A DNA stretch of 64,000 bases from Nitrospirota bacterium (GTDB lineage: Bacteria > Nitrospirota > Thermodesulfovibrionia > Thermodesulfovibrionales > Dissulfurispiraceae). The notes below the pieces were generated by a model, which did not search any database, was not told the DNA's origin, and was given only the letters and a program-made list of their open reading frames with translations. The stretch is from positions 62,001 through 126,000 of the forward strand of contig JAMCVZ010000068.1 in assembly GCA_023476565.1 (NCBI GenBank), given 5' to 3'. The translations under genes and the position numbers were made by a program. Positions 1 to 64,000 of this stretch are shown piece after piece. How positions within the stretch are numbered: the stretch's first letter is position 1; every line of letters starts with the position of its first letter.

Positions 1-624
1 GAATTCCCTGTAAGGCTTACCCACTGGATAACAGTGGTGTGCATAGCCGGCCTCTCCATTACCGGGTTCTATATCGGGAGCCCTTTCATTCATGCGACCT
101 CAGCGGACCAGTATGTTATGGGGTGGATGAGGTTTATTCATTTCGTTGCGGCATATCTTCTTACAGCGAGCGTCCTGGTAAGGACATACTGGTCCTTTGT
201 CGGAAATGAGTATGCGCATATAAGGGAGTTTTTTTATTTCACTCCGCAGAGATTCGTCGACCTGGCAGGTGATCTCAGGTACTACATATTCATGAATAAG
301 AATCAACCCCGTTCTGCGGGGGGGCACTCGGCCCTCGCTTCCATCGTCTACCTCGGCGTGTGGATTCTCTTATTTGTGGAGATCTTTACGGGTTTCGCCC
401 TTTATTCACAAAGCCATTACGGGGGCGCCCTCTGGACGCTCATGGGCGGCTGGCTCCTTTTCCTGTTTTCGGCCCAGACCGTCAGGCTCTATCACCACCT
501 GATCATGTGGGTTATTATATTTTTCATTATCGAGCATGTGTACATTTCCTGGATCACAAGAGAGGAAAGGGGCGGCTTTGTAGACTCCATGATCAGCGGA
601 TACAGGATGCTCAAGGAGAGATAA
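1..624 (+). CDS. [NiFe]-hydrogenase cytochrome b subunit (5' end cut off)
   Basis: The frame is open from base 1, so the N-terminus lies outside the window; about 207 residues remain. The product is a membrane cytochrome b that would pass electrons from the uptake hydrogenase to the quinone pool. Several hydrophobic segments are visible, with histidines in the usual places for haem ligands: LTHWITVV near the start, RFIHFVAAYLL, and VRLYHHLIMW followed by IEHVYISW near the end. This matches the HyaC/HupC (Ni/Fe-hydrogenase b-type cytochrome) family. A maturation protease and HypC follow at once, which supports the hydrogenase role over formate dehydrogenase or thiosulfate reductase cytochromes. 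Confidence 0.88.
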   Translation, partial: EFPVRLTHWITVVCIAGLSITGFYIGSPFIHATSADQYVMGWMRFIHFVAAYLLTASVLVRTYWSFVGNEYAHIREFFYFTPQRFVDLAGDLRYYIFMNKNQPRSAGGHSALASIVYLGVWILLFVEIFTGFALYSQSHYGGALWTLMGGWLLFLFSAQTVRLYHHLIMWVIIFFIIEHVYISWITREERGGFVDSMISGYRMLKER

Positions 625-628
625 GCGA

Positions 629-1126
629 TTGACTGCAGCTCTCATAGGTCTCGGCAATATACTGCTTAAGGACGAGGGGATCGGGGTCCATGTAATAAAC
701 GCCGTGGAAAAAAGGTATACCTTTTCTCCGGAGTTGGAGATTATAGACGGCGGGACAATGGGCCTTGATCTCCTGCCCTTCTTTCAGACCCACGACAGGA
801 TCGTGCTTGTGGATGCAGTCGATTTCGGTAAGGAGCCCGGCTCTGTAATGATCGTTGAGGACGCTGACATACCGTCTGTGCTCAACCCGAAACTCTCGGT
901 TCACCATATCGGGCTTTCCGATATCCTGCTTGCCGCACAATTGGTTCGCGAACGCCCGATAAAGGTTTCTCTTATAGGGATTCAGCCCGAATCGATGGAT
1001 GTCGGGCTTGACATGACGGCACGGATAAACGGGAAAATGGAGAAGCTCATCGATCTTGTCATACAAACATTAAAGGAGTGGAATTTTACATGTGCCTTGC
1101 AATCCCCTCACGAATCGTTGATTTAA
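629..1126 (+). CDS. hydrogenase maturation protease (HyaD/HupD family)
   Basis: A 165-residue nickel-dependent endopeptidase that clips the C-terminal tail of the [NiFe]-hydrogenase large subunit once the metal centre is in place. The N-terminus reads LIGLGNILLKDEGIGVHVI, typical of the family. The three nickel-sensing residues are recognisable: Glu in KDEGIGVH, Asp in LVDAVDFG and His in VHHIGLSDIL. The start is TTG at 629, four bases after the cytochrome b stop. The 3' end overlaps hypC in another frame, suggesting translational coupling. The large subunit it serves must lie upstream of the window. Confidence 0.92.
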   Translation: MTAALIGLGNILLKDEGIGVHVINAVEKRYTFSPELEIIDGGTMGLDLLPFFQTHDRIVLVDAVDFGKEPGSVMIVEDADIPSVLNPKLSVHHIGLSDILLAAQLVRERPIKVSLIGIQPESMDVGLDMTARINGKMEKLIDLVIQTLKEWNFTCALQSPHESLI

Positions 1127-1341
1127 GAGAATTTACCGCTACCGTTGATGTCAGCGGAGCACGCAGGGAAGTGAGCCTGCTGCTCCTGCCGGAAGAGGCG
1201 AAGACCGGTGATTATGTGCTTGTCCATGCAGGCTTTGCGATCCAGAAGGTGGACGAGGATGCCGCAATGGACGCCCTCAACCTTTTGAGGGAGATCTCCG
1301 AAGCGCTGGAAGCAGAAGAGAACCAGTCCTGCCCGTCCTGA
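1090..1341 (+). CDS. hypC: hydrogenase assembly chaperone HypC
   Basis: Small chaperone (83 residues) that carries the Fe(CN)2CO unit with HypD and delivers it to the hydrogenase large subunit. I chose the ATG at 1090 because the protein then begins MCLAIPSRIV. In this family the cysteine directly after the initiator methionine is the iron-binding residue, so the ATG 12 bases upstream (1078) would bury it. An AGGAG motif at about 1074-1078 precedes the start. The gene overlaps the protease gene by 37 bases. Its partner hypD is not adjacent; it lies at 39598-40716 behind a CO dehydrogenase gene. Confidence 0.93.
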   Translation: MCLAIPSRIVDLREFTATVDVSGARREVSLLLLPEEAKTGDYVLVHAGFAIQKVDEDAAMDALNLLREISEALEAEENQSCPS

Positions 1342-1431
1342 TATATCCGCGACTCTTTTCGACATATTCCCTTGCCTGTAGCCGCCTCCTTATGCTAAAG
1401 TCATAAACCATTGATTTATTGCGGGGGACTC

Positions 1432-1980
1432 ATGGTTAAAAACGACAGGTGGATAAGAGAAATGGCCCGGAAAGGGATGATCGAGCCTTTCAACGAGAGC
1501 CAGAAGCGCGACGGCGTTATCTCATACGGCGTAAGTTCCTACGGTTATGATATGCGCGTCAGCGATGAATTCAAGATTTTTACCAATGTCAATACCACTA
1601 TTGTCGACCCCAAGGGATTTGACCTCAACAGTTTTGTCGACCATAAAGGAGCTGTGTGCGTCATCCCCCCGAATTCCTTTGTCCTTGCCGGCTCTATCGA
1701 GTATTTCAGGATCCCCCGGGATGTGCTCGTAATCTGCCTCGGCAAATCGACCTATGCGCGATGCGGTCTGGTGGTTAATGTTACGCCCCTTGAACCCGAA
1801 TGGGAGGGCCATGTAACCATAGAGATTTCCAATACGACGCCGCTGCCTGCAAAAATATATGCCGATGAGGGCATTGCCCAACTTATATTTCTGGGGGCCT
1901 CGGAAATATGCGAGACCTCATACAAGGACAAAGCGGGCAAATACCAGGCGCAGCGTGGAATAACGCTCCCGAGGTTATGA
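1432..1980 (+). CDS. dcd: dCTP deaminase
   Basis: Converts dCTP to dUTP (or dUMP in bifunctional relatives) for thymidylate synthesis. The protein from ATG 1432 has 182 residues, a normal length, and starts [12 protein letters not shown]. Family features include [18 protein letters not shown], the nucleotide-binding [29 protein letters not shown] with the catalytic Glu, and the C-terminal tail [11 protein letters not shown]. The upstream TTG at 1411 would add seven unconserved residues. pyrF follows after one base, so the two pyrimidine genes form a unit. Confidence 0.94.
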
Positions 1981-1981
1981 T

Positions 1982-2701
1982 ATGTCATGGAAGGATAAAC
2001 TCATAATCGCTCTCGACGTTTCAAATGCCGACCGTGCCCTCGATATAGTCGACAGGCTCGGGGATTATGCCGGCGTCTTTAAGGTCGGCTTTGAGCTCTT
2101 CGTCAGTGCGGGGCCGTCGGTCGTTGAAAGGATCCGGAACAAGGGCAAAAAAGTCTTCCTTGACCTGAAGTTCCACGACATTCCCAATACTGTCTCAAAA
2201 GCAGCGGTTGCCGCAACGCGGCTCGGCGTATACATGTTCAATGCCCATACATCGGGCGGCCTTGAAATGATGGTGCGCTGCAGGGAAGCGGTTGACGAGG
2301 TATGCCTCAAAGAAAAACTGGTGAAACCGAAAATCGTTGGGGTTACCGTGCTCACCAGCCTTGAAAACGGAATCTTAAAAAATGAGCTCTGTATCCAGCA
2401 TGGCGTGAGGGCCCATGTAAAACATCTCGCGCTGCTGGCGCTGAAGGCCGGGCTTGACGGCGTTGTGGCCTCCCCCCACGAGATCGGCATGATCAAGCAA
2501 AACTGCGGCAGGGAGTTTCTTGTAGTCACTCCCGGCATCAGGCCGTCATGGGTTCCTCCCGATGACCAGAAAAGGACGGCGACCCCGAAGGACGCGTTGA
2601 GGGAAGGAGCCGACTATATCGTGATGGGCAGGGGCATAGTGAAACAGGACGACCCCGTCAAGGCGCTGGAGCTTATCTCCCTGGAGATACTGACGGCCTA
2701 G
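1982..2701 (+). CDS. pyrF: orotidine 5'-phosphate decarboxylase
   Basis: Last step of de novo UMP synthesis, cytosolic. At 239 residues it has the usual length. The N-terminal substrate-binding motif IIALDVSNADRAL and the catalytic FLDLKFHDIPNT (Lys and Asp charge network) are intact. VTPGIRPSW and ADYIVMGRGI form the phosphate-binding end of the TIM barrel. It starts one base after dcd. The last 29 bases overlap the 3' end of the convergent gene on the other strand. Confidence 0.96.
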   Translation: MSWKDKLIIALDVSNADRALDIVDRLGDYAGVFKVGFELFVSAGPSVVERIRNKGKKVFLDLKFHDIPNTVSKAAVAATRLGVYMFNAHTSGGLEMMVRCREAVDEVCLKEKLVKPKIVGVTVLTSLENGILKNELCIQHGVRAHVKHLALLALKAGLDGVVASPHEIGMIKQNCGREFLVVTPGIRPSWVPPDDQKRTATPKDALREGADYIVMGRGIVKQDDPVKALELISLEILTA

Positions 2702-4649
2702 CATTTGTCCTGCCCGTCAGCCGGCCGGAGCGCTGATCGTTCCCTGTCCACCTGTTGAGATTATGCTTGTACAGATAACTTGATCCCTGATAATAGCTTA
2801 CGGCCTCATCCAGCATGTCCTTGCTATCCGGCAGTTCTTCCACTTTTCCTGTAAATCTGTCGAAGTGATACAGACCGGCCGTTTTTTTGACATCAAGAAT
2901 TTCAAGCCTGTTATCTTTAATGTACCCGAGTTTTTCATACGTGCTGATAAATGCCCTCCCCTGATCCGGAGATATCCTGAGAATGTCCTTGCCGAAAAAA
3001 CTGCTCCTGTATGAGAAGTTCAGGAGTCCCAAAACAGTGGGGGCAATGTCTATCTGGCTCGCCAGTTTATCGATCCTCATGGGTTTTATATGCGCCGGTG
3101 AATAGATCAGAAGGGGAATCCGGTATTTTTCTACCGGGAGTTTTGTTTTCCCGGCGGAGCTCGCACAATGGTCGGCCACTATTATGAAGATAGTGTCATT
3201 GAACCAGGGTTCTTTCTTTGCGTCATTTATAAATTTACCGATGGCATAATCAGTGTATTTGACGGCCCCGTTTCTCCCCGTGTGTGACGGTATATCTATC
3301 CTGCCTTCGGGGTATGTATACGGCCTGTGATTCGATGTAGTCATTATGACGGCGAAGAACGGCGTGCTGTTTTTATATGATTTATTGAATACCGCTATGG
3401 ATTTATTGAACAGGTCCTCATCAGATACGCCCCAGGCGTTTTCGAAGATGGTTTCGCCTTTTGAAAAATCCGTCCTGTCGACTGCAGTGAACCCGTTATG
3501 GCTGAAAAAATAATTCATATTATCAAAATACCCGTATCCTCCATAGATGAATTTTGTGTCATACCCCTTTTCCCTCATGATAAAGCCCCAGGAGAACATG
3601 TCCTCATTATGCGGGCGCTTTATAACTGATGTGCCCGGTGTCGGCGGTATGGACAAGGTAACGGCCTCAAGCCCTCTTACCGTTCTCGTACCCGTTGCAT
3701 ACATATTTGTAAAGAGAAGGCCCTTTTGTGCCAGGGCATCGAGCTTCGGGGTGAGATGCTCCCCGTTTCCGAATGTGCCCAAAAATTCCGCGCTGAGGCT
3801 TTCAACCACTATTACCGCCACATTGAGCCTTTTCTCCTCCCCCGTGTTTTTTATGTTCCTGCTGATATCAAGGGCGTCATTTGTTGCAAAGGCGCTGTTA
3901 CGTTCTCCTAAAAGCCCTTTCAGTTTCCTGAAGAGCGCACCGGTATCCATAGTGGCGTAGAACTGATCGTAATCGATCTGGTTATGTCTGAAGGCGGCAA
4001 ACAGGTCGTAAATCCCGTTTCCGGAAAGTTCATTCGCATAGGTGTTGGCGGATATTGCGCTTAATGACAGGTCCACTGAAGCAAGGGGAAGGAAGGGCAG
4101 GATAACAAATATGATCCCCTTTTTCACTCTCTGTTTCAGACTGCTCTCTATCTTGAGCAGCCTGTCCAGCCATTTCCTGGAATATAAAAAGAGCATCAGC
4201 GACAGGATCGCGATTACGGACAGCAGCATGGTTACCGGATATGACTCTCTGATATTCTTGACCACTTCGGTTGTATATATAAGGTAATCGATTGCGATAA
4301 AGTTGAATCGAACATTGAATTCATCGAAGAAGAAATACTCCGCGATCCCAGCGAAGATGAGCAGGTAGATGGTGAAGAAGGCTATAAGGTAAACCACCGG
4401 CTTGTGGATTGCGCTCCGGTATATCTTGTCCGGGACGAGTATCAGGTAGAGCACGAAAGGCAATGCAAAATACAGCATAGTGACAGCATCATAAAAAAGG
4501 CCGGTACCGTATATCTTGATAAGAAGCCATACCGTGGGGTCCAGCATGGGCAGGGATTTCACAAGGAGAACTGTTCTTATGGCGAAGGATACCGTAAGAA
4601 AAAAGGAAAAGAATAAATACACTATGCCGAAGCGGCTTTTAAAAAACAA
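2673..4649 (-). CDS. LTA synthase family membrane sulfatase-fold enzyme
   Basis: A 658-residue protein with about five N-terminal membrane segments (residues about 5-180) and a large periplasmic alkaline-phosphatase/sulfatase-fold domain. This is the plan of LtaS and of the Gram-negative phosphoglycerol transferases (OpgB type). VIVVESLSAEFLG marks the first metal site, TGTRTVRGLEAVTLS holds the likely catalytic Thr, and FIIVADHCASSAG gives the C-terminal Asp-His metal ligands. The start is TTG (4649) with two GAGG motifs upstream. In a Gram-negative host the substrate is probably a periplasmic glycan or lipid head group rather than lipoteichoic acid; that is inference. Confidence 0.85.
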   Translation of the reverse strand: MFFKSRFGIVYLFFSFFLTVSFAIRTVLLVKSLPMLDPTVWLLIKIYGTGLFYDAVTMLYFALPFVLYLILVPDKIYRSAIHKPVVYLIAFFTIYLLIFAGIAEYFFFDEFNVRFNFIAIDYLIYTTEVVKNIRESYPVTMLLSVIAILSLMLFLYSRKWLDRLLKIESSLKQRVKKGIIFVILPFLPLASVDLSLSAISANTYANELSGNGIYDLFAAFRHNQIDYDQFYATMDTGALFRKLKGLLGERNSAFATNDALDISRNIKNTGEEKRLNVAVIVVESLSAEFLGTFGNGEHLTPKLDALAQKGLLFTNMYATGTRTVRGLEAVTLSIPPTPGTSVIKRPHNEDMFSWGFIMREKGYDTKFIYGGYGYFDNMNYFFSHNGFTAVDRTDFSKGETIFENAWGVSDEDLFNKSIAVFNKSYKNSTPFFAVIMTTSNHRPYTYPEGRIDIPSHTGRNGAVKYTDYAIGKFINDAKKEPWFNDTIFIIVADHCASSAGKTKLPVEKYRIPLLIYSPAHIKPMRIDKLASQIDIAPTVLGLLNFSYRSSFFGKDILRISPDQGRAFISTYEKLGYIKDNRLEILDVKKTAGLYHFDRFTGKVEELPDSKDMLDEAVSYYQGSSYLYKHNLNRWTGNDQRSGRLTGRTNARPSVSPGR

Positions 4650-4906
4650 CTGCTTTAAATCCTCTTTAAATCCTCTTGATAAACCGACCGGACGACTTCC
4701 CTATAGCATAAACGATCGGCGCTTTTTTTTCTATAGTGAAGGGTTTTGCCGCAATGCACATAATATCGACGCCGGGCCAATCAACGGCCTGTTTGCGTTT
4801 TGTGCTGCCTGCCCGTTGCTTTTGAATGATGATTATTTCATAATAGCTTTGTCGTTATGGTTCTGTTGTAACAGGCTATAAGCGCTGCATTTTCGGCATA
4901 GAGGCG

Positions 4907-6466
4907 TTGAGTAACGTGAATATAAATAAAGAAAGCTTTCTGGAAGCGGTAAAAGCAGGGGGCGCTGTGCCCCCCCTCTACAACGAAATTCCTTACGGTG
5001 GGCCTTGTGATGCTTATGAGGCGCTGCGCAGGTCGCGGCAGCCCTTGCACAACAGCATTCTCCTTGAGAGTGTCAAGGGCTCTTGCAAGATAGCCCGCTA
5101 TTCATTTATTGTCCTCGAACCGTACCTTGTCCTTATCGCTAAAAACGGTGAATTGAATATTTACTCTCCCGCAGCCGGAAGGAGCTCGGTCTCGTGCAGG
5201 CCGCCCCTTGAGCGGCTCAGAGAGCTTGTGACAGCCTATCCGCAGAAACCCGACCCTGAACTGCCTCCCTTTCAGGGCGGCGCCGTCGGACTGCTGAGCT
5301 ATGATTTCCTCAGGTATATTGAGCGTATCCCCAACAAGGCGGTCGATGACCTTTGCCTCCCCGATGCACACTTCCTGATGGCGGACAGGGTGGTCGCTTT
5401 CGACCATCTGCAGAGGAAGGCCTGGGCAATCGTTGCCCCAGGGGTCCGGGCTACTGAACTGGGCTACGGAAATATCCCGGATATAGACTGGGACAGCGCG
5501 TATGGAGAAGCGGAGGAAACGCTGCGAATAATAAGTGACGAGTTGCTCGTTACCCGTCACCCGTTACTGCCTTCAGACCCGTCACTTGTCACCCGTCACT
5601 CGTCACTGAATTACGAGATGTCCGGGGAACAGTATATGGATATCGTCAGGCGGGCGAAGAAATACATAGCAGCCGGGGATATTTTTCAGGCCAATCTGTC
5701 ACAGAGGATTTCCGCTGATATCGGCGACAGTAATCCGTGGGACATCTATAAAGTGCTGAGAAAGATCAACCCCTCACCCTTTGCGGCCTACGTCGATTTC
5801 GGCAATTATCATATTGTCAGCTCATCTCCGGAAAGACTGGTGAAGGTGGCGGACAATGTTATAGAGACGAGGCCGATTGCAGGGACCAGGCCACGGGGGG
5901 CGGACCTGAAAGGGGATGCGCTGATGAGGGCCGAATTGCTGCTGAACGGGAAGGAAAGGGCGGAGCATATAATGCTTATAGACCTTGAACGGAACGATAT
6001 AGGAAGGGTGTCCGAATACGGCAGCGTGGCTGTCGATGAACTGATGATCACCGAGGACTACTCGCATGTCATACATATAGTATCGAATGTAAGGGGCATC
6101 AGCAGGAAAGATAAAACCTGTTTTGATGTGATAAAGGCGACATTCCCCGGGGGGACGATAACCGGGGTTCCGAAAGTCAGGTGCATGGAGATAATCGACG
6201 AGCTTGAGCCTGTTGCGAGAGGACCTTACACGGGCTCGCTCGGGTATATCGGGTATTCGGGAAACATGGATCTGAATATCATCATCAGGACATTCGTCAT
6301 AAAGGACGGTCGCGCGTATGTTCAGGCAGGGGCGGGCATTGTCGCCGATTCCGATCCCGGGCGGGAATACTATGAAACTTTGAAAAAAGCGGAGGCGCTG
6401 ATAAGAACGCTGGAGGCCGTTGACCCGGGGACGACCCTGGGGACTGTCCCTATTTACCAACAGTAG
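4907..6466 (+). CDS. trpE: anthranilate synthase component I
   Basis: Chorismate-using enzyme, first step of tryptophan synthesis. The motif ETRPIAGTRPRG carries Ala where aminodeoxychorismate synthases (PabB) have the nucleophilic Lys, which argues for TrpE over PabB. The N-terminal SILLESVKG resembles the tryptophan feedback site, and TFPGGTITGVPKVRCME and VQAGAGIVADSDP are intact. The start is TTG 4907 or, with better spacing from GAGG at 4901, GTG 4916. Residues about 210-234 are encoded by a dispersed hairpin repeat (5534-5608), and the C-terminal residues by an inverted repeat (6433-6525). No trpG lies nearby. Confidence 0.9.
   Translation: MSNVNINKESFLEAVKAGGAVPPLYNEIPYGGPCDAYEALRRSRQPLHNSILLESVKGSCKIARYSFIVLEPYLVLIAKNGELNIYSPAAGRSSVSCRPPLERLRELVTAYPQKPDPELPPFQGGAVGLLSYDFLRYIERIPNKAVDDLCLPDAHFLMADRVVAFDHLQRKAWAIVAPGVRATELGYGNIPDIDWDSAYGEAEETLRIISDELLVTRHPLLPSDPSLVTRHSSLNYEMSGEQYMDIVRRAKKYIAAGDIFQANLSQRISADIGDSNPWDIYKVLRKINPSPFAAYVDFGNYHIVSSSPERLVKVADNVIETRPIAGTRPRGADLKGDALMRAELLLNGKERAEHIMLIDLERNDIGRVSEYGSVAVDELMITEDYSHVIHIVSNVRGISRKDKTCFDVIKATFPGGTITGVPKVRCMEIIDELEPVARGPYTGSLGYIGYSGNMDLNIIIRTFVIKDGRAYVQAGAGIVADSDPGREYYETLKKAEALIRTLEAVDPGTTLGTVPIYQQ
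5534..5608. repeat. heptad-hairpin repeat inserted inside trpE
   Basis: Degenerate tandem units of the type CTCGTTACCCGTCAC fill this stretch. The first bases (AGTGACGAG) face the others in inverted orientation. The segment is about 25 codons long, keeps the reading frame and adds residues such as LLVTRHPLLPSDPSLVTRHS between the N-terminal and chorismate-binding domains. The same units occur between genes at 10323, 11561, 31153 and 35933. Confidence 0.8.
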
Positions 6467-6525
6467 GTGGTTTACCACGGACGAAGCAGCAGCGGAGTCG
6501 TAGAATAGGGACTGTCCCCAGGGTC
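6433..6525. repeat. 22-bp perfect inverted repeat (REP-like) at the trpE 3' end
   Basis: The left arm (6433-6454, beginning GACCCTGGGGACTGTCCC) is exactly repeated in reverse complement at 6504-6525, with a 49-base spacer. The left arm encodes the last residues of TrpE (TLGTVPI) and the stop falls in the spacer. The arm contains the short palindrome GGGGACTGTCCC. It may act as a transcription or mRNA-end structure, or be a REP element moved by a RAYT-type transposase; no such transposase is in the window. Confidence 0.75.
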
Positions 6526-6657
6526 ACGGCGCAGATAGGTTTATAATCTCCTCTCCAGTTGTGTATAGTATAGGTACTGTAAAAATTCCATTTGCCGGTA
6601 TATATATTCAAGGGTAAAGGCGGTTCGGGAGACGATGCCCGTAGAGGAAGGATATAA

Positions 6658-8484
6658 ATGAAAGTGCATTTCTCGCAAAAGCTGGGGACAAGGCTGTTCA
6701 TATACCCGGTATTGATTCTGCTGGGCATGTTTGCCGCAGGCGTTGTCGCCTTTTACTATTCCAGTCCGCTTTATTTTCTCAGGGATTTTTACAAACAGTA
6801 TCTCGCCCACCTCTCATCGGAAAAAAAGCTTTCTGTCGATACGTGGTTCGAATACCACAGGAGGCATATAGAGAACATTTCGAAGAACCAGGTCATCAGG
6901 GATAACCTGGTGGTGCTGGGCAGCGCCCCCGCCGCTTCCGGCAAGCCCGACAGGAAGATCATCAGCAGGGTAAGCAAAGAGGTGCAGATGCAGACCTCCA
7001 GGCTGCTTGAGGATATGGCCTTCTCATCAAATAGCCGGATGCTGGCCCTTTTATCAAAGGACGGCAGGATTATCTCGAGCAGCCAGAAAGATCTTGCGGG
7101 AGAGGATTGGTCAGACCGGCCCCTTATCAAAGACATGGCCGCAGCCTCAAAACCCGGGACCATCATAGGTTTTTACAATAACGGGAATACCGGCAGCGGC
7201 ATAGTCTTCCTGACCCCGATTTTGGACTCAGGTGATAATATGACGGCCATCGTGTATTCAGTCGTTGATATAAATAAACTGGCAAGCCTCTTAAAGATAG
7301 AGAACAACCTCTACAGGACGGAGAAAGTAGAGCTGATAGACAGGGACGGTAATCTTATATTGACAAAGAACGGAATTCCCGGAAAGAACCTCAGGTATAA
7401 CCTGCCGAAGGATAATAAGGAGAATTCCGTCAGGTTAAGGGACAGTCTGTTTTTTTATGTGCTGAACCTTGATTATGCGCCGTTCCGGCTGATCGCTACC
7501 GTAGAGGAGCCGGAGGTCGCGAGGCCGTTTGCCATGCTGATTATCCTCTTTGCATCATTCGCCGGCCTCCTGCTGTTCCTTATGATAGTTCAGAGCGCGT
7601 ATCTCGCACCGCGGCTTATCACGAGACCGTTGTCGAGGCTTGCTCATGCGGCAAAAGCGGCGGCAGCGGGCGATCTCAATGCTGACCTGGGAAAGGATTA
7701 TACGGGTGAAATACTGCAGATGAAGGCGGCATTTGAGGCTGTTATTGAGGAAATGAAGGCACGGGAGGACGCTTTGAAGGCTATCGTCAAGTCCGGGACA
7801 CAGGAATTGAACCCGGTGTTTTATGACAGCATATCGCCTGCTTTGAAAGTACCCTTGAGCTCAATAATCGCCGGGGCCGAGGCGATTGCCGGAAATGGGT
7901 CCGCCCTCCCGGAGGCCGACAGAAAGATTCTTTATGACCTGATAGGTTCTGCAAAAGGTCTTGCATCGCTGCTGGACGACCTGCTCGATCTTTCACGACT
8001 CGAGGACGGGACATTTGCCGTTGCATCCGAAGAATTCAACGCGTGCGAGCTTTTGCAGGAGGTCGAACGTTACACACGGGACCTTATAGGCCCGAGGGAG
8101 ATAGAACTGATTGTCGATTGTCACGATGCGTTCATCAGCAAGCCCGTCTTCAGTGACAGGCTCCGTCTCAAACAGATATTGATAAAACTGGCAGACAACG
8201 CCGTGGAGTCCACCGATGCCGGAACGGTAACGATACTGGTATCGGCGGCATTGAGGAACGGTATTGAATATATCGAGTTGTCTGTGGCCGATACAGGATG
8301 CGGCTTTGAGCGAGAGGCGCTGGAGCGGCTATTTGAAGACTATTCATCCTCGCCCGCCTCTCCGGGGCTCATCCTGTCAAAAAGGCTGGCAGAGGCCCTT
8401 GGCGGCGGTATCGAAGTTGAGAGCGAGGCTGGCAAGGGATCGGTTTTTACCGTTGCGATTCCGATAAAAGCCATGATTTATTAA
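6658..8484 (+). CDS. membrane sensor kinase-like protein without the phospho-accepting His
   Basis: A 608-residue protein. It has an N-terminal membrane segment (about 15-35), a periplasmic sensor region of Cache type to about 290, a second membrane segment (about 292-315, FAMLIILFASFAGLLLFLMI), a HAMP linker (RPLSRLAHAAKAAAAGDLNADL), then HisKA- and HATPase-like domains. The expected H box reads SISPALKVPLSSII: Pro394 stands where S-H-E-L-R-T-P-L kinases have His. The ATP domain keeps LADNAVEST, VADTGCGFE and SEAGKGSVFTVAIP. It may therefore bind ATP without autophosphorylating in cis. RBS GAGGAAGG precedes ATG 6658. No response regulator adjoins. Confidence 0.85.
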   Translation: MKVHFSQKLGTRLFIYPVLILLGMFAAGVVAFYYSSPLYFLRDFYKQYLAHLSSEKKLSVDTWFEYHRRHIENISKNQVIRDNLVVLGSAPAASGKPDRKIISRVSKEVQMQTSRLLEDMAFSSNSRMLALLSKDGRIISSSQKDLAGEDWSDRPLIKDMAAASKPGTIIGFYNNGNTGSGIVFLTPILDSGDNMTAIVYSVVDINKLASLLKIENNLYRTEKVELIDRDGNLILTKNGIPGKNLRYNLPKDNKENSVRLRDSLFFYVLNLDYAPFRLIATVEEPEVARPFAMLIILFASFAGLLLFLMIVQSAYLAPRLITRPLSRLAHAAKAAAAGDLNADLGKDYTGEILQMKAAFEAVIEEMKAREDALKAIVKSGTQELNPVFYDSISPALKVPLSSIIAGAEAIAGNGSALPEADRKILYDLIGSAKGLASLLDDLLDLSRLEDGTFAVASEEFNACELLQEVERYTRDLIGPREIELIVDCHDAFISKPVFSDRLRLKQILIKLADNAVESTDAGTVTILVSAALRNGIEYIELSVADTGCGFEREALERLFEDYSSSPASPGLILSKRLAEALGGGIEVESEAGKGSVFTVAIPIKAMIY

Positions 8485-8515
8485 ACGCTTATCACCATCC
8501 CCGGCATTGTGTCCA

Positions 8516-8927
8516 GGTTGAAGATTACGCCGGATTCTGTTAAAATGAAAAGTTCGGAAAATTTGTTCCTTCATAAAGTTTTCATGATCGCCGGATATAA
8601 TTCTTATGAAGAAACCGTATGAATTGCCGCAAATTTGGGATGGTTCATTGTACCCTTCCGGCTGTTTGCGGAGGGACAATAAAAAGGTGGAGGTAAGAAG
8701 TAACCAGTGAGCGATAATAAGGGTTGAAGATTACGCCGGATTCTGTTAAAATGAAAAGTTCGGAAAATTTGTTCCTTCATAAAGTTTTCATGATCGCCGG
8801 ATATAATTCTTATGAAGAAACCGTATGAATTGCCGCAAATTTGGGATGGTTCATTGTACCCTTCCGGCTGTTTGCGGAGGGACAATAAAAAGGTGGAGGT
8901 AAGAAGTAACCAGTGAGCGATAATAAG
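8516..8927. repeat. perfect 206-bp tandem duplication ahead of resB
   Basis: Bases 8516-8721 and 8722-8927 are identical copies lying head to tail. Each copy holds a TATAAT box (8596-8601 in copy 1), a 34-codon open frame, a GGAGG site and a GTGAGC start. The second copy's GTG (8913) is the start of resB. The first copy's GTG (8707) yields only six codons before TGA. Identity without any mismatch implies a very recent event or an assembly error. Confidence 0.95.
8606..8710 (+). other. 34-codon open frame within the duplication (doubtful gene)
   Basis: ATG 8606 opens MKKPYELPQIWDGSLYPSG and runs 34 codons to a TGA overlapping the GTG start of the next frame (GTGA). An identical copy sits at 8812-8916, directly coupled to resB. 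No ribosome-binding site is convincing, and the TATAAT box at 8596-8601 lies so close that transcription from it would begin at or after the ATG. It may be a leader that couples translation to resB, or chance. Confidence 0.25.
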
Positions 8928-10322
8928 AGGAATCAGAGTATAGTGGACAGGATATGGAACTTTTTCTCGTCCATTACCCTTGCCGTTGTTGTTTTTACCG
9001 TCATATCCCTCACATCCATTGTAGGGACGATTATAGAGCAGCAGGCCGAGCCTGAAAGGAGCATTAAGCTGCTTTCGAAAATGTTCGGCGATGCCGCGCC
9101 AGGCGTGTATAAAGTGCTCGATGCACTCGGTTTTACCAATATGTACCACTCATGGTGGTTTTTTGCTCTCCTGTTCATTTTTGCGGCCAACCTTGTCATC
9201 TGTTCTCTTGACAGGCTGCCGAAGATATGGAAGCTTGTAAAGGAACCGATAAAGCCCCTCAATCCGGAACAATTCAACGTGATGCCGATCAAAAGGGAAG
9301 CGCAGTTGAAGGCCGGGCCCGATGAAGTGAAGGGGACGGTAGAAGCCGCCTTGAAAAAGATCGGTTACAGGCCGCTTACCCGGCGGGAAGACGGAAGTAT
9401 ACAGATTTATGCGGAGAAGGGCAGGCACAGCAGGCTCGGTGTATATATAGTGCACTTCAGTATCCTTGTGATACTCATAGGCGCTGTGATCGGCATGCTG
9501 TTCGGCTTCAACGGAAGCCTGAACCTGCTGGAAGGCACCACCTCCTCTGCTGCCTACCAGGGGAACGGTACGGCTTATCCCCTTGGTTTTGAAATAAGGT
9601 GTGATGACTTCGAAGTCTCTTTCTACGATAATTCTGATGCCCCGAAGGCGTATAAAAGCTGGCTTACGATCATAGACAACGGGAAAGAGGTCATTAAAAA
9701 AGAGATAGACGTTAATAACCCTCTAAAATACAAAGGTATCACTTTTTACCAGGCAAGCTATGGTTTCTCGCCGAACAAGGACTCTTTGTTCAGGTTTGCG
9801 GTAATGTCCAATGCCGGTGTCGTACAGAATATCCAGATTAAATTCGGTGAATCGTTCGAAATTCCCGGTACAAAAATCGTGGGCAAGGTTGCCGGTTTCA
9901 GCCCCGCGCTCGGGCAGGATGAGACGGGAAGATTATTCACCTATGCGGAGATGATGAATAATCCCGCCGCACTTGTGGAGTTCACCGAGGGCGGCAAACT
10001 GAAATACAAGCAGTGGATATTGAAAAGATACCCCCAGACCTGGAAGGTACAGGACGGCACTGTTGAATTCAAGGACCTCTGGGGCGCCCAGTATACAGGA
10101 TTGCAGGTAAGAAAGGACCCCGGGGTCTGGATCGTATACCTCGGCTCCATTCTTATGGCGCTCGGGCTCTTCGCTGCATTCTTCATGAGCCATTCACGGG
10201 TATGGATAAAGCTCAGCGATGAAAAGAAAACGGCAAAGGTTTCCGTTGCCGCATCCACAAACAAGAATAAGATATCTTTTGAACAGAAGATAGATAAATT
10301 TATAAAGACAGTAACGGGTTAA
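8913..10322 (+). CDS. resB: cytochrome c biogenesis protein ResB (Ccs1)
   Basis: System II haem delivery and attachment protein, 469 residues, in the cytoplasmic membrane. The first segments are WNFFSSITLAVVVFTVISLTSIVGTIIEQ and WWFFALLFIFAANLVICSLDR. The third is around residue 185 (LGVYIVHFSILVILIGAVIGMLFGF), followed by a long periplasmic domain, and the last is near 415-435 (VYLGSILMALGLFAAFFMSH). This is the ResB/Ccs1 layout. The start is GTG 8913 with GGAGG upstream, both inside the tandem duplication. resC follows after a repeat-filled gap. Confidence 0.95.
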   Translation: MSDNKRNQSIVDRIWNFFSSITLAVVVFTVISLTSIVGTIIEQQAEPERSIKLLSKMFGDAAPGVYKVLDALGFTNMYHSWWFFALLFIFAANLVICSLDRLPKIWKLVKEPIKPLNPEQFNVMPIKREAQLKAGPDEVKGTVEAALKKIGYRPLTRREDGSIQIYAEKGRHSRLGVYIVHFSILVILIGAVIGMLFGFNGSLNLLEGTTSSAAYQGNGTAYPLGFEIRCDDFEVSFYDNSDAPKAYKSWLTIIDNGKEVIKKEIDVNNPLKYKGITFYQASYGFSPNKDSLFRFAVMSNAGVVQNIQIKFGESFEIPGTKIVGKVAGFSPALGQDETGRLFTYAEMMNNPAALVEFTEGGKLKYKQWILKRYPQTWKVQDGTVEFKDLWGAQYTGLQVRKDPGVWIVYLGSILMALGLFAAFFMSHSRVWIKLSDEKKTAKVSVAASTNKNKISFEQKIDKFIKTVTG

Positions 10323-10452
10323 GAGTAACAAGTAACATGAAAGACAGTAACGAGTCGGCAGTAGCAAGTAAAGAGTCAAAAGATAAAGACCCGTTACTTG
10401 TCGCTCGTCACTTGTCATTAAATGAAGTTACTCGTTACTATAGGCTTGTTAC
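10323..10452. repeat. heptad-hairpin repeat between resB and resC
   Basis: It begins at the resB stop. Left-arm units such as AGTAACAAGTAAC and AGTAACGAGT are followed by a spacer with CAAAAGATAAAGA, then inverted units (CCGTTACTTGTCGCTCGTCA, GTTACTCGTTACT). It shares the string ACATGAAAGACAGTAACGAG with the copy at 11561. The right end stops shortly before the resC ribosome-binding site. Confidence 0.8.
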
Positions 10453-10473
10453 CGGTTTTAAGGAGGTCTTCAC

Positions 10474-11559
10474 ATGGATAGTTCCCAGCTTTATGGTATA
10501 GCGAGCATTGCATACATACTTGCAATGGTGGCCTATATATCATACCTTGCATTTAAAAATTCGACGCTCGGGGTTATAGCTACAACAATAACAGCCGTCG
10601 GCTTTGTATCACATACGCTTGCCTTTTTTCTGAGATGGAAGGAGTTTTACGATATAGAACAGATGGGCATCCTCAGGGCCACCCCATTGACCAACCTGTA
10701 TGAGTCGCTGATCTTCTTTGTCTGGTGTCTGATACTGGGGTATCTCATCATCGAATGGAAATACAAGAACCGCTCCTTTGGCGCATTCGTTACCCCGATT
10801 GCAGGCATGGCGCTGGCATTTATCGATATATCCGGCATGTCGAAGGGTATACAGCCGCTGGTGCCCGCCCTCCAGAGCAACTGGCTTCTGGCGCATGTGA
10901 CCATGAGCTTCCTGTCATATGCAGCCTTTGCCATATCGTTCGCCACTGCCCTGATGTATCTTATTGTGACGACCGACGATAAAAAGAGCGGCGCTTACAT
11001 ATTCTGGACCGTAGCGCTGGGCACGTTCATGTCTGTTCTCATAGCCATGGGGCTGGACTTTCTTACCTTCAAGATCGCGGTAAAGACGCCGGAGGCTTTC
11101 ATACAGAGCTACCTGTTCAAGGCCTCATACAGAAGCAGCTCGGGTGCCGTAGTCCTCATCAGCTATATAGCATCGGCCGTATTCATATTCCTGATCTGGA
11201 AGTACGGTTTTATCCTCAAGAAGATGATCACTTCTTTTTCCATATCAGAGGATATGCTCGACGACCTGACCTATAAGAATATCGCTATCGGATTCCCGAT
11301 ATTCACCCTGGGCGGCCTCATATTCGGCGCTATATGGGCGGATCAGGCATGGGGTAAATACTGGTCATGGGACCCGAAAGAGACCTGGTCGCTGATAACG
11401 TGGTTTGTCTATGCTTTTTACCTCCATGCGCGTTTCCTGAGGGGCTGGAGGGGCTCAAAAATAGCTATGGTGGCGGTAATCGGGTTTGTATGCACGGTAT
11501 TTACCTACCTCGGGGTCAACCTCCTTCTGAGCGGATTGCATTCTTACGGGGGACAATAA
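10474..11559 (+). CDS. resC: cytochrome c biogenesis protein ResC (CcsA-type haem exporter)
   Basis: Integral membrane partner of ResB, 361 residues with about eight membrane segments. The tryptophan-rich WWD haem-binding motif is intact (WADQAWGKYWSWDPKETWSL), and histidines flank it, for example in LLAHVTMSFLSYAAF and YLHARFLRGW. The start ATG 10474 has AAGGAGG nine bases upstream. With resB it forms the System II cytochrome c assembly pair, consistent with a respiratory anaerobe rich in c-type cytochromes. Confidence 0.95.
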   Translation: MDSSQLYGIASIAYILAMVAYISYLAFKNSTLGVIATTITAVGFVSHTLAFFLRWKEFYDIEQMGILRATPLTNLYESLIFFVWCLILGYLIIEWKYKNRSFGAFVTPIAGMALAFIDISGMSKGIQPLVPALQSNWLLAHVTMSFLSYAAFAISFATALMYLIVTTDDKKSGAYIFWTVALGTFMSVLIAMGLDFLTFKIAVKTPEAFIQSYLFKASYRSSSGAVVLISYIASAVFIFLIWKYGFILKKMITSFSISEDMLDDLTYKNIAIGFPIFTLGGLIFGAIWADQAWGKYWSWDPKETWSLITWFVYAFYLHARFLRGWRGSKIAMVAVIGFVCTVFTYLGVNLLLSGLHSYGGQ

Positions 11560-11560
11560 G

Positions 11561-11675
11561 ACAGTAACGAGTAACATGAAAGACAGTAACGAGTTGCCAG
11601 TAACGAGTAACGAGTCAAAAAATAATAAGGAATCCGAAGACTTGCCACTCGTTACCCGTCACTCGTTACTGATCC
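11561..11675. repeat. heptad-hairpin repeat between resC and tsaD
   Basis: Left-arm units (ACAGTAACGAGTAAC, CCAGTAACGAGTAACGAGTC), an A-rich loop (AAAAAATAATAAGGAATCCGA) and right-arm units (CTCGTTACCCGTCACTCGTT). The repeat reaches to within two codons of the conserved start of TsaD and supplies the only ATG upstream of it. The loop is closely similar to those at 31153 and 35933. Confidence 0.85.
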
Positions 11676-12670
11676 TCGGTATTGATACCTCATGCGACGA
11701 TACGTCGGCTTCTGTTGTGGCTGATGGAGAAAAGATACTCTCGAATATCGTATCTTCACAGTCCGACATCCATAAAAAATACGGCGGCATAGTCCCAGAG
11801 CTCGCATCCAGAAGGCATATCGAGATGATATGGCCTGTTGTCGAAGAAGCGCTGGCCGCCGCCGGTCTCTCCCTGCACGATATGCAGGCGATTGCGGTTT
11901 GCCACGGGCCTGGTTTGATAGGCTCTTTGCTTGTGGGATGCGGTTTTGCCAAGGCCGCCGGATATGCCCGGAACATTCCCACCATTGCCGTTAACCACCT
12001 TGAGGGTCATATATTTTCCACATTCCTCGAATCTAAGAGGCCGGGATTTCCTTTTTTGTCGCTTATAGTTTCGGGCGGACATACAAGCCTGTATATGATA
12101 AACGGATTCGGGCAGTACGATGAGCTCGGCAGGACAAGGGATGACGCTGCCGGAGAGGCATATGACAAGGTATCAAAATTACTGGGGCTCGGTTATCCGG
12201 GAGGGCCGGTCATAGACAGATTGTCCGGTGAGGGGGACCCGAAGGCATTCGATTTCCCGCGTGCTTATATTCCTGAATCATTCGATTTCAGTTTCAGCGG
12301 GCTCAAAACAGCGGTAAAACTGACAATCGAAAAGAACCCCCGGTTCACCGGCGATCAATCGTCTTTGAGGGATATTGCCGCATCCTTTCAGTCGGCGGTC
12401 GTCGATGTGTTGGTAAGGAAGGTAGAGTGGGCCATAATTAAAAAAGGGATCAGGCGTGTTGTACTCTCCGGCGGCGTTTCCGCAAACAGTGAACTGAGAA
12501 GGCGCATGCGCGAAATGGCGGACGAGCGGGAGGTCGAGCTGTTTCTGCCTTCGACTGAGCTCTGTACGGACAATGCAGCGATGATAGCCGCCGCAGGCTA
12601 TTATCATTTCATTGCCGGCGATATCGCAGGGCTCGATTTGAATCCTAAGGCTTACCTGCCGTTGCGATAA
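11576..12670 (+). CDS. tsaD: tRNA N6-threonylcarbamoyladenosine transferase TsaD
   Basis: Catalytic ASKHA-fold subunit that puts the threonylcarbamoyl group on A37 of ANN-decoding tRNAs. Conserved sequence begins at LILGIDTSCDDTSAS. The metal-binding NHLEGHIFS, the nucleotide loop ISFSGLKTAV-like FSFSGLKTAVKL, SGGVSANSELRRRM and CTDNAAMIAAAGYY are all present. The first 29 or so residues, from ATG 11576 or an in-frame TTG at 11594 or 11642, are translated from the preceding hairpin repeat and are not conserved. The true start is therefore uncertain. Confidence 0.93.
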   Translation: MKDSNELPVTSNESKNNKESEDLPLVTRHSLLILGIDTSCDDTSASVVADGEKILSNIVSSQSDIHKKYGGIVPELASRRHIEMIWPVVEEALAAAGLSLHDMQAIAVCHGPGLIGSLLVGCGFAKAAGYARNIPTIAVNHLEGHIFSTFLESKRPGFPFLSLIVSGGHTSLYMINGFGQYDELGRTRDDAAGEAYDKVSKLLGLGYPGGPVIDRLSGEGDPKAFDFPRAYIPESFDFSFSGLKTAVKLTIEKNPRFTGDQSSLRDIAASFQSAVVDVLVRKVEWAIIKKGIRRVVLSGGVSANSELRRRMREMADEREVELFLPSTELCTDNAAMIAAAGYYHFIAGDIAGLDLNPKAYLPLR

Positions 12671-12674
12671 GTCA

Positions 12675-12965
12675 TCAGTTGACAGTTCTTTGCCTGACGA
12701 GCATCGTGATCAAGTATTTTCCAGACAAGTTTTGCCCCATTGGAGATATCTCTTTGTAGCCAAGAGAGGCATGCCAGGCCAGGAGGCGGTAATTAGTGCG
12801 GTCTTCAGGGCCCCATATATATTTATATTCCTTGTTCCCGCGGAGGAAATCGAATTCCCGCAGTCCCTCGCTGATAGCCTCCTCTGCATTCAGAATGTAT
12901 ATTGATGCAAAGAAGCTGCGTGATGCACAGGCAACTGTCATTAGACGGTTTATCGAGGCAAGGGG
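12675..12965 (-). pseudogene. remnant of a GNAT/BioF2-like acetyltransferase
   Basis: The reading frame ends with AISEGLREFDFLRGNKEYKY, then IWGPEDRTNYRLL. This is the C-terminal signature of BioF2/CelD-type (FemAB-like) acyltransferases, which are normally 350-400 residues long. Only about 75 recognisable residues remain. The upstream part of the frame (CASRSFFASI and before) shows no family match, and no start with a ribosome-binding site is visible. It reads as a 5'-truncated fossil between tsaD and fur. Confidence 0.65.
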
Positions 12966-13106
12966 GCCGGCATGAGTCCGACAGATAGAGAAATCATCAG
13001 GAGGAAGCTTGCCGTGATAGTGGAAAATATCAATACCCTTATGCCTATACGGAAGATGACGATAGGAGCAGATGCCCATGGCTTTCGCTGCCAGTTCGCA
13101 CAGGCA

Positions 13107-13529
13107 TTATTTGCTGCATCGCCCGCAATACCCCAAAATTTCGAGGTTGTGGCGGATGCCGGTAAAGCTTTCCTTTTGGCAGAGCTCGCTCTGGAGCATC
13201 TCGAGCGTGGGTGAAAAGAACTCTATTACTTTGCCGCATTTCATGCAGATCATGTGGTCATGATGCTGTTTTCCGAGGACCTTTTCGTAATGGGCATGCT
13301 TGTCTATCCTCTCGACCTCCTCGATCAGCCCGCACTCAAGCAGAAGGGGAATCGTCCTGTAGACAGATGCCCTTGAAACCTTAGATCCTTTTGTTTTCAT
13401 CCTGATAAAGAGCTCTTCGGGATCAAAGTGTCCCTCGGTGGTGAGGATCTCATCGAGGATATCATCCCTCTTTTTCGTCAGCTTCAGCCCTTTAGTCGCT
13501 ACGTATTCCTTGAATTTCTGTCTCTCCAT
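13107..13529 (-). CDS. fur: Fur-family ferric uptake regulator
   Basis: A 140-residue metal-dependent repressor. The winged helix holds SRASVYRTIPLLLECGLIEEV. The dimerisation domain has HHDHMICMKCGKVIEF for metal binding, and the pair CMKC and YCGRC forms a structural zinc site. I chose ATG 13529 (MERQKFKEYV) because AGGAGG sits just upstream. The GTG at 13544 would lie over that ribosome-binding site. It directly follows feoB on the same strand (23 bases), so regulator and transporter probably share a transcript. Confidence 0.92.
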   Translation of the reverse strand: MERQKFKEYVATKGLKLTKKRDDILDEILTTEGHFDPEELFIRMKTKGSKVSRASVYRTIPLLLECGLIEEVERIDKHAHYEKVLGKQHHDHMICMKCGKVIEFFSPTLEMLQSELCQKESFTGIRHNLEILGYCGRCSK

Positions 13530-13552
13530 AATCCACCTCCTCACATTAGTCT

Positions 13553-15529
13553 TTACAGGCTGACATTAAAATACCTCAAAATCCAGTTCAGTGTTCCGCC
13601 GAACAAAAAGGCGGTAGGAAATACAATTGCCGTAACAAGCAGGGCGGTCCTGATCCCGCGCTCCTTTATGATCATGAAGAAATTGGCAAGGCACGGGATG
13701 AAGAGCGTTATGGTTATCAAGCTTACTATCGACTGCACGGGCGTAAGCAGCCCATCCTGGGCCATCTTGAACAAGCCCGCGGCCCCGTAATCCCTCCTGA
13801 GAAAGCCGAGGATGAAGGTCCCGGTAGTTTTTGCGGGGAGGTCGAGGAAATTGACAATCAGGGGTGAGCCTGCCTTTTCAAGGAGTATAATGAGATTCAG
13901 TTTGTGGAGGAGAAACAGAATGAGTGTGCCGAGGATAAACAGCGGCACCGCCTCTTTAAGATACCATTCTATCCTCCCGACCGTCTTTATGGCTATATTG
14001 GTCATGTTCGGCATCCTGATGGGCGGTATTTCAAGAAAGAATTCGGTCCTCTCTCCCTTAACGACCCTTGAGGCGAGGAAGCCCGAGGCAAACAGCACCA
14101 CGAGCACGCTTCCGATCCAGATTATCGTTGCTTTCAGCGAAAGGGAACCGAGTATGCCGAGGATCACGCCGAGCTGCGCGGAGCACGGTATGGCAAGCGC
14201 GAGCAGAAAGGTCGTGATTATCCGGTCTCTTTTGGTTTCGAGGATCCTCGATGTCATAACCGCCATGGTACCGCACCCGAGGCCGAGTATCATCGGCAGC
14301 ACAGCTTTGCCGTTCAACCCCATGATATTGAATACCCGGTTGCTCATAATGGCGAGCCTGGGAAGGTAGCCGCTGTCTTCGAGGAGCGCGAAGGCGATGA
14401 AGAACGTAGCGGTAATGGGGAGTATAATGGCTATGGCATACGTTATCGCCACGGTGATAAGCCCGTATTCTCCCACCAACAGTTCCTGCACAATGGGGAT
14501 GGGAATGAGGAGCTTGATCACCTTTGCGGCCATGGGATTGAGGTAGCCGTTGAAGATGGTATTCTCCACAAAATCGACAAGGACTTTTGCACCGAATACC
14601 CCTACGAACTGATATATCCCGTACAGGATCGCCAGCAGCACCGGCACGCCGTAGAGCGGGTGCATGCTGATCCTGCCGAGGAAGTTCAGCATTTGTCCGC
14701 CTTCCGGCTTTGCCCTCTTCAGTACCTTGCCCGTTATTTCCTCCGCTGCTTCGATCCTCGTTTTATTTATGTGGTATCCGATGGATTCCCTGAATTTGAG
14801 CTTGCATTCATCCCGCAGCCCTTCAATCTCCGAGAGGGCCTCTTCGTTGACATTCGCTTTCAGCCAATCCCTGAGACTCTCATCCTCGGAAAGTATCATT
14901 ACCGAGAGGGACCGCTTTGAGATATTCGTGGAGGGTAAAAGGCCCGAAATCTTTTCGATATAATCTTCGACGAGCGGATGATATTTTATATGCAGCAACG
15001 ACTGTTTGGGTAAAAGGATGGCCTCACGGAGCTCCTTCAGCCCCTTTCTCTGCGGGGCTATGGTGCTTATCACCGGAATGCCCAGTAAGGCTTTGAGCGT
15101 CCCTGTATCGATGGTTATTCCCCGGTCCATTGCCTCATCGATCATATTCAGATCAAGGACTGAGGGAATGCCCATCTCCGAAAGCTGGAGGGTTATAAGG
15201 AGGGTCCTTTTGAGGTTCTTTGCGTCGCCTACCTGCACTACTGACGAAGGCGCTTCGGTCAGGAGAATATCCCTCGTCACCTTTTCATCCTCGCTCATCG
15301 GTATGAGGCTGTTGACTCCCGGAGTGTCTATGAGCAGCAATCTTCTGCCGTCAAGGGATACATTCCCCTGCGTTACCTCCACCGTAGTGCCGGGGTAATT
15401 GGATACCGTTACATACTTGCCTGTCAAAAGGCCGAAAATCACGCTTTTCCCCACATTGGGATTGCCGATAAGCGCAACTTTTTCGAGATTGCCGGCCTGC
15501 TTTTTTTCTTTTACTGCATGTCCTGTCAA
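13553..15529 (-). CDS. feoB: ferrous iron transporter FeoB
   Basis: Inner-membrane Fe(II) uptake protein, 658 residues. The N-terminal G domain has GNPNVGKSVIFGLLTG (G1), a switch region NYPGTTVEVTQG, DTPGVNSL (G3) and LDLNMIDEA (G4). A helical guanine-dissociation-like domain follows, then a core of about eight to ten membrane segments with the two gate repeats (LPMILGLGCGTMAVMTSR and ITLFIPCLANFFMIIKERG, each with the conserved Cys). FeoB usually works with FeoA; no feoA is visible beside it. A 42-residue Cys-rich peptide gene at 17854 may fill the accessory role. Confidence 0.95.
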   Translation of the reverse strand: MTGHAVKEKKQAGNLEKVALIGNPNVGKSVIFGLLTGKYVTVSNYPGTTVEVTQGNVSLDGRRLLLIDTPGVNSLIPMSEDEKVTRDILLTEAPSSVVQVGDAKNLKRTLLITLQLSEMGIPSVLDLNMIDEAMDRGITIDTGTLKALLGIPVISTIAPQRKGLKELREAILLPKQSLLHIKYHPLVEDYIEKISGLLPSTNISKRSLSVMILSEDESLRDWLKANVNEEALSEIEGLRDECKLKFRESIGYHINKTRIEAAEEITGKVLKRAKPEGGQMLNFLGRISMHPLYGVPVLLAILYGIYQFVGVFGAKVLVDFVENTIFNGYLNPMAAKVIKLLIPIPIVQELLVGEYGLITVAITYAIAIILPITATFFIAFALLEDSGYLPRLAIMSNRVFNIMGLNGKAVLPMILGLGCGTMAVMTSRILETKRDRIITTFLLALAIPCSAQLGVILGILGSLSLKATIIWIGSVLVVLFASGFLASRVVKGERTEFFLEIPPIRMPNMTNIAIKTVGRIEWYLKEAVPLFILGTLILFLLHKLNLIILLEKAGSPLIVNFLDLPAKTTGTFILGFLRRDYGAAGLFKMAQDGLLTPVQSIVSLITITLFIPCLANFFMIIKERGIRTALLVTAIVFPTAFLFGGTLNWILRYFNVSL

Positions 15530-15561
15530 GGGAACCTCCCGTTTGTGCTCTCAAATAAATA

Positions 15562-15576
15562 TAGAATTAATCTCAA
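15562..15576 (-). promoter_or_regulatory. possible Fur box upstream of feoB
   Basis: Read on the minus strand, TTGAGATTAATTCTA lies 33 bases before the feoB start. It aligns with TTGAGACTCTTTCTC before the divergent DUF2325 gene and loosely with the A/T-rich 7-1-7 Fur consensus. The link to Fur rests on gene context and this shared pattern. Confidence 0.4.
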
Positions 15577-15914
15577 TTACAGTTCTATTTTAAAGGAAGG
15601 TAGGTTTATTTTCAAGCTTATTGCCTGATTAAGGGTGGAAAAAGTGAAAATAAGCCTTGACAAAAAGGTATGTAGTGCATTAAATTGAGACATAGTCGCA
15701 TTAAAAGCGTTTTGGTGATAAGGGATCTGACTGCATGCACAGGCACATCTGGAATACGGCTGAGGAAAGGCAGAAGTTCCCGCGACGCTTAATATGGTCT
15801 GACAGGAGAATTTTGAGAGGGCTGAAAGAAGTCCTGACACATGATTTACTGATGATGAAGAGTGGTTGTTAACCTGTAAAAACAAAAGCACGTTTATTTT
15901 TTTTGAATTTCACA

Positions 15915-15929
15915 TGAGAAAGAGTCTCA
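15915..15929 (+). promoter_or_regulatory. possible Fur operator before the DUF2325 gene
   Basis: TGAGAAAGAGTCTCA is a 5-5-5 palindrome (TGAGA and TCTCA) 25 bases before ATG 15955. It resembles the element upstream of feoB, so both divergent units may answer to the same regulator. The 400 bases between the two genes otherwise hold a TTGACA box at 15657-15662 with TTAAAT 17 bases on, and no credible gene. Confidence 0.4.
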
Positions 15930-15954
15930 ATTAAATAAAAATGAGGTGGCAACA

Positions 15955-16254
15955 ATGTGCATTGCAATAATCGGCGGCATGGACAGGCTCGGAAAGCACT
16001 ATATGAGCGAAGCCGAAAGGTTCGGTATTGACCTAAAGGTGTTTACAAAGTCCGAATCCGGCATCGCATCGAAGGTAAAAAACATGGATGCGCTGGTGAT
16101 TTTCACCAATAAAGTATCTCACCGCGTAAGGAAGGAGGTCATGAACGTAGCAAAAGCAAGGCATATTCCTGTCTTGATGTACCACTCATGCGGTATTTGT
16201 ACCTTGAGGGACTGTCTCAATTGCATAAGTAACAAAGGGGAGGATAAGCATTAG
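15955..16254 (+). CDS. DUF2325 domain protein
   Basis: A 99-residue protein beginning MCIAIIGGMDRLGKHY. It has a Rossmann-like DUF2325 domain with VIFTNKVSHRVRKEV and a C-terminal cysteine cluster CGICTLRDCLNC that could hold a metal. ATG 15955 was chosen because GAGG lies seven to eight bases upstream; the GTG at 15946 overlaps that site. Such proteins are often found near feoB genes, but their biochemical role is unknown to me. It leads a short operon with two outer-membrane proteins and a Cys-rich peptide. Confidence 0.75.
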   Translation: MCIAIIGGMDRLGKHYMSEAERFGIDLKVFTKSESGIASKVKNMDALVIFTNKVSHRVRKEVMNVAKARHIPVLMYHSCGICTLRDCLNCISNKGEDKH

Positions 16255-16256
16255 AA

Positions 16257-16952
16257 ATGAAGAAAACGGCTTTTGTTTTGGGATTCCTGTTGCTCGCAAC
16301 TGTTTCTGCTGAAGCAGACCAGAGGGATTATGTGTGGACCTATCAGTACCTGACCTTGCCAAAAGGCGGGACCGAGGTCGAATACTACTTTACTCAAAAG
16401 ACCAAAGATGCTTCTCAGCCGGGGAAGACCGACTATGAACATCAGCTTGAATTTGAATATGGTGTCACGGACAGATGGGATGTTGCCCTCTATCAGGTTT
16501 TCGGGAAAAAAGACCGGGAATCGCTCGATTATTCAGGGTATAAGCTCCGGACAAGGTATCGTTTCGGAGAGAGGGGACAATATCCCGTTGATACGCTGCT
16601 TTACCTTGAATATAAAGCGAAGGTCGACAAAAAGGACGCCGTCGAAGGGAAGCTGGTCATTGCCAAGGACATCGGCAAATTCAACATGGCATACAACCAG
16701 ATAATGGACCTCGAGCTCGGCAGGGGCGGCGAAGTCGAGCACGAGTATGCAGCCGGAATAAGTTATCAAATCCACCATGCTCTGAGGATAGGAGTGGAAG
16801 GAGCAGGCAGCTATACCGGGAGAGAGCATGCCGTCGGCCCCACTGTTTCATGGGTAGCCGGCCGCTTCTGGACATCACTGGGGGTGGCATTCGGTCTCAA
16901 TCGAAGGACTGACGACAGGCAGGTAAGGTTTATTGTAGGTGTTCCTTTTTGA
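16257..16952 (+). CDS. predicted outer-membrane beta-barrel protein
   Basis: 231 residues with a signal peptide (MKKTAFVLGFLLLATVSAEA). The mature part alternates polar and aromatic residues in short strands typical of a barrel (GTEVEYYFTQK, HQLEFEYGVTDRWDVALY, GYKLRTRYRFG) and ends in Phe (VRFIVGVPF), the usual C-terminal signal for BAM-dependent insertion. It begins two bases after the DUF2325 stop. I do not recognise the family more closely. Its position suggests a part in metal (iron) handling. Confidence 0.7.
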   Translation: MKKTAFVLGFLLLATVSAEADQRDYVWTYQYLTLPKGGTEVEYYFTQKTKDASQPGKTDYEHQLEFEYGVTDRWDVALYQVFGKKDRESLDYSGYKLRTRYRFGERGQYPVDTLLYLEYKAKVDKKDAVEGKLVIAKDIGKFNMAYNQIMDLELGRGGEVEHEYAAGISYQIHHALRIGVEGAGSYTGREHAVGPTVSWVAGRFWTSLGVAFGLNRRTDDRQVRFIVGVPF

Positions 16953-17003
16953 GGGATGAGCAGAGGCTGCTGGCACAACTATAGATATTGAAAGGGGTAG
17001 TAC

Positions 17004-17819
17004 ATGGAGAAGGCGGTTTTTGCAGTAATGGTTTTGTGTCTCTCCGTTTTCTCTTTTAGCTGGACTCCGGTATCGGCTGAGGAGACAAAAAAGATCCAGG
17101 ATAATTCGTTTTTGATTGAAGAGGCATATAATCAAGAACCCGGGGTAATCCAGCACATTCAAACGTTTCAGTATTACAAAAAATCCAAAACATGGGTGTA
17201 CACCTTCACCCAGGAATGGCCTGTGCCGAAGCAGACGCACCAGCTTTCCTATACGATCCCCGTGCTTCATGTCCACGGTGATACCTCGGAGACGGGAATA
17301 GGCGATATCATGCTCAACTATCGCTATCAGCTTGTTCTGAAAGATAGGCTCGCAGTTGCACCGCGTTTCTCTTTGATACTGCCGACTGGAGACTACAAAA
17401 AGGGGCTCGGTACGGACGCGCTGGGATACCAGGTGAATCTTCCTGTCAGTGTAGAGTTATCCGACAAATGGGTCAGCCACTGGAACGCGGGGGTTACCTA
17501 TACACCTAACAGCAAAGAATCAGGCGGAGCAAAGGCAGATACATTCGGATACAACCTGGGGGGCAGCCTCATCTGGCTTGCATCGGAAAACTTCAACATT
17601 CTTACCGAAGCAGTCTGGAATTCCGCTCAAATTGTCCAATCTGATGGGACGAAAAAGAAGGGAGAAAGCTTTTTCATCAATCCGGGGATGCGTTTTGCCG
17701 TTAACCATAAATCAGGACTGCAAGTCGTTCCCGGGATAGGATTCCCTATCGGCATAGGGTCTTCGAACAGGGAGTACGGGGTGTTTCTTTATCTCTCTTT
17801 CGAACATCCCCTATTTTGA
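17004..17819 (+). CDS. predicted outer-membrane transporter-like barrel
   Basis: 271 residues with a signal peptide ending near SFSWTPVSAEE. Repeated amphipathic strands follow (QLSYTIPVLHVHG, GDIMLNYRYQLVLKDR, LAVAPRFSLILPTGDYKKGLG, WVSHWNAGVTYTPN) and a C-terminal Phe (FEHPLF). The pattern LPTGDYKKGLGTDALGYQVN resembles the 'putative MetA-pathway phenol/transporter' barrel group. Substrate unknown. It is downstream of the first barrel and upstream of the Cys-rich peptide. Confidence 0.7.
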   Translation: MEKAVFAVMVLCLSVFSFSWTPVSAEETKKIQDNSFLIEEAYNQEPGVIQHIQTFQYYKKSKTWVYTFTQEWPVPKQTHQLSYTIPVLHVHGDTSETGIGDIMLNYRYQLVLKDRLAVAPRFSLILPTGDYKKGLGTDALGYQVNLPVSVELSDKWVSHWNAGVTYTPNSKESGGAKADTFGYNLGGSLIWLASENFNILTEAVWNSAQIVQSDGTKKKGESFFINPGMRFAVNHKSGLQVVPGIGFPIGIGSSNREYGVFLYLSFEHPLF

Positions 17820-17853
17820 CGCATATTGAGATATAAGGGGAAGGAGGTTTGTC

Positions 17854-17982
17854 ATGGGATTTACGGATACTGTATGGATGCTACTTATAATCAGCGGCGT
17901 TGCATACCTGCTCTACCGCTCCCTATGGAAGAAAAAGGGGCACTGCCAGGGCTGCGCATCGACGGAATGCCGGAAAAAATGA
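17854..17982 (+). CDS. FeoB-associated-like Cys-rich membrane peptide
   Basis: A 42-codon gene with a strong GGAAGGAGG site seven bases before ATG 17854. The peptide starts MGFTDTVWM and has one membrane span (LLIISGVAYLLYRSLW). It then has a basic KKK patch and the cysteine tail GHCQGCASTECRKK. This matches the plan of the small FeoB-associated Cys-rich membrane proteins (Pfam FeoB_associated). It sits close to feoB but on the opposite strand, at the end of the DUF2325/outer-membrane unit. A role in iron uptake is inference. Confidence 0.75.
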   Translation: MGFTDTVWMLLIISGVAYLLYRSLWKKKGHCQGCASTECRKK

Positions 17983-18124
17983 TATAAGGCAGTCCTCACG
18001 GCGGCTCGCGTAATTTCAGGTATATGCGAACGGCCCGGATATATGCGGTTGCAGAGGTTTTGCTGCTTCCGGTCTTAAGCAGTAACTTGAATCTTATTGA
18101 TTACATCTTGTATTCTTTTTTAAT

Positions 18125-19312
18125 ATGGTTCTCGGGAAGCAGGAGGATATTATTTGTTCAAAGGTGCGGGCGGGAATACCGTGTACGCTGCTTTCACTTA
18201 TATGTATCCTGTTCCTCGCCGCTGCCCATGCCGGCGCAGAGGATGCCTCAAGGGTGCTGTCAAAAAAGATACCCCGGAAGAATTCCCCGGAGAAAGAGAC
18301 AGTAGCTACCATCCGGATAGGCAAGCATACCGACCGTACCAGGATTGTTTTTGAGACTGCAGAAAGTTATGTGGAAAGGGCCTCCGTCATTGTAACAGGG
18401 GATAATGCCATAAAGATCGATTTTCAATCTCCGGTTATTTTCAGGGTTCCCTGGAAAGGGTCTCAGAAGGGCGCTTCAAAGGGCGATGATAAAGAGCTTT
18501 CGAAAAGCAAGACGCCTGTGGATATCGGCGACGGGGTGCGGATTGCCCCCGGCGAGACCGGTTGCATAATGACCATAGATAATCTGGATGACATCAATGT
18601 CTCGAAGTTATTCTCACCGCCACGGCTCGTCATTGACGTATATATCAGCAAGACGCCTTCCAATATTTCAGCGGAGAAAAACGTCAGCGGCGCTGTGCAG
18701 GAAACCCTCCCGGTCCCCCCCGATATATCCGACATCAAAATCGAGTCCTTTATGATAGATGCCGGGCATGGAGGGTATGACAGCGGAATTCGTTCCAATA
18801 ATAAAGCGGAAAAGGACATCGCTCTCCTGTTTGCGAAAGACCTTGCCAATACCCTGAGCAGAAAGGGCAAGAAGGTGTTTCTGACCCGTAAAGGGGACCA
18901 GGTGATGTCTCTCAAAGAGAGGATTAAAGTGGCAAACCGGAAATCCCCCGGGATATTCCTCAGTATCCATATTTCATCTGCGAATGAGCTCACCGTATAC
19001 AGTGCACGGAAAAGAGCGGTAAAGGTTTCCGATACATCCGGGAAGGCCCCATCTGAAAAAGGTTTTTCCGGAGCAGCAGGCGGAGATGCCTCGGAAAATC
19101 TTGCTCATGCCGTAGCACAATATGTAAAGAGCGAATTTAAAATGAACGTTAAGTATGAAAAGCTGCCCCTGCAGGTCATATCTTCCGTCAACGCACCCGC
19201 CGTTTTAATAGAGCTGCCGAATCCTGAAAAGTTCAATTACGATGGAAAGGCACGGGAGAGACTGGTAACCGCCATTTTAAAGGGGATAGCCTATTCCTCC
19301 TCGATGAACTAA
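18125..19312 (+). CDS. N-acetylmuramoyl-L-alanine amidase with AMIN-like domain
   Basis: About 395 residues; cleaves the peptide stem from peptidoglycan in the periplasm. A signal peptide (LLSLICILFLAAAHAGAEDA) is followed by an AMIN-like beta domain (residues about 60-170) and a C-terminal Amidase_3 domain. The zinc ligands are in FMIDAGHGGYDSG, NKAEKDIAL (Glu) and IFLSIHIS (His). VLIELPNPEKF supplies the catalytic Glu. The start is unclear: ATG 18125 lacks a ribosome-binding site, while GTG 18164 lies after AGGAGG (18140) with wide spacing. Probably acts in septum splitting. Confidence 0.88.
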   Translation: MVLGKQEDIICSKVRAGIPCTLLSLICILFLAAAHAGAEDASRVLSKKIPRKNSPEKETVATIRIGKHTDRTRIVFETAESYVERASVIVTGDNAIKIDFQSPVIFRVPWKGSQKGASKGDDKELSKSKTPVDIGDGVRIAPGETGCIMTIDNLDDINVSKLFSPPRLVIDVYISKTPSNISAEKNVSGAVQETLPVPPDISDIKIESFMIDAGHGGYDSGIRSNNKAEKDIALLFAKDLANTLSRKGKKVFLTRKGDQVMSLKERIKVANRKSPGIFLSIHISSANELTVYSARKRAVKVSDTSGKAPSEKGFSGAAGGDASENLAHAVAQYVKSEFKMNVKYEKLPLQVISSVNAPAVLIELPNPEKFNYDGKARERLVTAILKGIAYSSSMN

Positions 19313-19345
19313 GGTACAGGGAGCGCCGCGGGCAAGACCCCATTA

Positions 19346-19945
19346 ATGAAGGACAAAAAATATATACTGGTTGCGCTTGCAGCCCTCCTTATTGCCGGAG
19401 CAGCCGGATGGCTGATTGCACAGTATTACTTATCTCCCCCGGTGCAAACCGGTCAGCCGCTGATCGAAATGAAAGAGGGCGCACAGGAGAGCTACAAGGC
19501 TTCCAGCGGAAGCGATGACGACATCGTTCCGGTAAAAATATTTTACCCGTCCGAAAACGGGACATCCGTGCAGGAAAAGAAGATCCATGGCAGTCCCCTG
19601 CCGGTAAAAATGGCCGAAGCCGTTGTTGCCGAATACCTTAAGGGCTTAAAAGAAGGGCTCAGGGATACAAAGCTGCTCGGGGTATACAGGGACAGGGGCA
19701 ATATTTTTTACATTGACCTCTCCGATGAATTCAGGAGGAATTTCTCGGGGGATGCCGGACAGGAATTTTACCTTTTAAAATCCCTGTTTGAGACTGTTAC
19801 CGCCAATATCGCCGGGACGGAAGATGTGAAAGTGCTGATAGAGGGTAAAGAGATAGAGAGCATCGGCGGCCATATCAGCAGCTTTTATCCCCTGAAAGAG
19901 ACGGTGAAGGAAGACAGCCAGCAGACTGCTGCAGGCGGGCGATAA
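19346..19945 (+). CDS. GerMN domain membrane-anchored protein
   Basis: 199 residues: one N-terminal membrane anchor (YILVALAALLIAGAAGWLIA) and a GerMN domain (residues about 50-175). This includes VKIFYPSENG, LPVKMAEAVVAEYLKGL and NIFYIDLSDEFRRNF. The domain is named from the spore-germination protein GerM but is widespread in non-sporulating bacteria, often next to amidases, as here. It probably binds cell wall. It lies 33 bases after the amidase and 34 before murI. Confidence 0.85.
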   Translation: MKDKKYILVALAALLIAGAAGWLIAQYYLSPPVQTGQPLIEMKEGAQESYKASSGSDDDIVPVKIFYPSENGTSVQEKKIHGSPLPVKMAEAVVAEYLKGLKEGLRDTKLLGVYRDRGNIFYIDLSDEFRRNFSGDAGQEFYLLKSLFETVTANIAGTEDVKVLIEGKEIESIGGHISSFYPLKETVKEDSQQTAAGGR

Positions 19946-19979
19946 CAGGGTTGTTTCCCCGATCCCGAAATAGACAATA

Positions 19980-20783
19980 ATGAGCACGAGCGAAAACCCC
20001 ATAGGTATTTTCGATTCCGGAATAGGCGGTCTTACGGTTCTGAAAGAGGTGAGCAGGATGCTGCCCCATGAACGTATCGTCTATCTCGGGGATACGGCAA
20101 GGGTCCCGTACGGTATCAGGTCGCCTGAAACGGTTACACGGTATTCTTTCGAATGCACTGGATTTCTAATGCGGCAGAACATAAAACTGCTCGTTGTGGC
20201 CTGCAATACGGTGTCGGCCATAAGCCTCCGGCAGATACAGGAAAGCGTTTCCATCCCCGTGATAGGGGTTATTGAGCCCGGCGCCCGGGCTGCGGTGAGT
20301 TCCACAAAAAGCGGAAAGATAGGTATAATAGGAACGGAAGCAACGATTCGAAGCAGCGCATATGTGAGGGCTATAAAGGCGCTGGACAAGGACATCGAGG
20401 TCTTTGGACTGCCGTGCCCGCTCTTTGTCCCGCTCGTCGAAGAGGGGTGGACGGATGGCGTTATAGCCCGGCTGGTTGCAGAGAAATACCTTAAGGATAT
20501 TGCGGACAAGGGAGCTGATACGCTCGTCCTCGGATGTACCCACTATCCTCTTTTAAAGAATGTAATTCAAGATGTGCTGAGCGCGGTATGCCTGATCGAC
20601 TCAGCAGTCGAGACGGCAAAGGTCGTAAGAGAGATGCTTGCAGGCACGGGAATGCCGGTGAACGCCGGCTCGCACCGGGCAGGAAAGTTTTACGTCACCG
20701 ACTCACCTGAAAAGTTCGTTGCGGTTGGCGAGAGATTTCTGGAGCGGCCGATCGAGGATATAGAAAAGATTGAACTATCGTAA
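19980..20783 (+). CDS. murI: glutamate racemase
   Basis: Makes D-glutamate for peptidoglycan. The 267-residue protein has the paired catalytic cysteines in VVACNTVSA and LGCTHYPLL, with the N-terminal IGIFDSGIGGLTVLKEV and YLGDTARVPYG. It forms a cell-wall cluster with the amidase and GerMN protein upstream. The stop is followed at once by an inverted repeat of GCGTAATGCGTGAT units. Confidence 0.96.
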   Translation: MSTSENPIGIFDSGIGGLTVLKEVSRMLPHERIVYLGDTARVPYGIRSPETVTRYSFECTGFLMRQNIKLLVVACNTVSAISLRQIQESVSIPVIGVIEPGARAAVSSTKSGKIGIIGTEATIRSSAYVRAIKALDKDIEVFGLPCPLFVPLVEEGWTDGVIARLVAEKYLKDIADKGADTLVLGCTHYPLLKNVIQDVLSAVCLIDSAVETAKVVREMLAGTGMPVNAGSHRAGKFYVTDSPEKFVAVGERFLERPIEDIEKIELS

Positions 20784-20866
20784 TGCGTGATCCGTAATGC
20801 GTGATGGGTGAAGACTTTTTTAGGAATTATTTGCTCATTACGCATCACGCATTACGTGTTACGGTA
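20782..20866. repeat. tandem-unit hairpin between murI and rph
   Basis: Units of the form TAATGCGTGATCCG/TAATGCGTGATGGG run in one direction, and TCATTACGCATCACGCATTA runs back after a loop of about 30 bases rich in T. The build is the same as in the GTAACGA hairpins elsewhere, but the unit is GTAATGCGTGAT. The right arm ends about ten bases before the rph ribosome-binding site. Confidence 0.8.
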
Positions 20867-20884
20867 GTTAGAGTGGAGGAATGG

Positions 20885-21595
20885 ATGAGACCTGACGGGC
20901 GAAGGAATGACGAATTGAGGAAGGTAAAGATAACGAGGAAATTTATCCCCACGGCTGAGGGTTCCGTATTGATTGAGATCGGTAATACAAAGGTCATATG
21001 CACCGCATCCATAGAAGAGAGGGTCCCTCCCTTTTTAAGGGACACGAAAAAGGGATGGGTAACGGCAGAATACGGGATGCTCCCGAGATCGACCCCCACC
21101 AGGATGATGAGGGAGTCAACTGCGGGCCGGATAGGCGGGAGGACCCAGGAGATCCAGAGGCTGATCGGCAGGTCGCTGAGGGCGGTGGTTGATCTTGCGC
21201 TTCTGGGTGAGCGGACTATATGGATCGATTGCGATGTCATACAGGCCGATGGGGGGACGCGGACCGCTTCCATTACAGGGGCATTCGTCGCTTTTGCAGA
21301 TGCGGTAACTTATGCGCTTAAGAACAAACTGATAGATAAAAATCCTATAAAGGACAATCTGGCGGCCATAAGCGTAGGGCTTGTGAATAATGAGCCGCGC
21401 CTCGATCTTTGCTACGCGGAAGATTCCGCCGCAGAGGTCGATATGAATGTTGTCATGACCGGAAATGGTAAAATAGTGGAAATACAGGGCACCGCGGAGA
21501 CCGAGCCGTTTTCGAAAGATATGCTCAACGCCCTCATGTCCCTGGCGGAAAAGGGTGTCGGCGAACTGACCGGAATCCAAAAATCGATAGTTTAA
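20885..21595 (+). CDS. rph: ribonuclease PH
   Basis: Phosphorolytic 3'-5' exoribonuclease that trims tRNA 3' ends. From ATG 20885 it has 236 residues and begins [18 protein letters not shown], the conserved family start, after GGAGGA at 20875-20880. An open frame extends upstream to 20801, but that part is translated from the hairpin repeat and is not conserved. The active site is visible in [19 protein letters not shown] and [17 protein letters not shown]. Confidence 0.96.
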
Positions 21596-21620
21596 GCAGA
21601 ATTTATGGTAAAATAAAAAA

Positions 21621-23429
21621 ATGCAGGGAAAAGGTATGTATAAGAGCTTATTTGTATGGTTGCTTATCGGCATGGTAATGATCCTTCTCTTCAACCTGTT
21701 CAATGTTCCTCCCAAGACAGAGAAGGAAATAATTTTCTCGGATTTTATCTCAAAGGTCGAGGCCGGAGATGTGGATGAAGTTACCATCAAGGAAAACCAC
21801 ATCACCGGAAGATTGAAAGACGGCAGCAAGTTCAGGACGTATTCTGCGGAATATCCCGAGCTTGTCTCTGATCTGAGGAGCAAGAATGTGAAGATAACCG
21901 CCAGGCCGCCTGACCAGAACCCCTGGTATATAAACTTTTTCTTCTCCTGGGGCCCGATCATCTTCCTTGTTCTGGTCTGGATTGTCTTTATGAGGCAGAT
22001 GCAGATGGGGGGCAACAAGGCCATGTCTTTCGGGAAAGCGAAGGCAAAACTGGTCTCCGATAAAGCGGTAAAGATCACTTTTGCTGATGTTGCGGGCGTT
22101 GAGGAGGCAAAGGCGGAGGTCGAGGAAATAATCGAATTCCTCAAGGACCCTCAAAAGTTCTCAAAGCTCGGCGGAAAGATCCCCAAGGGGGTGCTCCTGG
22201 TCGGACCTCCCGGAACAGGCAAAACCCTGCTCGCAAAGGCGATAGCGGGCGAGGCGGGAGTGCCGTTTTTCTCGATTTCGGGCTCAGATTTTGTCGAAAT
22301 GTTCGTCGGCGTCGGCGCATCGAGGGTGAGAGATCTTTTTGAGCAGTCCAAGAAGAGCGCGCCGTGCATAATCTTTATAGATGAAATTGATGCTGTCGGA
22401 AGGCACAGGGGAGCGGGTCTCGGGGGCGGGCACGATGAGAGGGAACAGACCCTGAACCAGCTCCTCGTCGAGATGGACGGATTTGAAGGCAACGAGGGCG
22501 TGATAATTATCGCTGCGACCAACAGACCGGATGTGCTTGACCCGGCCCTTTTAAGGCCCGGAAGGTTTGACCGCCAGATCGTTGTGCTGATCCCTGATGT
22601 AAAGGGGAGGCTTGAGATACTCAAGGTACATACCAAGAACATTCCCATTTCCGAGAATGTCGATCTTGAGAAGATCGCCAGGGGAACACCCGGATTTTCG
22701 GGCGCCGACCTTGCGAACCTGGTGAATGAGGCGGCGCTTATCGCCGCCAGGAAGTCCAAAGACAAGGTGGACATGCATGATTTCGAGTTTGCCAAGGACA
22801 AAGTATTGATGGGCGTGGAGAGGCGCAGCATGGTCATAAGCGATGCTGAAAAGAAGAATACCGCTTATCACGAAGCGGGCCATGCCCTTGTAGCGAAGCT
22901 GACCCCCGGCACCGATCCGATACACAAGGTGAGCATTATCCCCCGCGGCAGGGCGCTCGGCGTAACGCAGCAGCTTCCGATAGACGACCGGTACACGTAC
23001 TCAAGGGATTATCTTGAAAAGACCCTGAACGTGCTGCTGGGCGGCAGGGCGGCTGAGGAGCTTGCCCTGAACCATATGACTACCGGCGCCGGGAACGACA
23101 TCGAAAGGGCCACGGAGCTTGCGCGAAAGATGGTCACCGAATGGGGTATGAGCGAAAAGCTCGGCCCGCTTACCTTCGGAAAGAAGGACGAACAGATATT
23201 CCTGGGTCGCGAGATAGCAAGACACAAGGATTACAGCGAAAAGACCGCAGAGGATATCGATGACGAGATAAGGATGATTGTTACCAGGGCTTATGAGAAT
23301 GCGAAAAGAATTTTAAAGGAAAACTACAACCTTCTCGATGCCCTTGCTCAGGCCCTCCTCGAAAGAGAGACCGTCGACGGTCAGGAAATAGACAAGCTTC
23401 TCGAGGACGTGGCGGCTGCCGGTGCATGA
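21621..23429 (+). CDS. ftsH: ATP-dependent zinc metalloprotease FtsH
   Basis: Membrane AAA+ protease, about 600 residues. Two N-terminal membrane segments ([19 protein letters not shown] and [15 protein letters not shown]) frame a periplasmic loop. The AAA domain has [17 protein letters not shown] (Walker A), [12 protein letters not shown] (Walker B), the second region of homology [20 protein letters not shown] and the pore motif FVEMFVGVG. The protease domain has HEAGHALVA. The start may be ATG 21621 or ATG 21636 (MYKSLFVWL). Confidence 0.97.
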
Positions 23430-23490
23430 TTCCTGAGAGATAATTTCCCCTATTTTCCCTCTATTTTCTGAGGCGGATGGAATTCAACTC

Positions 23491-24381
23491 ATGAAGGTCG
23501 AATGGTCAAATTTCTGCCTGGATTTCGATAAAAGAACTTACCTCATGGGGGTGCTCAATATCACCCCCGATTCTTTTTCGGACGGGGGTCTTTTTTTTGA
23601 TCGGGAGAAGGCTGTCGGACATGCCTTGAAGCTTGTCGAAGACGGCGCCGATATTCTGGACATTGGCGGTGAGTCCACAAGGCCGGGTTCGGAAACGGTC
23701 TCTGTCGAAGAGGAGATACGGCGTACCGTACCGGTAATCGAGGCTGTCTCCAAAAAAATAAACGTCCCTATTTCTATCGATACCTACAAAGCCGAGGTTG
23801 CACGGCGTGCCCTTGATGCGGGCGCATCCATCATAAATGATATAAGCGGCCTGAGATTCGATCGTGAGCTGCCGAAGGTCGCTGCCGAGTATAAGGCGCC
23901 TCTTATTGTTATGCACATCAAGGGAAGGCCGAAGGATATGCAGCAGAATCCCGTATATGAAGCGCTTATTCCCGAAGTTATGGATTATCTGAGGATCAGC
24001 GTTCAGCTTGCCGTGAAATTCGGTATCCCCGATGATAGGATCATCATTGACCCCGGCATCGGTTTTGGAAAGACCTTTAATCACAACCTGGAGATCATAA
24101 GGAATCTCAGGGAATTCACTCTCATGGGGAAGCCTGTTGCCGTAGGGGTATCGAGAAAGGCATTTATAGGCAAGGTCCTTGGCGGGGCCCCGGCTTCAGA
24201 CAGGCTGGAAGGCACTGCAGCGGCTGTTGCGATCTCGATCTTTAACGGCGCGCATATCATACGTGTGCATGACGTCAAAGAGATGGCAAGGGTGGCAAAG
24301 GTGGCGGATGCGATAATAAAAGGGTTCAAAATTACCTCCTCAGATGGAACGGAACGCTTGTCGATACCACTCCCCTCTTGA
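23491..24381 (+). CDS. folP: dihydropteroate synthase
   Basis: Condenses p-aminobenzoate with the pterin pyrophosphate in folate synthesis. It has 296 residues, with MGVLNITPDSFSDGG, DIGGESTRPGS, SIDTYKAEVARRALDAGA, NDISGL and DPGIGFGKTFNHN, all diagnostic. It follows ftsH, a common order in bacteria. The 3' end overlaps the convergent transporter gene by 50 bases. Confidence 0.96.
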   Translation: MKVEWSNFCLDFDKRTYLMGVLNITPDSFSDGGLFFDREKAVGHALKLVEDGADILDIGGESTRPGSETVSVEEEIRRTVPVIEAVSKKINVPISIDTYKAEVARRALDAGASIINDISGLRFDRELPKVAAEYKAPLIVMHIKGRPKDMQQNPVYEALIPEVMDYLRISVQLAVKFGIPDDRIIIDPGIGFGKTFNHNLEIIRNLREFTLMGKPVAVGVSRKAFIGKVLGGAPASDRLEGTAAAVAISIFNGAHIIRVHDVKEMARVAKVADAIIKGFKITSSDGTERLSIPLPS

Positions 24382-26146
24382 AGAGCAGGATACCTTTGAT
24401 GAAGAGCGCCGTCTGGTTGTGAAGCAGGTGGTGCCACCACCGTGAGGGCACAAACTCGGGAAGTATAACGGTAATGACCCCTTCCGGATATTTGTTGCGG
24501 ACCTCGTCTATGTAATCGATGAGCGGCTCTATTACGGAGCGGTACGGAGAATCGAGGATGATGAGCGGGACGCCCATGCAGAGTCTGTCCCACTTGGTCT
24601 TTATCTTCTCTGTCTCCACGGGATCGAGACAGACATATACGGCAACAACATCGTTGGAAAGCGCCTTTGCATATTTAATGGCATTGATCACGGCCTGTTG
24701 TATTCCCGACACGGGAATAACCACCGAGTGGTGCATATATTCCTTTGCCGCGGGTTCGCATGCAGTAACCGAGAGTTGTTCGGCGATGGCTATGTAGTGC
24801 TGGTGCACCTTCCGGGTCAGCCAGACCAGTACGGGAATGGCGATAAGGACCATCCACGCGCCGTGAGAGAATTTTTCGGTCGCGATTACGACGAGAACGA
24901 TTGCTGTCGTGATCGTACCGATGCCGTTTATCATCATCCCTTTGAGCCACCCTTTGCCTTTATAGGTAAGCCAATGCCTTACCATTCCGGCCTGGGAGAG
25001 GGTAAAGGCGGTGAAGACACCGACAGCATAAAGAGGAATAAGGGCGTGGGTATCGCCGCTGAACATCACAATCAGCAGTGCCGAGAGAAATCCGAGTATG
25101 AGGATACCGTTTGAAAACACGAGCTTATCCCCGCGGTTGCTTAACTGCCGTGGCAGATAGCGGTCGGCTGCCATGATCGAAGAAAGCCTCGGGAAATCGG
25201 CGAACGAGGTGTTAGCGGCAAGGATAAGTATCAGGGATGTCGAAAACTGGATTGTGTAGTAAATGGGGCCTTTTGAAAATATAATCCTTGCAAGCTGTGA
25301 GAGTACGGTCTCATTTTCTTTCGGCAGTATCCCGAAGTGGTCTGCAAAAACGGCTATGCCGATGGTGAGCACGCCGAGTATTACCGCCATCCATACGAGG
25401 GTTATGCCGGCATTCTTTGCTTCCGGCGCCTTGAATGCCCTTACCCCGTTTGACACTGCCTCTATTCCGGTGAGGGTCGCGCAGCCTGAGGCGAATGCCT
25501 TCAAAATAATGAACAGCGACAGCATGTTTGTGGTCGATGTTTTGTATTCAAAGAAGACCGGATGAGACGGGGAAAAGGATTTTGTGAACCCCACCGCTAT
25601 AAGAAGGAGCAGGCCCCCTACGAAGAGATATACAGGAATCGAAAAGACCCTCCCCGACTCTCTTACGCCGCGCAGATTGATTACCATGACAAGTATTATG
25701 GCGAGAAGGCACATAGTGACCGTATGGCTCACGAGTCCCGGGAACGCCGATGTGATCGCCGCTATGCCGGCGGAGATACTGACTGTAACGGTGAGGACAT
25801 AATCGATGAGCAGTGCGGCGCCGGCGACAAGCCCGGGGTATGTGCCGAGGTTTTCTTTTGCAACGATGTATGCTCCGCCCCCTGAGGGGTAAGCATGGAT
25901 GGTCTGGAAATATGACGTGGCAACGATTGCAATAAGAATGACAATGCTGATGGCGATAGGCACGGAATAATGCATGAATGCGGTCCCCCCCGCAGCGAGC
26001 GCGAGGAGTATTTCCTCAGGTCCGTAAGCCACGGAGGAGAGGGCGTCCGATGAGAATACTGCAAGACCCATGGTTTTTGTGAGACGCTCGTGTTTTTCCT
26101 TTACAGTTTCGATAGGGCTGCCGATGAGAATACGTTTGAGCGACAT
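24332..26146 (-). CDS. KimA-type potassium importer (APC superfamily)
   Basis: 604 residues from ATG 26146 (MSLKRILIGSPIETVKEKHE), with GGAGGAAG just upstream. Twelve or so membrane segments carry family motifs such as LAVFSSDALSSVAYGPEEIL, AYPSGGGAYIVAKENLG and FASGCATLTGIEAVSNGVRAF. A cytoplasmic C-terminal universal-stress-protein-like domain follows. Near its end come PEFVPSRWWHHLLHNQTALF and VPFHLRR. The resemblance to Bacillus KimA (YdaO) is close over the whole length. The riboswitch upstream supports the same role: high-affinity potassium uptake switched off by c-di-AMP. Confidence 0.88.
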   Translation of the reverse strand: MSLKRILIGSPIETVKEKHERLTKTMGLAVFSSDALSSVAYGPEEILLALAAGGTAFMHYSVPIAISIVILIAIVATSYFQTIHAYPSGGGAYIVAKENLGTYPGLVAGAALLIDYVLTVTVSISAGIAAITSAFPGLVSHTVTMCLLAIILVMVINLRGVRESGRVFSIPVYLFVGGLLLLIAVGFTKSFSPSHPVFFEYKTSTTNMLSLFIILKAFASGCATLTGIEAVSNGVRAFKAPEAKNAGITLVWMAVILGVLTIGIAVFADHFGILPKENETVLSQLARIIFSKGPIYYTIQFSTSLILILAANTSFADFPRLSSIMAADRYLPRQLSNRGDKLVFSNGILILGFLSALLIVMFSGDTHALIPLYAVGVFTAFTLSQAGMVRHWLTYKGKGWLKGMMINGIGTITTAIVLVVIATEKFSHGAWMVLIAIPVLVWLTRKVHQHYIAIAEQLSVTACEPAAKEYMHHSVVIPVSGIQQAVINAIKYAKALSNDVVAVYVCLDPVETEKIKTKWDRLCMGVPLIILDSPYRSVIEPLIDYIDEVRNKYPEGVITVILPEFVPSRWWHHLLHNQTALFIKGILLFKRGVVSTSVPFHLRR

Positions 26147-26180
26147 GACTTCCTCCCCAGGAGGGCACGACGGAGGAGAA

Positions 26181-26209
26181 AATAAAAAACCGCCGGCACT
26201 GCAGCGGTT
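26181..26209 (-). terminator. intrinsic terminator between riboswitch and transporter gene
   Basis: On the minus strand AACCGC pairs with GCGGTT and is followed by TTTTTTATTTT. It lies after the riboswitch and before the ribosome-binding site, the right place for ligand-controlled termination. Confidence 0.75.
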
Positions 26210-26234
26210 CCGTTTCTCTGCCTGTTGCCCTTCC

Positions 26235-26370
26235 ATATGCCTACGAGGTTAGCTGTCGGGCTCGGGCCTGGAAGTGCCCTATCCTTGAGATCAAGGAATA
26301 CGCCCCATAATCTGGGTCCCCCGCATCCATTCTCACCCTATGGTTGGGAATGGATCTCGGCTGCTATGTA
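26235..26370 (-). promoter_or_regulatory. c-di-AMP (ydaO/yuaA) riboswitch
   Basis: The minus-strand leader contains GCAGCCGAGATCC at its 5' side, GGGGGACCC and GGGGCGTATTCC in the middle. Near the 3' side it has CCCGACAGCTAACC, then TCGTAGGC, the signature end of the ydaO class. The order and spacing agree with the known aptamer. An intrinsic terminator follows at once, then a KimA-type potassium transporter gene, the classic target. Binding of c-di-AMP would be expected to favour termination. Confidence 0.88.
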
Positions 26371-26424
26371 ATTCATACTTTAATACGAGCAGGAGGAATT
26401 GTCAACAGAATTTGACATTGTTGA

Positions 26425-27090
26425 TCAGCGGTTTGCGAAATCGAAGTCGTCCATTCTCCTTGCCAGTTCTTTCCAGCCGCATGACTGGAGAACGCGGACC
26501 TGGGTATTAATAAGCTTGCTCTTGATTGCACGCGCCTTGGCTGCCTCACCGGTGATGCCGTGGAAGGGCAACATGATCGAAAAGGCCCGGTCGGTGTAGC
26601 TTTGCAAGGGAGTCAGCACCTCATTCCTCCTGGTGTAGAAAGGGTCCTCTCCTTCCGCGCATGGTTTGCCGAAAACATTGAACTGCCTGCACGCCATTGG
26701 ACGGAGGGGGTGGATGGAGCAGGCGCCTTCTATCAGAAAGGGGCAGGCTGCACCTTTCTCATGATTCAAAAGCCGCTGCTTCAGGATTCCGCGCACGGGC
26801 TGTGCTGTTTTTTCCACAATAAACCAGTAGATGCCGACCAGCTCCAGGGGATAAACCGGGATATCTTTATGCGTGTGGCAACAATTGCCGCATCCTTTTC
26901 CGCAGGAAAGCCTTGTCCTGAATTTTTCCTCGTGCTTGCGTATGGCGGCATCAATTCCCTCATCGACCGTGGCGTATGCATCGAGGAGCATCGGGAGCCA
27001 GGGGAGCTTCGGCTCATCGTCCGGGAAATGGAGGCGTGGTTCAGACACTATGGATATCCCTTTCTTCGGAAAACAATTTTCCGATTCCAA
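26425..27090 (-). CDS. YkgJ-family cysteine cluster protein
   Basis: 221 residues with the CxxxCxxCC-type cluster CGKGCGNCCHTHKDIPVYPLE and a second group ACPFLIEGACSIHPLRPMAC followed by RQF. This is the Zn/Fe-binding YkgJ (UPF0153) pattern. The function is not established; some members sit beside radical SAM or flagellin-modification genes. The start is TTG 27090 or GTG 27048, the latter with AAGGGA upstream. It is divergent from the radical SAM gene at 27161, with 70 bases between them. Confidence 0.82.
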   Translation of the reverse strand: MESENCFPKKGISIVSEPRLHFPDDEPKLPWLPMLLDAYATVDEGIDAAIRKHEEKFRTRLSCGKGCGNCCHTHKDIPVYPLELVGIYWFIVEKTAQPVRGILKQRLLNHEKGAACPFLIEGACSIHPLRPMACRQFNVFGKPCAEGEDPFYTRRNEVLTPLQSYTDRAFSIMLPFHGITGEAAKARAIKSKLINTQVRVLQSCGWKELARRMDDFDFANR

Positions 27091-27160
27091 AGTGCTATTT
27101 TAAATCCCGTGCGGCAGATTAATCCAGTATTCTCCCTGCTGCAATGTTGTAAAATAATTC

Positions 27161-28360
27161 ATGAGGTATTATCTTTCCGGCACATGCGTCCTGAAATGGC
27201 TCGAATTGCCCGCTGTCTACGACATTGATAAAGACGAGCTCTACGAGCTTGATGGAGAGGCCTTCGGACTCTTGAGAAGATGTGCGGAGCCCGGGGGGTG
27301 CGCAGCAGGACCAGAGGACAGGGAGTTTATAGATTACTGCCTTTCCGAAGGGATACTGACTTCAGAAGTTTCTTCTGTTAAAAGACCTCCCCTGTCGAGG
27401 TCCCCTGTCCCCTCCCTCAGATATCTTGAGCTCCAGATTACGGACAGGTGCAATCTGAAATGCAGGCACTGTTATATAGATCAACCGGAACATAACGAGC
27501 TTTCCATCCGGGAAATAGAAAAAATCTTGAACGAATTTGAAGAGCTGCAGGGGCTCCGTCTTTTGATAACCGGAGGCGAACCGCTTGCCCATAGCCGTTT
27601 CGAGGAGGTTAATGCTTTGTTGCCCGGATATCGCTTCAGGAAGATACTGTTCACAAACGGCCTGTTATTGAACAGGAAGCGCCTGGAAGCGCTCACTATG
27701 GATGAGATCCAGTTCAGCGTTGACGGCCTCGATCACGGCCACGATGCGCTCAGGGGAAAAGGCACCTGGAGAATGGTGATGCGGAAAATAGAGGAATCGC
27801 TTGCAGCGGGCATTGCCGTATCCGTAGCCACCATGGTCCACAGGGAGAACCTCGATGAGTTCGGGGAAATGGAAGCCCTGTTTAAAAAGATCGGTATCAG
27901 GGATTGGACCGTGGATGTGCCGTGCATTACCGGGCATCTGAAGGATAACCCGCTTTTTCAGGTGCGGCCTGATGAAGCGGGGGGCTACCTGAACTACGGG
28001 TTCGGCGGCGGCCTTCACGGGGGGGGCGAAGGATATGCCTGCGGCCTTCACCTGTCATCCGTACTTGCGAACGGCGATATATGCAAATGCGCCTTTTATG
28101 CGCAATCGCCTGCAGGCACTATTAAAGACGGGTTGAGGAATTGCCGGGCGAATATAAGGCCGGTGAGGCTGGATGAACTGGAGTGCGCCGGATTGTCATG
28201 CCGGGTCATAGACTCATGCAGGGGGGGATGCAGGTTCAGGGCAGAGCGTGCCCCGAAAGGATCTTGTGCGGAAGGCGCCGGAAATATCCTGGGGAGAGAT
28301 ATTTACAAATGCTACGGGTATGGTATAATGGAGTTACCCGGGCATGAAGCTCAGGATTAG
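27161..28360 (+). CDS. radical SAM/SPASM peptide-maturase-like protein
   Basis: 399 residues. Residues 1-70 (CVLKWLELPAVYDIDKDELY, LDGEAFGLLRRC, CLSEGIL) look like a PqqD-type winged-helix that binds a precursor peptide. The radical SAM core follows, with C97-x3-C101-x2-C104 in TDRCNLKCRHCYIDQ and LLITGGEPL. The C-terminal part has a SPASM-like cysteine set (YACGLHLSSVLANGDICKC, GLSCRVIDSCRGGCRFR, YKCYGYG) for auxiliary clusters. A 20-codon Cys-rich gene follows 24 bases after the stop, before a terminator. This is the layout of a maturase with its substrate. It may belong to the 'geopeptide' type known from Geobacter; I cannot verify that here. Confidence 0.85.
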   Translation: MRYYLSGTCVLKWLELPAVYDIDKDELYELDGEAFGLLRRCAEPGGCAAGPEDREFIDYCLSEGILTSEVSSVKRPPLSRSPVPSLRYLELQITDRCNLKCRHCYIDQPEHNELSIREIEKILNEFEELQGLRLLITGGEPLAHSRFEEVNALLPGYRFRKILFTNGLLLNRKRLEALTMDEIQFSVDGLDHGHDALRGKGTWRMVMRKIEESLAAGIAVSVATMVHRENLDEFGEMEALFKKIGIRDWTVDVPCITGHLKDNPLFQVRPDEAGGYLNYGFGGGLHGGGEGYACGLHLSSVLANGDICKCAFYAQSPAGTIKDGLRNCRANIRPVRLDELECAGLSCRVIDSCRGGCRFRAERAPKGSCAEGAGNILGRDIYKCYGYGIMELPGHEAQD

Positions 28361-28384
28361 CCCCTGGAAAGGGAGGTGTTGGGA

Positions 28385-28447
28385 ATGGTCATAAAAAAGG
28401 TTTCGAAGAAAGCAGCAACCACCTGCAAGTGCAAAGGTTCTTGCTAA
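28385..28447 (+). CDS. 20-residue Cys-rich peptide, candidate RiPP precursor
   Basis: ATG 28385 is preceded by GGGAGG at 28370 or so and reads MVIKKVSKKAAT, then TCKCKGSC and TAA. The peptide is a basic leader-like stretch with a three-cysteine tail ending in Cys. It sits between the radical SAM/SPASM gene and a strong terminator, so both genes share one transcript. By analogy with SPASM systems the tail could be cross-linked (thioether) by the enzyme; that is inference. A frame this short can arise by chance, but position, ribosome-binding site and composition argue for a gene. Confidence 0.7.
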   Translation: MVIKKVSKKAATTCKCKGSC

Positions 28448-28482
28448 ACTTTTAATCTGTATTCTTACCAATAACGTGTGGA

Positions 28483-28511
28483 GGGGGCCCATCAGGGCCC
28501 CCGTTTGTTTT
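28483..28511 (+). terminator. strong intrinsic terminator after the peptide gene
   Basis: GGGGGCCC, loop ATCA, GGGCCCCC, then GTTTGTTTTCC. The eight-base GC stem closes the radical SAM-peptide transcript. Confidence 0.85.
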
Positions 28512-28548
28512 CCTTTATATTTAAATGTTCCTTGTGCGATAATATAAG

Positions 28549-30276
28549 ATGCCATTGAGAATTACAGCATACTGTATCCTTACCTGTCTCCTTGCCGCTT
28601 CATGTATAACCCCTCATAAGCAGGTTGCCGGTATTCAAGAACAGGGCAGGGATGAACTGTCTCCCAATGCCGGGAGTGCATATCTTGAGTATATGCTCGG
28701 CTACGAGCTTGAGCGCGAAGGCAAATGGGAAGATGCCCTGAACCGTTACCTTAACGCCCTCACGCTTGATCCGACCTCGCTTTATCTGAAGACACAGGTG
28801 AGCGCCATGCTTGTCAGATTGGGGAAGGCGCCCGAGGCCCTGTCAAACCTGGAAGAGATTATAAAGGCCGATCCGGATTACGTGCCTGCCCTCATGCTGC
28901 TCGGCGACCTGTATAACAATCAGAAGAGAGTGGATGATGCCATAAGAATATACGGGCATATCCTGAGAATAGATCCCGGCAGGGATGAAGCCAGAATGGC
29001 CCTGGGCGTCTTTTACTCATCGAAGGGTGAGCTTCAGAAGTCCCGGGACGTCTTCGATGATGTTTTGAAAAAGGATCCTGACAATATAATGGCGCTTTAT
29101 TATCTGGGCACTATCAACATTGAAACGAAGAATTATGACAAGGCCGAAAGCCTGTTTAAAAGGATCATAGAGCTCCGCCCGTCCTTTGACGCCTCCTATC
29201 TCAGCATAGGGCTTGTCGATGAGCTGAAAGGCGACTCCAAAGGCGCTGAAGAATATTACCGGAAAACCCTTGCAATAAACCCTCACAACTTATTTGCAAA
29301 AGAAAAAATCATACAACTGTACCTCGCGGAGAAGTCTTACGACAAGGCGATCAAGGAGCTCGAATCGGTTCTGGAGAGTTCGCCTGACAATATCGATATA
29401 CGCGCACGGATCGGTCTTCTGTACCTTCAGGAAAGGCAGTATGATAAAGCCCTTTCCGAATTCAAAACAGCGCTTGAGACAAAACCGGATGATATCGCCT
29501 TGAGGTATTATGCGGTCCTTGCGCTGGAAGAGCTGAACAGATATGGTGAGGCTATAGAAGAATTGAAAAAGATACTGTCCCATGATCCCAAAAATATAAA
29601 CGCGTTTCTAACCCTGGCGCTTATCTATTCAAAACAGAACCTTTACGCGGATGCCGCCAGGATATACGAGGAAGTGTTGAGTTTTGAAAAAGGCAAGCCC
29701 GAGATTTACAGCTATCTCGGGGATATGTATATACAGATCAAGGATTTCAAGAAGGCTGAACGTGTCTTAGGAGAAGGGCTCAGACTGTTCGGCAATAATG
29801 CCGATTTAACCTTCGCTATGGCCATCCTCTATGATAAAGCGGGCAGACCCGAAGACATGGAGTCATATCTCAGACAGACTATCAAGCTCAATCCGAAGCA
29901 TGTTGACGCTTTGAATTATCTCGGCTACAGCTTTGCTGAAAAAGGTGTACACCTCCAGGAGGCGCTGTCCCTGATCAAAAGGGCCCTGGAACTAAAGCCC
30001 GACAGCGGATACATAATGGACAGCCTCGGCTGGGTGTACTACAAGCTCGGCAGATTGAAAGAGGCATTGGAAACCCTTCGCAAGGCCGTGAAATTAACCA
30101 GGGATGACCCTGTGCTCCACGAGCACCTCGGCGATGTCTATGCGGCGCTCGGAGAGCCCGGGAACGCTGTTGACGCCTGGAGCGAGGCGCTCAAGTCCCA
30201 TGAGAAAGAGGAAGGATTGAAAGCGAGGGTGGAGGGAAAGATTAAAAATTTAAAAGTTGAAGTGCAGAACAAATGA
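28549..30276 (+). CDS. TPR-repeat lipoprotein
   Basis: 575 residues. The N-terminus is a lipoprotein signal (ILTCLLAASC, with the Cys after LAAS). The rest is a chain of about 14 tetratricopeptide repeats, with units such as ALMLLGDLYNNQKRVDDAIR, ALSEFKTALETKPDDIALRY and ALETLRKAVKLTRDDPV. It is probably an outer-membrane-anchored scaffold, like PilF/PilW-type or YfgC-adjacent proteins; no binding partner is evident. It is 28 bases upstream of ispE, which may be cotranscribed. Confidence 0.85.
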   Translation: MPLRITAYCILTCLLAASCITPHKQVAGIQEQGRDELSPNAGSAYLEYMLGYELEREGKWEDALNRYLNALTLDPTSLYLKTQVSAMLVRLGKAPEALSNLEEIIKADPDYVPALMLLGDLYNNQKRVDDAIRIYGHILRIDPGRDEARMALGVFYSSKGELQKSRDVFDDVLKKDPDNIMALYYLGTINIETKNYDKAESLFKRIIELRPSFDASYLSIGLVDELKGDSKGAEEYYRKTLAINPHNLFAKEKIIQLYLAEKSYDKAIKELESVLESSPDNIDIRARIGLLYLQERQYDKALSEFKTALETKPDDIALRYYAVLALEELNRYGEAIEELKKILSHDPKNINAFLTLALIYSKQNLYADAARIYEEVLSFEKGKPEIYSYLGDMYIQIKDFKKAERVLGEGLRLFGNNADLTFAMAILYDKAGRPEDMESYLRQTIKLNPKHVDALNYLGYSFAEKGVHLQEALSLIKRALELKPDSGYIMDSLGWVYYKLGRLKEALETLRKAVKLTRDDPVLHEHLGDVYAALGEPGNAVDAWSEALKSHEKEEGLKARVEGKIKNLKVEVQNK

Positions 30277-30304
30277 AGCCCGCGCTTCGATTTTTTAAAT
30301 TTTC

Positions 30305-31183
30305 ATGTTCACGTTAAAAGCGCCGGCCAAAATAAACTGGTCGCTTTATGTCCTGAATAAAAGGGCCGACGGCTACCACAATATACTTTCCCTGATGCAC
30401 TGTATAGGGCTTTATGATACCCTTGCTTTTGAGCAGGCCGATTCCATCGAACTTGTTTCGGATATGGACATCCCGGAAGAGCAGAATCTTGTTCTCAAAG
30501 CTGCCGGGATGCTCCGGAACTACGCAGGGGTAAAAGAGGGGGCCCGGATTGCCCTCAAAAAGGATATCCCTTCCGGGGCGGGACTCGGGGGAGGGAGCAG
30601 CGATGCCGCATGCGCCCTGACGGGGTTGAACAGACTCTGGGGTCTTGGACTGGGCAACAATGAGTTGAGCTCGATCGGAAGCAGGCTCGGATCCGATGTC
30701 CCTTTTTTCTTTCACTGCCCCCTGGCTGTTGCTGAAGGAAGAGGGGAGGCGCTCACTCCCCTGGCGGTTGATAACCCTTATACCTTGCTGCTGGTGAAAC
30801 CCGCGGTATCAATATCGACTCAATGGGCCTACGGGAAAATAAAGGCGAGCCGTGGGGCAGCGGAGGAATTGACAAAATCTGTTAATAATATTAATAATAT
30901 CCAGTTCATTTATGGAGCCCTTAAAGCGGGTAATATCTTCAGTCTTAAGTCTTTAATCCATAATGACTTTGAAAATGCCGTAACGGAAGAGTATCCCGTG
31001 ATCGGCAGTTTAAAAGAAAATTTGCTGGAATGCGGGGCGGTGCTCTCTGCCATGAGCGGAAGCGGCTCGGTTGTTTTCGGTCTCTTTGAGGACAGGGGCA
31101 AGGCATTGAGCGCCTCCGGACATTTTTCTTTGTACTTCAACAGAGTAGTAGAGACACTAACGACAGTAACGAGCCAAAGATAA
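30305..31183 (+). CDS. ispE: 4-diphosphocytidyl-2-C-methyl-D-erythritol kinase
   Basis: GHMP kinase of the non-mevalonate isoprenoid pathway. It has 292 residues, with KAPAKINWSLYVLNKRADGYH, the ATP loop IPSGAGLGGGSSDAAC, SDVPFFFHCP and MSGSGSVVFGLF. The last codons (TLTTVTSQR) are encoded by the start of a hairpin repeat that continues past the stop. It lies upstream of tRNA-Gln and prs, a common order. Confidence 0.95.
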   Translation: MFTLKAPAKINWSLYVLNKRADGYHNILSLMHCIGLYDTLAFEQADSIELVSDMDIPEEQNLVLKAAGMLRNYAGVKEGARIALKKDIPSGAGLGGGSSDAACALTGLNRLWGLGLGNNELSSIGSRLGSDVPFFFHCPLAVAEGRGEALTPLAVDNPYTLLLVKPAVSISTQWAYGKIKASRGAAEELTKSVNNINNIQFIYGALKAGNIFSLKSLIHNDFENAVTEEYPVIGSLKENLLECGAVLSAMSGSGSVVFGLFEDRGKALSASGHFSLYFNRVVETLTTVTSQR

Positions 31184-31212
31184 GAAGGAGTCCGAAAACT
31201 CGTTACTGGTTT
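31153..31212. repeat. short heptad-hairpin repeat between ispE and tRNA-Gln
   Basis: Left arm GACACTAACGACAGTAACGA, loop CAAAGATAAGAAGGAGTCCGA, right arm CTCGTTACTGG. This is a reduced copy of the family with the conserved loop. Its left arm forms the end of the ispE reading frame. Confidence 0.75.
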
Positions 31213-31214
31213 TA

Positions 31215-31286
31215 TGGGGCGTCGACAAGCGGCAAGTCAGCAGATTTTGGATCTGCCATTCCCAGGTTCGAATCCTGGCGCCCCAG
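31215..31286 (+). tRNA. tRNA-Gln (anticodon TTG)
   Basis: Acceptor TGGGGCG pairs with CGCCCCA. The anticodon arm GCAGA-TTTTGGA-TCTGC gives anticodon TTG, and the T arm is CCCAGGTTCGAATCCTGG. The discriminator is G and no CCA is encoded. The sequence is close to bacterial glutamine tRNAs, with the usual U1-A72 pair. Confidence 0.95.
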
Positions 31287-31374
31287 TATAATGTGATACA
31301 GCAGCATATAGTTGGATAGCAGAAAGCATCTGAAATGCAGTGTACTTATTACTAAATTGTTTGGAGGATTGAAG

Positions 31375-32316
31375 ATGTCCGACCGCATCAAACTCATTAC
31401 CGGAAATGCAAACAGGCCGCTTGCCATAAAAGTGAGTGAGCATTATGGCGTTCCCCTGACGGATACCGTGGTGGAGAAATTCAGCGACGGCGAGATCGCG
31501 GTACAGATCAACGAGAATATAAGAGGATGCGACATCTTCGTTATACAGCCGACATGCACACCGGTGAACCATAATATCATGGAGTTATTGCTCATTATCG
31601 ATGCTCTGAAAAGGGCGTCCGCGAGACGGATAACGGCGGTTATCCCCTATTACGGCTATGCGAGACAGGACAGGAAAGTGCAGCCCAGGGTCCCGATATC
31701 GTCAAAGCTCGTGGCTGATTTGCTCACGGCAGCCGGAACGAACAGGATACTGACCATCGATTTGCACGCTGCCCAGATACAGGGTTTTTTCGATATTCCC
31801 GTCGACCACCTGTATGCCGCTCCTGTCCTGCTCGAATATATAAAGAAGTGCAAATACGAGAATCTGGTCATCGTGTCGCCTGATGCAGGCGGTGTTGAAA
31901 GGGCCCGCGCCTTTGCAAAGCGGTTGAATGCCTCACTTGCCATAATCGACAAAAGGCGTGAGGCCGCAAATATCTCGAAGGTTATGAATGTTATCGGTGA
32001 TGTGAAGGGGAAAGACACGATTATTCTTGACGACATGATGGATACCGCAGGCACCACAACACAGGCTGCGCAGGCGCTCAGGGAAAACGGCGCATGGAGA
32101 GTATTTGCCGCATGTACCCACGCGGTGTTGTCGGGCCCGGCGATCGAGAGGATAAATAATTCGGTCCTGGAGGAGGTCATCGCCACCGATACCATTCCTC
32201 TTGACGACAAGCTCGGCGAATGCAAAAAGCTGAAGGTATTAAGTGTATCCAGGCTTCTGGCGGAGGCCATCAAGAGAATACATGAGGAGTCTTCGGTAAG
32301 CTCGCTATTTGTATAA
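31375..32316 (+). CDS. prs: ribose-phosphate pyrophosphokinase
   Basis: Makes PRPP from ribose 5-phosphate and ATP. From ATG 31375 ([17 protein letters not shown]), after TGGAGGA, it has 313 residues. YGYARQDRK and the PRPP loop [19 protein letters not shown] are intact, as is [18 protein letters not shown]. The upstream TTG at 31312 would add unconserved residues. rplY and pth follow, the usual prs-ctc-pth order. Confidence 0.97.
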
Positions 32317-32348
32317 ATGCGATAACGAAATAGAGAAGGAGGAAAAAT

Positions 32349-32993
32349 ATGGAAAGGGTAACCCTTGGTGTAGAGAAGAGAGAGAGAGTAGGTAAAGGCG
32401 GAGCTCGGTCTTTAAGGAGAGAGGGAGGGATCCCCGCTGTCCTTTATAAAGGAGGCAATTCCACGCCTGTAAAGCTTTCCGGGAAAGAGCTTTCGTATTT
32501 CATCAGCAAGACAGCCGGTGAGCAGGTGATAGTGGATCTGAAGTTCGACGATGGCACGAAACAGGCTATCGTGAAGGACTATCAGGTCGACCCGATGACA
32601 GGCGATTTGATACATGTGGATTTCCAGGAGATTTCCGCAACGGAAGAGATAAAAGTAACGGTGCATGTGGCTATAAGAGGCGAGGCCATCGGCGTCAAGA
32701 GGGATAAGGGAATCCTGCAGTACGGTATCAGGGAGGTTGAGATAGAATGTCTTCCTGACAAGATCCCGGGCCATTTTGATGTCGACGTAAGCAATCTGGG
32801 CATCGGCCATTCAATTCATGTCAGGGACCTGAAAATAGGGGACGGCATTCGCGTCCTTACCGACCTTGACGAGGTCCTTGCCGGTGTAATCAGCGTCAAA
32901 GAGGAAGTAGTGGCTGCCCCTGAGGCTGCGCCCGAAGTCGCCGAGCCCGAAGTTATCAAGAAAGGCAAGAAAACCGAAGAGGAGACAAAGTAG
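32349..32993 (+). CDS. rplY: 50S ribosomal protein L25 (CTC/TL5 type)
   Basis: 5S rRNA-binding ribosomal protein, long form with 214 residues. The N-terminal L25 domain begins VEKRERVGKGGARSLRREGG and IPAVLYKGG. The C-terminal TL5 beta domain covers about residues 95-185 and ends in a charged tail. AAGGAGG precedes ATG 32349. The next gene is pth, after an inverted repeat. Confidence 0.95.
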   Translation: MERVTLGVEKRERVGKGGARSLRREGGIPAVLYKGGNSTPVKLSGKELSYFISKTAGEQVIVDLKFDDGTKQAIVKDYQVDPMTGDLIHVDFQEISATEEIKVTVHVAIRGEAIGVKRDKGILQYGIREVEIECLPDKIPGHFDVDVSNLGIGHSIHVRDLKIGDGIRVLTDLDEVLAGVISVKEEVVAAPEAAPEVAEPEVIKKGKKTEEETK

Positions 32994-33000
32994 CGTTTAT

Positions 33001-33098
33001 CGCGTTATAGAGTTATAGCGTTACAGCGCAAACCGGTATTTATCGCAGTTCTGTGTGCAAACGCTATAACGCTATGAACGCTTTACGCTGTAACGCTT
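33001..33098. repeat. tandem-unit hairpin between rplY and pth
   Basis: Units TATCGCGTTATAGAG/TTATAGCGTTACAGCGC run rightward. After a loop of about 30 bases the reverse units AACGCTATAACGCTATGAAC and GCTTTACGCTGTAACGC return. The unit (GCGTTATA) differs from the two other hairpin classes here but the build is the same. The right arm ends three or so bases before the pth ATG, so no ribosome-binding site is visible there. Confidence 0.8.
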
Positions 33099-33101
33099 GT
33101 T

Positions 33102-33695
33102 ATGCGCATCATTGTCGGTTTAGGCAATCCGGGCAGCAAGTACTCGAAAACCCGCCATAATATCGGTTTCAGAGTTGTCGACCAGTTGTCAGAAACGCAC
33201 AATATATCTTTGGAAGAAAAGGACGTCTTTATCATGGGCAGAGGAACTGTCGATGGACAGGAGGTCGTTCTTCTCAAGCCCCTCACCTTTATGAACAGGA
33301 GCGGGACTGCGGTTAAAAAGGCGCTTAAGAAGTTAAACGTCCAGGCCGATGGCCCGGGGGATTCCCTGATCGTCATACACGACGACCTTGATGTGGATGC
33401 AGGTATAATAAAGATAAGAAGAAACGGTTCCTCGGGAGGGCATAAGGGAATCGAATCGGTAATACAGGAAACAGGCACAAGGGAATTTATCCGTGTCAAG
33501 GTGGGAATAGGCCGCGACAGAGATATTCCCGCTGATAAGTACGTACTCGGCACTTTCAGGACTTCGGAAAAAAAACTGATAAAAGATGCTATAATCAATG
33601 CAGCCGATGCGATCTTTACCATCATTACAGAAGGAGTCGATAAGGCGATGAACAAATATAACCGATCGGCCCGGGCAGGCAGCGCTCCCGGATAG
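33102..33695 (+). CDS. pth: peptidyl-tRNA hydrolase
   Basis: Recycles peptidyl-tRNAs dropped by ribosomes. 197 residues: IIVGLGNPGSKYSKTRHNIGF with the catalytic His, LLKPLTFMNRSG, IHDDLDVDAG and GSSGGHKGIESVI. The start follows directly on an inverted repeat without a Shine-Dalgarno motif, so initiation may depend on the fold of that repeat. Confidence 0.96.
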   Translation: MRIIVGLGNPGSKYSKTRHNIGFRVVDQLSETHNISLEEKDVFIMGRGTVDGQEVVLLKPLTFMNRSGTAVKKALKKLNVQADGPGDSLIVIHDDLDVDAGIIKIRRNGSSGGHKGIESVIQETGTREFIRVKVGIGRDRDIPADKYVLGTFRTSEKKLIKDAIINAADAIFTIITEGVDKAMNKYNRSARAGSAPG

Positions 33696-33709
33696 GCATA
33701 TAGTGAAAA

Positions 33710-35200
33710 ATGGATATTTCTGTCAGAAATGTAGCTGATAAGGAAGTAAAAACCGGCGCATTGCTACTCCCGCTTTTTGAGAATAATCCTGCAGCCTTTT
33801 ATTCAGACCTGGATTACCTGATCGGCGGTATGATCAAGAGAGTAATCGACTCGAAAGAGTTCACAGGAAAGCACAAGCAGCTCACCCTTCTTCATGTACG
33901 CACTATAAACACCGGAAGGATTTTGCTCGTGGGGCTCGGCAAACAATCCGAGATCTCGGCTGAAAGGATCAGGCAGTCGGGCGGCAAGGCGTTTTCATAT
34001 CTGAGAGACCTCGGCATTTCGAGTGTCGCCGTATCGTCCGGGGCATTTACATTTAAAGAGCCGCCCAAAACTTCGCAATCTCCGCTGAACGGGGCATTTT
34101 ACTTTCTGGAAGGCGGTCTTTTGGGTCTGTACAGGTTTGAAAAGTACAGGAAGCCGGAAAACGGCAAAGAAATAAAGACGGTGACCGTCCTCGGCAGAGA
34201 GGGGGATATTCCCTTGAAAAAGCTTCAGACAACGGTTTCCGCGGCATATTTGGCAAGGGACCTTGTCAATACACCCTCGAATAAAATGACACCTGCCGCT
34301 CTCAGCGATGTTGCCCGCTCCATTGCCGGCAGAAAAGTGAAAGTCAAGGTGCTGGAGCGCAAGGACATTGAAAGAGAGGGTATGGACGCATACGTATCTG
34401 TATCCAGGGGATCCGGCGAGTCTTTGAAATTCATCATTATGGAGTATAAGGGTGGAAAAGGGGCCCCGTTTGTCCTTGTAGGGAAGTCCATTACGTTTGA
34501 CAGCGGCGGCATATCGCTCAAGCCCTCAGAGGGAATGGAGAAGATGAAATATGATATGGCCGGAGGGGCTGCGGTCCTTGCCGTCATAGATGCCGTTGCC
34601 GGGTTGGGTCTTCCCCTGAACCTAGTGGGCATACTCCCGGCTGCGGAGAATCTCCCCGGCGGCACTGCATCGAAGCCGGGCGACGTTGTCGGTACCATAG
34701 CTGACAAGACCGTGGAGATAATAAGTACGGATGCAGAGGGCCGGCTTACACTTGCAGACTCTCTGGGATATGCCATAAAATACTATAAGCCGAAGGGTCT
34801 GATCGATATCGCAACGCTGACAGGCGCCTGTTCCATTGCGCTCGGCGCTGAGGCAATAGCTATGATGGGGACCGGTACGGAACTTATGGAAAGGTTGAAA
34901 AAAGCCTCTGAAGAAACCTATGAGAGGGTCTGGCAGATGCCCCTCTACGATGAATACAGGGAATACATAAGAAGTGATGTGGCGGATTTGAAAAATGCAG
35001 GGGGCAGGGGCGGCTCGCTGGTGACGGCAGGGTACTTTCTCAGGGAGTTTTCAGGTGATACCCCGTGGGTTCACCTCGATATAGCGGGGACCGCATGGAA
35101 CGATAAGGACAAACCGTACCAGCCGAAAGGCGCCTCGGGCATCGGGGTCAGGCTGATACTCAGCTTTCTGGAAGGGCTTTGCTCTTCCGGAAACGGATGA
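33710..35200 (+). CDS. pepA: leucyl aminopeptidase (M17)
   Basis: Cytosolic two-metal aminopeptidase, 496 residues. The N-terminal macro-like domain is followed by the catalytic domain with VGKSITFDSGGISLKP, KYDMAGGAAVLAVI and STDAEGRLTLADSLGYA. The family signature is usually N-T-D-A-E-G-R-L; the first residue here is Ser. ATLTGACSIALG and HLDIAGTAWNDKD are normal. It follows pth by 14 bases. Confidence 0.93.
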   Translation: MDISVRNVADKEVKTGALLLPLFENNPAAFYSDLDYLIGGMIKRVIDSKEFTGKHKQLTLLHVRTINTGRILLVGLGKQSEISAERIRQSGGKAFSYLRDLGISSVAVSSGAFTFKEPPKTSQSPLNGAFYFLEGGLLGLYRFEKYRKPENGKEIKTVTVLGREGDIPLKKLQTTVSAAYLARDLVNTPSNKMTPAALSDVARSIAGRKVKVKVLERKDIEREGMDAYVSVSRGSGESLKFIIMEYKGGKGAPFVLVGKSITFDSGGISLKPSEGMEKMKYDMAGGAAVLAVIDAVAGLGLPLNLVGILPAAENLPGGTASKPGDVVGTIADKTVEIISTDAEGRLTLADSLGYAIKYYKPKGLIDIATLTGACSIALGAEAIAMMGTGTELMERLKKASEETYERVWQMPLYDEYREYIRSDVADLKNAGGRGGSLVTAGYFLREFSGDTPWVHLDIAGTAWNDKDKPYQPKGASGIGVRLILSFLEGLCSSGNG

Positions 35201-35249
35201 GAAATGTTCCGCGATAGTCCGGATAACAACAAAATAAAGGAATTCTGAT

Positions 35250-35933
35250 ATGTTTTTCTTTTCATTCTTAATCGGCTTGATACTTGTCCCCTCTTTTGCC
35301 TATGCGTGGGGGCCCCTTACCCATATATATCTCGGCAACGAGCTCTTTACCTATGCGCCTTTGATTCCCGCCGGCATAGCAGCCCTCCTTAAGAAATACA
35401 AACAGGATTTCCTCTACGGAAATCTCATGGCCGATATGATACTCGGGAAAAAATATCTGCCCGATGATAAGAGCTCGCACAACTGGGACGTTGCGATGAA
35501 CCTCCTGGAACAGGCAAAGAAAGGTCCTGAAAAGGCTTTTGCTTACGGCTATTTAAGCCACCTGGCCGCGGATACCGTTGCGCATGAAACATTGACCGGG
35601 AACAAGCTGGATATGGAGCATACGTGGATAGAGCTTAAAGCCGACAGCATGATAAACAAGGTTTACTGGCTGCAGTCCGTGACCATCAGCAAGACAGTCC
35701 AGAGGAGGAACGACAGTTTTCTCGAAGGCTCTCTCGACAGCTATATTTTCTCCTTTAACACGAACAAAAGAATATACAAAGGAATAGTTTTCCTGTCCTT
35801 TCTGAACAAGAAACGGACCAGGGGAGTCGACAGTGAATACATTTACAAGCTTCACGGTAAATCCCTGACAAGAATGATCGACCTGCTTAAGAACGGCAAG
35901 GATTCCTCTGTACTGGAGAAAAGCCCCCTCTAA
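35250..35933 (+). CDS. zinc-dependent phospholipase C-like protein
   Basis: 227 residues. After a hydrophobic N-terminus (FFSFLIGLILVPSFAYAWGP) the pattern WGPLTHIYLGNELF, FLYGNLMADMILG, SHNWDVAMNLLEQA and YGYLSHLAADTVAHE fits. It gives the Trp, His and Asp zinc ligands of the zinc-dependent phospholipase C/S1-P1 nuclease fold (PF00882). Substrate unknown. AAGGA lies before ATG 35250. A hairpin repeat follows the stop. Confidence 0.8.
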   Translation: MFFFSFLIGLILVPSFAYAWGPLTHIYLGNELFTYAPLIPAGIAALLKKYKQDFLYGNLMADMILGKKYLPDDKSSHNWDVAMNLLEQAKKGPEKAFAYGYLSHLAADTVAHETLTGNKLDMEHTWIELKADSMINKVYWLQSVTISKTVQRRNDSFLEGSLDSYIFSFNTNKRIYKGIVFLSFLNKKRTRGVDSEYIYKLHGKSLTRMIDLLKNGKDSSVLEKSPL

Positions 35934-36048
35934 AAGACAGTGATGAGCAACGGTAAAGACAGTAACAAGTTATCAGTAACAAGTAACGAGTCAAAGAATA
36001 AGAATGAATCCGAAAACTCGTTACCCGTTACCCGTCACTCATCACGGT
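35933..36048. repeat. heptad-hairpin repeat upstream of moeA
   Basis: Left units AGACAGTGATGAGCAACGG and TCAGTAACAAGTAACGAGTC, loop CAAAGAATAAGAATGAATCC, right units CTCGTTACCCGTTACCCGTC and ACTCATCAC. The repeat contains an ATG (36004) in frame with moeA and ends seven bases before the conserved start at 36055. Confidence 0.85.
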
Positions 36049-36054
36049 TTTTCC

Positions 36055-37290
36055 ATGTTCGATAAAAGTTACCTTTTGCCCTCCGAAGCGCTGGAGCGTA
36101 TTCTCGAGGTTATACCTGAACGCTTCCCGCCGGTCGAGAGGCTGAGGATAGAGGAATGTTATGGACGCATTCAGGCCTCGGATATCATTTCAACCGAAGA
36201 CCTTCCCGCTTTTTCGCGTTCTACTGTAGACGGATTCGCCGTGAGCTCCTCAGATACATTCGGCGCAAAAGAGACTTCACCGGCATATAGTGCACTCGCC
36301 GGAGAGGTGCTGATGGGCGCAGCCCCTGATTTCATTATCAGGAAGGGGGAGTCAGCGCGAATCCCGACAGGGGGCATGCTCCCTGAAGGCGCCGATTCGG
36401 TGGTCATGCTTGAGCATGCCCAGGTTATTTCCAATGACATGATAGAAGTACTGAGACCTGTTGCGCCCAATGAGAATGTGATCCGGCAGGGGGAGGATAT
36501 TAAAAAGGGCGAGACTGTTCTGGTAAGGGGGCACAGGCTGAGGGCCCAGGATATCGGCGCACTCGCAGGCATCGGCGTAACGGAGATCGATGTTTATAAA
36601 AAAATCCTGGTTGCCATAGTATCTACGGGCGATGAGGTGCTCCCTGCAGGCGGCCCTTTGCTTCCGGGTCAGGTGCGGGATATCAATTCGTATACGCTCA
36701 GCGGCTTTATCTTCGACTGCGGCGGCATACCGGTGAAAAAAGGAATATTCAAGGACGATTACGCGGTTATCAAGCAGGCACTCCAGGGGGCCCTGGAGGA
36801 TTCCGATATGGTCCTGATAAGCGGCGGCACTTCCGCAGGAACCAAGGATATGGCTGCAGAGATAATAAACGCTGTCGGGCGGCCCGGTGTGCTTTTCCAC
36901 GGCGTGTCCCTGAAGCCGGGCAAACCGATGATCGGAGGTGTTGCAGGCGCTAAGCCGGTTTTAGGCCTTCCGGGGCATCCCGCTGCCGTGGCTATCTGCT
37001 TCGATCTTTTTATCAGACCCCTTCTCGAGCGGTTGAGCGGACTCAGGACACGGAAATACTTCTTCAAAACAGTACAGGCGCGAATGGCGAAGAGCATCGC
37101 TTCGGCAGCAGGCAGAGAGGACCATATCAGGGTTTATCTCGAGGAGAGAGATGGGGAGCTGCTTGCCACTCCTGTCCTGGGCAAATCAGGGTTGATAACC
37201 ACTCTTGTAAAGGCCGACGGTGTTGTTGCCATACCGCAGGGGAAGCTCGGGCTGAACGCGGACGAAAAAGTAAGCGTTAGGCTGTTTTAA
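36055..37290 (+). CDS. moeA: molybdopterin molybdenumtransferase MoeA
   Basis: Inserts molybdenum (or tungsten) into molybdopterin. From ATG 36055 (MFDKSYLLPSEALERILEV) it has 411 residues. An ATG at 36004 would add 17 residues translated from the hairpin repeat. Motifs: AFSRSTVDGFAVSS, IPTGGMLPEGADSVVMLEHA, VSTGDEVLPAG, ISGGTSAGTKDM and LGLPGHPAAVAICFDLF. Five bases separate it from the CO dehydrogenase gene, so moeA, cdhA and hypD form an operon. Confidence 0.93.
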   Translation: MFDKSYLLPSEALERILEVIPERFPPVERLRIEECYGRIQASDIISTEDLPAFSRSTVDGFAVSSSDTFGAKETSPAYSALAGEVLMGAAPDFIIRKGESARIPTGGMLPEGADSVVMLEHAQVISNDMIEVLRPVAPNENVIRQGEDIKKGETVLVRGHRLRAQDIGALAGIGVTEIDVYKKILVAIVSTGDEVLPAGGPLLPGQVRDINSYTLSGFIFDCGGIPVKKGIFKDDYAVIKQALQGALEDSDMVLISGGTSAGTKDMAAEIINAVGRPGVLFHGVSLKPGKPMIGGVAGAKPVLGLPGHPAAVAICFDLFIRPLLERLSGLRTRKYFFKTVQARMAKSIASAAGREDHIRVYLEERDGELLATPVLGKSGLITTLVKADGVVAIPQGKLGLNADEKVSVRLF

Positions 37291-37295
37291 AAGCT

Positions 37296-39617
37296 ATGGA
37301 AGAGAAACAGGATAAAAAAACCGGTTTCGGCATTACCGGCATGCGGGCCTGGGATATGCTGCTGCTTGAGCGGTACGGTCCCCGCTATTATTGTGTGAAC
37401 AAAACCTGCGCTTTATGCGCACTCGGGCCATGCAATCTTGAGCAGGGGCGCAAAGGGGCATGCGGCCAGGACCAGGAGGTGTTTGCCGCCCGTGAGGCCC
37501 TGCTCATGTCTGTCACCGGCGCATCCGCCCATGCAGCCCATGCAGATGACATTGTGCGCAGGGCTATTGCGGAAAAGGGGCCTGAATTCCCTTTGGACCT
37601 CGGCGAATGGGTACATATCCGGATGCCCCTAACCAGGATTGTAACCGGTTTGAATCCGCACTGCCTTGCGGATATCCTGCAGGTCCTCGAATATATAAAC
37701 TCCCGGATCGTAAGGCTTATCGCTGCTGCTCATTTCGGCGGCGAGTCTCATCTCCTTGACCTTGAGAGCAAAACAATGCATGCCGGTACCATGGATATTC
37801 TTGCCATGGAAGTCGCCGATGTCGCGCAGATTTCCGTGTATAACTTTCCGCGCGGCGAATCTCACGCGCCGTTAAAGCGTATCGGGATCGAAGATTCGTC
37901 GGACAGACCTTTTATCCTTTGTGTCGGACATAATGCAGAAGTCGGATACCGGCTGGTACAAAAGGCTGATCGCGAAGGACTCTCCTCTTCGGTGGCTATT
38001 GCGGGTCTTTGCTGCACTGCCCACGATATGGTCCGCGGATGTGCCGGAAAGGATAACGGGGAATCAACCGGCAACGGGCCTATGATCGCAGGCAATATGC
38101 GTGACCAGTTCCGCTTCATCAGGTCAGGCCGTGCGGATGTGGTGATCATAGATCAGCAGTGTATTCGTTTGGATATTGTACGGGAGGTCCTTCTTACCGG
38201 GGCATACCTCATCGCGACGAGCGACCAGACCTGTGCAGGGTTGCCTGATGAAACTGCATGCGATACGGAGATGCTTGTGAGCAGACTCTCCGAACAGCAG
38301 GTGCGGGCTGTGTATATTTCCGATCCCGATAAGGCGGCCCGCCTTGCCCTGGCTCTGGCATTGCGGAAAGGACGTGAGACAAAGCCGTCCGCAAGGCCCT
38401 CTGTGGCGAGTGAAGAGGGAACGGATCTGGCACAGCGCTGGCAGGCTGCCGCCCGCTGTGTGAGTTGCGGGCTCTGCAGCGAGCATTGCCCGATCTCTCT
38501 TCCTGTAGCGGAGGTCCTCTCCTCTGCAGGCGAAGCGGTACGGAAGGCTTCTGAAGGGGGGAAGTCCTCAGATATTGCTTCCCTTGCAGATGCCCTCGGA
38601 GAACACGGGAACCGTTGCCTTGGCTGCGGGCGCTGTAATACCGCTTGCCCGCAGAATATCCCTGTAATGGACCTGCTTAAGAATGATGCTCAAAAGGAAT
38701 TCCCTTCAGGGTGGATACGGATCGGGAGAGGAGCAATCGATGATTATGAAATCAAAAGCACCGGCCCATCCCTGGTGCTCGGAGATATTCCGGGGGTGGT
38801 CGCGTTCCTGACCTGCCCCGAATACCCCGACGGAAGAGGCTCGGCAGCATGGATGGCCCGGATTCTCGCCGAGCGTAAATATATTGTGCTGGCGGCGGGC
38901 TGCGCGGCAATGGATCTCGGACTCGGGGAGGATTCGCTCTACCGGCGCTTCCCGGGAGATTTTGATATGGGCGGCATCGTGAATACCGGTTCGTGTGTAT
39001 CGTCTGCCCATGCGCTCGGCGCCCTGGTAAAGGTTGCGGCCATCTTCCTGCACAGGAAACTCGACGGGAATTATGCGGAGATCGCCGATTATATTCTCAA
39101 CCGCATCGGCGCGGTCGGGCTCCTGTGGGGCGGGATAACCCCTAAAAGTTTTTCCGCTTCTGCAGGCGCCAACAGGCTGGGAGTGCCGGTGATTTACGGT
39201 CCGCAGGGGAGGATGTTCCGCAGGACGCTTGAGGGGAGCGCCGCTGTTTCCGGTGTAATTGATGCGCGCAGCGGCCGGGAGGTGAATACGGGACGTGCGC
39301 CCGTCCACCTTTCCGTAATCGCCGGGACAAAGGAGGAGGCCCTGATTCAGACAGCCAGGCTCTGCCTCCGTCCAAACGACACCACCTGGGGTCGCCAGAT
39401 AAAATTGCGCAATTACATCGAACTGTCGGAGCTTTTTTCAGGAACGGCTCCCACGGACCTTATCCACCATGTAAGGGTGCCCGAGGACATTCCGGAAGAG
39501 CGCCGAGAATCGACAATGGAACTTATCAGGGCAGCAGGATGGGAACCCTCGTTCATTCCTGATCCGACCCTGTTGAGAGAGCTGGTAAGAGAGGGATATG
39601 AAACCTGCCGACCCTGA
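37296..39617 (+). CDS. CO dehydrogenase catalytic subunit, CdhA-type
   Basis: 773 residues, the size and order of the alpha subunit of the archaeal acetyl-CoA decarbonylase/synthase. The N-terminal clusters are CVNKTCALCALGPCNLEQGR. The Ni-Fe C-cluster ligands are in CVGHNAEVG (His), GLCCTAHDM, FLTCPEYPDG, VLAAGCAAMD and VNTGSCVSS. Two extra ferredoxin-like motifs near residues 388 and 441 (CVSCGLCSEHCPIS and CLGCGRCNTACPQN) mark it as CdhA rather than the shorter CooS. No cdhB, C, D or E gene adjoins. It may oxidise CO alone or supply a complex encoded elsewhere. Confidence 0.88.
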   Translation: MEEKQDKKTGFGITGMRAWDMLLLERYGPRYYCVNKTCALCALGPCNLEQGRKGACGQDQEVFAAREALLMSVTGASAHAAHADDIVRRAIAEKGPEFPLDLGEWVHIRMPLTRIVTGLNPHCLADILQVLEYINSRIVRLIAAAHFGGESHLLDLESKTMHAGTMDILAMEVADVAQISVYNFPRGESHAPLKRIGIEDSSDRPFILCVGHNAEVGYRLVQKADREGLSSSVAIAGLCCTAHDMVRGCAGKDNGESTGNGPMIAGNMRDQFRFIRSGRADVVIIDQQCIRLDIVREVLLTGAYLIATSDQTCAGLPDETACDTEMLVSRLSEQQVRAVYISDPDKAARLALALALRKGRETKPSARPSVASEEGTDLAQRWQAAARCVSCGLCSEHCPISLPVAEVLSSAGEAVRKASEGGKSSDIASLADALGEHGNRCLGCGRCNTACPQNIPVMDLLKNDAQKEFPSGWIRIGRGAIDDYEIKSTGPSLVLGDIPGVVAFLTCPEYPDGRGSAAWMARILAERKYIVLAAGCAAMDLGLGEDSLYRRFPGDFDMGGIVNTGSCVSSAHALGALVKVAAIFLHRKLDGNYAEIADYILNRIGAVGLLWGGITPKSFSASAGANRLGVPVIYGPQGRMFRRTLEGSAAVSGVIDARSGREVNTGRAPVHLSVIAGTKEEALIQTARLCLRPNDTTWGRQIKLRNYIELSELFSGTAPTDLIHHVRVPEDIPEERRESTMELIRAAGWEPSFIPDPTLLRELVREGYETCRP

Positions 39618-40716
39618 TGTCATCATCCGGAGTGAAGCCGCTTACCGGGACGCGTCCGTAGTACGGGATCTGGTGAATGCAATCGAAAAGGGGCTGACCC
39701 CTGGACGCACGCTGAAGATCATGCATGTCTGCGGATCCCATGAGCATGCAGTGCAGCAGTGGGGGCTCCGCAGTCTTATCCCGAAACAGGTGGAGATCTT
39801 CGCCGGCCCGGGCTGTCCGGTATGCGTATGCCCGTCTTTCGAGATCGGGGAAGCGCTGACGATTGCGCGTAAGGGTGCAATAATGACAACGTACGGTGAT
39901 ATGCTCCGTGTGCCCACACCGTACGGCTCGCTTCTGGACGCAAAGGCCGAAGGAGCCGATGTGCGCCTTGTCTATAGCCTTATCGATGCAGTCCGTCTGG
40001 CAAAGGAAAATCCCGGCCGCGAGGTTGTTTTCTTTTCCATAGGATTCGAAACCACCGCGGCGCCTGTTGCCGCGCTTGTTGTACGGGGGGGACTGCCTGA
40101 CAATTTTTCTCTTTTGACTTCCCATCGCCTTACCCCGCCTGCTATGGAGCTTCTCCTCGGTATCGGCGATGTGCATATCGACGGTTTTATAGCCCCGGGA
40201 CACGTTTCGGTTATACTCGGTGCAAATGCGTGGGATATCTTCCCCCGGGCGTATCATATGCCGGTAGTCGTAGCCGGTTTTGAACCGGGAGAGGTGCTGC
40301 TGGGACTGCTGATGCTGGCGCGCCAGATCAGGGAGGGGAAGGCCATTCTCGGGAACGCCTATCCGAAGGTGGTTTGTCCTGAAGGCAATAGCGTTGCGCG
40401 GGAGGCGATGAGAACCGCTTTTGATTGCGTACCGGCATGGTGGAGGGGAGTAGGGCGTGTACCCCGGTCAGGTCTGGTGCTGAAACCTCAATTCAGTTCC
40501 CTGGATGCGAGGGAGAGGTTCGGTTTCTGCATTCAGCCGGAGCGGAATGAACTGCCTCCGGGCTGCTCCTGCCATCTTGTGATGCTCGGCAAAATCTATC
40601 CTTCCCAGTGTCCCCTCTTTGAGAAGAAGTGTACTCCCGCGACCCCCTACGGCCCCTGTATGGTCTCGCAGGAGGGTACCTGCCTCATCTGGAGTAAATT
40701 CGGGAAGCCTTTTTAG
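39598..40716 (+). CDS. hypD: hydrogenase maturation factor HypD
   Basis: Iron-sulfur scaffold that builds Fe(CN)2CO with HypC. 372 residues with MHVCGSHEHAVQQWGLRSL, GPGCPVCVCP, FFSIGFETTAAP and PGHVSVILGA. The C-terminal four-Cys cluster is spread over GCSCHLVMLGKIYPSQCPLF and FEKKCTP. It overlaps the CODH gene by 20 bases, so the two are coupled. This is odd because hypC lies 38 kb away, and neither hypE nor hypF is in the window. Confidence 0.95.
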   Translation: MKPADPDVIIRSEAAYRDASVVRDLVNAIEKGLTPGRTLKIMHVCGSHEHAVQQWGLRSLIPKQVEIFAGPGCPVCVCPSFEIGEALTIARKGAIMTTYGDMLRVPTPYGSLLDAKAEGADVRLVYSLIDAVRLAKENPGREVVFFSIGFETTAAPVAALVVRGGLPDNFSLLTSHRLTPPAMELLLGIGDVHIDGFIAPGHVSVILGANAWDIFPRAYHMPVVVAGFEPGEVLLGLLMLARQIREGKAILGNAYPKVVCPEGNSVAREAMRTAFDCVPAWWRGVGRVPRSGLVLKPQFSSLDARERFGFCIQPERNELPPGCSCHLVMLGKIYPSQCPLFEKKCTPATPYGPCMVSQEGTCLIWSKFGKPF

Positions 40717-40831
40717 CGTCCGACGCGTCCAATGACTTTTCTTTTCCCCCTTTGCTATACTTTTCCCGGGTGAAACATGAAACAATCCAGGAATCCGGTT
40801 GACGTGCAATGAGTAGAATTTTATCTGATAG

Positions 40832-40848
40832 TATGGAATGATTCCATA
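40832..40848. promoter_or_regulatory. 17-bp palindrome upstream of a histidine kinase gene
   Basis: TATGGAATGATTCCATA is a perfect 7-3-7 palindrome, and a half site (GTTCCATATC) follows at about 40861. It lies 127 bases before the kinase start and could be an operator. No regulator gene adjoins. Confidence 0.35.
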
Positions 40849-40974
40849 ACTATAGGATTTGTTCCATATCAAAAACAAAATCTTCCCGAAAAAAAGCAAC
40901 AAAAACAGGAGCAAAACTGCCCGGATGAGATGGCATTCCACTTGCTTTCATATTAAGAAAGCAGGAGGTGCGCT

Positions 40975-42210
40975 GTGAACGAATTAACGATAATCCCGGA
41001 CGAGATCATCACATCAAAGAAGAATCGTGGCATGTTCGTGTCCGGCATTGCCGCACTCTATGCGCTGGTTTTTCTTGTGCTCTATCGCACAGTAGGGGAG
41101 CATATAGTTGCTTTGACCGCGGTCCCGATAGCCGCTGCGGGTGTGAGCATGGGGCTGCGCGCCGGCATGCTTGCCTGGTTTATAAGCATACCGCTGAATA
41201 TGGTGCTGTTTTACATAGTCGGGGAGCCCGGCTGGGAGATAATTACGCACAGGTGGCCGGGCGTTTTGGTCGGCATGGCTACCGGTGCGGGATTCGGCTG
41301 GGTGAGTGAAATCACGAAAAAGGTGAAAGGTCAAGCCCTGGAGCTTGAGCGCGAGAGGGAAATTCTCGCCCAGCAGATTCAGGTGCGCCGGGAGATCGAG
41401 GAAGAATTGAGGAGTCGCCGTCTCGATCTCGAGAAAGCCGTGCTCGAGGCCCAACTCCGCCAATCACAAAAGATGGAGGCCGTAGGGCAGCTTGCCGGCG
41501 GGATTGCCCATGATTTTAACAACATTCTCACCGCAATAATAAGCCTGGGGAAACTTCTCGAAATGAGGCTCGACAGGAGCAGCACGCTGCATATGTACGC
41601 AAGCCAGATCATTGTCTCGGCGGGGAAGGCTGCTCGGCTAACCCGGAGTCTTCTGGCATTCAGCAGGAAGCAGATTATAGATTCAAGGCCGGTCAGGATC
41701 AACGGGGTGATCAAGGGGCTGGAAAGGCTTGTGCTGAGAGTGATGAGCGAGGACATCGAGTCCAAGATCACCTGCTCGGATGAGGATTTGATGGTAATGG
41801 CAGACCCTGTTCAAATAGAGCAGGTGCTTTTAAATCTTGCATCAAATGCGAAGGACGCGATGCCCGACGGCGGGACTTTGTACATCAGCACCGGGCGTTT
41901 CGATATGGACGAGGACTATACCAGGAGGCATGGTTTCGGAGCACCGGGGAGCTATGCGGTTATTTCCGTATCCGATACGGGCACGGGGATGGACGAAAGA
42001 GTGCGGTCAAAGATATTTGAACCGTTTTTCACGACCAAGGAACTGGGCAGGGGTACAGGTCTCGGCCTTGCGATTGTATACGGAATTGTCAAACAGCATA
42101 ACGGCTACATCAATGTGTACAGCGAGCCGGACAATGGCACGACATTCAGGATCTATCTGCCGGCGATCAATACTGGTGACGAAGAGGTCTCTCCTGTGCC
42201 GCCGGTATAG
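40975..42210 (+). CDS. membrane histidine kinase
   Basis: 411 residues. Four N-terminal membrane segments (about 20-110) form a small sensor module. A coiled coil follows (residues about 120-165, [20 protein letters not shown]), then a HisKA domain with [17 protein letters not shown] and an ATP domain with [42 protein letters not shown]. The catalytic His is intact, unlike the kinase at 6658. Proteins of this build usually continue into a receiver domain. Here the frame stops at 42210, and the end of that receiver survives in another frame just after it. Confidence 0.88.
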
Positions 42211-42347
42211 AAGCGCTCTTTATCAGCGGGTATACGGATGAGGTCGTCAATAAAAAAGGCATACATGACACAGCGTTGAATTTCATCTCAAAACCTGTTT
42301 CCCCCGAGGGACTCCTGAGGGCAATAAGGAGAGTCCTCGATAAGTAA
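42207..42347 (+). pseudogene. decayed receiver-domain C-terminus of the preceding kinase
   Basis: Shifted by one base relative to the kinase gene, the frame reads [20 protein letters not shown], then LNFISKPVSPEGLLRAIRRV and a stop. That is the last third of a receiver domain (the conserved Thr/Ser and Lys region). The part with the phospho-accepting Asp is missing, about 75 codons short. A deletion within a former hybrid kinase explains both the stop in the kinase and this remnant. Confidence 0.8.
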
Positions 42348-42386
42348 ACGGCTCTCCGTACTGCATCGTCTTTACGCTGTGCAATG

Positions 42387-42803
42387 CTAAATCCGGACTA
42401 TTCTGTAGCTGTACGTTATTTTTGCCACGCCCTCAAGGGTCGCCTTTACCGAGCAGTACTTTTCCATGGATAAGTCTATGGCCTTTTTTACAGCCTCTTC
42501 AGATATGTTCTTGCCGCTGACTATATATTCTATCTCGATATCGGTAAATTTCTTGGGATGTGTATCGGCCTTTTCCCCCTTTATATTCACTTCTACTCCT
42601 GTTACCTGTTCTCTCTTCTTTTGAAGGATCGAGGCCACATCCATGCCGCTGCATCCGCCGAGACCTACCAGGAGCAGTTCCGTCGGCCTCATTCCCGTAT
42701 TCCCGCCGCCTACTTCGGTATCGGCGTCCATTACAATGGCATGACCTGTTTCTGATTCTCCGACAAACTGAAGACCGCCAACCCATTTTACTTTAGCTTG
42801 CAT
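42387..42803 (-). CDS. OsmC-family protein
   Basis: 138 residues. The two redox cysteines of the OsmC/Ohr fold are at LLLVGLGGCSGMDVASIL and MEKYCSVKATLEG, so thiol peroxidase activity is likely. An AGGAGG-like site (GGAGGAATATT on the minus strand) precedes ATG 42803. It lies directly downstream of the ymdB-like gene on the same strand. Confidence 0.88.
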   Translation of the reverse strand: MQAKVKWVGGLQFVGESETGHAIVMDADTEVGGGNTGMRPTELLLVGLGGCSGMDVASILQKKREQVTGVEVNIKGEKADTHPKKFTDIEIEYIVSGKNISEEAVKKAIDLSMEKYCSVKATLEGVAKITYSYRIVRI

Positions 42804-42825
42804 AATATTCCTCCTTGAATCGCCC

Positions 42826-43611
42826 TTACGGATTCGTAAGCTGCAGTCTCTGTATTCCGGTGGCCCTGCCGCTTTTCTCGTCTATTTCTATGACTACGGC
42901 AGAGAGTATTCCTGTTCCGCCGGCCACATCATATTTCCTCGGCATCTGATAAAGAAATTTCTCTATGATCTCTTCCTTTTCTATCCCGATGACTGAGACC
43001 TGGGGGCCTGTCATGCCGGCATCTGTAATATAAGCCGTCCCACGCGGCAGTATCTTTTCATCGGAGGTCTGGACATGGGTGTGGGTTCCGATGATTGCGC
43101 TTACGCTGCCGTCCATATAATAACCGAAAGCTACTTTCTCGGATGTTGCTTCAGCATGAAAGTCGATGAATATTATTTTAGTTGTCTCCCTGAGCTTTTC
43201 CACCTCGCTCTTGCTGATCCTGAACGGACAATCGAGGAGGGCATTCAGGAATACCCTGCCGGAGACATTCATGACAGCTACTTTCTCTTTAGAGGGGGTT
43301 GTATATATGAGGCTGCCGAAACCCGGGGCGCCCGGGGGATAGTTGATAGGTCTTAGTATTCTGTTCTCTTTTGCCAGATAGGGAACTGCTTCCTTTTTAT
43401 CCCATACGTGATTGCCTGTGGTGATGACATGAATCCCGGCGCTGAAGAGTTCCAAGGCCGTTTTTTCCGTTATGCCGAAGCCGCTTGCCACATTCTCCCC
43501 ATTGGCAACGACCAAATCTATCTTATATCTGTTGGTGAGATTGGGAAGAAGCGCATTGACTGCCTGTCTCCCGACCTTGCCGACTATATCGCCGATGAAC
43601 AGTATTTTCAT
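42826..43611 (-). CDS. ymdB: YmdB-family metallophosphoesterase (TIGR00282)
   Basis: 261 residues, with MKILFIGDIVGKVGRQAVNA, VVANGENVASGFGITEK, TTGNHVWDKKE, FIDFHAEATSEKVAFGYYMD and IGTHTHVQTSDEKILP. These are the di-iron phosphodiesterase motifs of YmdB, which hydrolyses 2',3'- and 3',5'-cyclic nucleotides in Bacillus. It follows rny, as in many bacteria. A tandem-unit hairpin lies between the two. Confidence 0.92.
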   Translation of the reverse strand: MKILFIGDIVGKVGRQAVNALLPNLTNRYKIDLVVANGENVASGFGITEKTALELFSAGIHVITTGNHVWDKKEAVPYLAKENRILRPINYPPGAPGFGSLIYTTPSKEKVAVMNVSGRVFLNALLDCPFRISKSEVEKLRETTKIIFIDFHAEATSEKVAFGYYMDGSVSAIIGTHTHVQTSDEKILPRGTAYITDAGMTGPQVSVIGIEKEEIIEKFLYQMPRKYDVAGGTGILSAVVIEIDEKSGRATGIQRLQLTNP

Positions 43612-43617
43612 AATTAT

Positions 43618-43690
43618 AAGGCCGGAGGCAATAGGCTATCGGCTATAAGTATTCCGTTCATTGCCCATTGCCTATCGCCTATTGCCTCAT
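43618..43690. repeat. tandem-unit hairpin between rny and ymdB
   Basis: GGAGGCAATAGGCTATCGGC faces CCATTGCCTATCGCCTATTG after a short AT-rich loop. The unit is about GGCAATAGGCTATC, a third sequence class with the same inverted tandem build. It overlaps the last codons of rny and ends seven bases before the ymdB start. Confidence 0.75.
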
Positions 43691-45252
43691 TTCGCATAAT
43701 CTACATACCGCGCCTCACGGATGACCGTTACTTTGATCTGGCCGGGATAGGTCATTTCCGCCTCGATCTTTCTGGCAAGCTCTTTGGATACTATTGCGCA
43801 CATATCGTCATTCACATTTTCAGGCTTTACGATTATCCTTATCTCCCTGCCTGCCTGAATTGCATAGCATTTTTCCACGCCGCCAAAGGACATGGCCAGC
43901 TCTTCGAGCTTTTCAAGGCGTTTTAAATAATTCTCTATACTCTCTCTCCTTACCCCCGGACGCGCAGCGGAAAGGGCATCGCCGGCGGCAACAAGGGCGG
44001 ATTCGACACAGATAAAATCGGTCTCTCCATGGTGGGCCAGTATGGCATTTAACACTTTGTCGTTTTCACCGTATTTTTTTGCAAGCGCGGCCCCGATATC
44101 CTGATGGGAGCCTTCCATTTCATGGTCCATGGCTTTACCGATGTCGTGCAGCAAACCGGCGCGTTTTGCCAGTTTAATATCAACGCCCAGTTCACCCGCC
44201 ATCATTCCGGCAAAATACGCGACTTCTTTCGAGTGCTGGAGTATATTCTGTCCGTAGGAGGACCTGTACCTCAATCTCCCCGTGAATCGTATAAGTTCGG
44301 GATGCATACCTGAGATCCCAAGGTCGAATACGGCCCTTTCCCCCTCTTCCCTTATGGTTACATCTATCTCTTTCTTGACTTTTTCAACTAATTCCTCAAT
44401 TCTTGCCGGATGTATTCTACCGTCTGAGATGAGCCGTTCAAGCGCCAGCCTTGCCACCTCGCGCCTTACGGGGTCATGGCCGGATAATGTTACCAGTTCG
44501 GGGGTATCATCGATAATCAGGTCTACGCCGGTAGCGGCCTCAAATGCCCTGATATTTCTCCCCTCCCTGCCGATGATCCTGCCTTTCATCTCATCATTCG
44601 GGAGGCTTACTGCGGATACCGTAGCATCAACAACATAGTCGCTGGCATAGCGCTGCACTGCAAAGCTGATAATCTCTTTCGCCTTTTTTTCAGCGGCTTC
44701 CCGTGCCTCGTCTTCGATCTTTTTTGCCAGTTTTGCCGATTCGAATTTGGCTTCTTCCTCTATTCTCCTGAAAAGCTCTCTCCTGGCCTCATCAGAGCTG
44801 ATTCCCGACATCTTTTCCAGTAACTGGGTTTGATCTTTGATGAGCTGGGCATACTGGTTTTCCTTTTCAGCCAGGACGCGCTCTCTGGCGCCGTACTCTC
44901 TCTCTTTCCTGTTGAATTCGTGATCCCTTCTTTCGAGCTGGTCCATTTTCTTTTCAAGCTGTTCCTCTTTCTGCCTTAACCTTTTGTCTAACTGGTTAAG
45001 TTCCCGCGTCCTCTCACGAATCTCCTTCTCGGCCTCGACTTTCGCCTGGTAAGCAAGGTCCTTTGCGGAAATAGCAGCATCTTTCTTTAATGCCTCCACC
45101 TCACGCTTTGCATCCTCCAATAAGCGTTCTCTTTCCCTGTCAATGGCTTCCCTTTCTGATTTCAGAGTGTTTTTATAAATCTTGAGGAAGAGCAGTCCGC
45201 TTGTGATTCCAACAGCTATTGCAATGAGAACATAGATTATGGTGCTGTCCAT
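43687..45252 (-). CDS. rny: ribonuclease Y
   Basis: Membrane-anchored endoribonuclease that starts mRNA decay. 521 residues: an N-terminal membrane segment ([21 protein letters not shown]), a long coiled coil (about 35-200), a KH domain ([20 protein letters not shown]) and an HD domain ([20 protein letters not shown]). ATG 45252 has AAGGAGGGG upstream. A structured RNA candidate lies 400 bases upstream on the same strand, as 6S RNA does in many genomes. Confidence 0.96.
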
Positions 45253-45657
45253 GGGTAAATCCCCCTCCTTAATAAAGCGTTAGGTAAACAAGTATCAAAT
45301 CACTCAACAGGTGAAAAACTGCACAACCAAATTGTTTAATGATTTAACAACTCATTTACTCAGTGCTACCGGTGACATGGATAGGGCAATTTAAGGGAAA
45401 AGTCAGGATATGGGCAGGAGCAGGACAGAAACACCATACATGCTGCGTGTACACATCAATAGACGACCATATAAACCATGTATGTTATAAGTGTAATGAA
45501 ACACTTTTTTCAATTCCTGAACTCCTTTATTATATTAGTTAATTGCAACTATCCAGTCACCGTAATTAGCAATTACCACCAGAGAGTAACATGAGGCAAT
45601 TTTATTCTGCGCTGGCAATTACTAATATAATTTATAGTAAGCCCACCCTGCCGTGTA
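45253..45657. other. intergenic stretch without a gene
   Basis: A/T-rich sequence between rny and the structured RNA candidate. I see no open frame with a ribosome-binding site, no tRNA and no terminator of note. Scattered AATTGC/GCAATT motifs are present. Confidence 0.6.
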
Positions 45658-45780
45658 GGTGAAAATTAGATCTCTATTCTAATTAAAGTGGGTGCCTAGA
45701 AAGTAACTTAGGCTCTCTCCGCCGGGGAGATATGCACACCGTATACTCTACATTGGCTCCCTAAAGATCTAATTTGCGAG
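45658..45780 (-). ncRNA. structured RNA candidate, possibly 6S RNA
   Basis: On the minus strand AAATTAGATCT (45765-45775) pairs perfectly with AGATCTAATTT (45663-45673). Inside, GGGAGCC pairs with GGCACCC with one mismatch. A terminal hairpin TCTCC-CCGGC-GGAGA caps the rod, and a small hairpin GCCTA...TAGGC lies in the 3' side of the central part. A long rod with a wide central bubble and a small 3' hairpin is the 6S RNA plan, and the place upstream of rny is where 6S RNA is often found. The sequence itself I cannot match to a known example. Confidence 0.45.
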
Positions 45781-45939
45781 ATCAACATTCCCCCCTAACC
45801 ACTGACAGGGCAGGTAAACTCTCTTAAAAATATTAAAACAGAAAATGAGGGATATAAGCAACTAAAATCTTAAATGAGGCAGCCTCAAGTTACTTAAAGT
45901 TGCACATTCAAAACATCCTGTAACAAAGGCGCTATCTTT

Positions 45940-47241
45940 TTAAGGAGAATGCGCCCATAGTATGCCGGCAGCCCTTTCGAGCAATGAACGGGATAGCATG
46001 AGGTTCAGCCTGGATTGCACCAGTTGTTCCCGTGCTGTTGAAAGAAGGCTCTCGGCCTGTACGAGGGAAAGTATGTCCGCCTTTCCGACCTTGTACTCAC
46101 CGAGCGCCTGCGAGTAGTTGTACTCAGCCTGCTTCAACTGCTGCTGTGCGACATTAATCTGATCGGAGGCGGTTATGAAATCCTCATACGTCTTATGGAC
46201 GTTAAGGAGGACCTGTCTTTTGATGTCGTTTAAGCTCTCGGAAGAGACCTCTCTTTCGAGCTTCGAAGACCTGTATCTGAAGAACTTCCCCAGTTCAAAG
46301 ATGTTCCAGGTGGCGGTCACTCCGATGGCTTTTTCTTCTGGGGAGACGGTGGCGAAGCCGATACCGCCTGCGGCTGCCCCGTTTGCCGTGCCTATACCGG
46401 GTGTTCCGCCTCCTGTTTTTGTGTATGATGCTGCTGCGGAGACGACCGGGTAGAATGTGCTGAGCGCCGATTTTTTATTGTTTTCAGCTATTTTTAATGA
46501 ATTTTCAGCTTGTTTTATTTCAGGCCGCTGCAGCGCTGCGTCATACAGGCTGTTTTTGTCAGGCAGTTTCGTATCCGTATCAAGCGAGCCCTGGATATCG
46601 TACCGGCTGTCAAGGGAATTCCCGATAAGGGAATTGAGGTCGGAAAACGCCTTTCTCAGATTCCCCTCTGACTGCACCAGGTTGAAGCGGGCCTGTTCGA
46701 GCCTTACCGAGGCCTGCAAGACATCCGACAATTTCGCAACCCCGAGCTTGTAGCGGCCTCCCGCTATTTCATAATCTTTCCGGGCATCCTGGAGCTGGAC
46801 CCCCCTCTGAGTCAGGCTCTCTTTTTGCGCAAGAACAGTATAAAACGCGCTTTTTACATTGTATTCGAGATCAATAAGATTTTTTCTGAGATATTCCCTG
46901 TCACTGCCGAGATTAAGATAAGCTATGTTCCTGTTGGCCCGCCTCTTTCCCCCGTCGAACAGGGTATACGAAAGGTTCAGTGCGTAGTTCCTTGAGCTGA
47001 ATTCCCCCATCGAGGTGTAAAACCTCTGTTGAGTTGTTGAGGCCTCGAGGCTGGGCAGGTACGGTCCGAGCGTGGCTTTGTAAAGGGCTTCCGTTGATTT
47101 TACCCTTATGAGGGAGGCCCTGTACGATGGAAGATTTCCCTTTGCACGCGCCAGGGCCTCGGCAAGGGTTAGTGAAAAGGAGAGATCGGGTACTATGGTT
47201 ATGAAAAGACATATCGATAGAGCTAAAAATTTTCTGTACAC
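45940..47241 (-). CDS. TolC-family outer-membrane efflux protein
   Basis: 433 residues with a signal peptide (FLALSICLFITIVPDLSFS) and two TolC-type halves. The family traits are LTLAEALARAKGNLPSY at the start, YNLSYTLFDGGKRRANR and TATWNIFELGKFFRY for the two barrel hairpins. Long coiled-coil helices carry QLKQAEYNYSQALGEYKVGK and VQAESLLSTAREQLVQSRLN. The start is GTG 47241. No inner-membrane pump or adaptor gene adjoins; those may lie elsewhere. The prophage attachment scar is 40 bases upstream. Confidence 0.9.
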   Translation of the reverse strand: MYRKFLALSICLFITIVPDLSFSLTLAEALARAKGNLPSYRASLIRVKSTEALYKATLGPYLPSLEASTTQQRFYTSMGEFSSRNYALNLSYTLFDGGKRRANRNIAYLNLGSDREYLRKNLIDLEYNVKSAFYTVLAQKESLTQRGVQLQDARKDYEIAGGRYKLGVAKLSDVLQASVRLEQARFNLVQSEGNLRKAFSDLNSLIGNSLDSRYDIQGSLDTDTKLPDKNSLYDAALQRPEIKQAENSLKIAENNKKSALSTFYPVVSAAASYTKTGGGTPGIGTANGAAAGGIGFATVSPEEKAIGVTATWNIFELGKFFRYRSSKLEREVSSESLNDIKRQVLLNVHKTYEDFITASDQINVAQQQLKQAEYNYSQALGEYKVGKADILSLVQAESLLSTAREQLVQSRLNLMLSRSLLERAAGILWAHSP

Positions 47242-47281
47242 TGTCCCGGCCCGTTTCCGCTGCTCTGTTTTTAAAGGAAAA

Positions 47282-47326
47282 AGCCACCTGCCGGAATCGA
47301 ACCGGCGACCTACTGATTACGAATCA
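47282..47326 (-). pseudogene. 3' half of tRNA-Thr(CGT), prophage attachment scar
   Basis: The minus strand reads TGATTCGTAATCAGTAGG, then TCGCCGGTTCGATTCCGGC and AGGTGGC. That is the anticodon loop (TTCGTAA, anticodon CGT), variable loop, T arm and acceptor 3' strand of a threonine tRNA. The 5' half, which should follow to the right, is missing. The integrase gene is 260 bases away. The expected interpretation is integration into the tRNA gene, with the intact copy restored at the far end of the prophage beyond the window. Confidence 0.85.
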
Positions 47327-47586
47327 TACTGAATTTTAGGGTTTAAATGCAATATTTGTGCGTAAGTTGTTGATATTGTTAAGCCGTTCAAAAGCATGAA
47401 ATATACAAGCATTTTACAATGCAGCTTGATATATCGCCATTTGTCTGCATGTGACGGTAGGATAACAGTCGAATAACGGTCGAACAGAATCACGAGATTT
47501 CCTTAGGAAAATTCAGGCGGGCAAACACGCCGAATAGTCTACATTGTCAATAATTGCAACAAGCTCCCTTGTGAGCGGGATTTCTT

Positions 47587-48705
47587 TCATCCCTGTCCGC
47601 TTTCGAATTTCTTCATGGCTTCCCGCTTGTGTTCGTCCATTAGATGCGCATAACGCATGGTGAGCTTAATGTCGCTATGTCCTAATATATCTTTCAAGGT
47701 GACAAGGTCCCCGGTTCTGCGCAAAAACCAACTGGCGAAAGTATGCCGGAGGTCGTGGAAGCGGAGGTTGGATATCCCTGCCCTTTTGCAGATGTTTTTG
47801 AAGGATCTGTGTGTGTCTATCCTGATGGGTTTGCCGGGATTGAGGGGGGATGGAAAGACCCACATGGAGGAGACGTTGTTGCCCTTGGTTTTGCGCTCAT
47901 CGTCCTGTTGGGCGAAGTATGATTTGAATTCCTTTATCAGGTCTTCGGTCATAGGAATGTGGACTTTCTTTCCGCCTTTGACTGTGCGGGTGATGATGCC
48001 GGTATCGAAGTTGATGTCTGACCGTTGCATGTGGAATACTCCTTTTTTCCGGAGGCCGGTATTGAGAGCGATGAGGACCTTCAGGCGCTGTTCTTTGCTT
48101 TCACAGGCGGCAATGAGGCTTTTTTGTTCTGCTTCGGTGAGGAAGCGGGTGCGGGCTTCGTTTTCGGGGAGGAGGTCTATTTCGGCATGGAGTTCATAGA
48201 GCTTGCAGAGCTTGGCGATGCGCTTGAGGGTGGCGAGTTCGCGGTTTATGGTGCTGTTGGTTACGTCTTCGTCCTGGCGGTCTGCGATGTAGTCGTTGAC
48301 GATGTCGATGTCTTCTTCTATTTGGTTAAGGGTGTATTTGTTCAGGCCGTGCTCTTCGAGCCGTTTGAGGCTGTTTTTGTACATGGTGACGGTATCGACA
48401 GCGAGGCCGGGATAGGTGCCTTCGAGTTTCTTTTTACCGTCGGCCCAGGTGATGTCTTTTTTCTTCATGTCGAAAAAGCGCTTTTCCCGGATGGCTGCTT
48501 TCTTTTTGCCGAGGGCGGCTTCTGCTTCGCGCCGTTGAGGGGCAACGGCCTCGATGTATTTTTTGCCCTGGAGCTGGTAAGATATGTAGTAATTCGGAAG
48601 GCAACGCATATCAGCGCCGCATCTGGGACATTTTTCCTCAACTGGTTTACTGACATTGTGCTTGTACTTACATTTATCACACTTGGAAATTCTAAAGATT
48701 GCCAT
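47587..48705 (-). CDS. int: tyrosine integrase with N-terminal zinc ribbon
   Basis: 372 residues. A zinc-ribbon start (CDKCKYKH and CPRCGADM, residues 9-33) precedes the arm- and core-binding regions and the catalytic domain. The catalytic residues are Arg in ALNTGLRKKGV, the box RFHDLRHTFASWFLRRTGD and the ILGHSDIKLTMRYAH end with the nucleophilic Tyr. It is encoded next to the tRNA-Thr scar and reads toward it. Its start overlaps the stop of the small HTH gene upstream by 14 bases, so the two are coexpressed. Confidence 0.94.
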   Translation of the reverse strand: MAIFRISKCDKCKYKHNVSKPVEEKCPRCGADMRCLPNYYISYQLQGKKYIEAVAPQRREAEAALGKKKAAIREKRFFDMKKKDITWADGKKKLEGTYPGLAVDTVTMYKNSLKRLEEHGLNKYTLNQIEEDIDIVNDYIADRQDEDVTNSTINRELATLKRIAKLCKLYELHAEIDLLPENEARTRFLTEAEQKSLIAACESKEQRLKVLIALNTGLRKKGVFHMQRSDINFDTGIITRTVKGGKKVHIPMTEDLIKEFKSYFAQQDDERKTKGNNVSSMWVFPSPLNPGKPIRIDTHRSFKNICKRAGISNLRFHDLRHTFASWFLRRTGDLVTLKDILGHSDIKLTMRYAHLMDEHKREAMKKFESGQG

Positions 48706-49144
48706 ATCTGCCTCCTCGTTTGGTGAGTTTGAGTTTTTTGACCTGGGTGGAGATGTCTACTCCTGCTGCCCGGGCAATGAGGTCGAGGTTGTCGGCAATG
48801 TTATTGATCGCAGTGGGGCTCTTTTTGATGATGATATTTACAGCTTCGAGGATGGAGGTTTCTGTAGGGGAGAGGGTATGTTCAGGGGTGTCTCCGATGA
48901 GTGGGTGGAATGTGGTGTCTCCGGAGTCTTTGAGGATTTTCCGGATTTCGTTATTATGGAATCCGAGGTGTTTGCAGATGACCATGAGCGGAGCAGCTCC
49001 GATTGTGTTATCCGGATGTACCCTATCTTCATAAATGGCGAGCCTGCAGGTTTCACGGGAGATGGGACAGCCGGTGCGCCGGCGGAAGTCCGGGATGTCA
49101 TTAAACTTTTCTTCGAGCTTTTTGAGTAAGGGGTTGATTGCCAT
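48692..49144 (-). CDS. small HTH-like prophage protein sharing a domain with the ORF6N protein
   Basis: 150 residues from ATG 49144, with AGGAGG before it. The N-terminal 70 residues (FNDIPDFRRRTGCPISRETC and the region to KILKDSG) align well with the C-terminal domain of the gene at 51158 (YPTLAHFRKETGIPVSREVL). The pattern resembles a helix-turn-helix of Xre type. The rest is of unknown nature. Cotranscription with the integrase suggests a role in excision or integration control. I do not recognise a named family. Confidence 0.7.
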   Translation of the reverse strand: MAINPLLKKLEEKFNDIPDFRRRTGCPISRETCRLAIYEDRVHPDNTIGAAPLMVICKHLGFHNNEIRKILKDSGDTTFHPLIGDTPEHTLSPTETSILEAVNIIIKKSPTAINNIADNLDLIARAAGVDISTQVKKLKLTKRGGRYGNL

Positions 49145-49272
49145 ATTTTTGCCTCCTGATATGGTTTGATACATCATAATATGATGTTTTGTGCCTGAAT
49201 GTCAACAATATAAATGTAAATCGCCTGCCAATGAACTGCACCAAGGGCCAAAAAAAAGGGATTGCTCCCCTT

Positions 49273-49539
49273 CTATTTTACGTTGCTTCCCTGACTGTTG
49301 GGATCTACGGTGCCGCTTTTCCCGGTGTAGGGATTTGTGTTGCCTTTAGTGCTGTAGTTGTCTAGCTTCGTATTATTTGGACTTGTTCTACGGTGTGGCT
49401 GCACATAGGTTCCGTTTTTCTTTGTGTATCCCCGGACATGTGTGCTTCCGCTTCCTTTGCCGCGGGCGTATGCGTCATGGGACAGCGATAATGAGGCGGT
49501 AAAGATGACTGCTGTAAGGATCAAGAATAGTGCTTTCAT
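49273..49539 (-). CDS. small secreted protein
   Basis: 88 residues: signal peptide (FLILTAVIFTASLSLSHDAYA), then a polar mature part with STHVRGYTKKNGTYVQPHRR and NPYTGKSGTV. This short GYxxKNGTYV..H pattern is common in small phage- or plasmid-linked periplasmic proteins of unknown function. GGAGG precedes ATG 49539. It overlaps the next gene by four bases. Confidence 0.7.
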   Translation of the reverse strand: MKALFLILTAVIFTASLSLSHDAYARGKGSGSTHVRGYTKKNGTYVQPHRRTSPNNTKLDNYSTKGNTNPYTGKSGTVDPNSQGSNVK

Positions 49540-49802
49540 TGATTACCTCCAGATTTGAATTTTTTATTGAGGTCCTTGGGAAGATTGTCTTTCATTTTCT
49601 TCCACTTTTGCCAAAGGGGTATCCCAATAGCGCATACCAAAAAAAGAGAAAGTACATCCGAAAGAAAACGTATTCCAGCAATTGTATTTTCATCAGGGTC
49701 ATTTAAGCTAAAAAAAATAGACAAAGCACACAAAAAAGCCATTCCACTAAAAAACTTTCCTGGATTGCTCCATATCCATAACCAAATTTTGTAAAAAATC
49801 AT
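49536..49802 (-). CDS. small membrane protein
   Basis: 88 residues with two membrane segments (FSGMAFLCALSIFFSL and FLSDVLSLFLVCAIGIPLWQ) and a Lys-rich tail. No family recognised. Its stop overlaps the start of the secreted protein gene, and it lies one base after the membrane protein gene at 49804. A lysogen-expressed accessory role such as superinfection exclusion is possible but unproven. Confidence 0.6.
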   Translation of the reverse strand: MIFYKIWLWIWSNPGKFFSGMAFLCALSIFFSLNDPDENTIAGIRFLSDVLSLFLVCAIGIPLWQKWKKMKDNLPKDLNKKFKSGGNQ

Positions 49803-49803
49803 A

Positions 49804-50055
49804 TTATTTTCTGCTTAAGATATTGAATGCCATGCCGATAGTATGGAAAATAAAAAATCCCAAGAGCCATATGCCTATTAGTTTCCAGTCCTGTCCTTTG
49901 GGACGTGTTTTGAAAAAGTAGGCAGGTGTGATAAGTGGCAATATTAAAATGCCAACTGACCACCAACGAGAAGCTTTGTTCCGAGGGGCGTCAAAGAAAA
50001 CCCAAAACGAAACAAGGGCTCCATAAAGAATGTACATCTGCCCTTTATCCATCAT
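49804..50055 (-). CDS. small membrane protein
   Basis: 83 residues with two or three membrane segments (MYILYGALVSFWVFF, WWSVGILILPLITPAYFF, LIGIWLLGFFIFHTIGMAF). GAGGGAG precedes ATG 50055. It is the first of three tightly packed small genes. No family recognised. Confidence 0.6.
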   Translation of the reverse strand: MMDKGQMYILYGALVSFWVFFDAPRNKASRWWSVGILILPLITPAYFFKTRPKGQDWKLIGIWLLGFFIFHTIGMAFNILSRK

Positions 50056-50075
50056 GAGACTCCCTCATGTGCCTC

Positions 50076-50324
50076 CTATAGTAATTTGATTAACTCTAAA
50101 ACCTTTTTACGAATACCGCACGGGTCACATAAACATAGGCTCGTGAGCCGTACTATCTGAGACTTTATATTGTTGAAATCCAGTGCTGCATCACATTCGC
50201 TACAGGCGAAAAGGTTAAGCTGTCTTGCGTCTGCCTTTCTTCGTTCTGCCTTCCTCCTTTCTCTCTGCCTGCGATCCGGAAAGGGGAGGAGATTGAAAGT
50301 CGCTTTGTTCTCGGGTGAGTGCAT
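50076..50324 (-). CDS. small Cys-rich protein overlapping the repressor gene
   Basis: From ATG 50324, with AAGGGA before it, the frame encodes 82 residues: a basic stretch (DRRQRERRKAERRKADARQ) and two cysteine pairs (CSECDAALDF and CLCDPCG) that could form a zinc finger. It overlaps the 3' end of the repressor gene in another frame by about 110 bases. The shared bases favour Arg/Lys codons in both frames, so the repressor's C-terminal tail may be the unconstrained one. Confidence 0.5.
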   Translation of the reverse strand: MHSPENKATFNLLPFPDRRQRERRKAERRKADARQLNLFACSECDAALDFNNIKSQIVRLTSLCLCDPCGIRKKVLELIKLL

Positions 50325-50625
50325 CAATAATCCCTTCAATCCGACCCGCTTCTTCGGGATGTCGTGCCAAATAGACCTCGATTTTCTCGGATATCTGATG
50401 GGCCTTGCCTCTTAGAGTAGGAGCGCATTCCTGTTCTCCGTAGAAATAAGAGGGCAGGACGCCAAAGTATTCGGCAAGTTTGTTGAGATTCTTCCCTCGG
50501 GGCTCATCTATTCCTTGTCTCCAGTTGCGAACTGTCTTTTGAGATATATTTAAGTGTTTGGCAAGGGAATAGTTGGTCGTCCCGGTCTTTGTTATTAAAT
50601 TATTTAATTTATCTGAAAATTTCAT
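50215..50625 (-). CDS. Xre-family prophage repressor
   Basis: About 136 residues from ATG 50625 (MKFSDKLNNLITKTG); ATG 50646 is an alternative. The N-terminal helix-turn-helix reads TNYSLAKHLNISQKTVRNWR followed by KLAEYFGVLPSYFYG. The C-terminal half is charged and lacks the LexA-type autocleavage motifs, so induction would have to go through an antirepressor. The ORF6N protein at 51158 is a candidate. The gene is divergent from the early operon, and the promoter between them carries repeated operator-like sequence. Confidence 0.8.
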   Translation of the reverse strand: MKFSDKLNNLITKTGTTNYSLAKHLNISQKTVRNWRQGIDEPRGKNLNKLAEYFGVLPSYFYGEQECAPTLRGKAHQISEKIEVYLARHPEEAGRIEGIIDALTREQSDFQSPPLSGSQAERKEEGRTKKGRRKTA

Positions 50626-50663
50626 AAGTATTGAATTGTCTGTCATTTTGTAGGAAAACATCA

Positions 50664-50710
50664 ATACGGGAGGAAGGGTATTGACAAAGGGAGGAAGCTC
50701 CCGTATAATG
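50664..50710 (+). promoter_or_regulatory. rightward early promoter with overlapping operator
   Basis: TTGACA (50681-50686), exactly 17 bases, TATAAT (50704-50709): a perfect sigma-70 consensus. GGGAGGAAG occurs twice (about 50668 and 50690). ACGGGAG (50666-50672) faces CTCCCGT (50698-50704), and GGGAGGAAGCTCCC in the spacer is itself a palindrome. A repressor bound here would block the promoter. Confidence 0.85.
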
Positions 50711-50815
50711 TCGCTTAATACACCGTAAAGTATTTTGATGTGTCTTTATATGTTTTTTGTCTTGCATGTCTTACGTTTAACGCTTTAAACGCTTTAAAAG
50801 AATTACCGGAATCAG

Positions 50816-50914
50816 ATGCTTGAAAAGAGCAATCTGAAAAGCTATATGGTAGCAAGTATTTTACAGGCCAAACAAAAGGTGAACAACGACAAAGGAGGGG
50901 AGGTTTTGTCATGA
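50816..50914 (+). CDS. possible 32-residue early protein
   Basis: ATG 50816 opens MLEKSNLKSYMVASILQAKQ and ends at 50914 after 32 codons. It is the first frame downstream of the early promoter. The ribosome-binding site is weak. Downstream of it, a strong AAAGGAGGGGAGG site serves only a four-codon frame (ATG 50911). Composition is compatible with a small regulator, but nothing more supports it. Confidence 0.3.
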   Translation: MLEKSNLKSYMVASILQAKQKVNNDKGGEVLS

Positions 50915-50926
50915 GGGAGATATAGG

Positions 50927-51133
50927 GTGAGTGCGTGGAGGGTTTCCTTTGGAGCCAAGGAGAAAAAGTTATCCGCGACGCTTCGGGCTTTTTATCTTGG
51001 TTCGCATAGTATGTCGGGCCTGATAAAGCGACTTATCAGGAAGTCCGGCAGGGGCCATGCTACCAAACTCCAAAGGGGCACGTCCTCCACGCACTTAAAT
51101 ATAGCACAGCTTAAGCGGCGGGATATAACTTAA
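50927..51133 (+). CDS. possible 68-residue protein, perhaps truncated
   Basis: GTG 50927 starts SAWRVSFGAKEKKLSATLRA and continues FYLGSHSMSGLIKRLIRKSG for 68 residues. The start is within reach of GGGAGATATAG. The end (KLQRGTSSTHLNIAQLKRRD) looks out of register with the rest. An imperfect inverted repeat (50931-50954 and 51068-51094) brackets nearly the whole frame, so this may instead be a structured element. Family not recognised. Confidence 0.35.
   Translation: MSAWRVSFGAKEKKLSATLRAFYLGSHSMSGLIKRLIRKSGRGHATKLQRGTSSTHLNIAQLKRRDIT
50931..51094. repeat. imperfect inverted repeat with an internal hairpin
   Basis: GTGCGTGGAGGGTTTCC... at the left faces ...CGTCCTCCACGCAC at the right, and CCTTTGGAG faces CTCCAAAGG just inside. 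Near the middle CCTGATAA-AGCGAC-TTATCAGG forms a perfect eight-base hairpin. The whole could fold as one cruciform or leader RNA between the early promoter and the ORF6N gene. Confidence 0.6.
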
Positions 51134-51157
51134 TTTGTGAGGATAGGAGGTGGTGTC

Positions 51158-51940
51158 ATGGGTGATCTGGTGAAGGTTTTGGACAGGGAAGTGGAGAGGG
51201 TGGAGTACAAGGGGCAGGCTGTTGTGACGCTGAGGCAGGTGGATGAGCTGCATGAGAGGCCTGAGGGGACGGCAAAGCGGAATTTCAATGCGAACAAGCA
51301 CAGGTTTCAGCCCGGGGAGGATTACTGGGAGGTCCCGTATGAGGAGTGGAAAGAGGTCTTAGCTGTACGAAATTCGTACGGCTCAAAAGAGCAGCATAAC
51401 AAAATGCTCTTCCTTTCTCTCTCCGGGTATCTGCTGTTGGTGAAGTCTTTTAGCGATGATCGGTCGTGGAAGGTGCAGAAGCGGTTGGTGGATGCGTATT
51501 TCACGCTGAGGAAGTCAGAGGCGGCCGGTATCGCTATTGATGGCGAGGTATCGGTGAGTAAGAAGCGGTATATAGAGCTGTTGGAGGCGGAGAACGGTTT
51601 TCTGAGGCGGGGGCCATCAGCCGGGAACACTGCATATCCTCAGGGCCTTGAGGGGCTAAAGGTGAAATTTGGGAAGCCTCTGACAAAGGTTGCAAACCTG
51701 AGGCATACGGTGCTGTATCGCAAGATGATCGAACGGTATCCGACTCTTGCGCATTTTAGAAAGGAAACGGGTATACCGGTGAGCAGGGAGGTGTTGAGAC
51801 AGGCTATTTACCTGGGGGATCCAGTGACGCCAAGGATACTGTATTTGATCTTAAAGAACCTGGAGTTTGATAAGGAGGAAATAAAGGAAATACTCAGGGA
51901 GGCTGGTGCGAAGCGGTTCATTAAGGATTTCCTTGAATAA
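51158..51940 (+). CDS. ORF6N-domain antirepressor-like protein
   Basis: 260 residues from ATG 51158, with AGGAGG upstream. The N-terminal ORF6N DNA-binding domain (residues about 10-95) includes VEYKGQAVVTLRQVDELH and RNFNANKHRFQPGEDYWEV, plus KMLFLSLSGYLLLVKSF. A middle coil follows, then a C-terminal HTH-like domain (YPTLAHFRKETGIPVSREVL) shared with the integrase-linked gene at 48692. ORF6N proteins often act as phage antirepressors. Confidence 0.82.
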   Translation: MGDLVKVLDREVERVEYKGQAVVTLRQVDELHERPEGTAKRNFNANKHRFQPGEDYWEVPYEEWKEVLAVRNSYGSKEQHNKMLFLSLSGYLLLVKSFSDDRSWKVQKRLVDAYFTLRKSEAAGIAIDGEVSVSKKRYIELLEAENGFLRRGPSAGNTAYPQGLEGLKVKFGKPLTKVANLRHTVLYRKMIERYPTLAHFRKETGIPVSREVLRQAIYLGDPVTPRILYLILKNLEFDKEEIKEILREAGAKRFIKDFLE

Positions 51941-51953
51941 GGGGGTTTTTGTC

Positions 51954-52505
51954 ATGACGGAAATTCAGGAAATAAAAGAGCATCTGAGGCCCATCAATAT
52001 AGCCTCCGTATCTTTTGGCAAAGATTCGACTGCCACTCTGCAGCTTGTCCTTGAAGCCATGAAAGGGACAGGCACAAAGCTCTATATCGTCACTTCGGAC
52101 ACAAAGATGGAAATCCCTTTCTATGAGGACTATCTAAACCGACAGCGCGAGAAGGTCCAAAGATACATTTCAGAGAATGGCATCAACGCTGAGATGGTAA
52201 TGGTTTATCCAGAACCTCATCTGGCACTGAAGAAATATAAAGAAGTCTATTGCAGCATGTCGAACAATACCGCATATCGCTCCCGGATCAGAAGAAATGG
52301 AGAGGAAGGCGCAGGGCCATTCCTCGTAACTATTAGGGAGGATCTCTACAGGGACTTGAAAAAGCTCGAAGCCAGGACAGGCTGGCAGCTTATTACGCCG
52401 GACGAGGAAGCGCAAATATTTAAGCATTGGGAAGAGGATCGGGATATTCATAATGTTGCCTGCAACGACTGGCCGATATTGTTTCCAGTGGAAACTGAGA
52501 GATAA
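51954..52505 (+). CDS. shortened DndC-like PP-loop (PAPS reductase-type) protein
   Basis: 183 residues from ATG 51954, with GGGGG upstream. The N-terminal half resembles DndC, the sulfurtransferase-like protein of DNA phosphorothioation: VSFGKDSTATLQLVLEA (PP-loop, SFGKDS in place of SGGKDS) and YIVTSDTKMEIPFYEDYL. The C-terminal part (LYRDLKKLEARTG, LITPDEEAQIFKHWEED) resembles the end of DndC. The middle, where full-length DndC (about 500 residues) has its iron-sulfur cysteines, is absent; only two cysteines remain. No dndB, D or E gene is near. The activity is unknown; it could modify phage DNA or be a remnant under selection. Confidence 0.7.
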   Translation: MTEIQEIKEHLRPINIASVSFGKDSTATLQLVLEAMKGTGTKLYIVTSDTKMEIPFYEDYLNRQREKVQRYISENGINAEMVMVYPEPHLALKKYKEVYCSMSNNTAYRSRIRRNGEEGAGPFLVTIREDLYRDLKKLEARTGWQLITPDEEAQIFKHWEEDRDIHNVACNDWPILFPVETER

Positions 52506-52517
52506 GGAGGACTGTAA

Positions 52518-52994
52518 ATGGAGTCGTGGGAAGCGTTGAAGAGGGTTATCGGGCCGTATACGGAGCAGTTTGCGAAGCGGCTGAGGTTGTCTCCGGGGTA
52601 TCTGTATAAGATGCAGAGGCCCGCTGGGGAGTTTAACGAGACGGGGGAGCCGAATGTGATCGATAAGGTGGAGGAGTATATCGATTATGCGCTGTCCCTG
52701 GGCCGCCCGACTGAGGATGCGCTGGCGCCGGTGAGGTATCTGGAGGAGCGGTACGGGATTGTGGGGATATTGCTGCCGAAAGCAGCGCCTGGGGATGCGG
52801 TGACTTCTCAGACGCTAAAAACGGTGAAGGAATTTGGGGAGCTGTGCGCGGATATCGGGAGAGCGCAGGACGTAGGGTCTCCAGGTGGCGGGGAGATCAC
52901 CCGGAAAGAGTATGAGAAGATCCACAGGGACGGCTGGGAAGCCATCAGGGCAATTGCTTTATTAATTGAGGATGCGCGCGTAAGGGAGGGATAG
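52518..52994 (+). CDS. CII-like phage regulatory protein
   Basis: 158 residues. The N-terminal helix-turn-helix (MESWEALKRVIGPYTEQFAK followed by RLRLSPGYLYKMQRP) and the helical remainder match the 'phage regulatory CII family' architecture. AAGGAGG lies before ATG 52518. It probably controls the lysis-lysogeny choice or early transcription. Confidence 0.7.
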   Translation: MESWEALKRVIGPYTEQFAKRLRLSPGYLYKMQRPAGEFNETGEPNVIDKVEEYIDYALSLGRPTEDALAPVRYLEERYGIVGILLPKAAPGDAVTSQTLKTVKEFGELCADIGRAQDVGSPGGGEITRKEYEKIHRDGWEAIRAIALLIEDARVREG

Positions 52995-52996
52995 GG

Positions 52997-53272
52997 ATGA
53001 ATGTGGAGTTTCAGAACAGCATGACGAAGATGCCAGTAACAGAGGATATTGTTGTGAATGGTGAAAAGATCGGGGAAATAGAGCCATGGCAAGACAGATT
53101 TCATTCAAAGATTCATCTTCCAGGCTACCTATGTCTGATTCAGGGATTCGGATTTTCAAAAGAAGAGGCGATACAGAATGCGATAAGAAGCGGACGACTT
53201 AGTGGCGTGGAACTTTTATCAGAGATCAATGCCCTGGAAGATAAGCTCTTAGGCAAGGGAAAGGAGGATTGA
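52997..53272 (+). CDS. small hypothetical phage protein
   Basis: 91 residues (MNVEFQNSMTKMPVTEDIVV), with GGAGGGATAGGG before the ATG. Mixed beta strands, then a helical C-terminus (EEAIQNAIRSGRLSGVELLS). No family recognised. It starts two bases after the CII-like gene. Confidence 0.6.
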   Translation: MNVEFQNSMTKMPVTEDIVVNGEKIGEIEPWQDRFHSKIHLPGYLCLIQGFGFSKEEAIQNAIRSGRLSGVELLSEINALEDKLLGKGKED

Positions 53273-53273
53273 T

Positions 53274-53477
53274 ATGCCGCAGAGGTTGAAGTGTATATCG
53301 TTGTGCTACCGAGTGGGGCAATGCATGTTGTCGGATGCAGGGGCATCTATGTGCAAGGGGCCGTATCTGAATTTTGACCAGCACATGGAGGCGGTGAGAG
53401 GAATGATGGCTAAGGAGAAGGTTTCGTTTATTGCGCGGCTGTCTGAGAAGAAGCGGCATTTGAATGAGACGGTGTAA
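53274..53477 (+). CDS. small Cys-containing hypothetical protein
   Basis: 67 residues (MPQRLKCISLCYRVGQCMLS), with four cysteines in the first 27. AAGGAGG lies just before ATG 53274. No family recognised. Confidence 0.55.
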   Translation: MPQRLKCISLCYRVGQCMLSDAGASMCKGPYLNFDQHMEAVRGMMAKEKVSFIARLSEKKRHLNETV

Positions 53478-53491
53478 AGGAGGTGATGAGA

Positions 53492-53698
53492 ATGGCGTAT
53501 GTGGGGCCGGCAGAGGAGCATTTGGCAGGGCTGATTAGCAAGGTGATAGAGGATTCTCAGAGCTGTGAGGGGCCTTTTCAGTTTGCTGCGCAGGTGGGGA
53601 AGATGCAGGGCAGTTTTCTATCCATACGGGATGAGCTGAAGAAAGGGCTGTCTATTGAAGAAATCGCTTTGGAAAGGGGGTGTGTGACCAGTGGGTGA
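53492..53698 (+). CDS. small hypothetical phage protein
   Basis: 68 residues from ATG 53492 (MAYVGPAEEHLAGLISKVIE), with AAAGGAGG upstream. An earlier GTG at 53483 overlaps that site. Predicted helical. Its end overlaps the next gene by eight bases. Confidence 0.6.
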   Translation: MAYVGPAEEHLAGLISKVIEDSQSCEGPFQFAAQVGKMQGSFLSIRDELKKGLSIEEIALERGCVTSG

Positions 53699-53906
53699 GG
53701 CAATAGCAAAGGAAGATAAGCGCATTACGGTGAACATTAAAACTGCAGCGCGGCTCTTTGATGTGAAGGAGCAGCATTTGCGGATGATGTGTCTGCTGGG
53801 GAAGATTCCGGGAGCAAAGAGGCTCGGGAAGTACTGGTTTATTCCCTATGAGGAGCTGGAAAAAACTTTTATGAATAAAAAGGAGGATGGCGATGGCAGG
53901 AAATAA
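53691..53906 (+). CDS. excisionase-like HTH protein
   Basis: 71 residues, start GTG 53691. ITVNIKTAARLFDVKEQHLR, followed by GAKRLGKYWFIPYEELEKTF, is the pattern of the MerR-like excisionase HTH (HTH_17): helix-turn-helix, then the wing with R-x-G-K-Y/R-W. It could be the excisionase for the integrase at 47587 or a transcription factor. GGGGG lies upstream. Confidence 0.7.
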   Translation: MGEAIAKEDKRITVNIKTAARLFDVKEQHLRMMCLLGKIPGAKRLGKYWFIPYEELEKTFMNKKEDGDGRK

Positions 53907-54075
53907 GCAGCCGGGGTGTGAGGTGATCTGCAGGGCGGTGACTTGCATCCACAATGATGGACAGTTGTGTGCGGTGTTTACCATGGATGAGCCGCTGGTA
54001 TTAGGGGTAGTGGGCCTGTGTGAGAAGTATGATGAGGGTCTTTCACCGCTCACTGCAACAGGAAAGAGGCCATGA
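53893..54075 (+). CDS. small Cys-rich protein (DUF1540-like pattern)
   Basis: 60 residues from ATG 53893 (MAGNKQPGCEVICRAVTCIH). The spacing of cysteines around HNDGQLCAV and LCEKY resembles small zinc- or metal-binding proteins of DUF1540 type. AAGGAGG lies inside the end of the previous gene. Function unknown. Confidence 0.5.
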   Translation: MAGNKQPGCEVICRAVTCIHNDGQLCAVFTMDEPLVLGVVGLCEKYDEGLSPLTATGKRP

Positions 54076-54269
54076 AGACGGCTAAGCGGCGTGGATGGGG
54101 TGAAGATGAGGCCCCTCGGTCTGAGGGTGGCGGGAAATACGTTGGGGGATGGCCGACGATACTATTTATTGCATGTCTCGGCCTGATGTTTTGTTATGTG
54201 GCTGCGCTGATGCTTATGGAGGTGCCGGGTTGCCTGAGGGAGATTGTGAGGGTGATGACAACTAAATAA
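54072..54269 (+). CDS. small single-span membrane protein
   Basis: 65 residues, with ATGA overlap to the preceding gene. One membrane segment (WPTILFIACLGLMFCYVAALML) after a basic N-terminus. No family recognised. Confidence 0.5.
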   Translation: MKTAKRRGWGEDEAPRSEGGGKYVGGWPTILFIACLGLMFCYVAALMLMEVPGCLREIVRVMTTK

Positions 54270-54279
54270 GGGGGGAGTT

Positions 54280-55764
54280 ATGAAGGTAGAATTTAAAACT
54301 AAGGATATTGGGGTGGAAACAGACGAACATGTCATTGTCAACGGCAGTATGCACGGTGAGAAGTATTGGGATCGGGCATGGAGTTTGGTGGACGGCTGTA
54401 CTCCAGTGAGTGAGGCGTGTGATAACTGCTGGCTGGCGGCGATGGAGCTTCGTTTCAACAAATGTTCCGGACTGCTACAGGTAATTGATGGTGTAAGGCA
54501 GCCGAGATTTAGCGGACATATAATATGTCGTGAGGACAGGCTTGATATCCCGCTGAAGACCAGGAAACCAACCGTATGGGCGATATGGAGTGATTTGTTT
54601 CATGAGAAAGTGCCTTTTAAGTTTATTGACGCAGTCTTTACGGTTATGAAATTACAGCCTCATCATACTTTTCTTGCTTTAACGAAAAGAACATTTCGGG
54701 CACAACATTATATCTTCGGTGATAAAACGCCTGACAATATATACATCGGCACTACAGTTGAAAATCAGGAGCAGGCCGACAGGCGGATACCTCATTTGCT
54801 CCAGGTGCCGGGCAATAAGTTCCTGAGCATAGAGCCTTGTTTATCGGAAATAGACTTGACGCCATATCTCATTAGTGATAAACTACAAGAAAAAAACGAG
54901 CGGGGTATTTATCATGAAAGAGAACGAAACGGTATTTATGTGTCAGGTTGCGATGGGTGTGTTTTCAATAGACGATCAGGGGAGGATTTGGAGACACAAA
55001 CGATTGTCGGGGAGTCGGAGTGGGAACAAATCAATAGAACATTCCTTGCAAACCTCGAGAAGAGCGGAAACGTCGGAATCACAGAACCATCTGCGAGTGA
55101 TGTTCACCTACGAAGGGAAGCGTCATGCGATCTACGCACACCGTGCCGTTTGGATGTACCTAAATGCGCGGGAAATACCGGAAGGCATGGCGATAAACCA
55201 CAAGGACGGGAACCCGAAGAACAACCATCCTGGAAATTTGGAATTGACCACGAGACAGGAGAACACCCTGCATGCTGGACAGGTGTTGAAAGTTTTGGGG
55301 AAGAAAGAACAGCGTGGGGAGAAGAACACGAGCGCGAAGCTGAAGGCAGAAGATGTCATTGTAATTCGATCAATGTGGGACAAGAAACAAATGACACAGG
55401 GAGCGATGGCAAAATATTTCGGCGTGTCTCAAGTTACAATCAACGAAATCTGCCTAAGAAAAACCTGGAAGCATCTTCCATAAATGCCGTAATCCTCGGC
55501 GGCGAGAGCGGCCACGGAGCAAGGCCTATGCATCCTGATTGGGTGCGCTCAGTCCGCGATCAGTGCCAAGCGGCGGGGGTGCCGTTCTTTTTCAAACAAT
55601 GGGGGGACTGGGTGACGCTTGACAATATGCCTTTCCTCACTTTTCGACATCCTCCGAAAACTGCCAAATTTAAGGGAATTTTTAAGCGAGTCGGCAAGAA
55701 AGCCGCAGGCCGCATCCTGGATGGCCGGACACACGATGAATTGCCGTGGGGGCAAAAAATATGA
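54280..55764 (+). CDS. phage Gp37/Gp68 (DUF5131)-like protein with an HNH gene inserted
   Basis: The two ends belong to one family. Residues 1-200 have CTPVSEACDNCW, a radical-SAM-like Cys set, HHTFLALTKR and FLSIEPCLSEIDLTPYL. The last 95 residues have INAVILGGESGHGARPMHPD and AAGVPFFFKQWGDW. Between them, about 54873-55480 encodes an HNH endonuclease in a different frame. The host frame stays open through the insert, giving a single 494-codon frame with about 200 residues of nonsense-like sequence in the middle. Whether the fused protein works is doubtful. Confidence 0.75.
   Translation: MKVEFKTKDIGVETDEHVIVNGSMHGEKYWDRAWSLVDGCTPVSEACDNCWLAAMELRFNKCSGLLQVIDGVRQPRFSGHIICREDRLDIPLKTRKPTVWAIWSDLFHEKVPFKFIDAVFTVMKLQPHHTFLALTKRTFRAQHYIFGDKTPDNIYIGTTVENQEQADRRIPHLLQVPGNKFLSIEPCLSEIDLTPYLISDKLQEKNERGIYHERERNGIYVSGCDGCVFNRRSGEDLETQTIVGESEWEQINRTFLANLEKSGNVGITEPSASDVHLRREASCDLRTPCRLDVPKCAGNTGRHGDKPQGREPEEQPSWKFGIDHETGEHPACWTGVESFGEERTAWGEEHEREAEGRRCHCNSINVGQETNDTGSDGKIFRRVSSYNQRNLPKKNLEASSINAVILGGESGHGARPMHPDWVRSVRDQCQAAGVPFFFKQWGDWVTLDNMPFLTFRHPPKTAKFKGIFKRVGKKAAGRILDGRTHDELPWGQKI
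54914..55483 (+). CDS. HNH homing endonuclease nested in the DUF5131-like gene
   Basis: 189 residues from ATG 54914 (MKENETVFMCQVAMGVFSID). The HNH_3-type core is YAHRAVWMYLNAREIPEG followed by INHKDGNPKNNHPGNLELTT and RQENT. A C-terminal helix-turn-helix (MTQGAMAKYFGVSQVTINEI) would bind DNA. The gene is in a different frame from its host gene. Its stop codon lies at the point where conserved host sequence resumes. There is no room for a group I intron around it. Confidence 0.85.
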   Translation: MKENETVFMCQVAMGVFSIDDQGRIWRHKRLSGSRSGNKSIEHSLQTSRRAETSESQNHLRVMFTYEGKRHAIYAHRAVWMYLNAREIPEGMAINHKDGNPKNNHPGNLELTTRQENTLHAGQVLKVLGKKEQRGEKNTSAKLKAEDVIVIRSMWDKKQMTQGAMAKYFGVSQVTINEICLRKTWKHLP

Positions 55765-56438
55765 AAGAATACCCTATTTTATTCAGCGGCCCGATGGTAA
55801 GGGCTATTCTGGAGGGGAGGAAGACGCAGACGAGGCGTATAAGAGGCCTCGAACAGATCAATAAAAATCCCAATATCTGGACATTTACAGGGTTTAAATC
55901 TGATTTGGGCTATCCTGCATCTCGCGGTTTATGGGCCGGATTTACGACAGCAGAAAGCAACACAGATGTATACATTAAATCCCCCTATGGAAGTCCGGGC
56001 GGTCGTCTCTGGGTGCGGGAAACTTGGAGAGAGACAGGGAGTGGACAACGGGCAGATGGGAATATCCCCACCTATAAAGTTCCAGTAATTTATGCCGCCG
56101 ATGTTCTTTATAATGACGGCTCTTATCGACCTTCAATCCACATGCCCCGTTGGGCCTCAAGAATCACACTTGAGATCGTCAGCGTAAGGGTGGAGCGGTT
56201 GCAGGAGATCACAAGGGAAGGTGTTGTAAGCGAAGGGATTGGTTTCCATATTAGCAACCTCGGAGCGCGCAATTCCAGCCCCACGAGACTTTATGAAGCA
56301 TTCCCCGATAGAGAGGGCGGATACACAAATGCGAAAGAAGCATTCGAAGCGCTTTGGGATTCCATCAATAGAAAAAAATATCCGTGGGAGACAAATCCCT
56401 GGGTATGGATGATCGAGTTCAAGAGATCCTATCGCTAA
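55761..56438 (+). CDS. phage protein with ASCH/PUA-like features
   Basis: 225 residues from ATG 55761 (MKEYPILFSGPMVRAILEGR), overlapping the stop of the previous gene (ATGA). The pattern FSGPMVRAILEGRKTQTRR, then GGRLWVRETW and MPRWASRITLEIVSVRVERL, is typical of a widespread phage family thought to have an ASCH RNA-binding fold. Function unknown. Confidence 0.7.
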   Translation: MKEYPILFSGPMVRAILEGRKTQTRRIRGLEQINKNPNIWTFTGFKSDLGYPASRGLWAGFTTAESNTDVYIKSPYGSPGGRLWVRETWRETGSGQRADGNIPTYKVPVIYAADVLYNDGSYRPSIHMPRWASRITLEIVSVRVERLQEITREGVVSEGIGFHISNLGARNSSPTRLYEAFPDREGGYTNAKEAFEALWDSINRKKYPWETNPWVWMIEFKRSYR

Positions 56439-57230
56439 ATGAAGCGAGGGTATACACGGGCATACAGGTGTGAGCTGGACAGCGAGGTGTGGAAGATGCC
56501 GCCGCTATATCATCGGGTGTGGTATTGGCTGCGGCAACGGGCGAATTGGGAGCTGAAGCTACATCCTACGCCGAGGGGGATCGGTATTTATGTGTCTCCG
56601 GGTATGGTGATAACGAGCCTGCAGCAAATTGCGGAGGGAGTTGCACACTCGGAATGGGGCAAGTTGATTATCCCAAACAAGAAGTCGATTGTCTCGGTAT
56701 TGAAGTGGCTTTCGACCAACGCTATGATAACAGTGGAAAGTAACGCTTATGGAACGGTTATTTTTATTGTTAATTATAATAAATTTAACCATGATGAGGG
56801 TGAGAAAGTAACGGCTAAAAAGGCTCCTGCTGCAAAGCCTAAGGGTAAGGGCGCTGATGATGTGAGCCCGGAGGCGCTGAGGCTGGCAAAGCTGTTGGCT
56901 GATAAGGTCCTCTTGAACAATCCAAAAAACCGGGAACTGTCGGCGGGGAATATCACAGGCACCCTGGGGCGATGGGCTGGGGATATTGATAAGATATTGA
57001 GGCTGGACAGACAGGATTATGAGGCCGTGGGACGGGTGATTATCTGGTGCCAGGAGGATAAGTTCTGGTCAACGGTTATTCTATCGGGGAAAACTTTGCG
57101 GGATAAGTGGGACAAGCTGTATGTGGGGATGAAAAAGAGTCCGCCGAAGGAGTCTGTACCGCCTCCGGCAGGGGTGGAAGGCGATATGTTTAAGGCTATG
57201 CAGGAGATGGAGAGGAGATATAATCGGTGA
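56439..57230 (+). CDS. phage replication organiser (O/DnaD-like)
   Basis: 263 residues. The N-terminal half is a winged-helix region (CELDSEVWKMPPLYHRVWYW, IAEGVAHSEWGKL). The C-terminal part has FWSTVILSGKTLRDKWDKLY, the common end of phage replication initiators that load helicase at the origin. DnaB follows with a four-base overlap (GTGA). Confidence 0.78.
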   Translation: MKRGYTRAYRCELDSEVWKMPPLYHRVWYWLRQRANWELKLHPTPRGIGIYVSPGMVITSLQQIAEGVAHSEWGKLIIPNKKSIVSVLKWLSTNAMITVESNAYGTVIFIVNYNKFNHDEGEKVTAKKAPAAKPKGKGADDVSPEALRLAKLLADKVLLNNPKNRELSAGNITGTLGRWAGDIDKILRLDRQDYEAVGRVIIWCQEDKFWSTVILSGKTLRDKWDKLYVGMKKSPPKESVPPPAGVEGDMFKAMQEMERRYNR

Positions 57231-58540
57231 CAGATATTTTTGTACCGCCGCAAAGTATAGAGGCTGAGCAGTCGGTACTCGGGGTTTTCATAATGGAAAG
57301 TAAATGCTTCGGTAAGGTGTTTTTGGAGCCGGAGGATTTTTATAGAGAGCAGCACAGGACGATTTTTCGGGCGATGCAGGAGCTGCATAGAAAACATGAA
57401 ACAATAGATATCGTGACGCTGTCAGACCACCTGAAGGGGCGGCGAGAGATGGAGAAGGCAGGCGGGCTATCCTATCTGTCTGAACTGGCTCAGTCTGTTA
57501 TGACCAGCGCGGGAGTGGAGAAGCATGCCAAGATTGTCCGCGAGAAGTCGATACGGCGGCGGGTGATGGTTGCGGCGCGGCAGCTGACGGCTGATGCATT
57601 GACGAATGAGGAAGCAACGCTGGAGGAACTGTATAGTAAGTACAAGATCATTCTCACGGAGTTGTCGAGGTGCGGTGATAATGGTCAGACAATGAAGATG
57701 ATCGAGGTGGCGCGGAGGGTTTCGGCCTACATCGATAAGCGATACAATAACAGGCATGAGATTTCAGGTATTGATACTGGATATAAGGCGCTGAATCTGT
57801 TTCTGGATGGATGGCAACCGGGAAGTTTTTACGTTATCGGGGCGCGTCCAGGACATGGGAAAACGGCGCTTGTATTGGATAGCGCGCAAAAAAGCGGTGT
57901 GCCGGTCGGCATGATCAGCATCGAGATGGATGAGTTGCAGTTGGGAGTGAGAGTGGCAGCAACGCAGTCGAGAGTTCCGCTGACCCGGCTGCTCAAAGGG
58001 TTTCTGGATAAGTCGGATTGGCCGAATATCAACCGCGCCCTGGCTCGCATGGCTGAGATGCCTATTACGCTGGATTTCATGTCACGGAATGCGCTGGATA
58101 TTGAGCGGAAGGCGGCCAAAATGGTTGACGATGATGGTATTCAGCTTCTGATCGTCGATTACATGCAGCTGGTGGTAGGCTCGGAAAAGAAGTGGAACAA
58201 GAAGCGCGAGGAAGAGGTAGGCGAGGTTTCACGGCTCCTGAAGCACCTGGCGAAGCTGCACAGGATTCCGGTGATCGGGATATCGTCGCTGAATAGAGAG
58301 GTGGAGGGCAGGGCGGACAAGCGGCCAATGCTGAAGGACCTGAGAGAATCGGGACAGATAGAGTATGACGCTGATGTGGTGATCCTGCTCTTTCGCTCGA
58401 AGGAGCGCAAGGACAGGGCAGAGCTGATACTGGAGAAGGTGAGGAATGGTCCTACGGGAGTTGTGCATCTCGGATTTGATGGGGAGCACATGACGTATTA
58501 CGACCTGGACAACCTGGAGGGGAGGCAGGGCAGCGAGTGA
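57227..58540 (+). CDS. replicative DNA helicase, DnaB family
   Basis: 437 residues, start GTG 57227. The N-terminal domain has VPPQSIEAEQSVLGVFIM and FYREQHRTIFRAM. The RecA-like motor has YVIGARPGHGKTALVLDSAQ (Walker A), LLIVDYMQLVVG (Walker B) and KHLAKLHRIPVIGISSLNRE, plus LRESGQIEYDADVVILLFR. It lies behind the replication organiser and completes the phage replication module. Confidence 0.93.
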   Translation: MTDIFVPPQSIEAEQSVLGVFIMESKCFGKVFLEPEDFYREQHRTIFRAMQELHRKHETIDIVTLSDHLKGRREMEKAGGLSYLSELAQSVMTSAGVEKHAKIVREKSIRRRVMVAARQLTADALTNEEATLEELYSKYKIILTELSRCGDNGQTMKMIEVARRVSAYIDKRYNNRHEISGIDTGYKALNLFLDGWQPGSFYVIGARPGHGKTALVLDSAQKSGVPVGMISIEMDELQLGVRVAATQSRVPLTRLLKGFLDKSDWPNINRALARMAEMPITLDFMSRNALDIERKAAKMVDDDGIQLLIVDYMQLVVGSEKKWNKKREEEVGEVSRLLKHLAKLHRIPVIGISSLNREVEGRADKRPMLKDLRESGQIEYDADVVILLFRSKERKDRAELILEKVRNGPTGVVHLGFDGEHMTYYDLDNLEGRQGSE

Positions 58541-59398
58541 CAATTGCACTGCGACTGCCGAGAGGGACGGCCTGTGATTTCTGGATTATTTTAAAAAGGA
58601 AAAGTAAGGGGGTCGTGCGCATGTGTGATGGAGAGGAAAAAAGGATTTAAAAGGTGTCCAGACCGGCTTACGCAGGGGATAAAGGGTTGCGCACATGGGG
58701 CGGGTATGATCTTGCTCATGGAGAGGATGGGGCTGTTTTTGTCCCTTTTTGCAGGGATAACGGTCACATAAGCGGTCACATATCGCTGCCTGCTGTTCAC
58801 AAGTTGCTGACGTTTCACGGTAATTATTTTGCTGTCCATCTGATGGTCAATCAGATGTGCTACTAAAAATAGGCCAGGATGATCGTCTTGGTTACTCTCA
58901 TATATCCCGCATCGTCAGCGGTATCGATGTATGCAGCCCTCATCATTCCCGGCGAGTATCGATAGATATGTCGCATTATGCCCCCAAAAAAGCCGGGGCG
59001 AGGAGACAGACCCCCACCCCCTCCCCATGCCTCGTGCCCTTGGAGTCCCCCTACCGGTTTCTATGAGGTACGCGATGTTGATTCTCTTTTTCAGAAAAAA
59101 ATTTTCCTGCCGCCCGTGTGCGAGCGCCCTTTTTTCTGCCGCGATGCAGCACCGCCGTTTTTATCGGTGAAGTGCTGCATCGGCACTTTGAGCGAGCCTG
59201 CCGGAACTCTCGTTATTTTTGACGATTCCGGCCGCTTTTGGACTCAAAAAATCGCCGCTTGCGACTGTTCTATTTTTGTATACAACAGGTAACGCTTAGG
59301 GAACAGTTTTTATTGTGTGTATTCAATGGTTTACTTGAGGTAGATGCATGAGAAAGTAACGGGAACGGTCTACTACTAAATAATTATAATAATCTTTA
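58541..59398. other. non-coding, hairpin-rich stretch between replication and packaging genes
   Basis: No frame here has a good ribosome-binding site or a recognised product. Visible structures: direct repeats CGGTCACATA (58761 and 58773); a hairpin with arms GATGCAGCAC (59143-59152) and GTGCTGCATC (59172-59181); GCCGGAA facing TTCCGGC near 59200-59233; a C-rich run near 59011-59035. The position just before the terminase genes fits a packaging site (cos or pac), an origin, or both. Confidence 0.5.
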
Positions 59399-59425
59399 GT
59401 CTTTAAAGACTTTGTCTTTAAAGAC
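59399..59425. promoter_or_regulatory. two tandem 12-bp palindromes (candidate operator)
   Basis: GTCTTTAAAGAC occurs at 59399-59410 and again at 59414-59425, each a perfect palindrome, centres 15 bases apart. They lie 35 bases before the promoter-like element ahead of the terminase genes. A dimeric regulator of late genes could bind here. Confidence 0.6.
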
Positions 59426-59459
59426 GTTTTCTTTAGCCGTTTCCGGCGGAATTATTTTC

Positions 59460-59489
59460 TTGACATCTCTACAGGGATTTTTTTAGTAT
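59460..59489 (+). promoter_or_regulatory. candidate late promoter before terminase
   Basis: TTGACA at 59460-59465 and TAGTAT at 59484-59489 with an 18-base spacer, 60 bases before the small terminase start. The twin palindromes just upstream may control it. Confidence 0.55.
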
Positions 59490-59548
59490 CTATGCAAGTC
59501 ACGGGCAAGCTCAAAACTTTGTAAATGCCTGCGAGAGGAGAAAGCGCC

Positions 59549-59992
59549 ATGGGCGGGCCGGGAAGCGGAAGGGGATCAGACTCAGAAGTCGAAGTGACTG
59601 TCTGCGATGTGCTCATGAATGACAAGCAGTTCAAGGAGCACATCAGCACCAAGGCTATCGAGGCCTTTAATGCCAGCTATAATTTTCTCCTGGATGTGGT
59701 GAAGGGAGCGATCTCGGACACCTACATCAACCAAAAAGGCATAATCATGTCCCGCGATATTCCCATCTCAGACCGCGTGAAAGCCGCCAAGGTACTGAAA
59801 GAGTGGACTCTCGATAAGGTTGTTTCTGATAAGCGTGAGCTTGGAGATGGACAGCCGCAACTGCCGTGGAACCACAAGGAAGACTTGGAAGCAATCGCAG
59901 TTGAAATCGAAGCTGCCAAGGAAGCAGAAAAGAAGGCCAAGGATTCCGGGAAACTGGTGCCTATCTCGGCAGTAGGAGGCTCAGGAGTCTAA
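59549..59992 (+). CDS. terminase small subunit
   Basis: 147 residues from ATG 59549 (MGGPGSGRGSDSEVEVTVCD), with GAGGAG upstream. The Gly-rich MGGPGSGRG start is typical of small terminase proteins. Middle helices would form the DNA-recognition ring, and the Lys/Glu-rich tail follows. The stop overlaps the large subunit start (TAATG). Confidence 0.78.
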   Translation: MGGPGSGRGSDSEVEVTVCDVLMNDKQFKEHISTKAIEAFNASYNFLLDVVKGAISDTYINQKGIIMSRDIPISDRVKAAKVLKEWTLDKVVSDKRELGDGQPQLPWNHKEDLEAIAVEIEAAKEAEKKAKDSGKLVPISAVGGSGV

Positions 59993-62586
59993 TGGCAAAG
60001 CAGGTTACGGTAGAAACCGATTCCCAATTCCGGCAAATGATGAAAGAGTTCTGGGATGATCGTGTCGGTTTTGTGAAGCATATCATCGGAGCAACTCCCA
60101 CGGACCAGCAGGCCCGCGGGCTGCACCTGCACGATGAACATGACTTTGTGGCTGAAAAGGCAGGCCATGGTACAGGAAAAAGTACAAGAGGGTCCTGGCT
60201 GATTTTGCATTACATGTCTTGCCGTCCTAATCCGAAGATTATCGGCACTGCCCCTACAAAGCACCAGTTGAGCGATGTTCTCTGGGCAGAGCTTTCAAAG
60301 TGGCATAAACAAATGAAACCTTTTCTCCGGAACCGCTTCAAGTGGATGAAGGAGAAATTTTTCCATGTCGATGACCCTGAAAACTGGGTGGCATATGCAC
60401 GTACTGCCACGAAAGAAAATCCCGAGGCCTTGCAGGGCATTCACGGCCTCTATGTGCTGCAGTTGATCGAAGAGGCCTCCGGTGTGCCTGATGAAGTGTT
60501 CGAAGTGCTTGAGGGCGCCCACGGAATGAAGGAGACCAAGCAATACATGTACGGGAACCCCACCAGGCTTCAGGGCCGGTTTTATGATGCATTCAACAAA
60601 GACCGGCAGTTTTTTGAAACCTTCACTTCCTCCTGCCTGGATTCTCCCATTGCGCCGGCCAGATATATCCAGCGCATGGAGAAAAAGTACGGCAAGGATT
60701 CAAACATGTGGCGTGTCCGTGTCGTGGGGGATTTCCCACTGCGCGACGGAGATTCATACATTCCTTTTGATTTTGCTTTCTCGGCCCTGAACCGGGACAT
60801 CGTCCCTCAGAAGGATTTTGCAAAGGTTTTCGGCTGCGATATCGCCCGGTTCGGTGACGACGAAACCGTTATCGCCATTCGGCAAGGTGATGAATTCCAT
60901 CCCTATCATGTTCTGCGGAACAAGGGGACCATGGAAGTTGCCAATTACATTGCCATGCTCGCAAACAAGGAAAAGCCGATGGCGATTTTTGTTGATGTTA
61001 TAGGCATCGGCTGTTTTGACGAAGAAACGGAGATATTAACTAAAAAAGGATGGCAGAAATTCAGCAAACTTGAAAAAAGCATTCCTGTCTTGACGATGAA
61101 TCCCGAAACTTTTGAAGCTGAATATGTTGTGCCGGATAAGTATTTTGCTTTCGCCTACGAAGGCGAGATGTATTCCTTTGAGGGACAAACGACAAGTTTT
61201 TGCATAACGCCGAATCATAATCTTTTTTTTAAAGGCGTTAAATGCAAGTCATGGAACATTGAGCAGGTGCAAAATATCAAGATAAACCAGATACAGATAC
61301 CTCGTCGGTTCGCGTGGAAAGGTCAAGAGACGGAGTATTTTATTCTTCCTGAAATTACTAAATTGCGCCCATCACTCCTAAAAGGGACCAATAAAGCAGA
61401 AACAGGTAATCATGAGGTGAGGGAATATACTGAGGCTGACCGCTGCATTAAGATGGATGTATGGCTTGAATTTCTCGGATGGTTTTTTAGCGAGGGGTAT
61501 AGCTACGAGAGGAATAAGTCATATTTTGTCGGTATAACGCAAAAAACGGAAACTAAAAAGCCGATGATAAGAGAGATGCTTGACAACCTCGGATTTTATT
61601 ACAGAGAGAAAATATCAAAATCCTACGAGTCGCAGTTTGAGATAGCTTCCAAACAGCTTTATGAGCATGTTAAGCAATTTGGACAAAAGGCAACCATAAA
61701 AAGAATTCCTGAGTATGTGAAGCAATTATCTTCGAGGCAGATAAGGCTTTTTCTTGATGCATATATGCTCGGCGATGGCGGTGTCCATAAGGGGATGAAG
61801 AATTACAGGACGTCTTCAAAACTGATGGCAGATGATTTACAAGAGCTTGTACTGAAAGCAGGCGGATATGCGTCTATAAGCTGCAGGAAGGTTAATGGAA
61901 CAGAGTTTTTCATTGTTGACCATGTTGCCCGAAGAACAGCGGATACTTATGTAGTTCAGGAGTGGATTAGACCAGTTGATATTCAATTGAAAACAAGGGA
62001 ATTAAAGAAAGTTCACTACAAAGGAACTGTTTATTGCGTTGAAGTAAACCCGTATCACCTGATCTATGTGAGGCGCAACGGCAAATGCATGTGGAGCGGA
62101 AACAGCGGCGTCTACGACCGCCTTGAGGAGCTTGGTTTTCCTGTCATTGCCGTTAATGTTGCCGAATCTCCGGCAATTGATGGGCACCGTTTCAAGAGAC
62201 TCCGCGATGAACTGTGGGGCCTTACCCGGGATTGGCTTGAAATGAGGCGCGGCAGGCTTTGGGATAACGAGGATCAGGACTTAGTCGGTCAGCTTACTAC
62301 TCCGAGATATCGGGTTGTGGCAGGCGGAAAAATTATTGTCGAGACCAAGGATGAGCTGAAGAAAAGAGGGGTTGCATCACCGAATATTGCTGATGCTCAC
62401 ATCATGACCTTTGCACAGCCTGTTTCCAGGTATCAGAAAGAGGCTGATGAGTTTCTGAGTGAAGGGCATGACGATGGATCAGAGGCGTTTGCAGGAGCTT
62501 TGGATGCTGAGGCGGGGTATGTCTTGCTCATCGGTTTGAGTTTTATCTGGCACCTGCTCCTGGGAGGGTTTTATGGGGCCGTGTAG
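59992..62586 (+). CDS. terminase large subunit containing an intein
   Basis: 864 codons; about 500 residues remain after removal of the intein at 341-704. The ATPase domain has AEKAGHGTGKSTRGSW (Walker A, Lys63) and LYVLQLIEEASGVPDEVF (Walker B). The nuclease domain has FGCDIARFGDDETVIAIRQ and, split by the intein, FVDVIGIG joined to SGVYDRLEELGFPV. That joint is an active-site Asp motif. AHIMTFA near the end gives the last acidic region. It cuts and packages phage DNA into procapsids. An intein in a terminase active site is a known pattern. Confidence 0.93.
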   Translation: MAKQVTVETDSQFRQMMKEFWDDRVGFVKHIIGATPTDQQARGLHLHDEHDFVAEKAGHGTGKSTRGSWLILHYMSCRPNPKIIGTAPTKHQLSDVLWAELSKWHKQMKPFLRNRFKWMKEKFFHVDDPENWVAYARTATKENPEALQGIHGLYVLQLIEEASGVPDEVFEVLEGAHGMKETKQYMYGNPTRLQGRFYDAFNKDRQFFETFTSSCLDSPIAPARYIQRMEKKYGKDSNMWRVRVVGDFPLRDGDSYIPFDFAFSALNRDIVPQKDFAKVFGCDIARFGDDETVIAIRQGDEFHPYHVLRNKGTMEVANYIAMLANKEKPMAIFVDVIGIGCFDEETEILTKKGWQKFSKLEKSIPVLTMNPETFEAEYVVPDKYFAFAYEGEMYSFEGQTTSFCITPNHNLFFKGVKCKSWNIEQVQNIKINQIQIPRRFAWKGQETEYFILPEITKLRPSLLKGTNKAETGNHEVREYTEADRCIKMDVWLEFLGWFFSEGYSYERNKSYFVGITQKTETKKPMIREMLDNLGFYYREKISKSYESQFEIASKQLYEHVKQFGQKATIKRIPEYVKQLSSRQIRLFLDAYMLGDGGVHKGMKNYRTSSKLMADDLQELVLKAGGYASISCRKVNGTEFFIVDHVARRTADTYVVQEWIRPVDIQLKTRELKKVHYKGTVYCVEVNPYHLIYVRRNGKCMWSGNSGVYDRLEELGFPVIAVNVAESPAIDGHRFKRLRDELWGLTRDWLEMRRGRLWDNEDQDLVGQLTTPRYRVVAGGKIIVETKDELKKRGVASPNIADAHIMTFAQPVSRYQKEADEFLSEGHDDGSEAFAGALDAEAGYVLLIGLSFIWHLLLGGFYGAV
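61012..62103 (+). other. intein with LAGLIDADG endonuclease in the terminase gene
   Basis: 364 codons, from Cys341 to Asn704 of the terminase, followed by Ser705 as the +1 nucleophile. Block A is CFDEETEILTKKGWQKFSKL; block B contains FCITPNHNLFF. The LAGLIDADG motifs are LEFLGWFFSEGYSYER and LFLDAYMLGDGGVHKG. Block F is VYCVEVNPYHLIYVRR, and the end is CMWSGN. The penultimate residue is Gly rather than the usual His, which some inteins tolerate. All splice residues needed for activity appear present. Confidence 0.9.
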
Positions 62587-62601
62587 ATTGGAGGAGGGAC
62601 A

Positions 62602-63039
62602 TTGAAAAAGAGCTTGATTTTAACGGTGGGTTTGCCGAGGTCCGGAAAGAGCACCTGGGCGCGGCAGCAGGGTTTCCCCGTTGTGAGCCCTGATGCTATC
62701 AGGCTTGCCCTGCATGGGAAAAGATTCCTTGCCTCTGAGGAGCCTGCGGTTTGGAAGATGGCATGCCTGATGGTTGATGCGCTTTTTAAGGCAGGAAACG
62801 AAACCGTGATTGTTGATGCAACAAACATCACCGAGAAGCGTAGGGCTGCATGGAAAGAGCGCTTCGGGCCTGAGTCTGCTTTGGCCGGAGATGTCTTTTT
62901 GCATGTTGTCACAACGCCCCCTGATGAATGCATTCGCAGGGCACAGGAAGAGCAGGATGCCGAGATCATTCCTGTTATTGAGAGAATGGCCCAGGAATGG
63001 GACCTTGATAAACCTTGGGAGGAAAGTAATGGCTGCTAA
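62602..63039 (+). CDS. polynucleotide kinase-like AAA ATPase
   Basis: 145 residues, start TTG 62602 after GGAGGAGG. LILTVGLPRSGKSTWARQ is a P-loop; VIVDATNITEKRR and the C-terminal VTTPPDECIRRAQ match the kinase domain of T4 polynucleotide kinase and relatives. It might phosphorylate 5' ends of DNA or RNA, or serve as a repair enzyme against host nucleases. The gene is placed among packaging genes and overlaps the next frame. Confidence 0.8.
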   Translation: MKKSLILTVGLPRSGKSTWARQQGFPVVSPDAIRLALHGKRFLASEEPAVWKMACLMVDALFKAGNETVIVDATNITEKRRAAWKERFGPESALAGDVFLHVVTTPPDECIRRAQEEQDAEIIPVIERMAQEWDLDKPWEESNGC

Positions 63040-63292
63040 GCGCACATACATAGACACAGGCTTTAAGGGAGATGCGCAGGGACTGACAAAGGCTATGGCG
63101 TGGAAGGATTGTCCTGAATGCCATGGAAAAGGCCACATTGGGCGCGACACGATCACTGACACTTTTACCCTCTGCCCTAAAAAGGGCTGCATAAAGCTGG
63201 TGTCCCTCCTGACACCTGAGGAACTGAAACAACTCCCCGGAATGGATGGGGTTATATCAATCGACAAGGATGTACCGGAGATCACGTTATGA
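63029..63292 (+). CDS. small zinc-ribbon-like protein
   Basis: 87 residues from ATG 63029 (MAAKRTYIDTGFKGDAQGLT), with GGGAGG upstream and an 11-base overlap with the kinase gene. CPECHGKGHIG and a later CPKKGC suggest a DnaJ-type zinc site. No family recognised. The next gene starts within its stop (ATGA). Confidence 0.65.
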   Translation: MAAKRTYIDTGFKGDAQGLTKAMAWKDCPECHGKGHIGRDTITDTFTLCPKKGCIKLVSLLTPEELKQLPGMDGVISIDKDVPEITL

Positions 63293-64000
63293 ACATACAG
63301 GCAGCGCCGACGTTAGAGGAGAGACAAAAGCTTCGCGCTGAAGTGGGGCAGACAGCTCTTTCAGCCTATGTGACAGATATTTTTCAATCTTTCAAAACTG
63401 CCCGTATCCCTTTTGAGGAGATATGGGAAGAGTGCTGGTATAACTATTTGGGCCAGTACCAACCGCATCTTGTCTGGAAGAGAAAGACGGAAGGCAAAAA
63501 GCGCAGGAGCCGCATCTTTATCAAGATGACCTCTTTGAAGTGCAACACGGCTCATTCAAAGATCATAGACCTGTACTCAGGCAAGGGAGGAGTACCTTTT
63601 GATGCCACTCCGGTGAATGCCGAGGAGTTGGGCCTTGATGCCGATACAGCCAAGGACCTTGCAGAGAAACGCAAGCAGAGGCTGAAAAATCATTTCCGCA
63701 AGATCGAACTTGAAGAGCGGTTTGACACCGGCCTTCTGGAACTTGCCATATTGGGAACCGCTGTGCTGAAAGGGCCGATTGTGGAGACCAGGAAGGTCCC
63801 GAGGGTGAAGAGGCGTACAATCAGCGGTATTCCGGTAGACCAGATCAACCCTGATGTAAATCCCTACGAGATTTATTACACCTATGAGTCTCTGCCTGTC
63901 TACGACCATATTCCCCTGTGGGAATACTACGTTGATGTGAATGCCAAGAGCAATGCCGACTCAATCGGAGAGATTCACTTCCAGCGGCTTCTGCCTGCAC
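63289..64000 (+). CDS. phage portal protein, P22-like (3' end cut off)
   Basis: 237 codons are in the window, starting MNIQAAPTLEERQKLRAEVG. The order fits portal proteins of P22-type phages: an N-terminal helical region with WEECWYNYLGQYQP, RRSRIFIKMTSLKCNTAHSK, then LELAILGTAVLKGPIV and DQINPDVNPYEIYY. The position directly after terminase agrees. The reading frame is open to the last base. Confidence 0.75.
   Translation, partial: MNIQAAPTLEERQKLRAEVGQTALSAYVTDIFQSFKTARIPFEEIWEECWYNYLGQYQPHLVWKRKTEGKKRRSRIFIKMTSLKCNTAHSKIIDLYSGKGGVPFDATPVNAEELGLDADTAKDLAEKRKQRLKNHFRKIELEERFDTGLLELAILGTAVLKGPIVETRKVPRVKRRTISGIPVDQINPDVNPYEIYYTYESLPVYDHIPLWEYYVDVNAKSNADSIGEIHFQRLLPA

Follow-up and report, generated by a model that had tools for sequence, protein, structure and literature searches.

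On the forward strand of the window, by which we mean the whole 64,000-nucleotide stretch of Nitrospirota DNA that was analysed, positions 27161-28360 encode a 399-residue radical SAM/SPASM maturase, an assignment supported by a Pfam match, by homologues and by the predicted fold. A Pfam search of the protein returns a single domain, Radical_SAM (PF04055, E = 1.3e-20), which was likewise matched in all 66 of the homologues compared; the Pfam SPASM model was matched in only six of these. The CxxxCxxC motif of the SAM-binding [4Fe-4S] cluster (C97, C101 and C104; 27449-27472) and the SPASM region (C294, C310, C342, C347, C353, C357 and C384; 28040-28312) contain three and seven cysteines, respectively, that are invariant throughout the 66 homologues, bearing out an initial sequence-only reading that had assigned both cysteine sets to the enzyme. 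The seven SPASM cysteines are presumably all that two auxiliary clusters require.

The nearest PDB folds to an AlphaFold2 model of the maturase (pLDDT 93.5) are SkfB, CteB and SuiB, all of them RiPP maturases; SkfB ranks first both by fold (TM 0.57-0.60) and in a PDB profile search. In this model, residues 1-67 (27161-27361) are predicted to form strands followed by two helices, an arrangement that, together with fold matches, marks the region as a putative RRE/PqqD-like domain. Neither Pfam nor PDB profile searches detected an RRE or PqqD domain in the maturase by sequence; the PqqD domain that had been proposed from the letters alone is thus compatible with the predicted fold, even though it is undetectable by either sequence search. 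In a fusion built for modelling only, which reads in frame through the stop codon of the enzyme and the linker and on into the peptide, the IKK of the peptide is predicted as a strand at low confidence.

Downstream of the enzyme gene and on the same strand, a Shine-Dalgarno ribosome-binding site (AAAGGGAGGTG, 28368-28378) precedes a 63-bp frame (28385-28447) for a candidate precursor peptide of 20 residues, MVIKKVSKKAATTCKCKGSC, which is conserved in enzyme-positive genomes and matches no Pfam or NCBIfam model. This product comprises a leader-like half, M-x-I-[KR]-K-V-x-[KR]-K-x(3) (28385-28420), and a core-like half, TCKCKGSC (28421-28444). An intrinsic terminator, GGGGGCCC-ATCA-GGGCCCCC and then GTTTGTTTTC, follows on the same strand at 28483-28511; its stem (28483-28502) has G-C in eight of eight pairs and is succeeded by a T-rich tail. 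The 20-codon frame, with its own ribosome-binding site and situated between enzyme and terminator, therefore exists as first described. Beyond it lie a gene for a TPR protein (28549-30276) and ispE (30305-31183). On the opposite strand of the window, a c-di-AMP riboswitch (Rfam RF00379, 88.3 bits; 26223-26372) precedes a large permease-like gene (24332-26236, also on the minus strand).

Distribution and conservation of the enzyme-peptide pair

Of the 176 genomes of the order, 119 have a homologue of the maturase (E ≤ 1e-25), essentially in single copy; three genomes from other orders of the same class also carry one, and further homologues occur in other classes of the phylum Nitrospirota. Scores of full-length members mostly exceed 450 bits, whereas those of other radical SAM proteins reach 117 bits at most, a wide gap indicating that the family is well delimited. 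The named public records matched in one contig scan were all Nitrospirae/Nitrospiraceae MAGs, and a plasmid search at 1e-15 returned no homologue.

Inspection of 130 homologous loci for a peptide frame behind the enzyme, the check that the sequence-only reading had called for, revealed one near the enzyme stop in 80, as a frame of 19-20 codons with a strong Shine-Dalgarno sequence. These linked frames lie within about 190 nt behind the stop, with two of them running into it for anything from a few bases to some tens, and a purine-rich, strong Shine-Dalgarno sequence precedes almost every homologous peptide frame. A motif-blind test, which accepted any Shine-Dalgarno-preceded frame of 12-30 residues within 200 nt behind the enzyme, was applied to the 122 loci with enough sequence; such a frame was present in 80 of them, and 76 of the 80 end in CKCKxSC. 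Across 79 linked peptides, I3, C14, K15, C16, K17, S19 and C20 are invariant with varying codons, and T13 (77/79), K5 (76/79) and [KR]8 (78/79) are nearly so. The consensus of the peptide family, which includes the unlinked and variant members, is M-x-I-[KR]-K-V-x-[KR]-K-x(3)-T-C-K-C-[KH]-x-S-C-stop, with K at position 17 in the linked frames. The pN/pS ratio is about 0.05 in the core, a biased value because the search was defined by that motif; for the leader, which lay outside the search pattern, it is about 0.35. Synonymous changes thus greatly exceed replacements, and the 20 codons are under purifying selection, as the original proposal demanded.

The pair recurs in other classes of Nitrospirota, with a CKCKESC version of the peptide found in one family. 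Variant precursors ending in CKCHSSC occur at L231-L234 (genomes G036, G041 and G042), and take the forms MKIKKVTKGKALTCKCHSSC and MTIKKITKKKALTCKCHSSC in two of the three genomes of genus g21. The presence of both CKCKGSC and CKCHSSC copies in G036 indicates that divergence at one lysine is possible within this family of peptides, and the change of K17 to histidine makes this residue unlikely as an obligatory acceptor of modification. T13 (nearly), K15 and S19 remain invariant candidate acceptors beside the three cysteines.

A whole-genome search for the CKCKxSC-stop pattern gave 127 matches in 124 of the 176 genomes of the order, as compared to four matches for the reversed control pattern. 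When the comparison is confined to genomes with completeness of at least 90%, both enzyme and peptide occur in 91, neither occurs in 31, the enzyme alone in four and the peptide alone in three (odds ratio 235; Fisher 4e-22), counts that take no account of shared ancestry. One of the enzyme-only cases, G168, has a contig that stops 87 bp behind the enzyme; the other three belong to genus g21, in which G041 and G042 hold the CKCHSSC variant and G039 yielded no detected peptide frame. The three genomes with a peptide and no detected enzyme (G097, G138 and G148) are nearly complete; for G097 and G138, at 99-100% completeness, the enzyme gene may fall in an assembly gap, or the peptide may be retained alone. 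The G148 assembly contains a tandem pair of precursor genes (L166, G148:C26:6031-7599), each with a TTTACA-TATAAT promoter. Six genera (g35, g42, g45, g68, g73 and g75) each include genomes with both genes and genomes with neither (completeness at least 88%), and this joint absence within mixed genera indicates that the association is not just a matter of one clade. Judged by eye, the distribution of the pair parallels neither that of COX1 (aerobic respiration) nor that of dsrA (sulfite reduction), the latter scoring over its cut-off in 154 of 176 genomes, pair-less ones included.

Promoter signals and genomic setting of the peptide gene

At loci with a linked peptide, a near-consensus, extended -10 promoter signal lies within the final codons of the enzyme; the candidate promoter in the window (28302-28329, forward strand) reads TTTACA-16 nt-TATAAT with an extended -10 (TGG) and matches at 11 of 12 positions. 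At this site, 87% of 75 linked loci carry a signal of at least 9/12; the corresponding shares are 13% for dinucleotide shuffles and 10% for 50 loci with no peptide found nearby. In 44 of 46 linked loci, the isoleucine within the -10 box is encoded by ATA, as compared to a share of 37% gene-wide (binomial 6e-17). These statistics are indicative, since the sequences are related and so not independent. TATAAT is kept despite a different reading frame (L032, L070) or a longer enzyme tail (L054, L080, L088), and at L083 it is retained after the stop codon; L055, an apparent unlinked exception with a promoter, is a locus truncated by a contig end. Peptide genes that are unlinked to the enzyme show a promoter of at least 9/12 in 24 of 43 cases, versus 17% of shuffles. 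The conservation of this internal promoter suggests that the peptide is probably made from a short transcript of its own, rather than only sharing that of the enzyme, and is probably made in excess of the enzyme; the single transcript ending at 28511 that had been envisaged is accordingly doubtful.

In several lineages the peptide gene lies away from the enzyme gene, with the pair still being kept. An unlinked peptide is often found just upstream of the genes for the TPR protein and ispE, as in the window, and otherwise sits between quite different genes. The placement upstream of a TPR-protein-ispE operon is seen at L148-L151, L161, L168, L172, L173, L175-L177, L185 and L187, as well as in the window (28549-31183), and recurs even when the maturase is encoded elsewhere. 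The neighbours of the enzyme vary by lineage; the genes encountered around the pair include the TPR protein-ispE-prs group and, by inspection, KGOR, rubrerythrin, SOD, HD-GYP, TatC and cytochromes. Comparison of gene neighbourhoods across lineages identified no constant third gene, be it an exporter, a peptidase or any other, and a functional partner could not be assigned from neighbours that are lineage-specific and mostly housekeeping. That no protease or exporter gene adjoins the pair, as observed at the outset for the window, extends to the other lineages, where none recurs beside it.

Relation to named peptide-modifying systems

The layout had been likened to geopeptide systems, with which it shares a two-gene arrangement, a radical SAM/SPASM enzyme and a short cysteine-containing precursor. 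Against the geopeptide model TIGR04280, however, the maturase scores 27.8 bits where the cut-off is 400, and the same genome encodes a true geopeptide maturase on another contig (G000:C14:48408-49694; L227, 1489-2787, minus strand) that scores about 571-572.8 bits. This second enzyme adjoins an unrelated, 30-residue, CC-containing putative precursor, MEIIVLDCGIDVEELAGTLACCDSTAGAVV (L227, 2861-2953, minus strand), a type unlike the peptide in the window. The proposed resemblance therefore fails, and, similar as a short cysteine frame next to a radical SAM/SPASM gene may look, we reject membership of the pair in the geopeptide family.

Within NCBIfam, the maturase falls under every cut-off. Its top match, WgkB (NF050035), is also a peptide maturase, but the score is 85.6 bits against a cut-off of 650 and the alignment covers only the radical SAM core. 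SCIFF (TIGR03974, cut-off 425 bits) and the PapB-type ranthipeptide model (NF047865, cut-off 340 bits) are not among the best 25 NCBIfam matches, a list that ends at 49.8 bits. SCIFF/CteB-ScfB and PapB-type systems likewise join a radical SAM/SPASM enzyme to a small cysteine-containing precursor, and CteB resembles the window maturase in having an N-terminal peptide-binding domain; the SCIFF precursor differs in containing six cysteines in about 45 residues, as opposed to three at the extreme C-terminus of a 20-mer. SCIFF is widely conserved and housekeeping-like. The sactipeptide maturases SkfB, AlbA and StsB are represented by the best fold match, SkfB, yet identity is about 19%, the precursor is unrelated and the window pair has no exporter or immunity genes. 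In the PQQ (PqqA/PqqE) and mycofactocin (MftA/MftC) systems, a radical SAM/SPASM enzyme also acts on a highly conserved short precursor, at whose C-terminus the mycofactocin chemistry occurs; the pair described here is distinguished from them by the absence of partner enzymes nearby and by a CKCKxSC core in place of E-Y or V-Y.

Searches of one literature collection returned no paper containing CKCKSSC or CKCKGSC, none naming geopeptide and none joining Thermodesulfovibrio with radical SAM RiPPs, and neither the NCBIfam models nor the literature found names the maturase-peptide family. The locus does display three general attributes of radical SAM/SPASM RiPP systems, namely the CxxxCxxC motif, the SPASM cysteines and a conserved precursor under purifying selection. 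The pair resembles a minimal system of this kind and is outside every named family tested.

Candidate functions of the pair

Taken as a whole, we read the locus as a minimal RiPP-type pair of Nitrospirota, comprising a maturase and its precursor, and assign this reading a probability of about 0.78. Linkage, co-occurrence, selection, Fe-S anatomy and the kinship of the fold to RiPP maturases all strongly favour the two-gene RiPP system originally put forward, from which the geopeptide likeness has to be removed. The precursor would be a strongly expressed, stand-alone 20-mer whose basic, beta-strand-like leader (xIKKVxKK) would bind the RRE-like N-terminal domain of the enzyme and thereby present the peptide as its substrate; a 5'-deoxyadenosyl radical, together with the auxiliary Fe-S clusters, may then modify the core TCKCKxSC-stop, most likely by joining at least one invariant cysteine sulfur to a neighbouring residue. 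We place the chance that the core undergoes such thioether chemistry a little short of even. Counting against the maturase-precursor reading are the three peptide-only genomes, an N-terminal domain that lacks an RRE match in sequence, and the K17H variant, by which one core lysine is not essential.

Short frames of this kind are common in principle, and one could have arisen by chance behind a radical SAM gene; the excess of pattern matches over the reversed control reduces this prospect to a negligible one. What chance does give is apparent in viral contigs, where none of 29 motif matches has the leader, and these matches were set aside as fortuitous. A short frame rich in cysteine and lysine codons near a terminator, as in the window, also calls to mind a leader peptide for attenuation of the adjacent gene. 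Such a role is very improbable, because the downstream gene is not constant and has the opposite orientation in many loci, the peptide is kept at unrelated places and its leader half is conserved at the amino-acid level; the changing downstream context in itself largely rules it out.

Two further alternatives retain a function for the peptide as such. The enzyme might really act on some other molecule, with the peptide assisting it as a small accessory subunit or an allosteric partner, which would agree with the occurrence of mostly one copy of each gene per genome, with extreme conservation and with joint loss; the peptide gene, however, often has a strong promoter of its own, as expected of a substrate in excess, and the nearest folds act on peptides, so that we find this explanation improbable. 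The peptide could similarly be a regulator, not a substrate, of the enzyme. Alternatively, the three cysteines (CxCxxxC) might serve as sulfur carriers or as ligands of a metal or a small Fe-S cluster, with the enzyme making only a minor modification that is needed for this role, for example at the C-terminal cysteine. The invariant cysteine spacing, the location of the last cysteine at the very end and the replacement of lysine by histidine at position 17 all fit a ligand role, and we treat this thiol or metal-site peptide as possible, if on the unlikely side. It is compatible with the maturase-precursor reading, from which it is inseparable here, and no tie to sulfite reduction supports it, since dsrA occurs nearly throughout the order.

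Within the maturase-precursor reading, three features suggest that the product is no antibiotic but has a conserved role inside the cell, such as that of a cofactor or of a metal or redox ligand: a core that does not vary, inheritance in single copy and the absence of any partner gene for export, immunity or proteolysis. The more specific proposal that the modified CKCKxSC peptide is a novel peptide-derived cofactor or metal/redox ligand, kept across much of Nitrospirota for core metabolism, is a tentative one, in which the pair would parallel PQQ and mycofactocin, except that two genes suffice here. To our knowledge, RiPP cores are mostly fast-varying and confined to small clades, with phylum-wide near-constancy being restricted to cofactor-type RiPPs. 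An unannotated 20-codon gene, of a kind that gene callers miss, is found to be inherited in single copy, to be coupled to its own strong promoter and a radical SAM enzyme, and to be lost jointly with that enzyme, which makes it a promising place to look for a molecule of basic cellular importance; with the motif and the list of genomes in hand, the pair is directly testable in cultured relatives.
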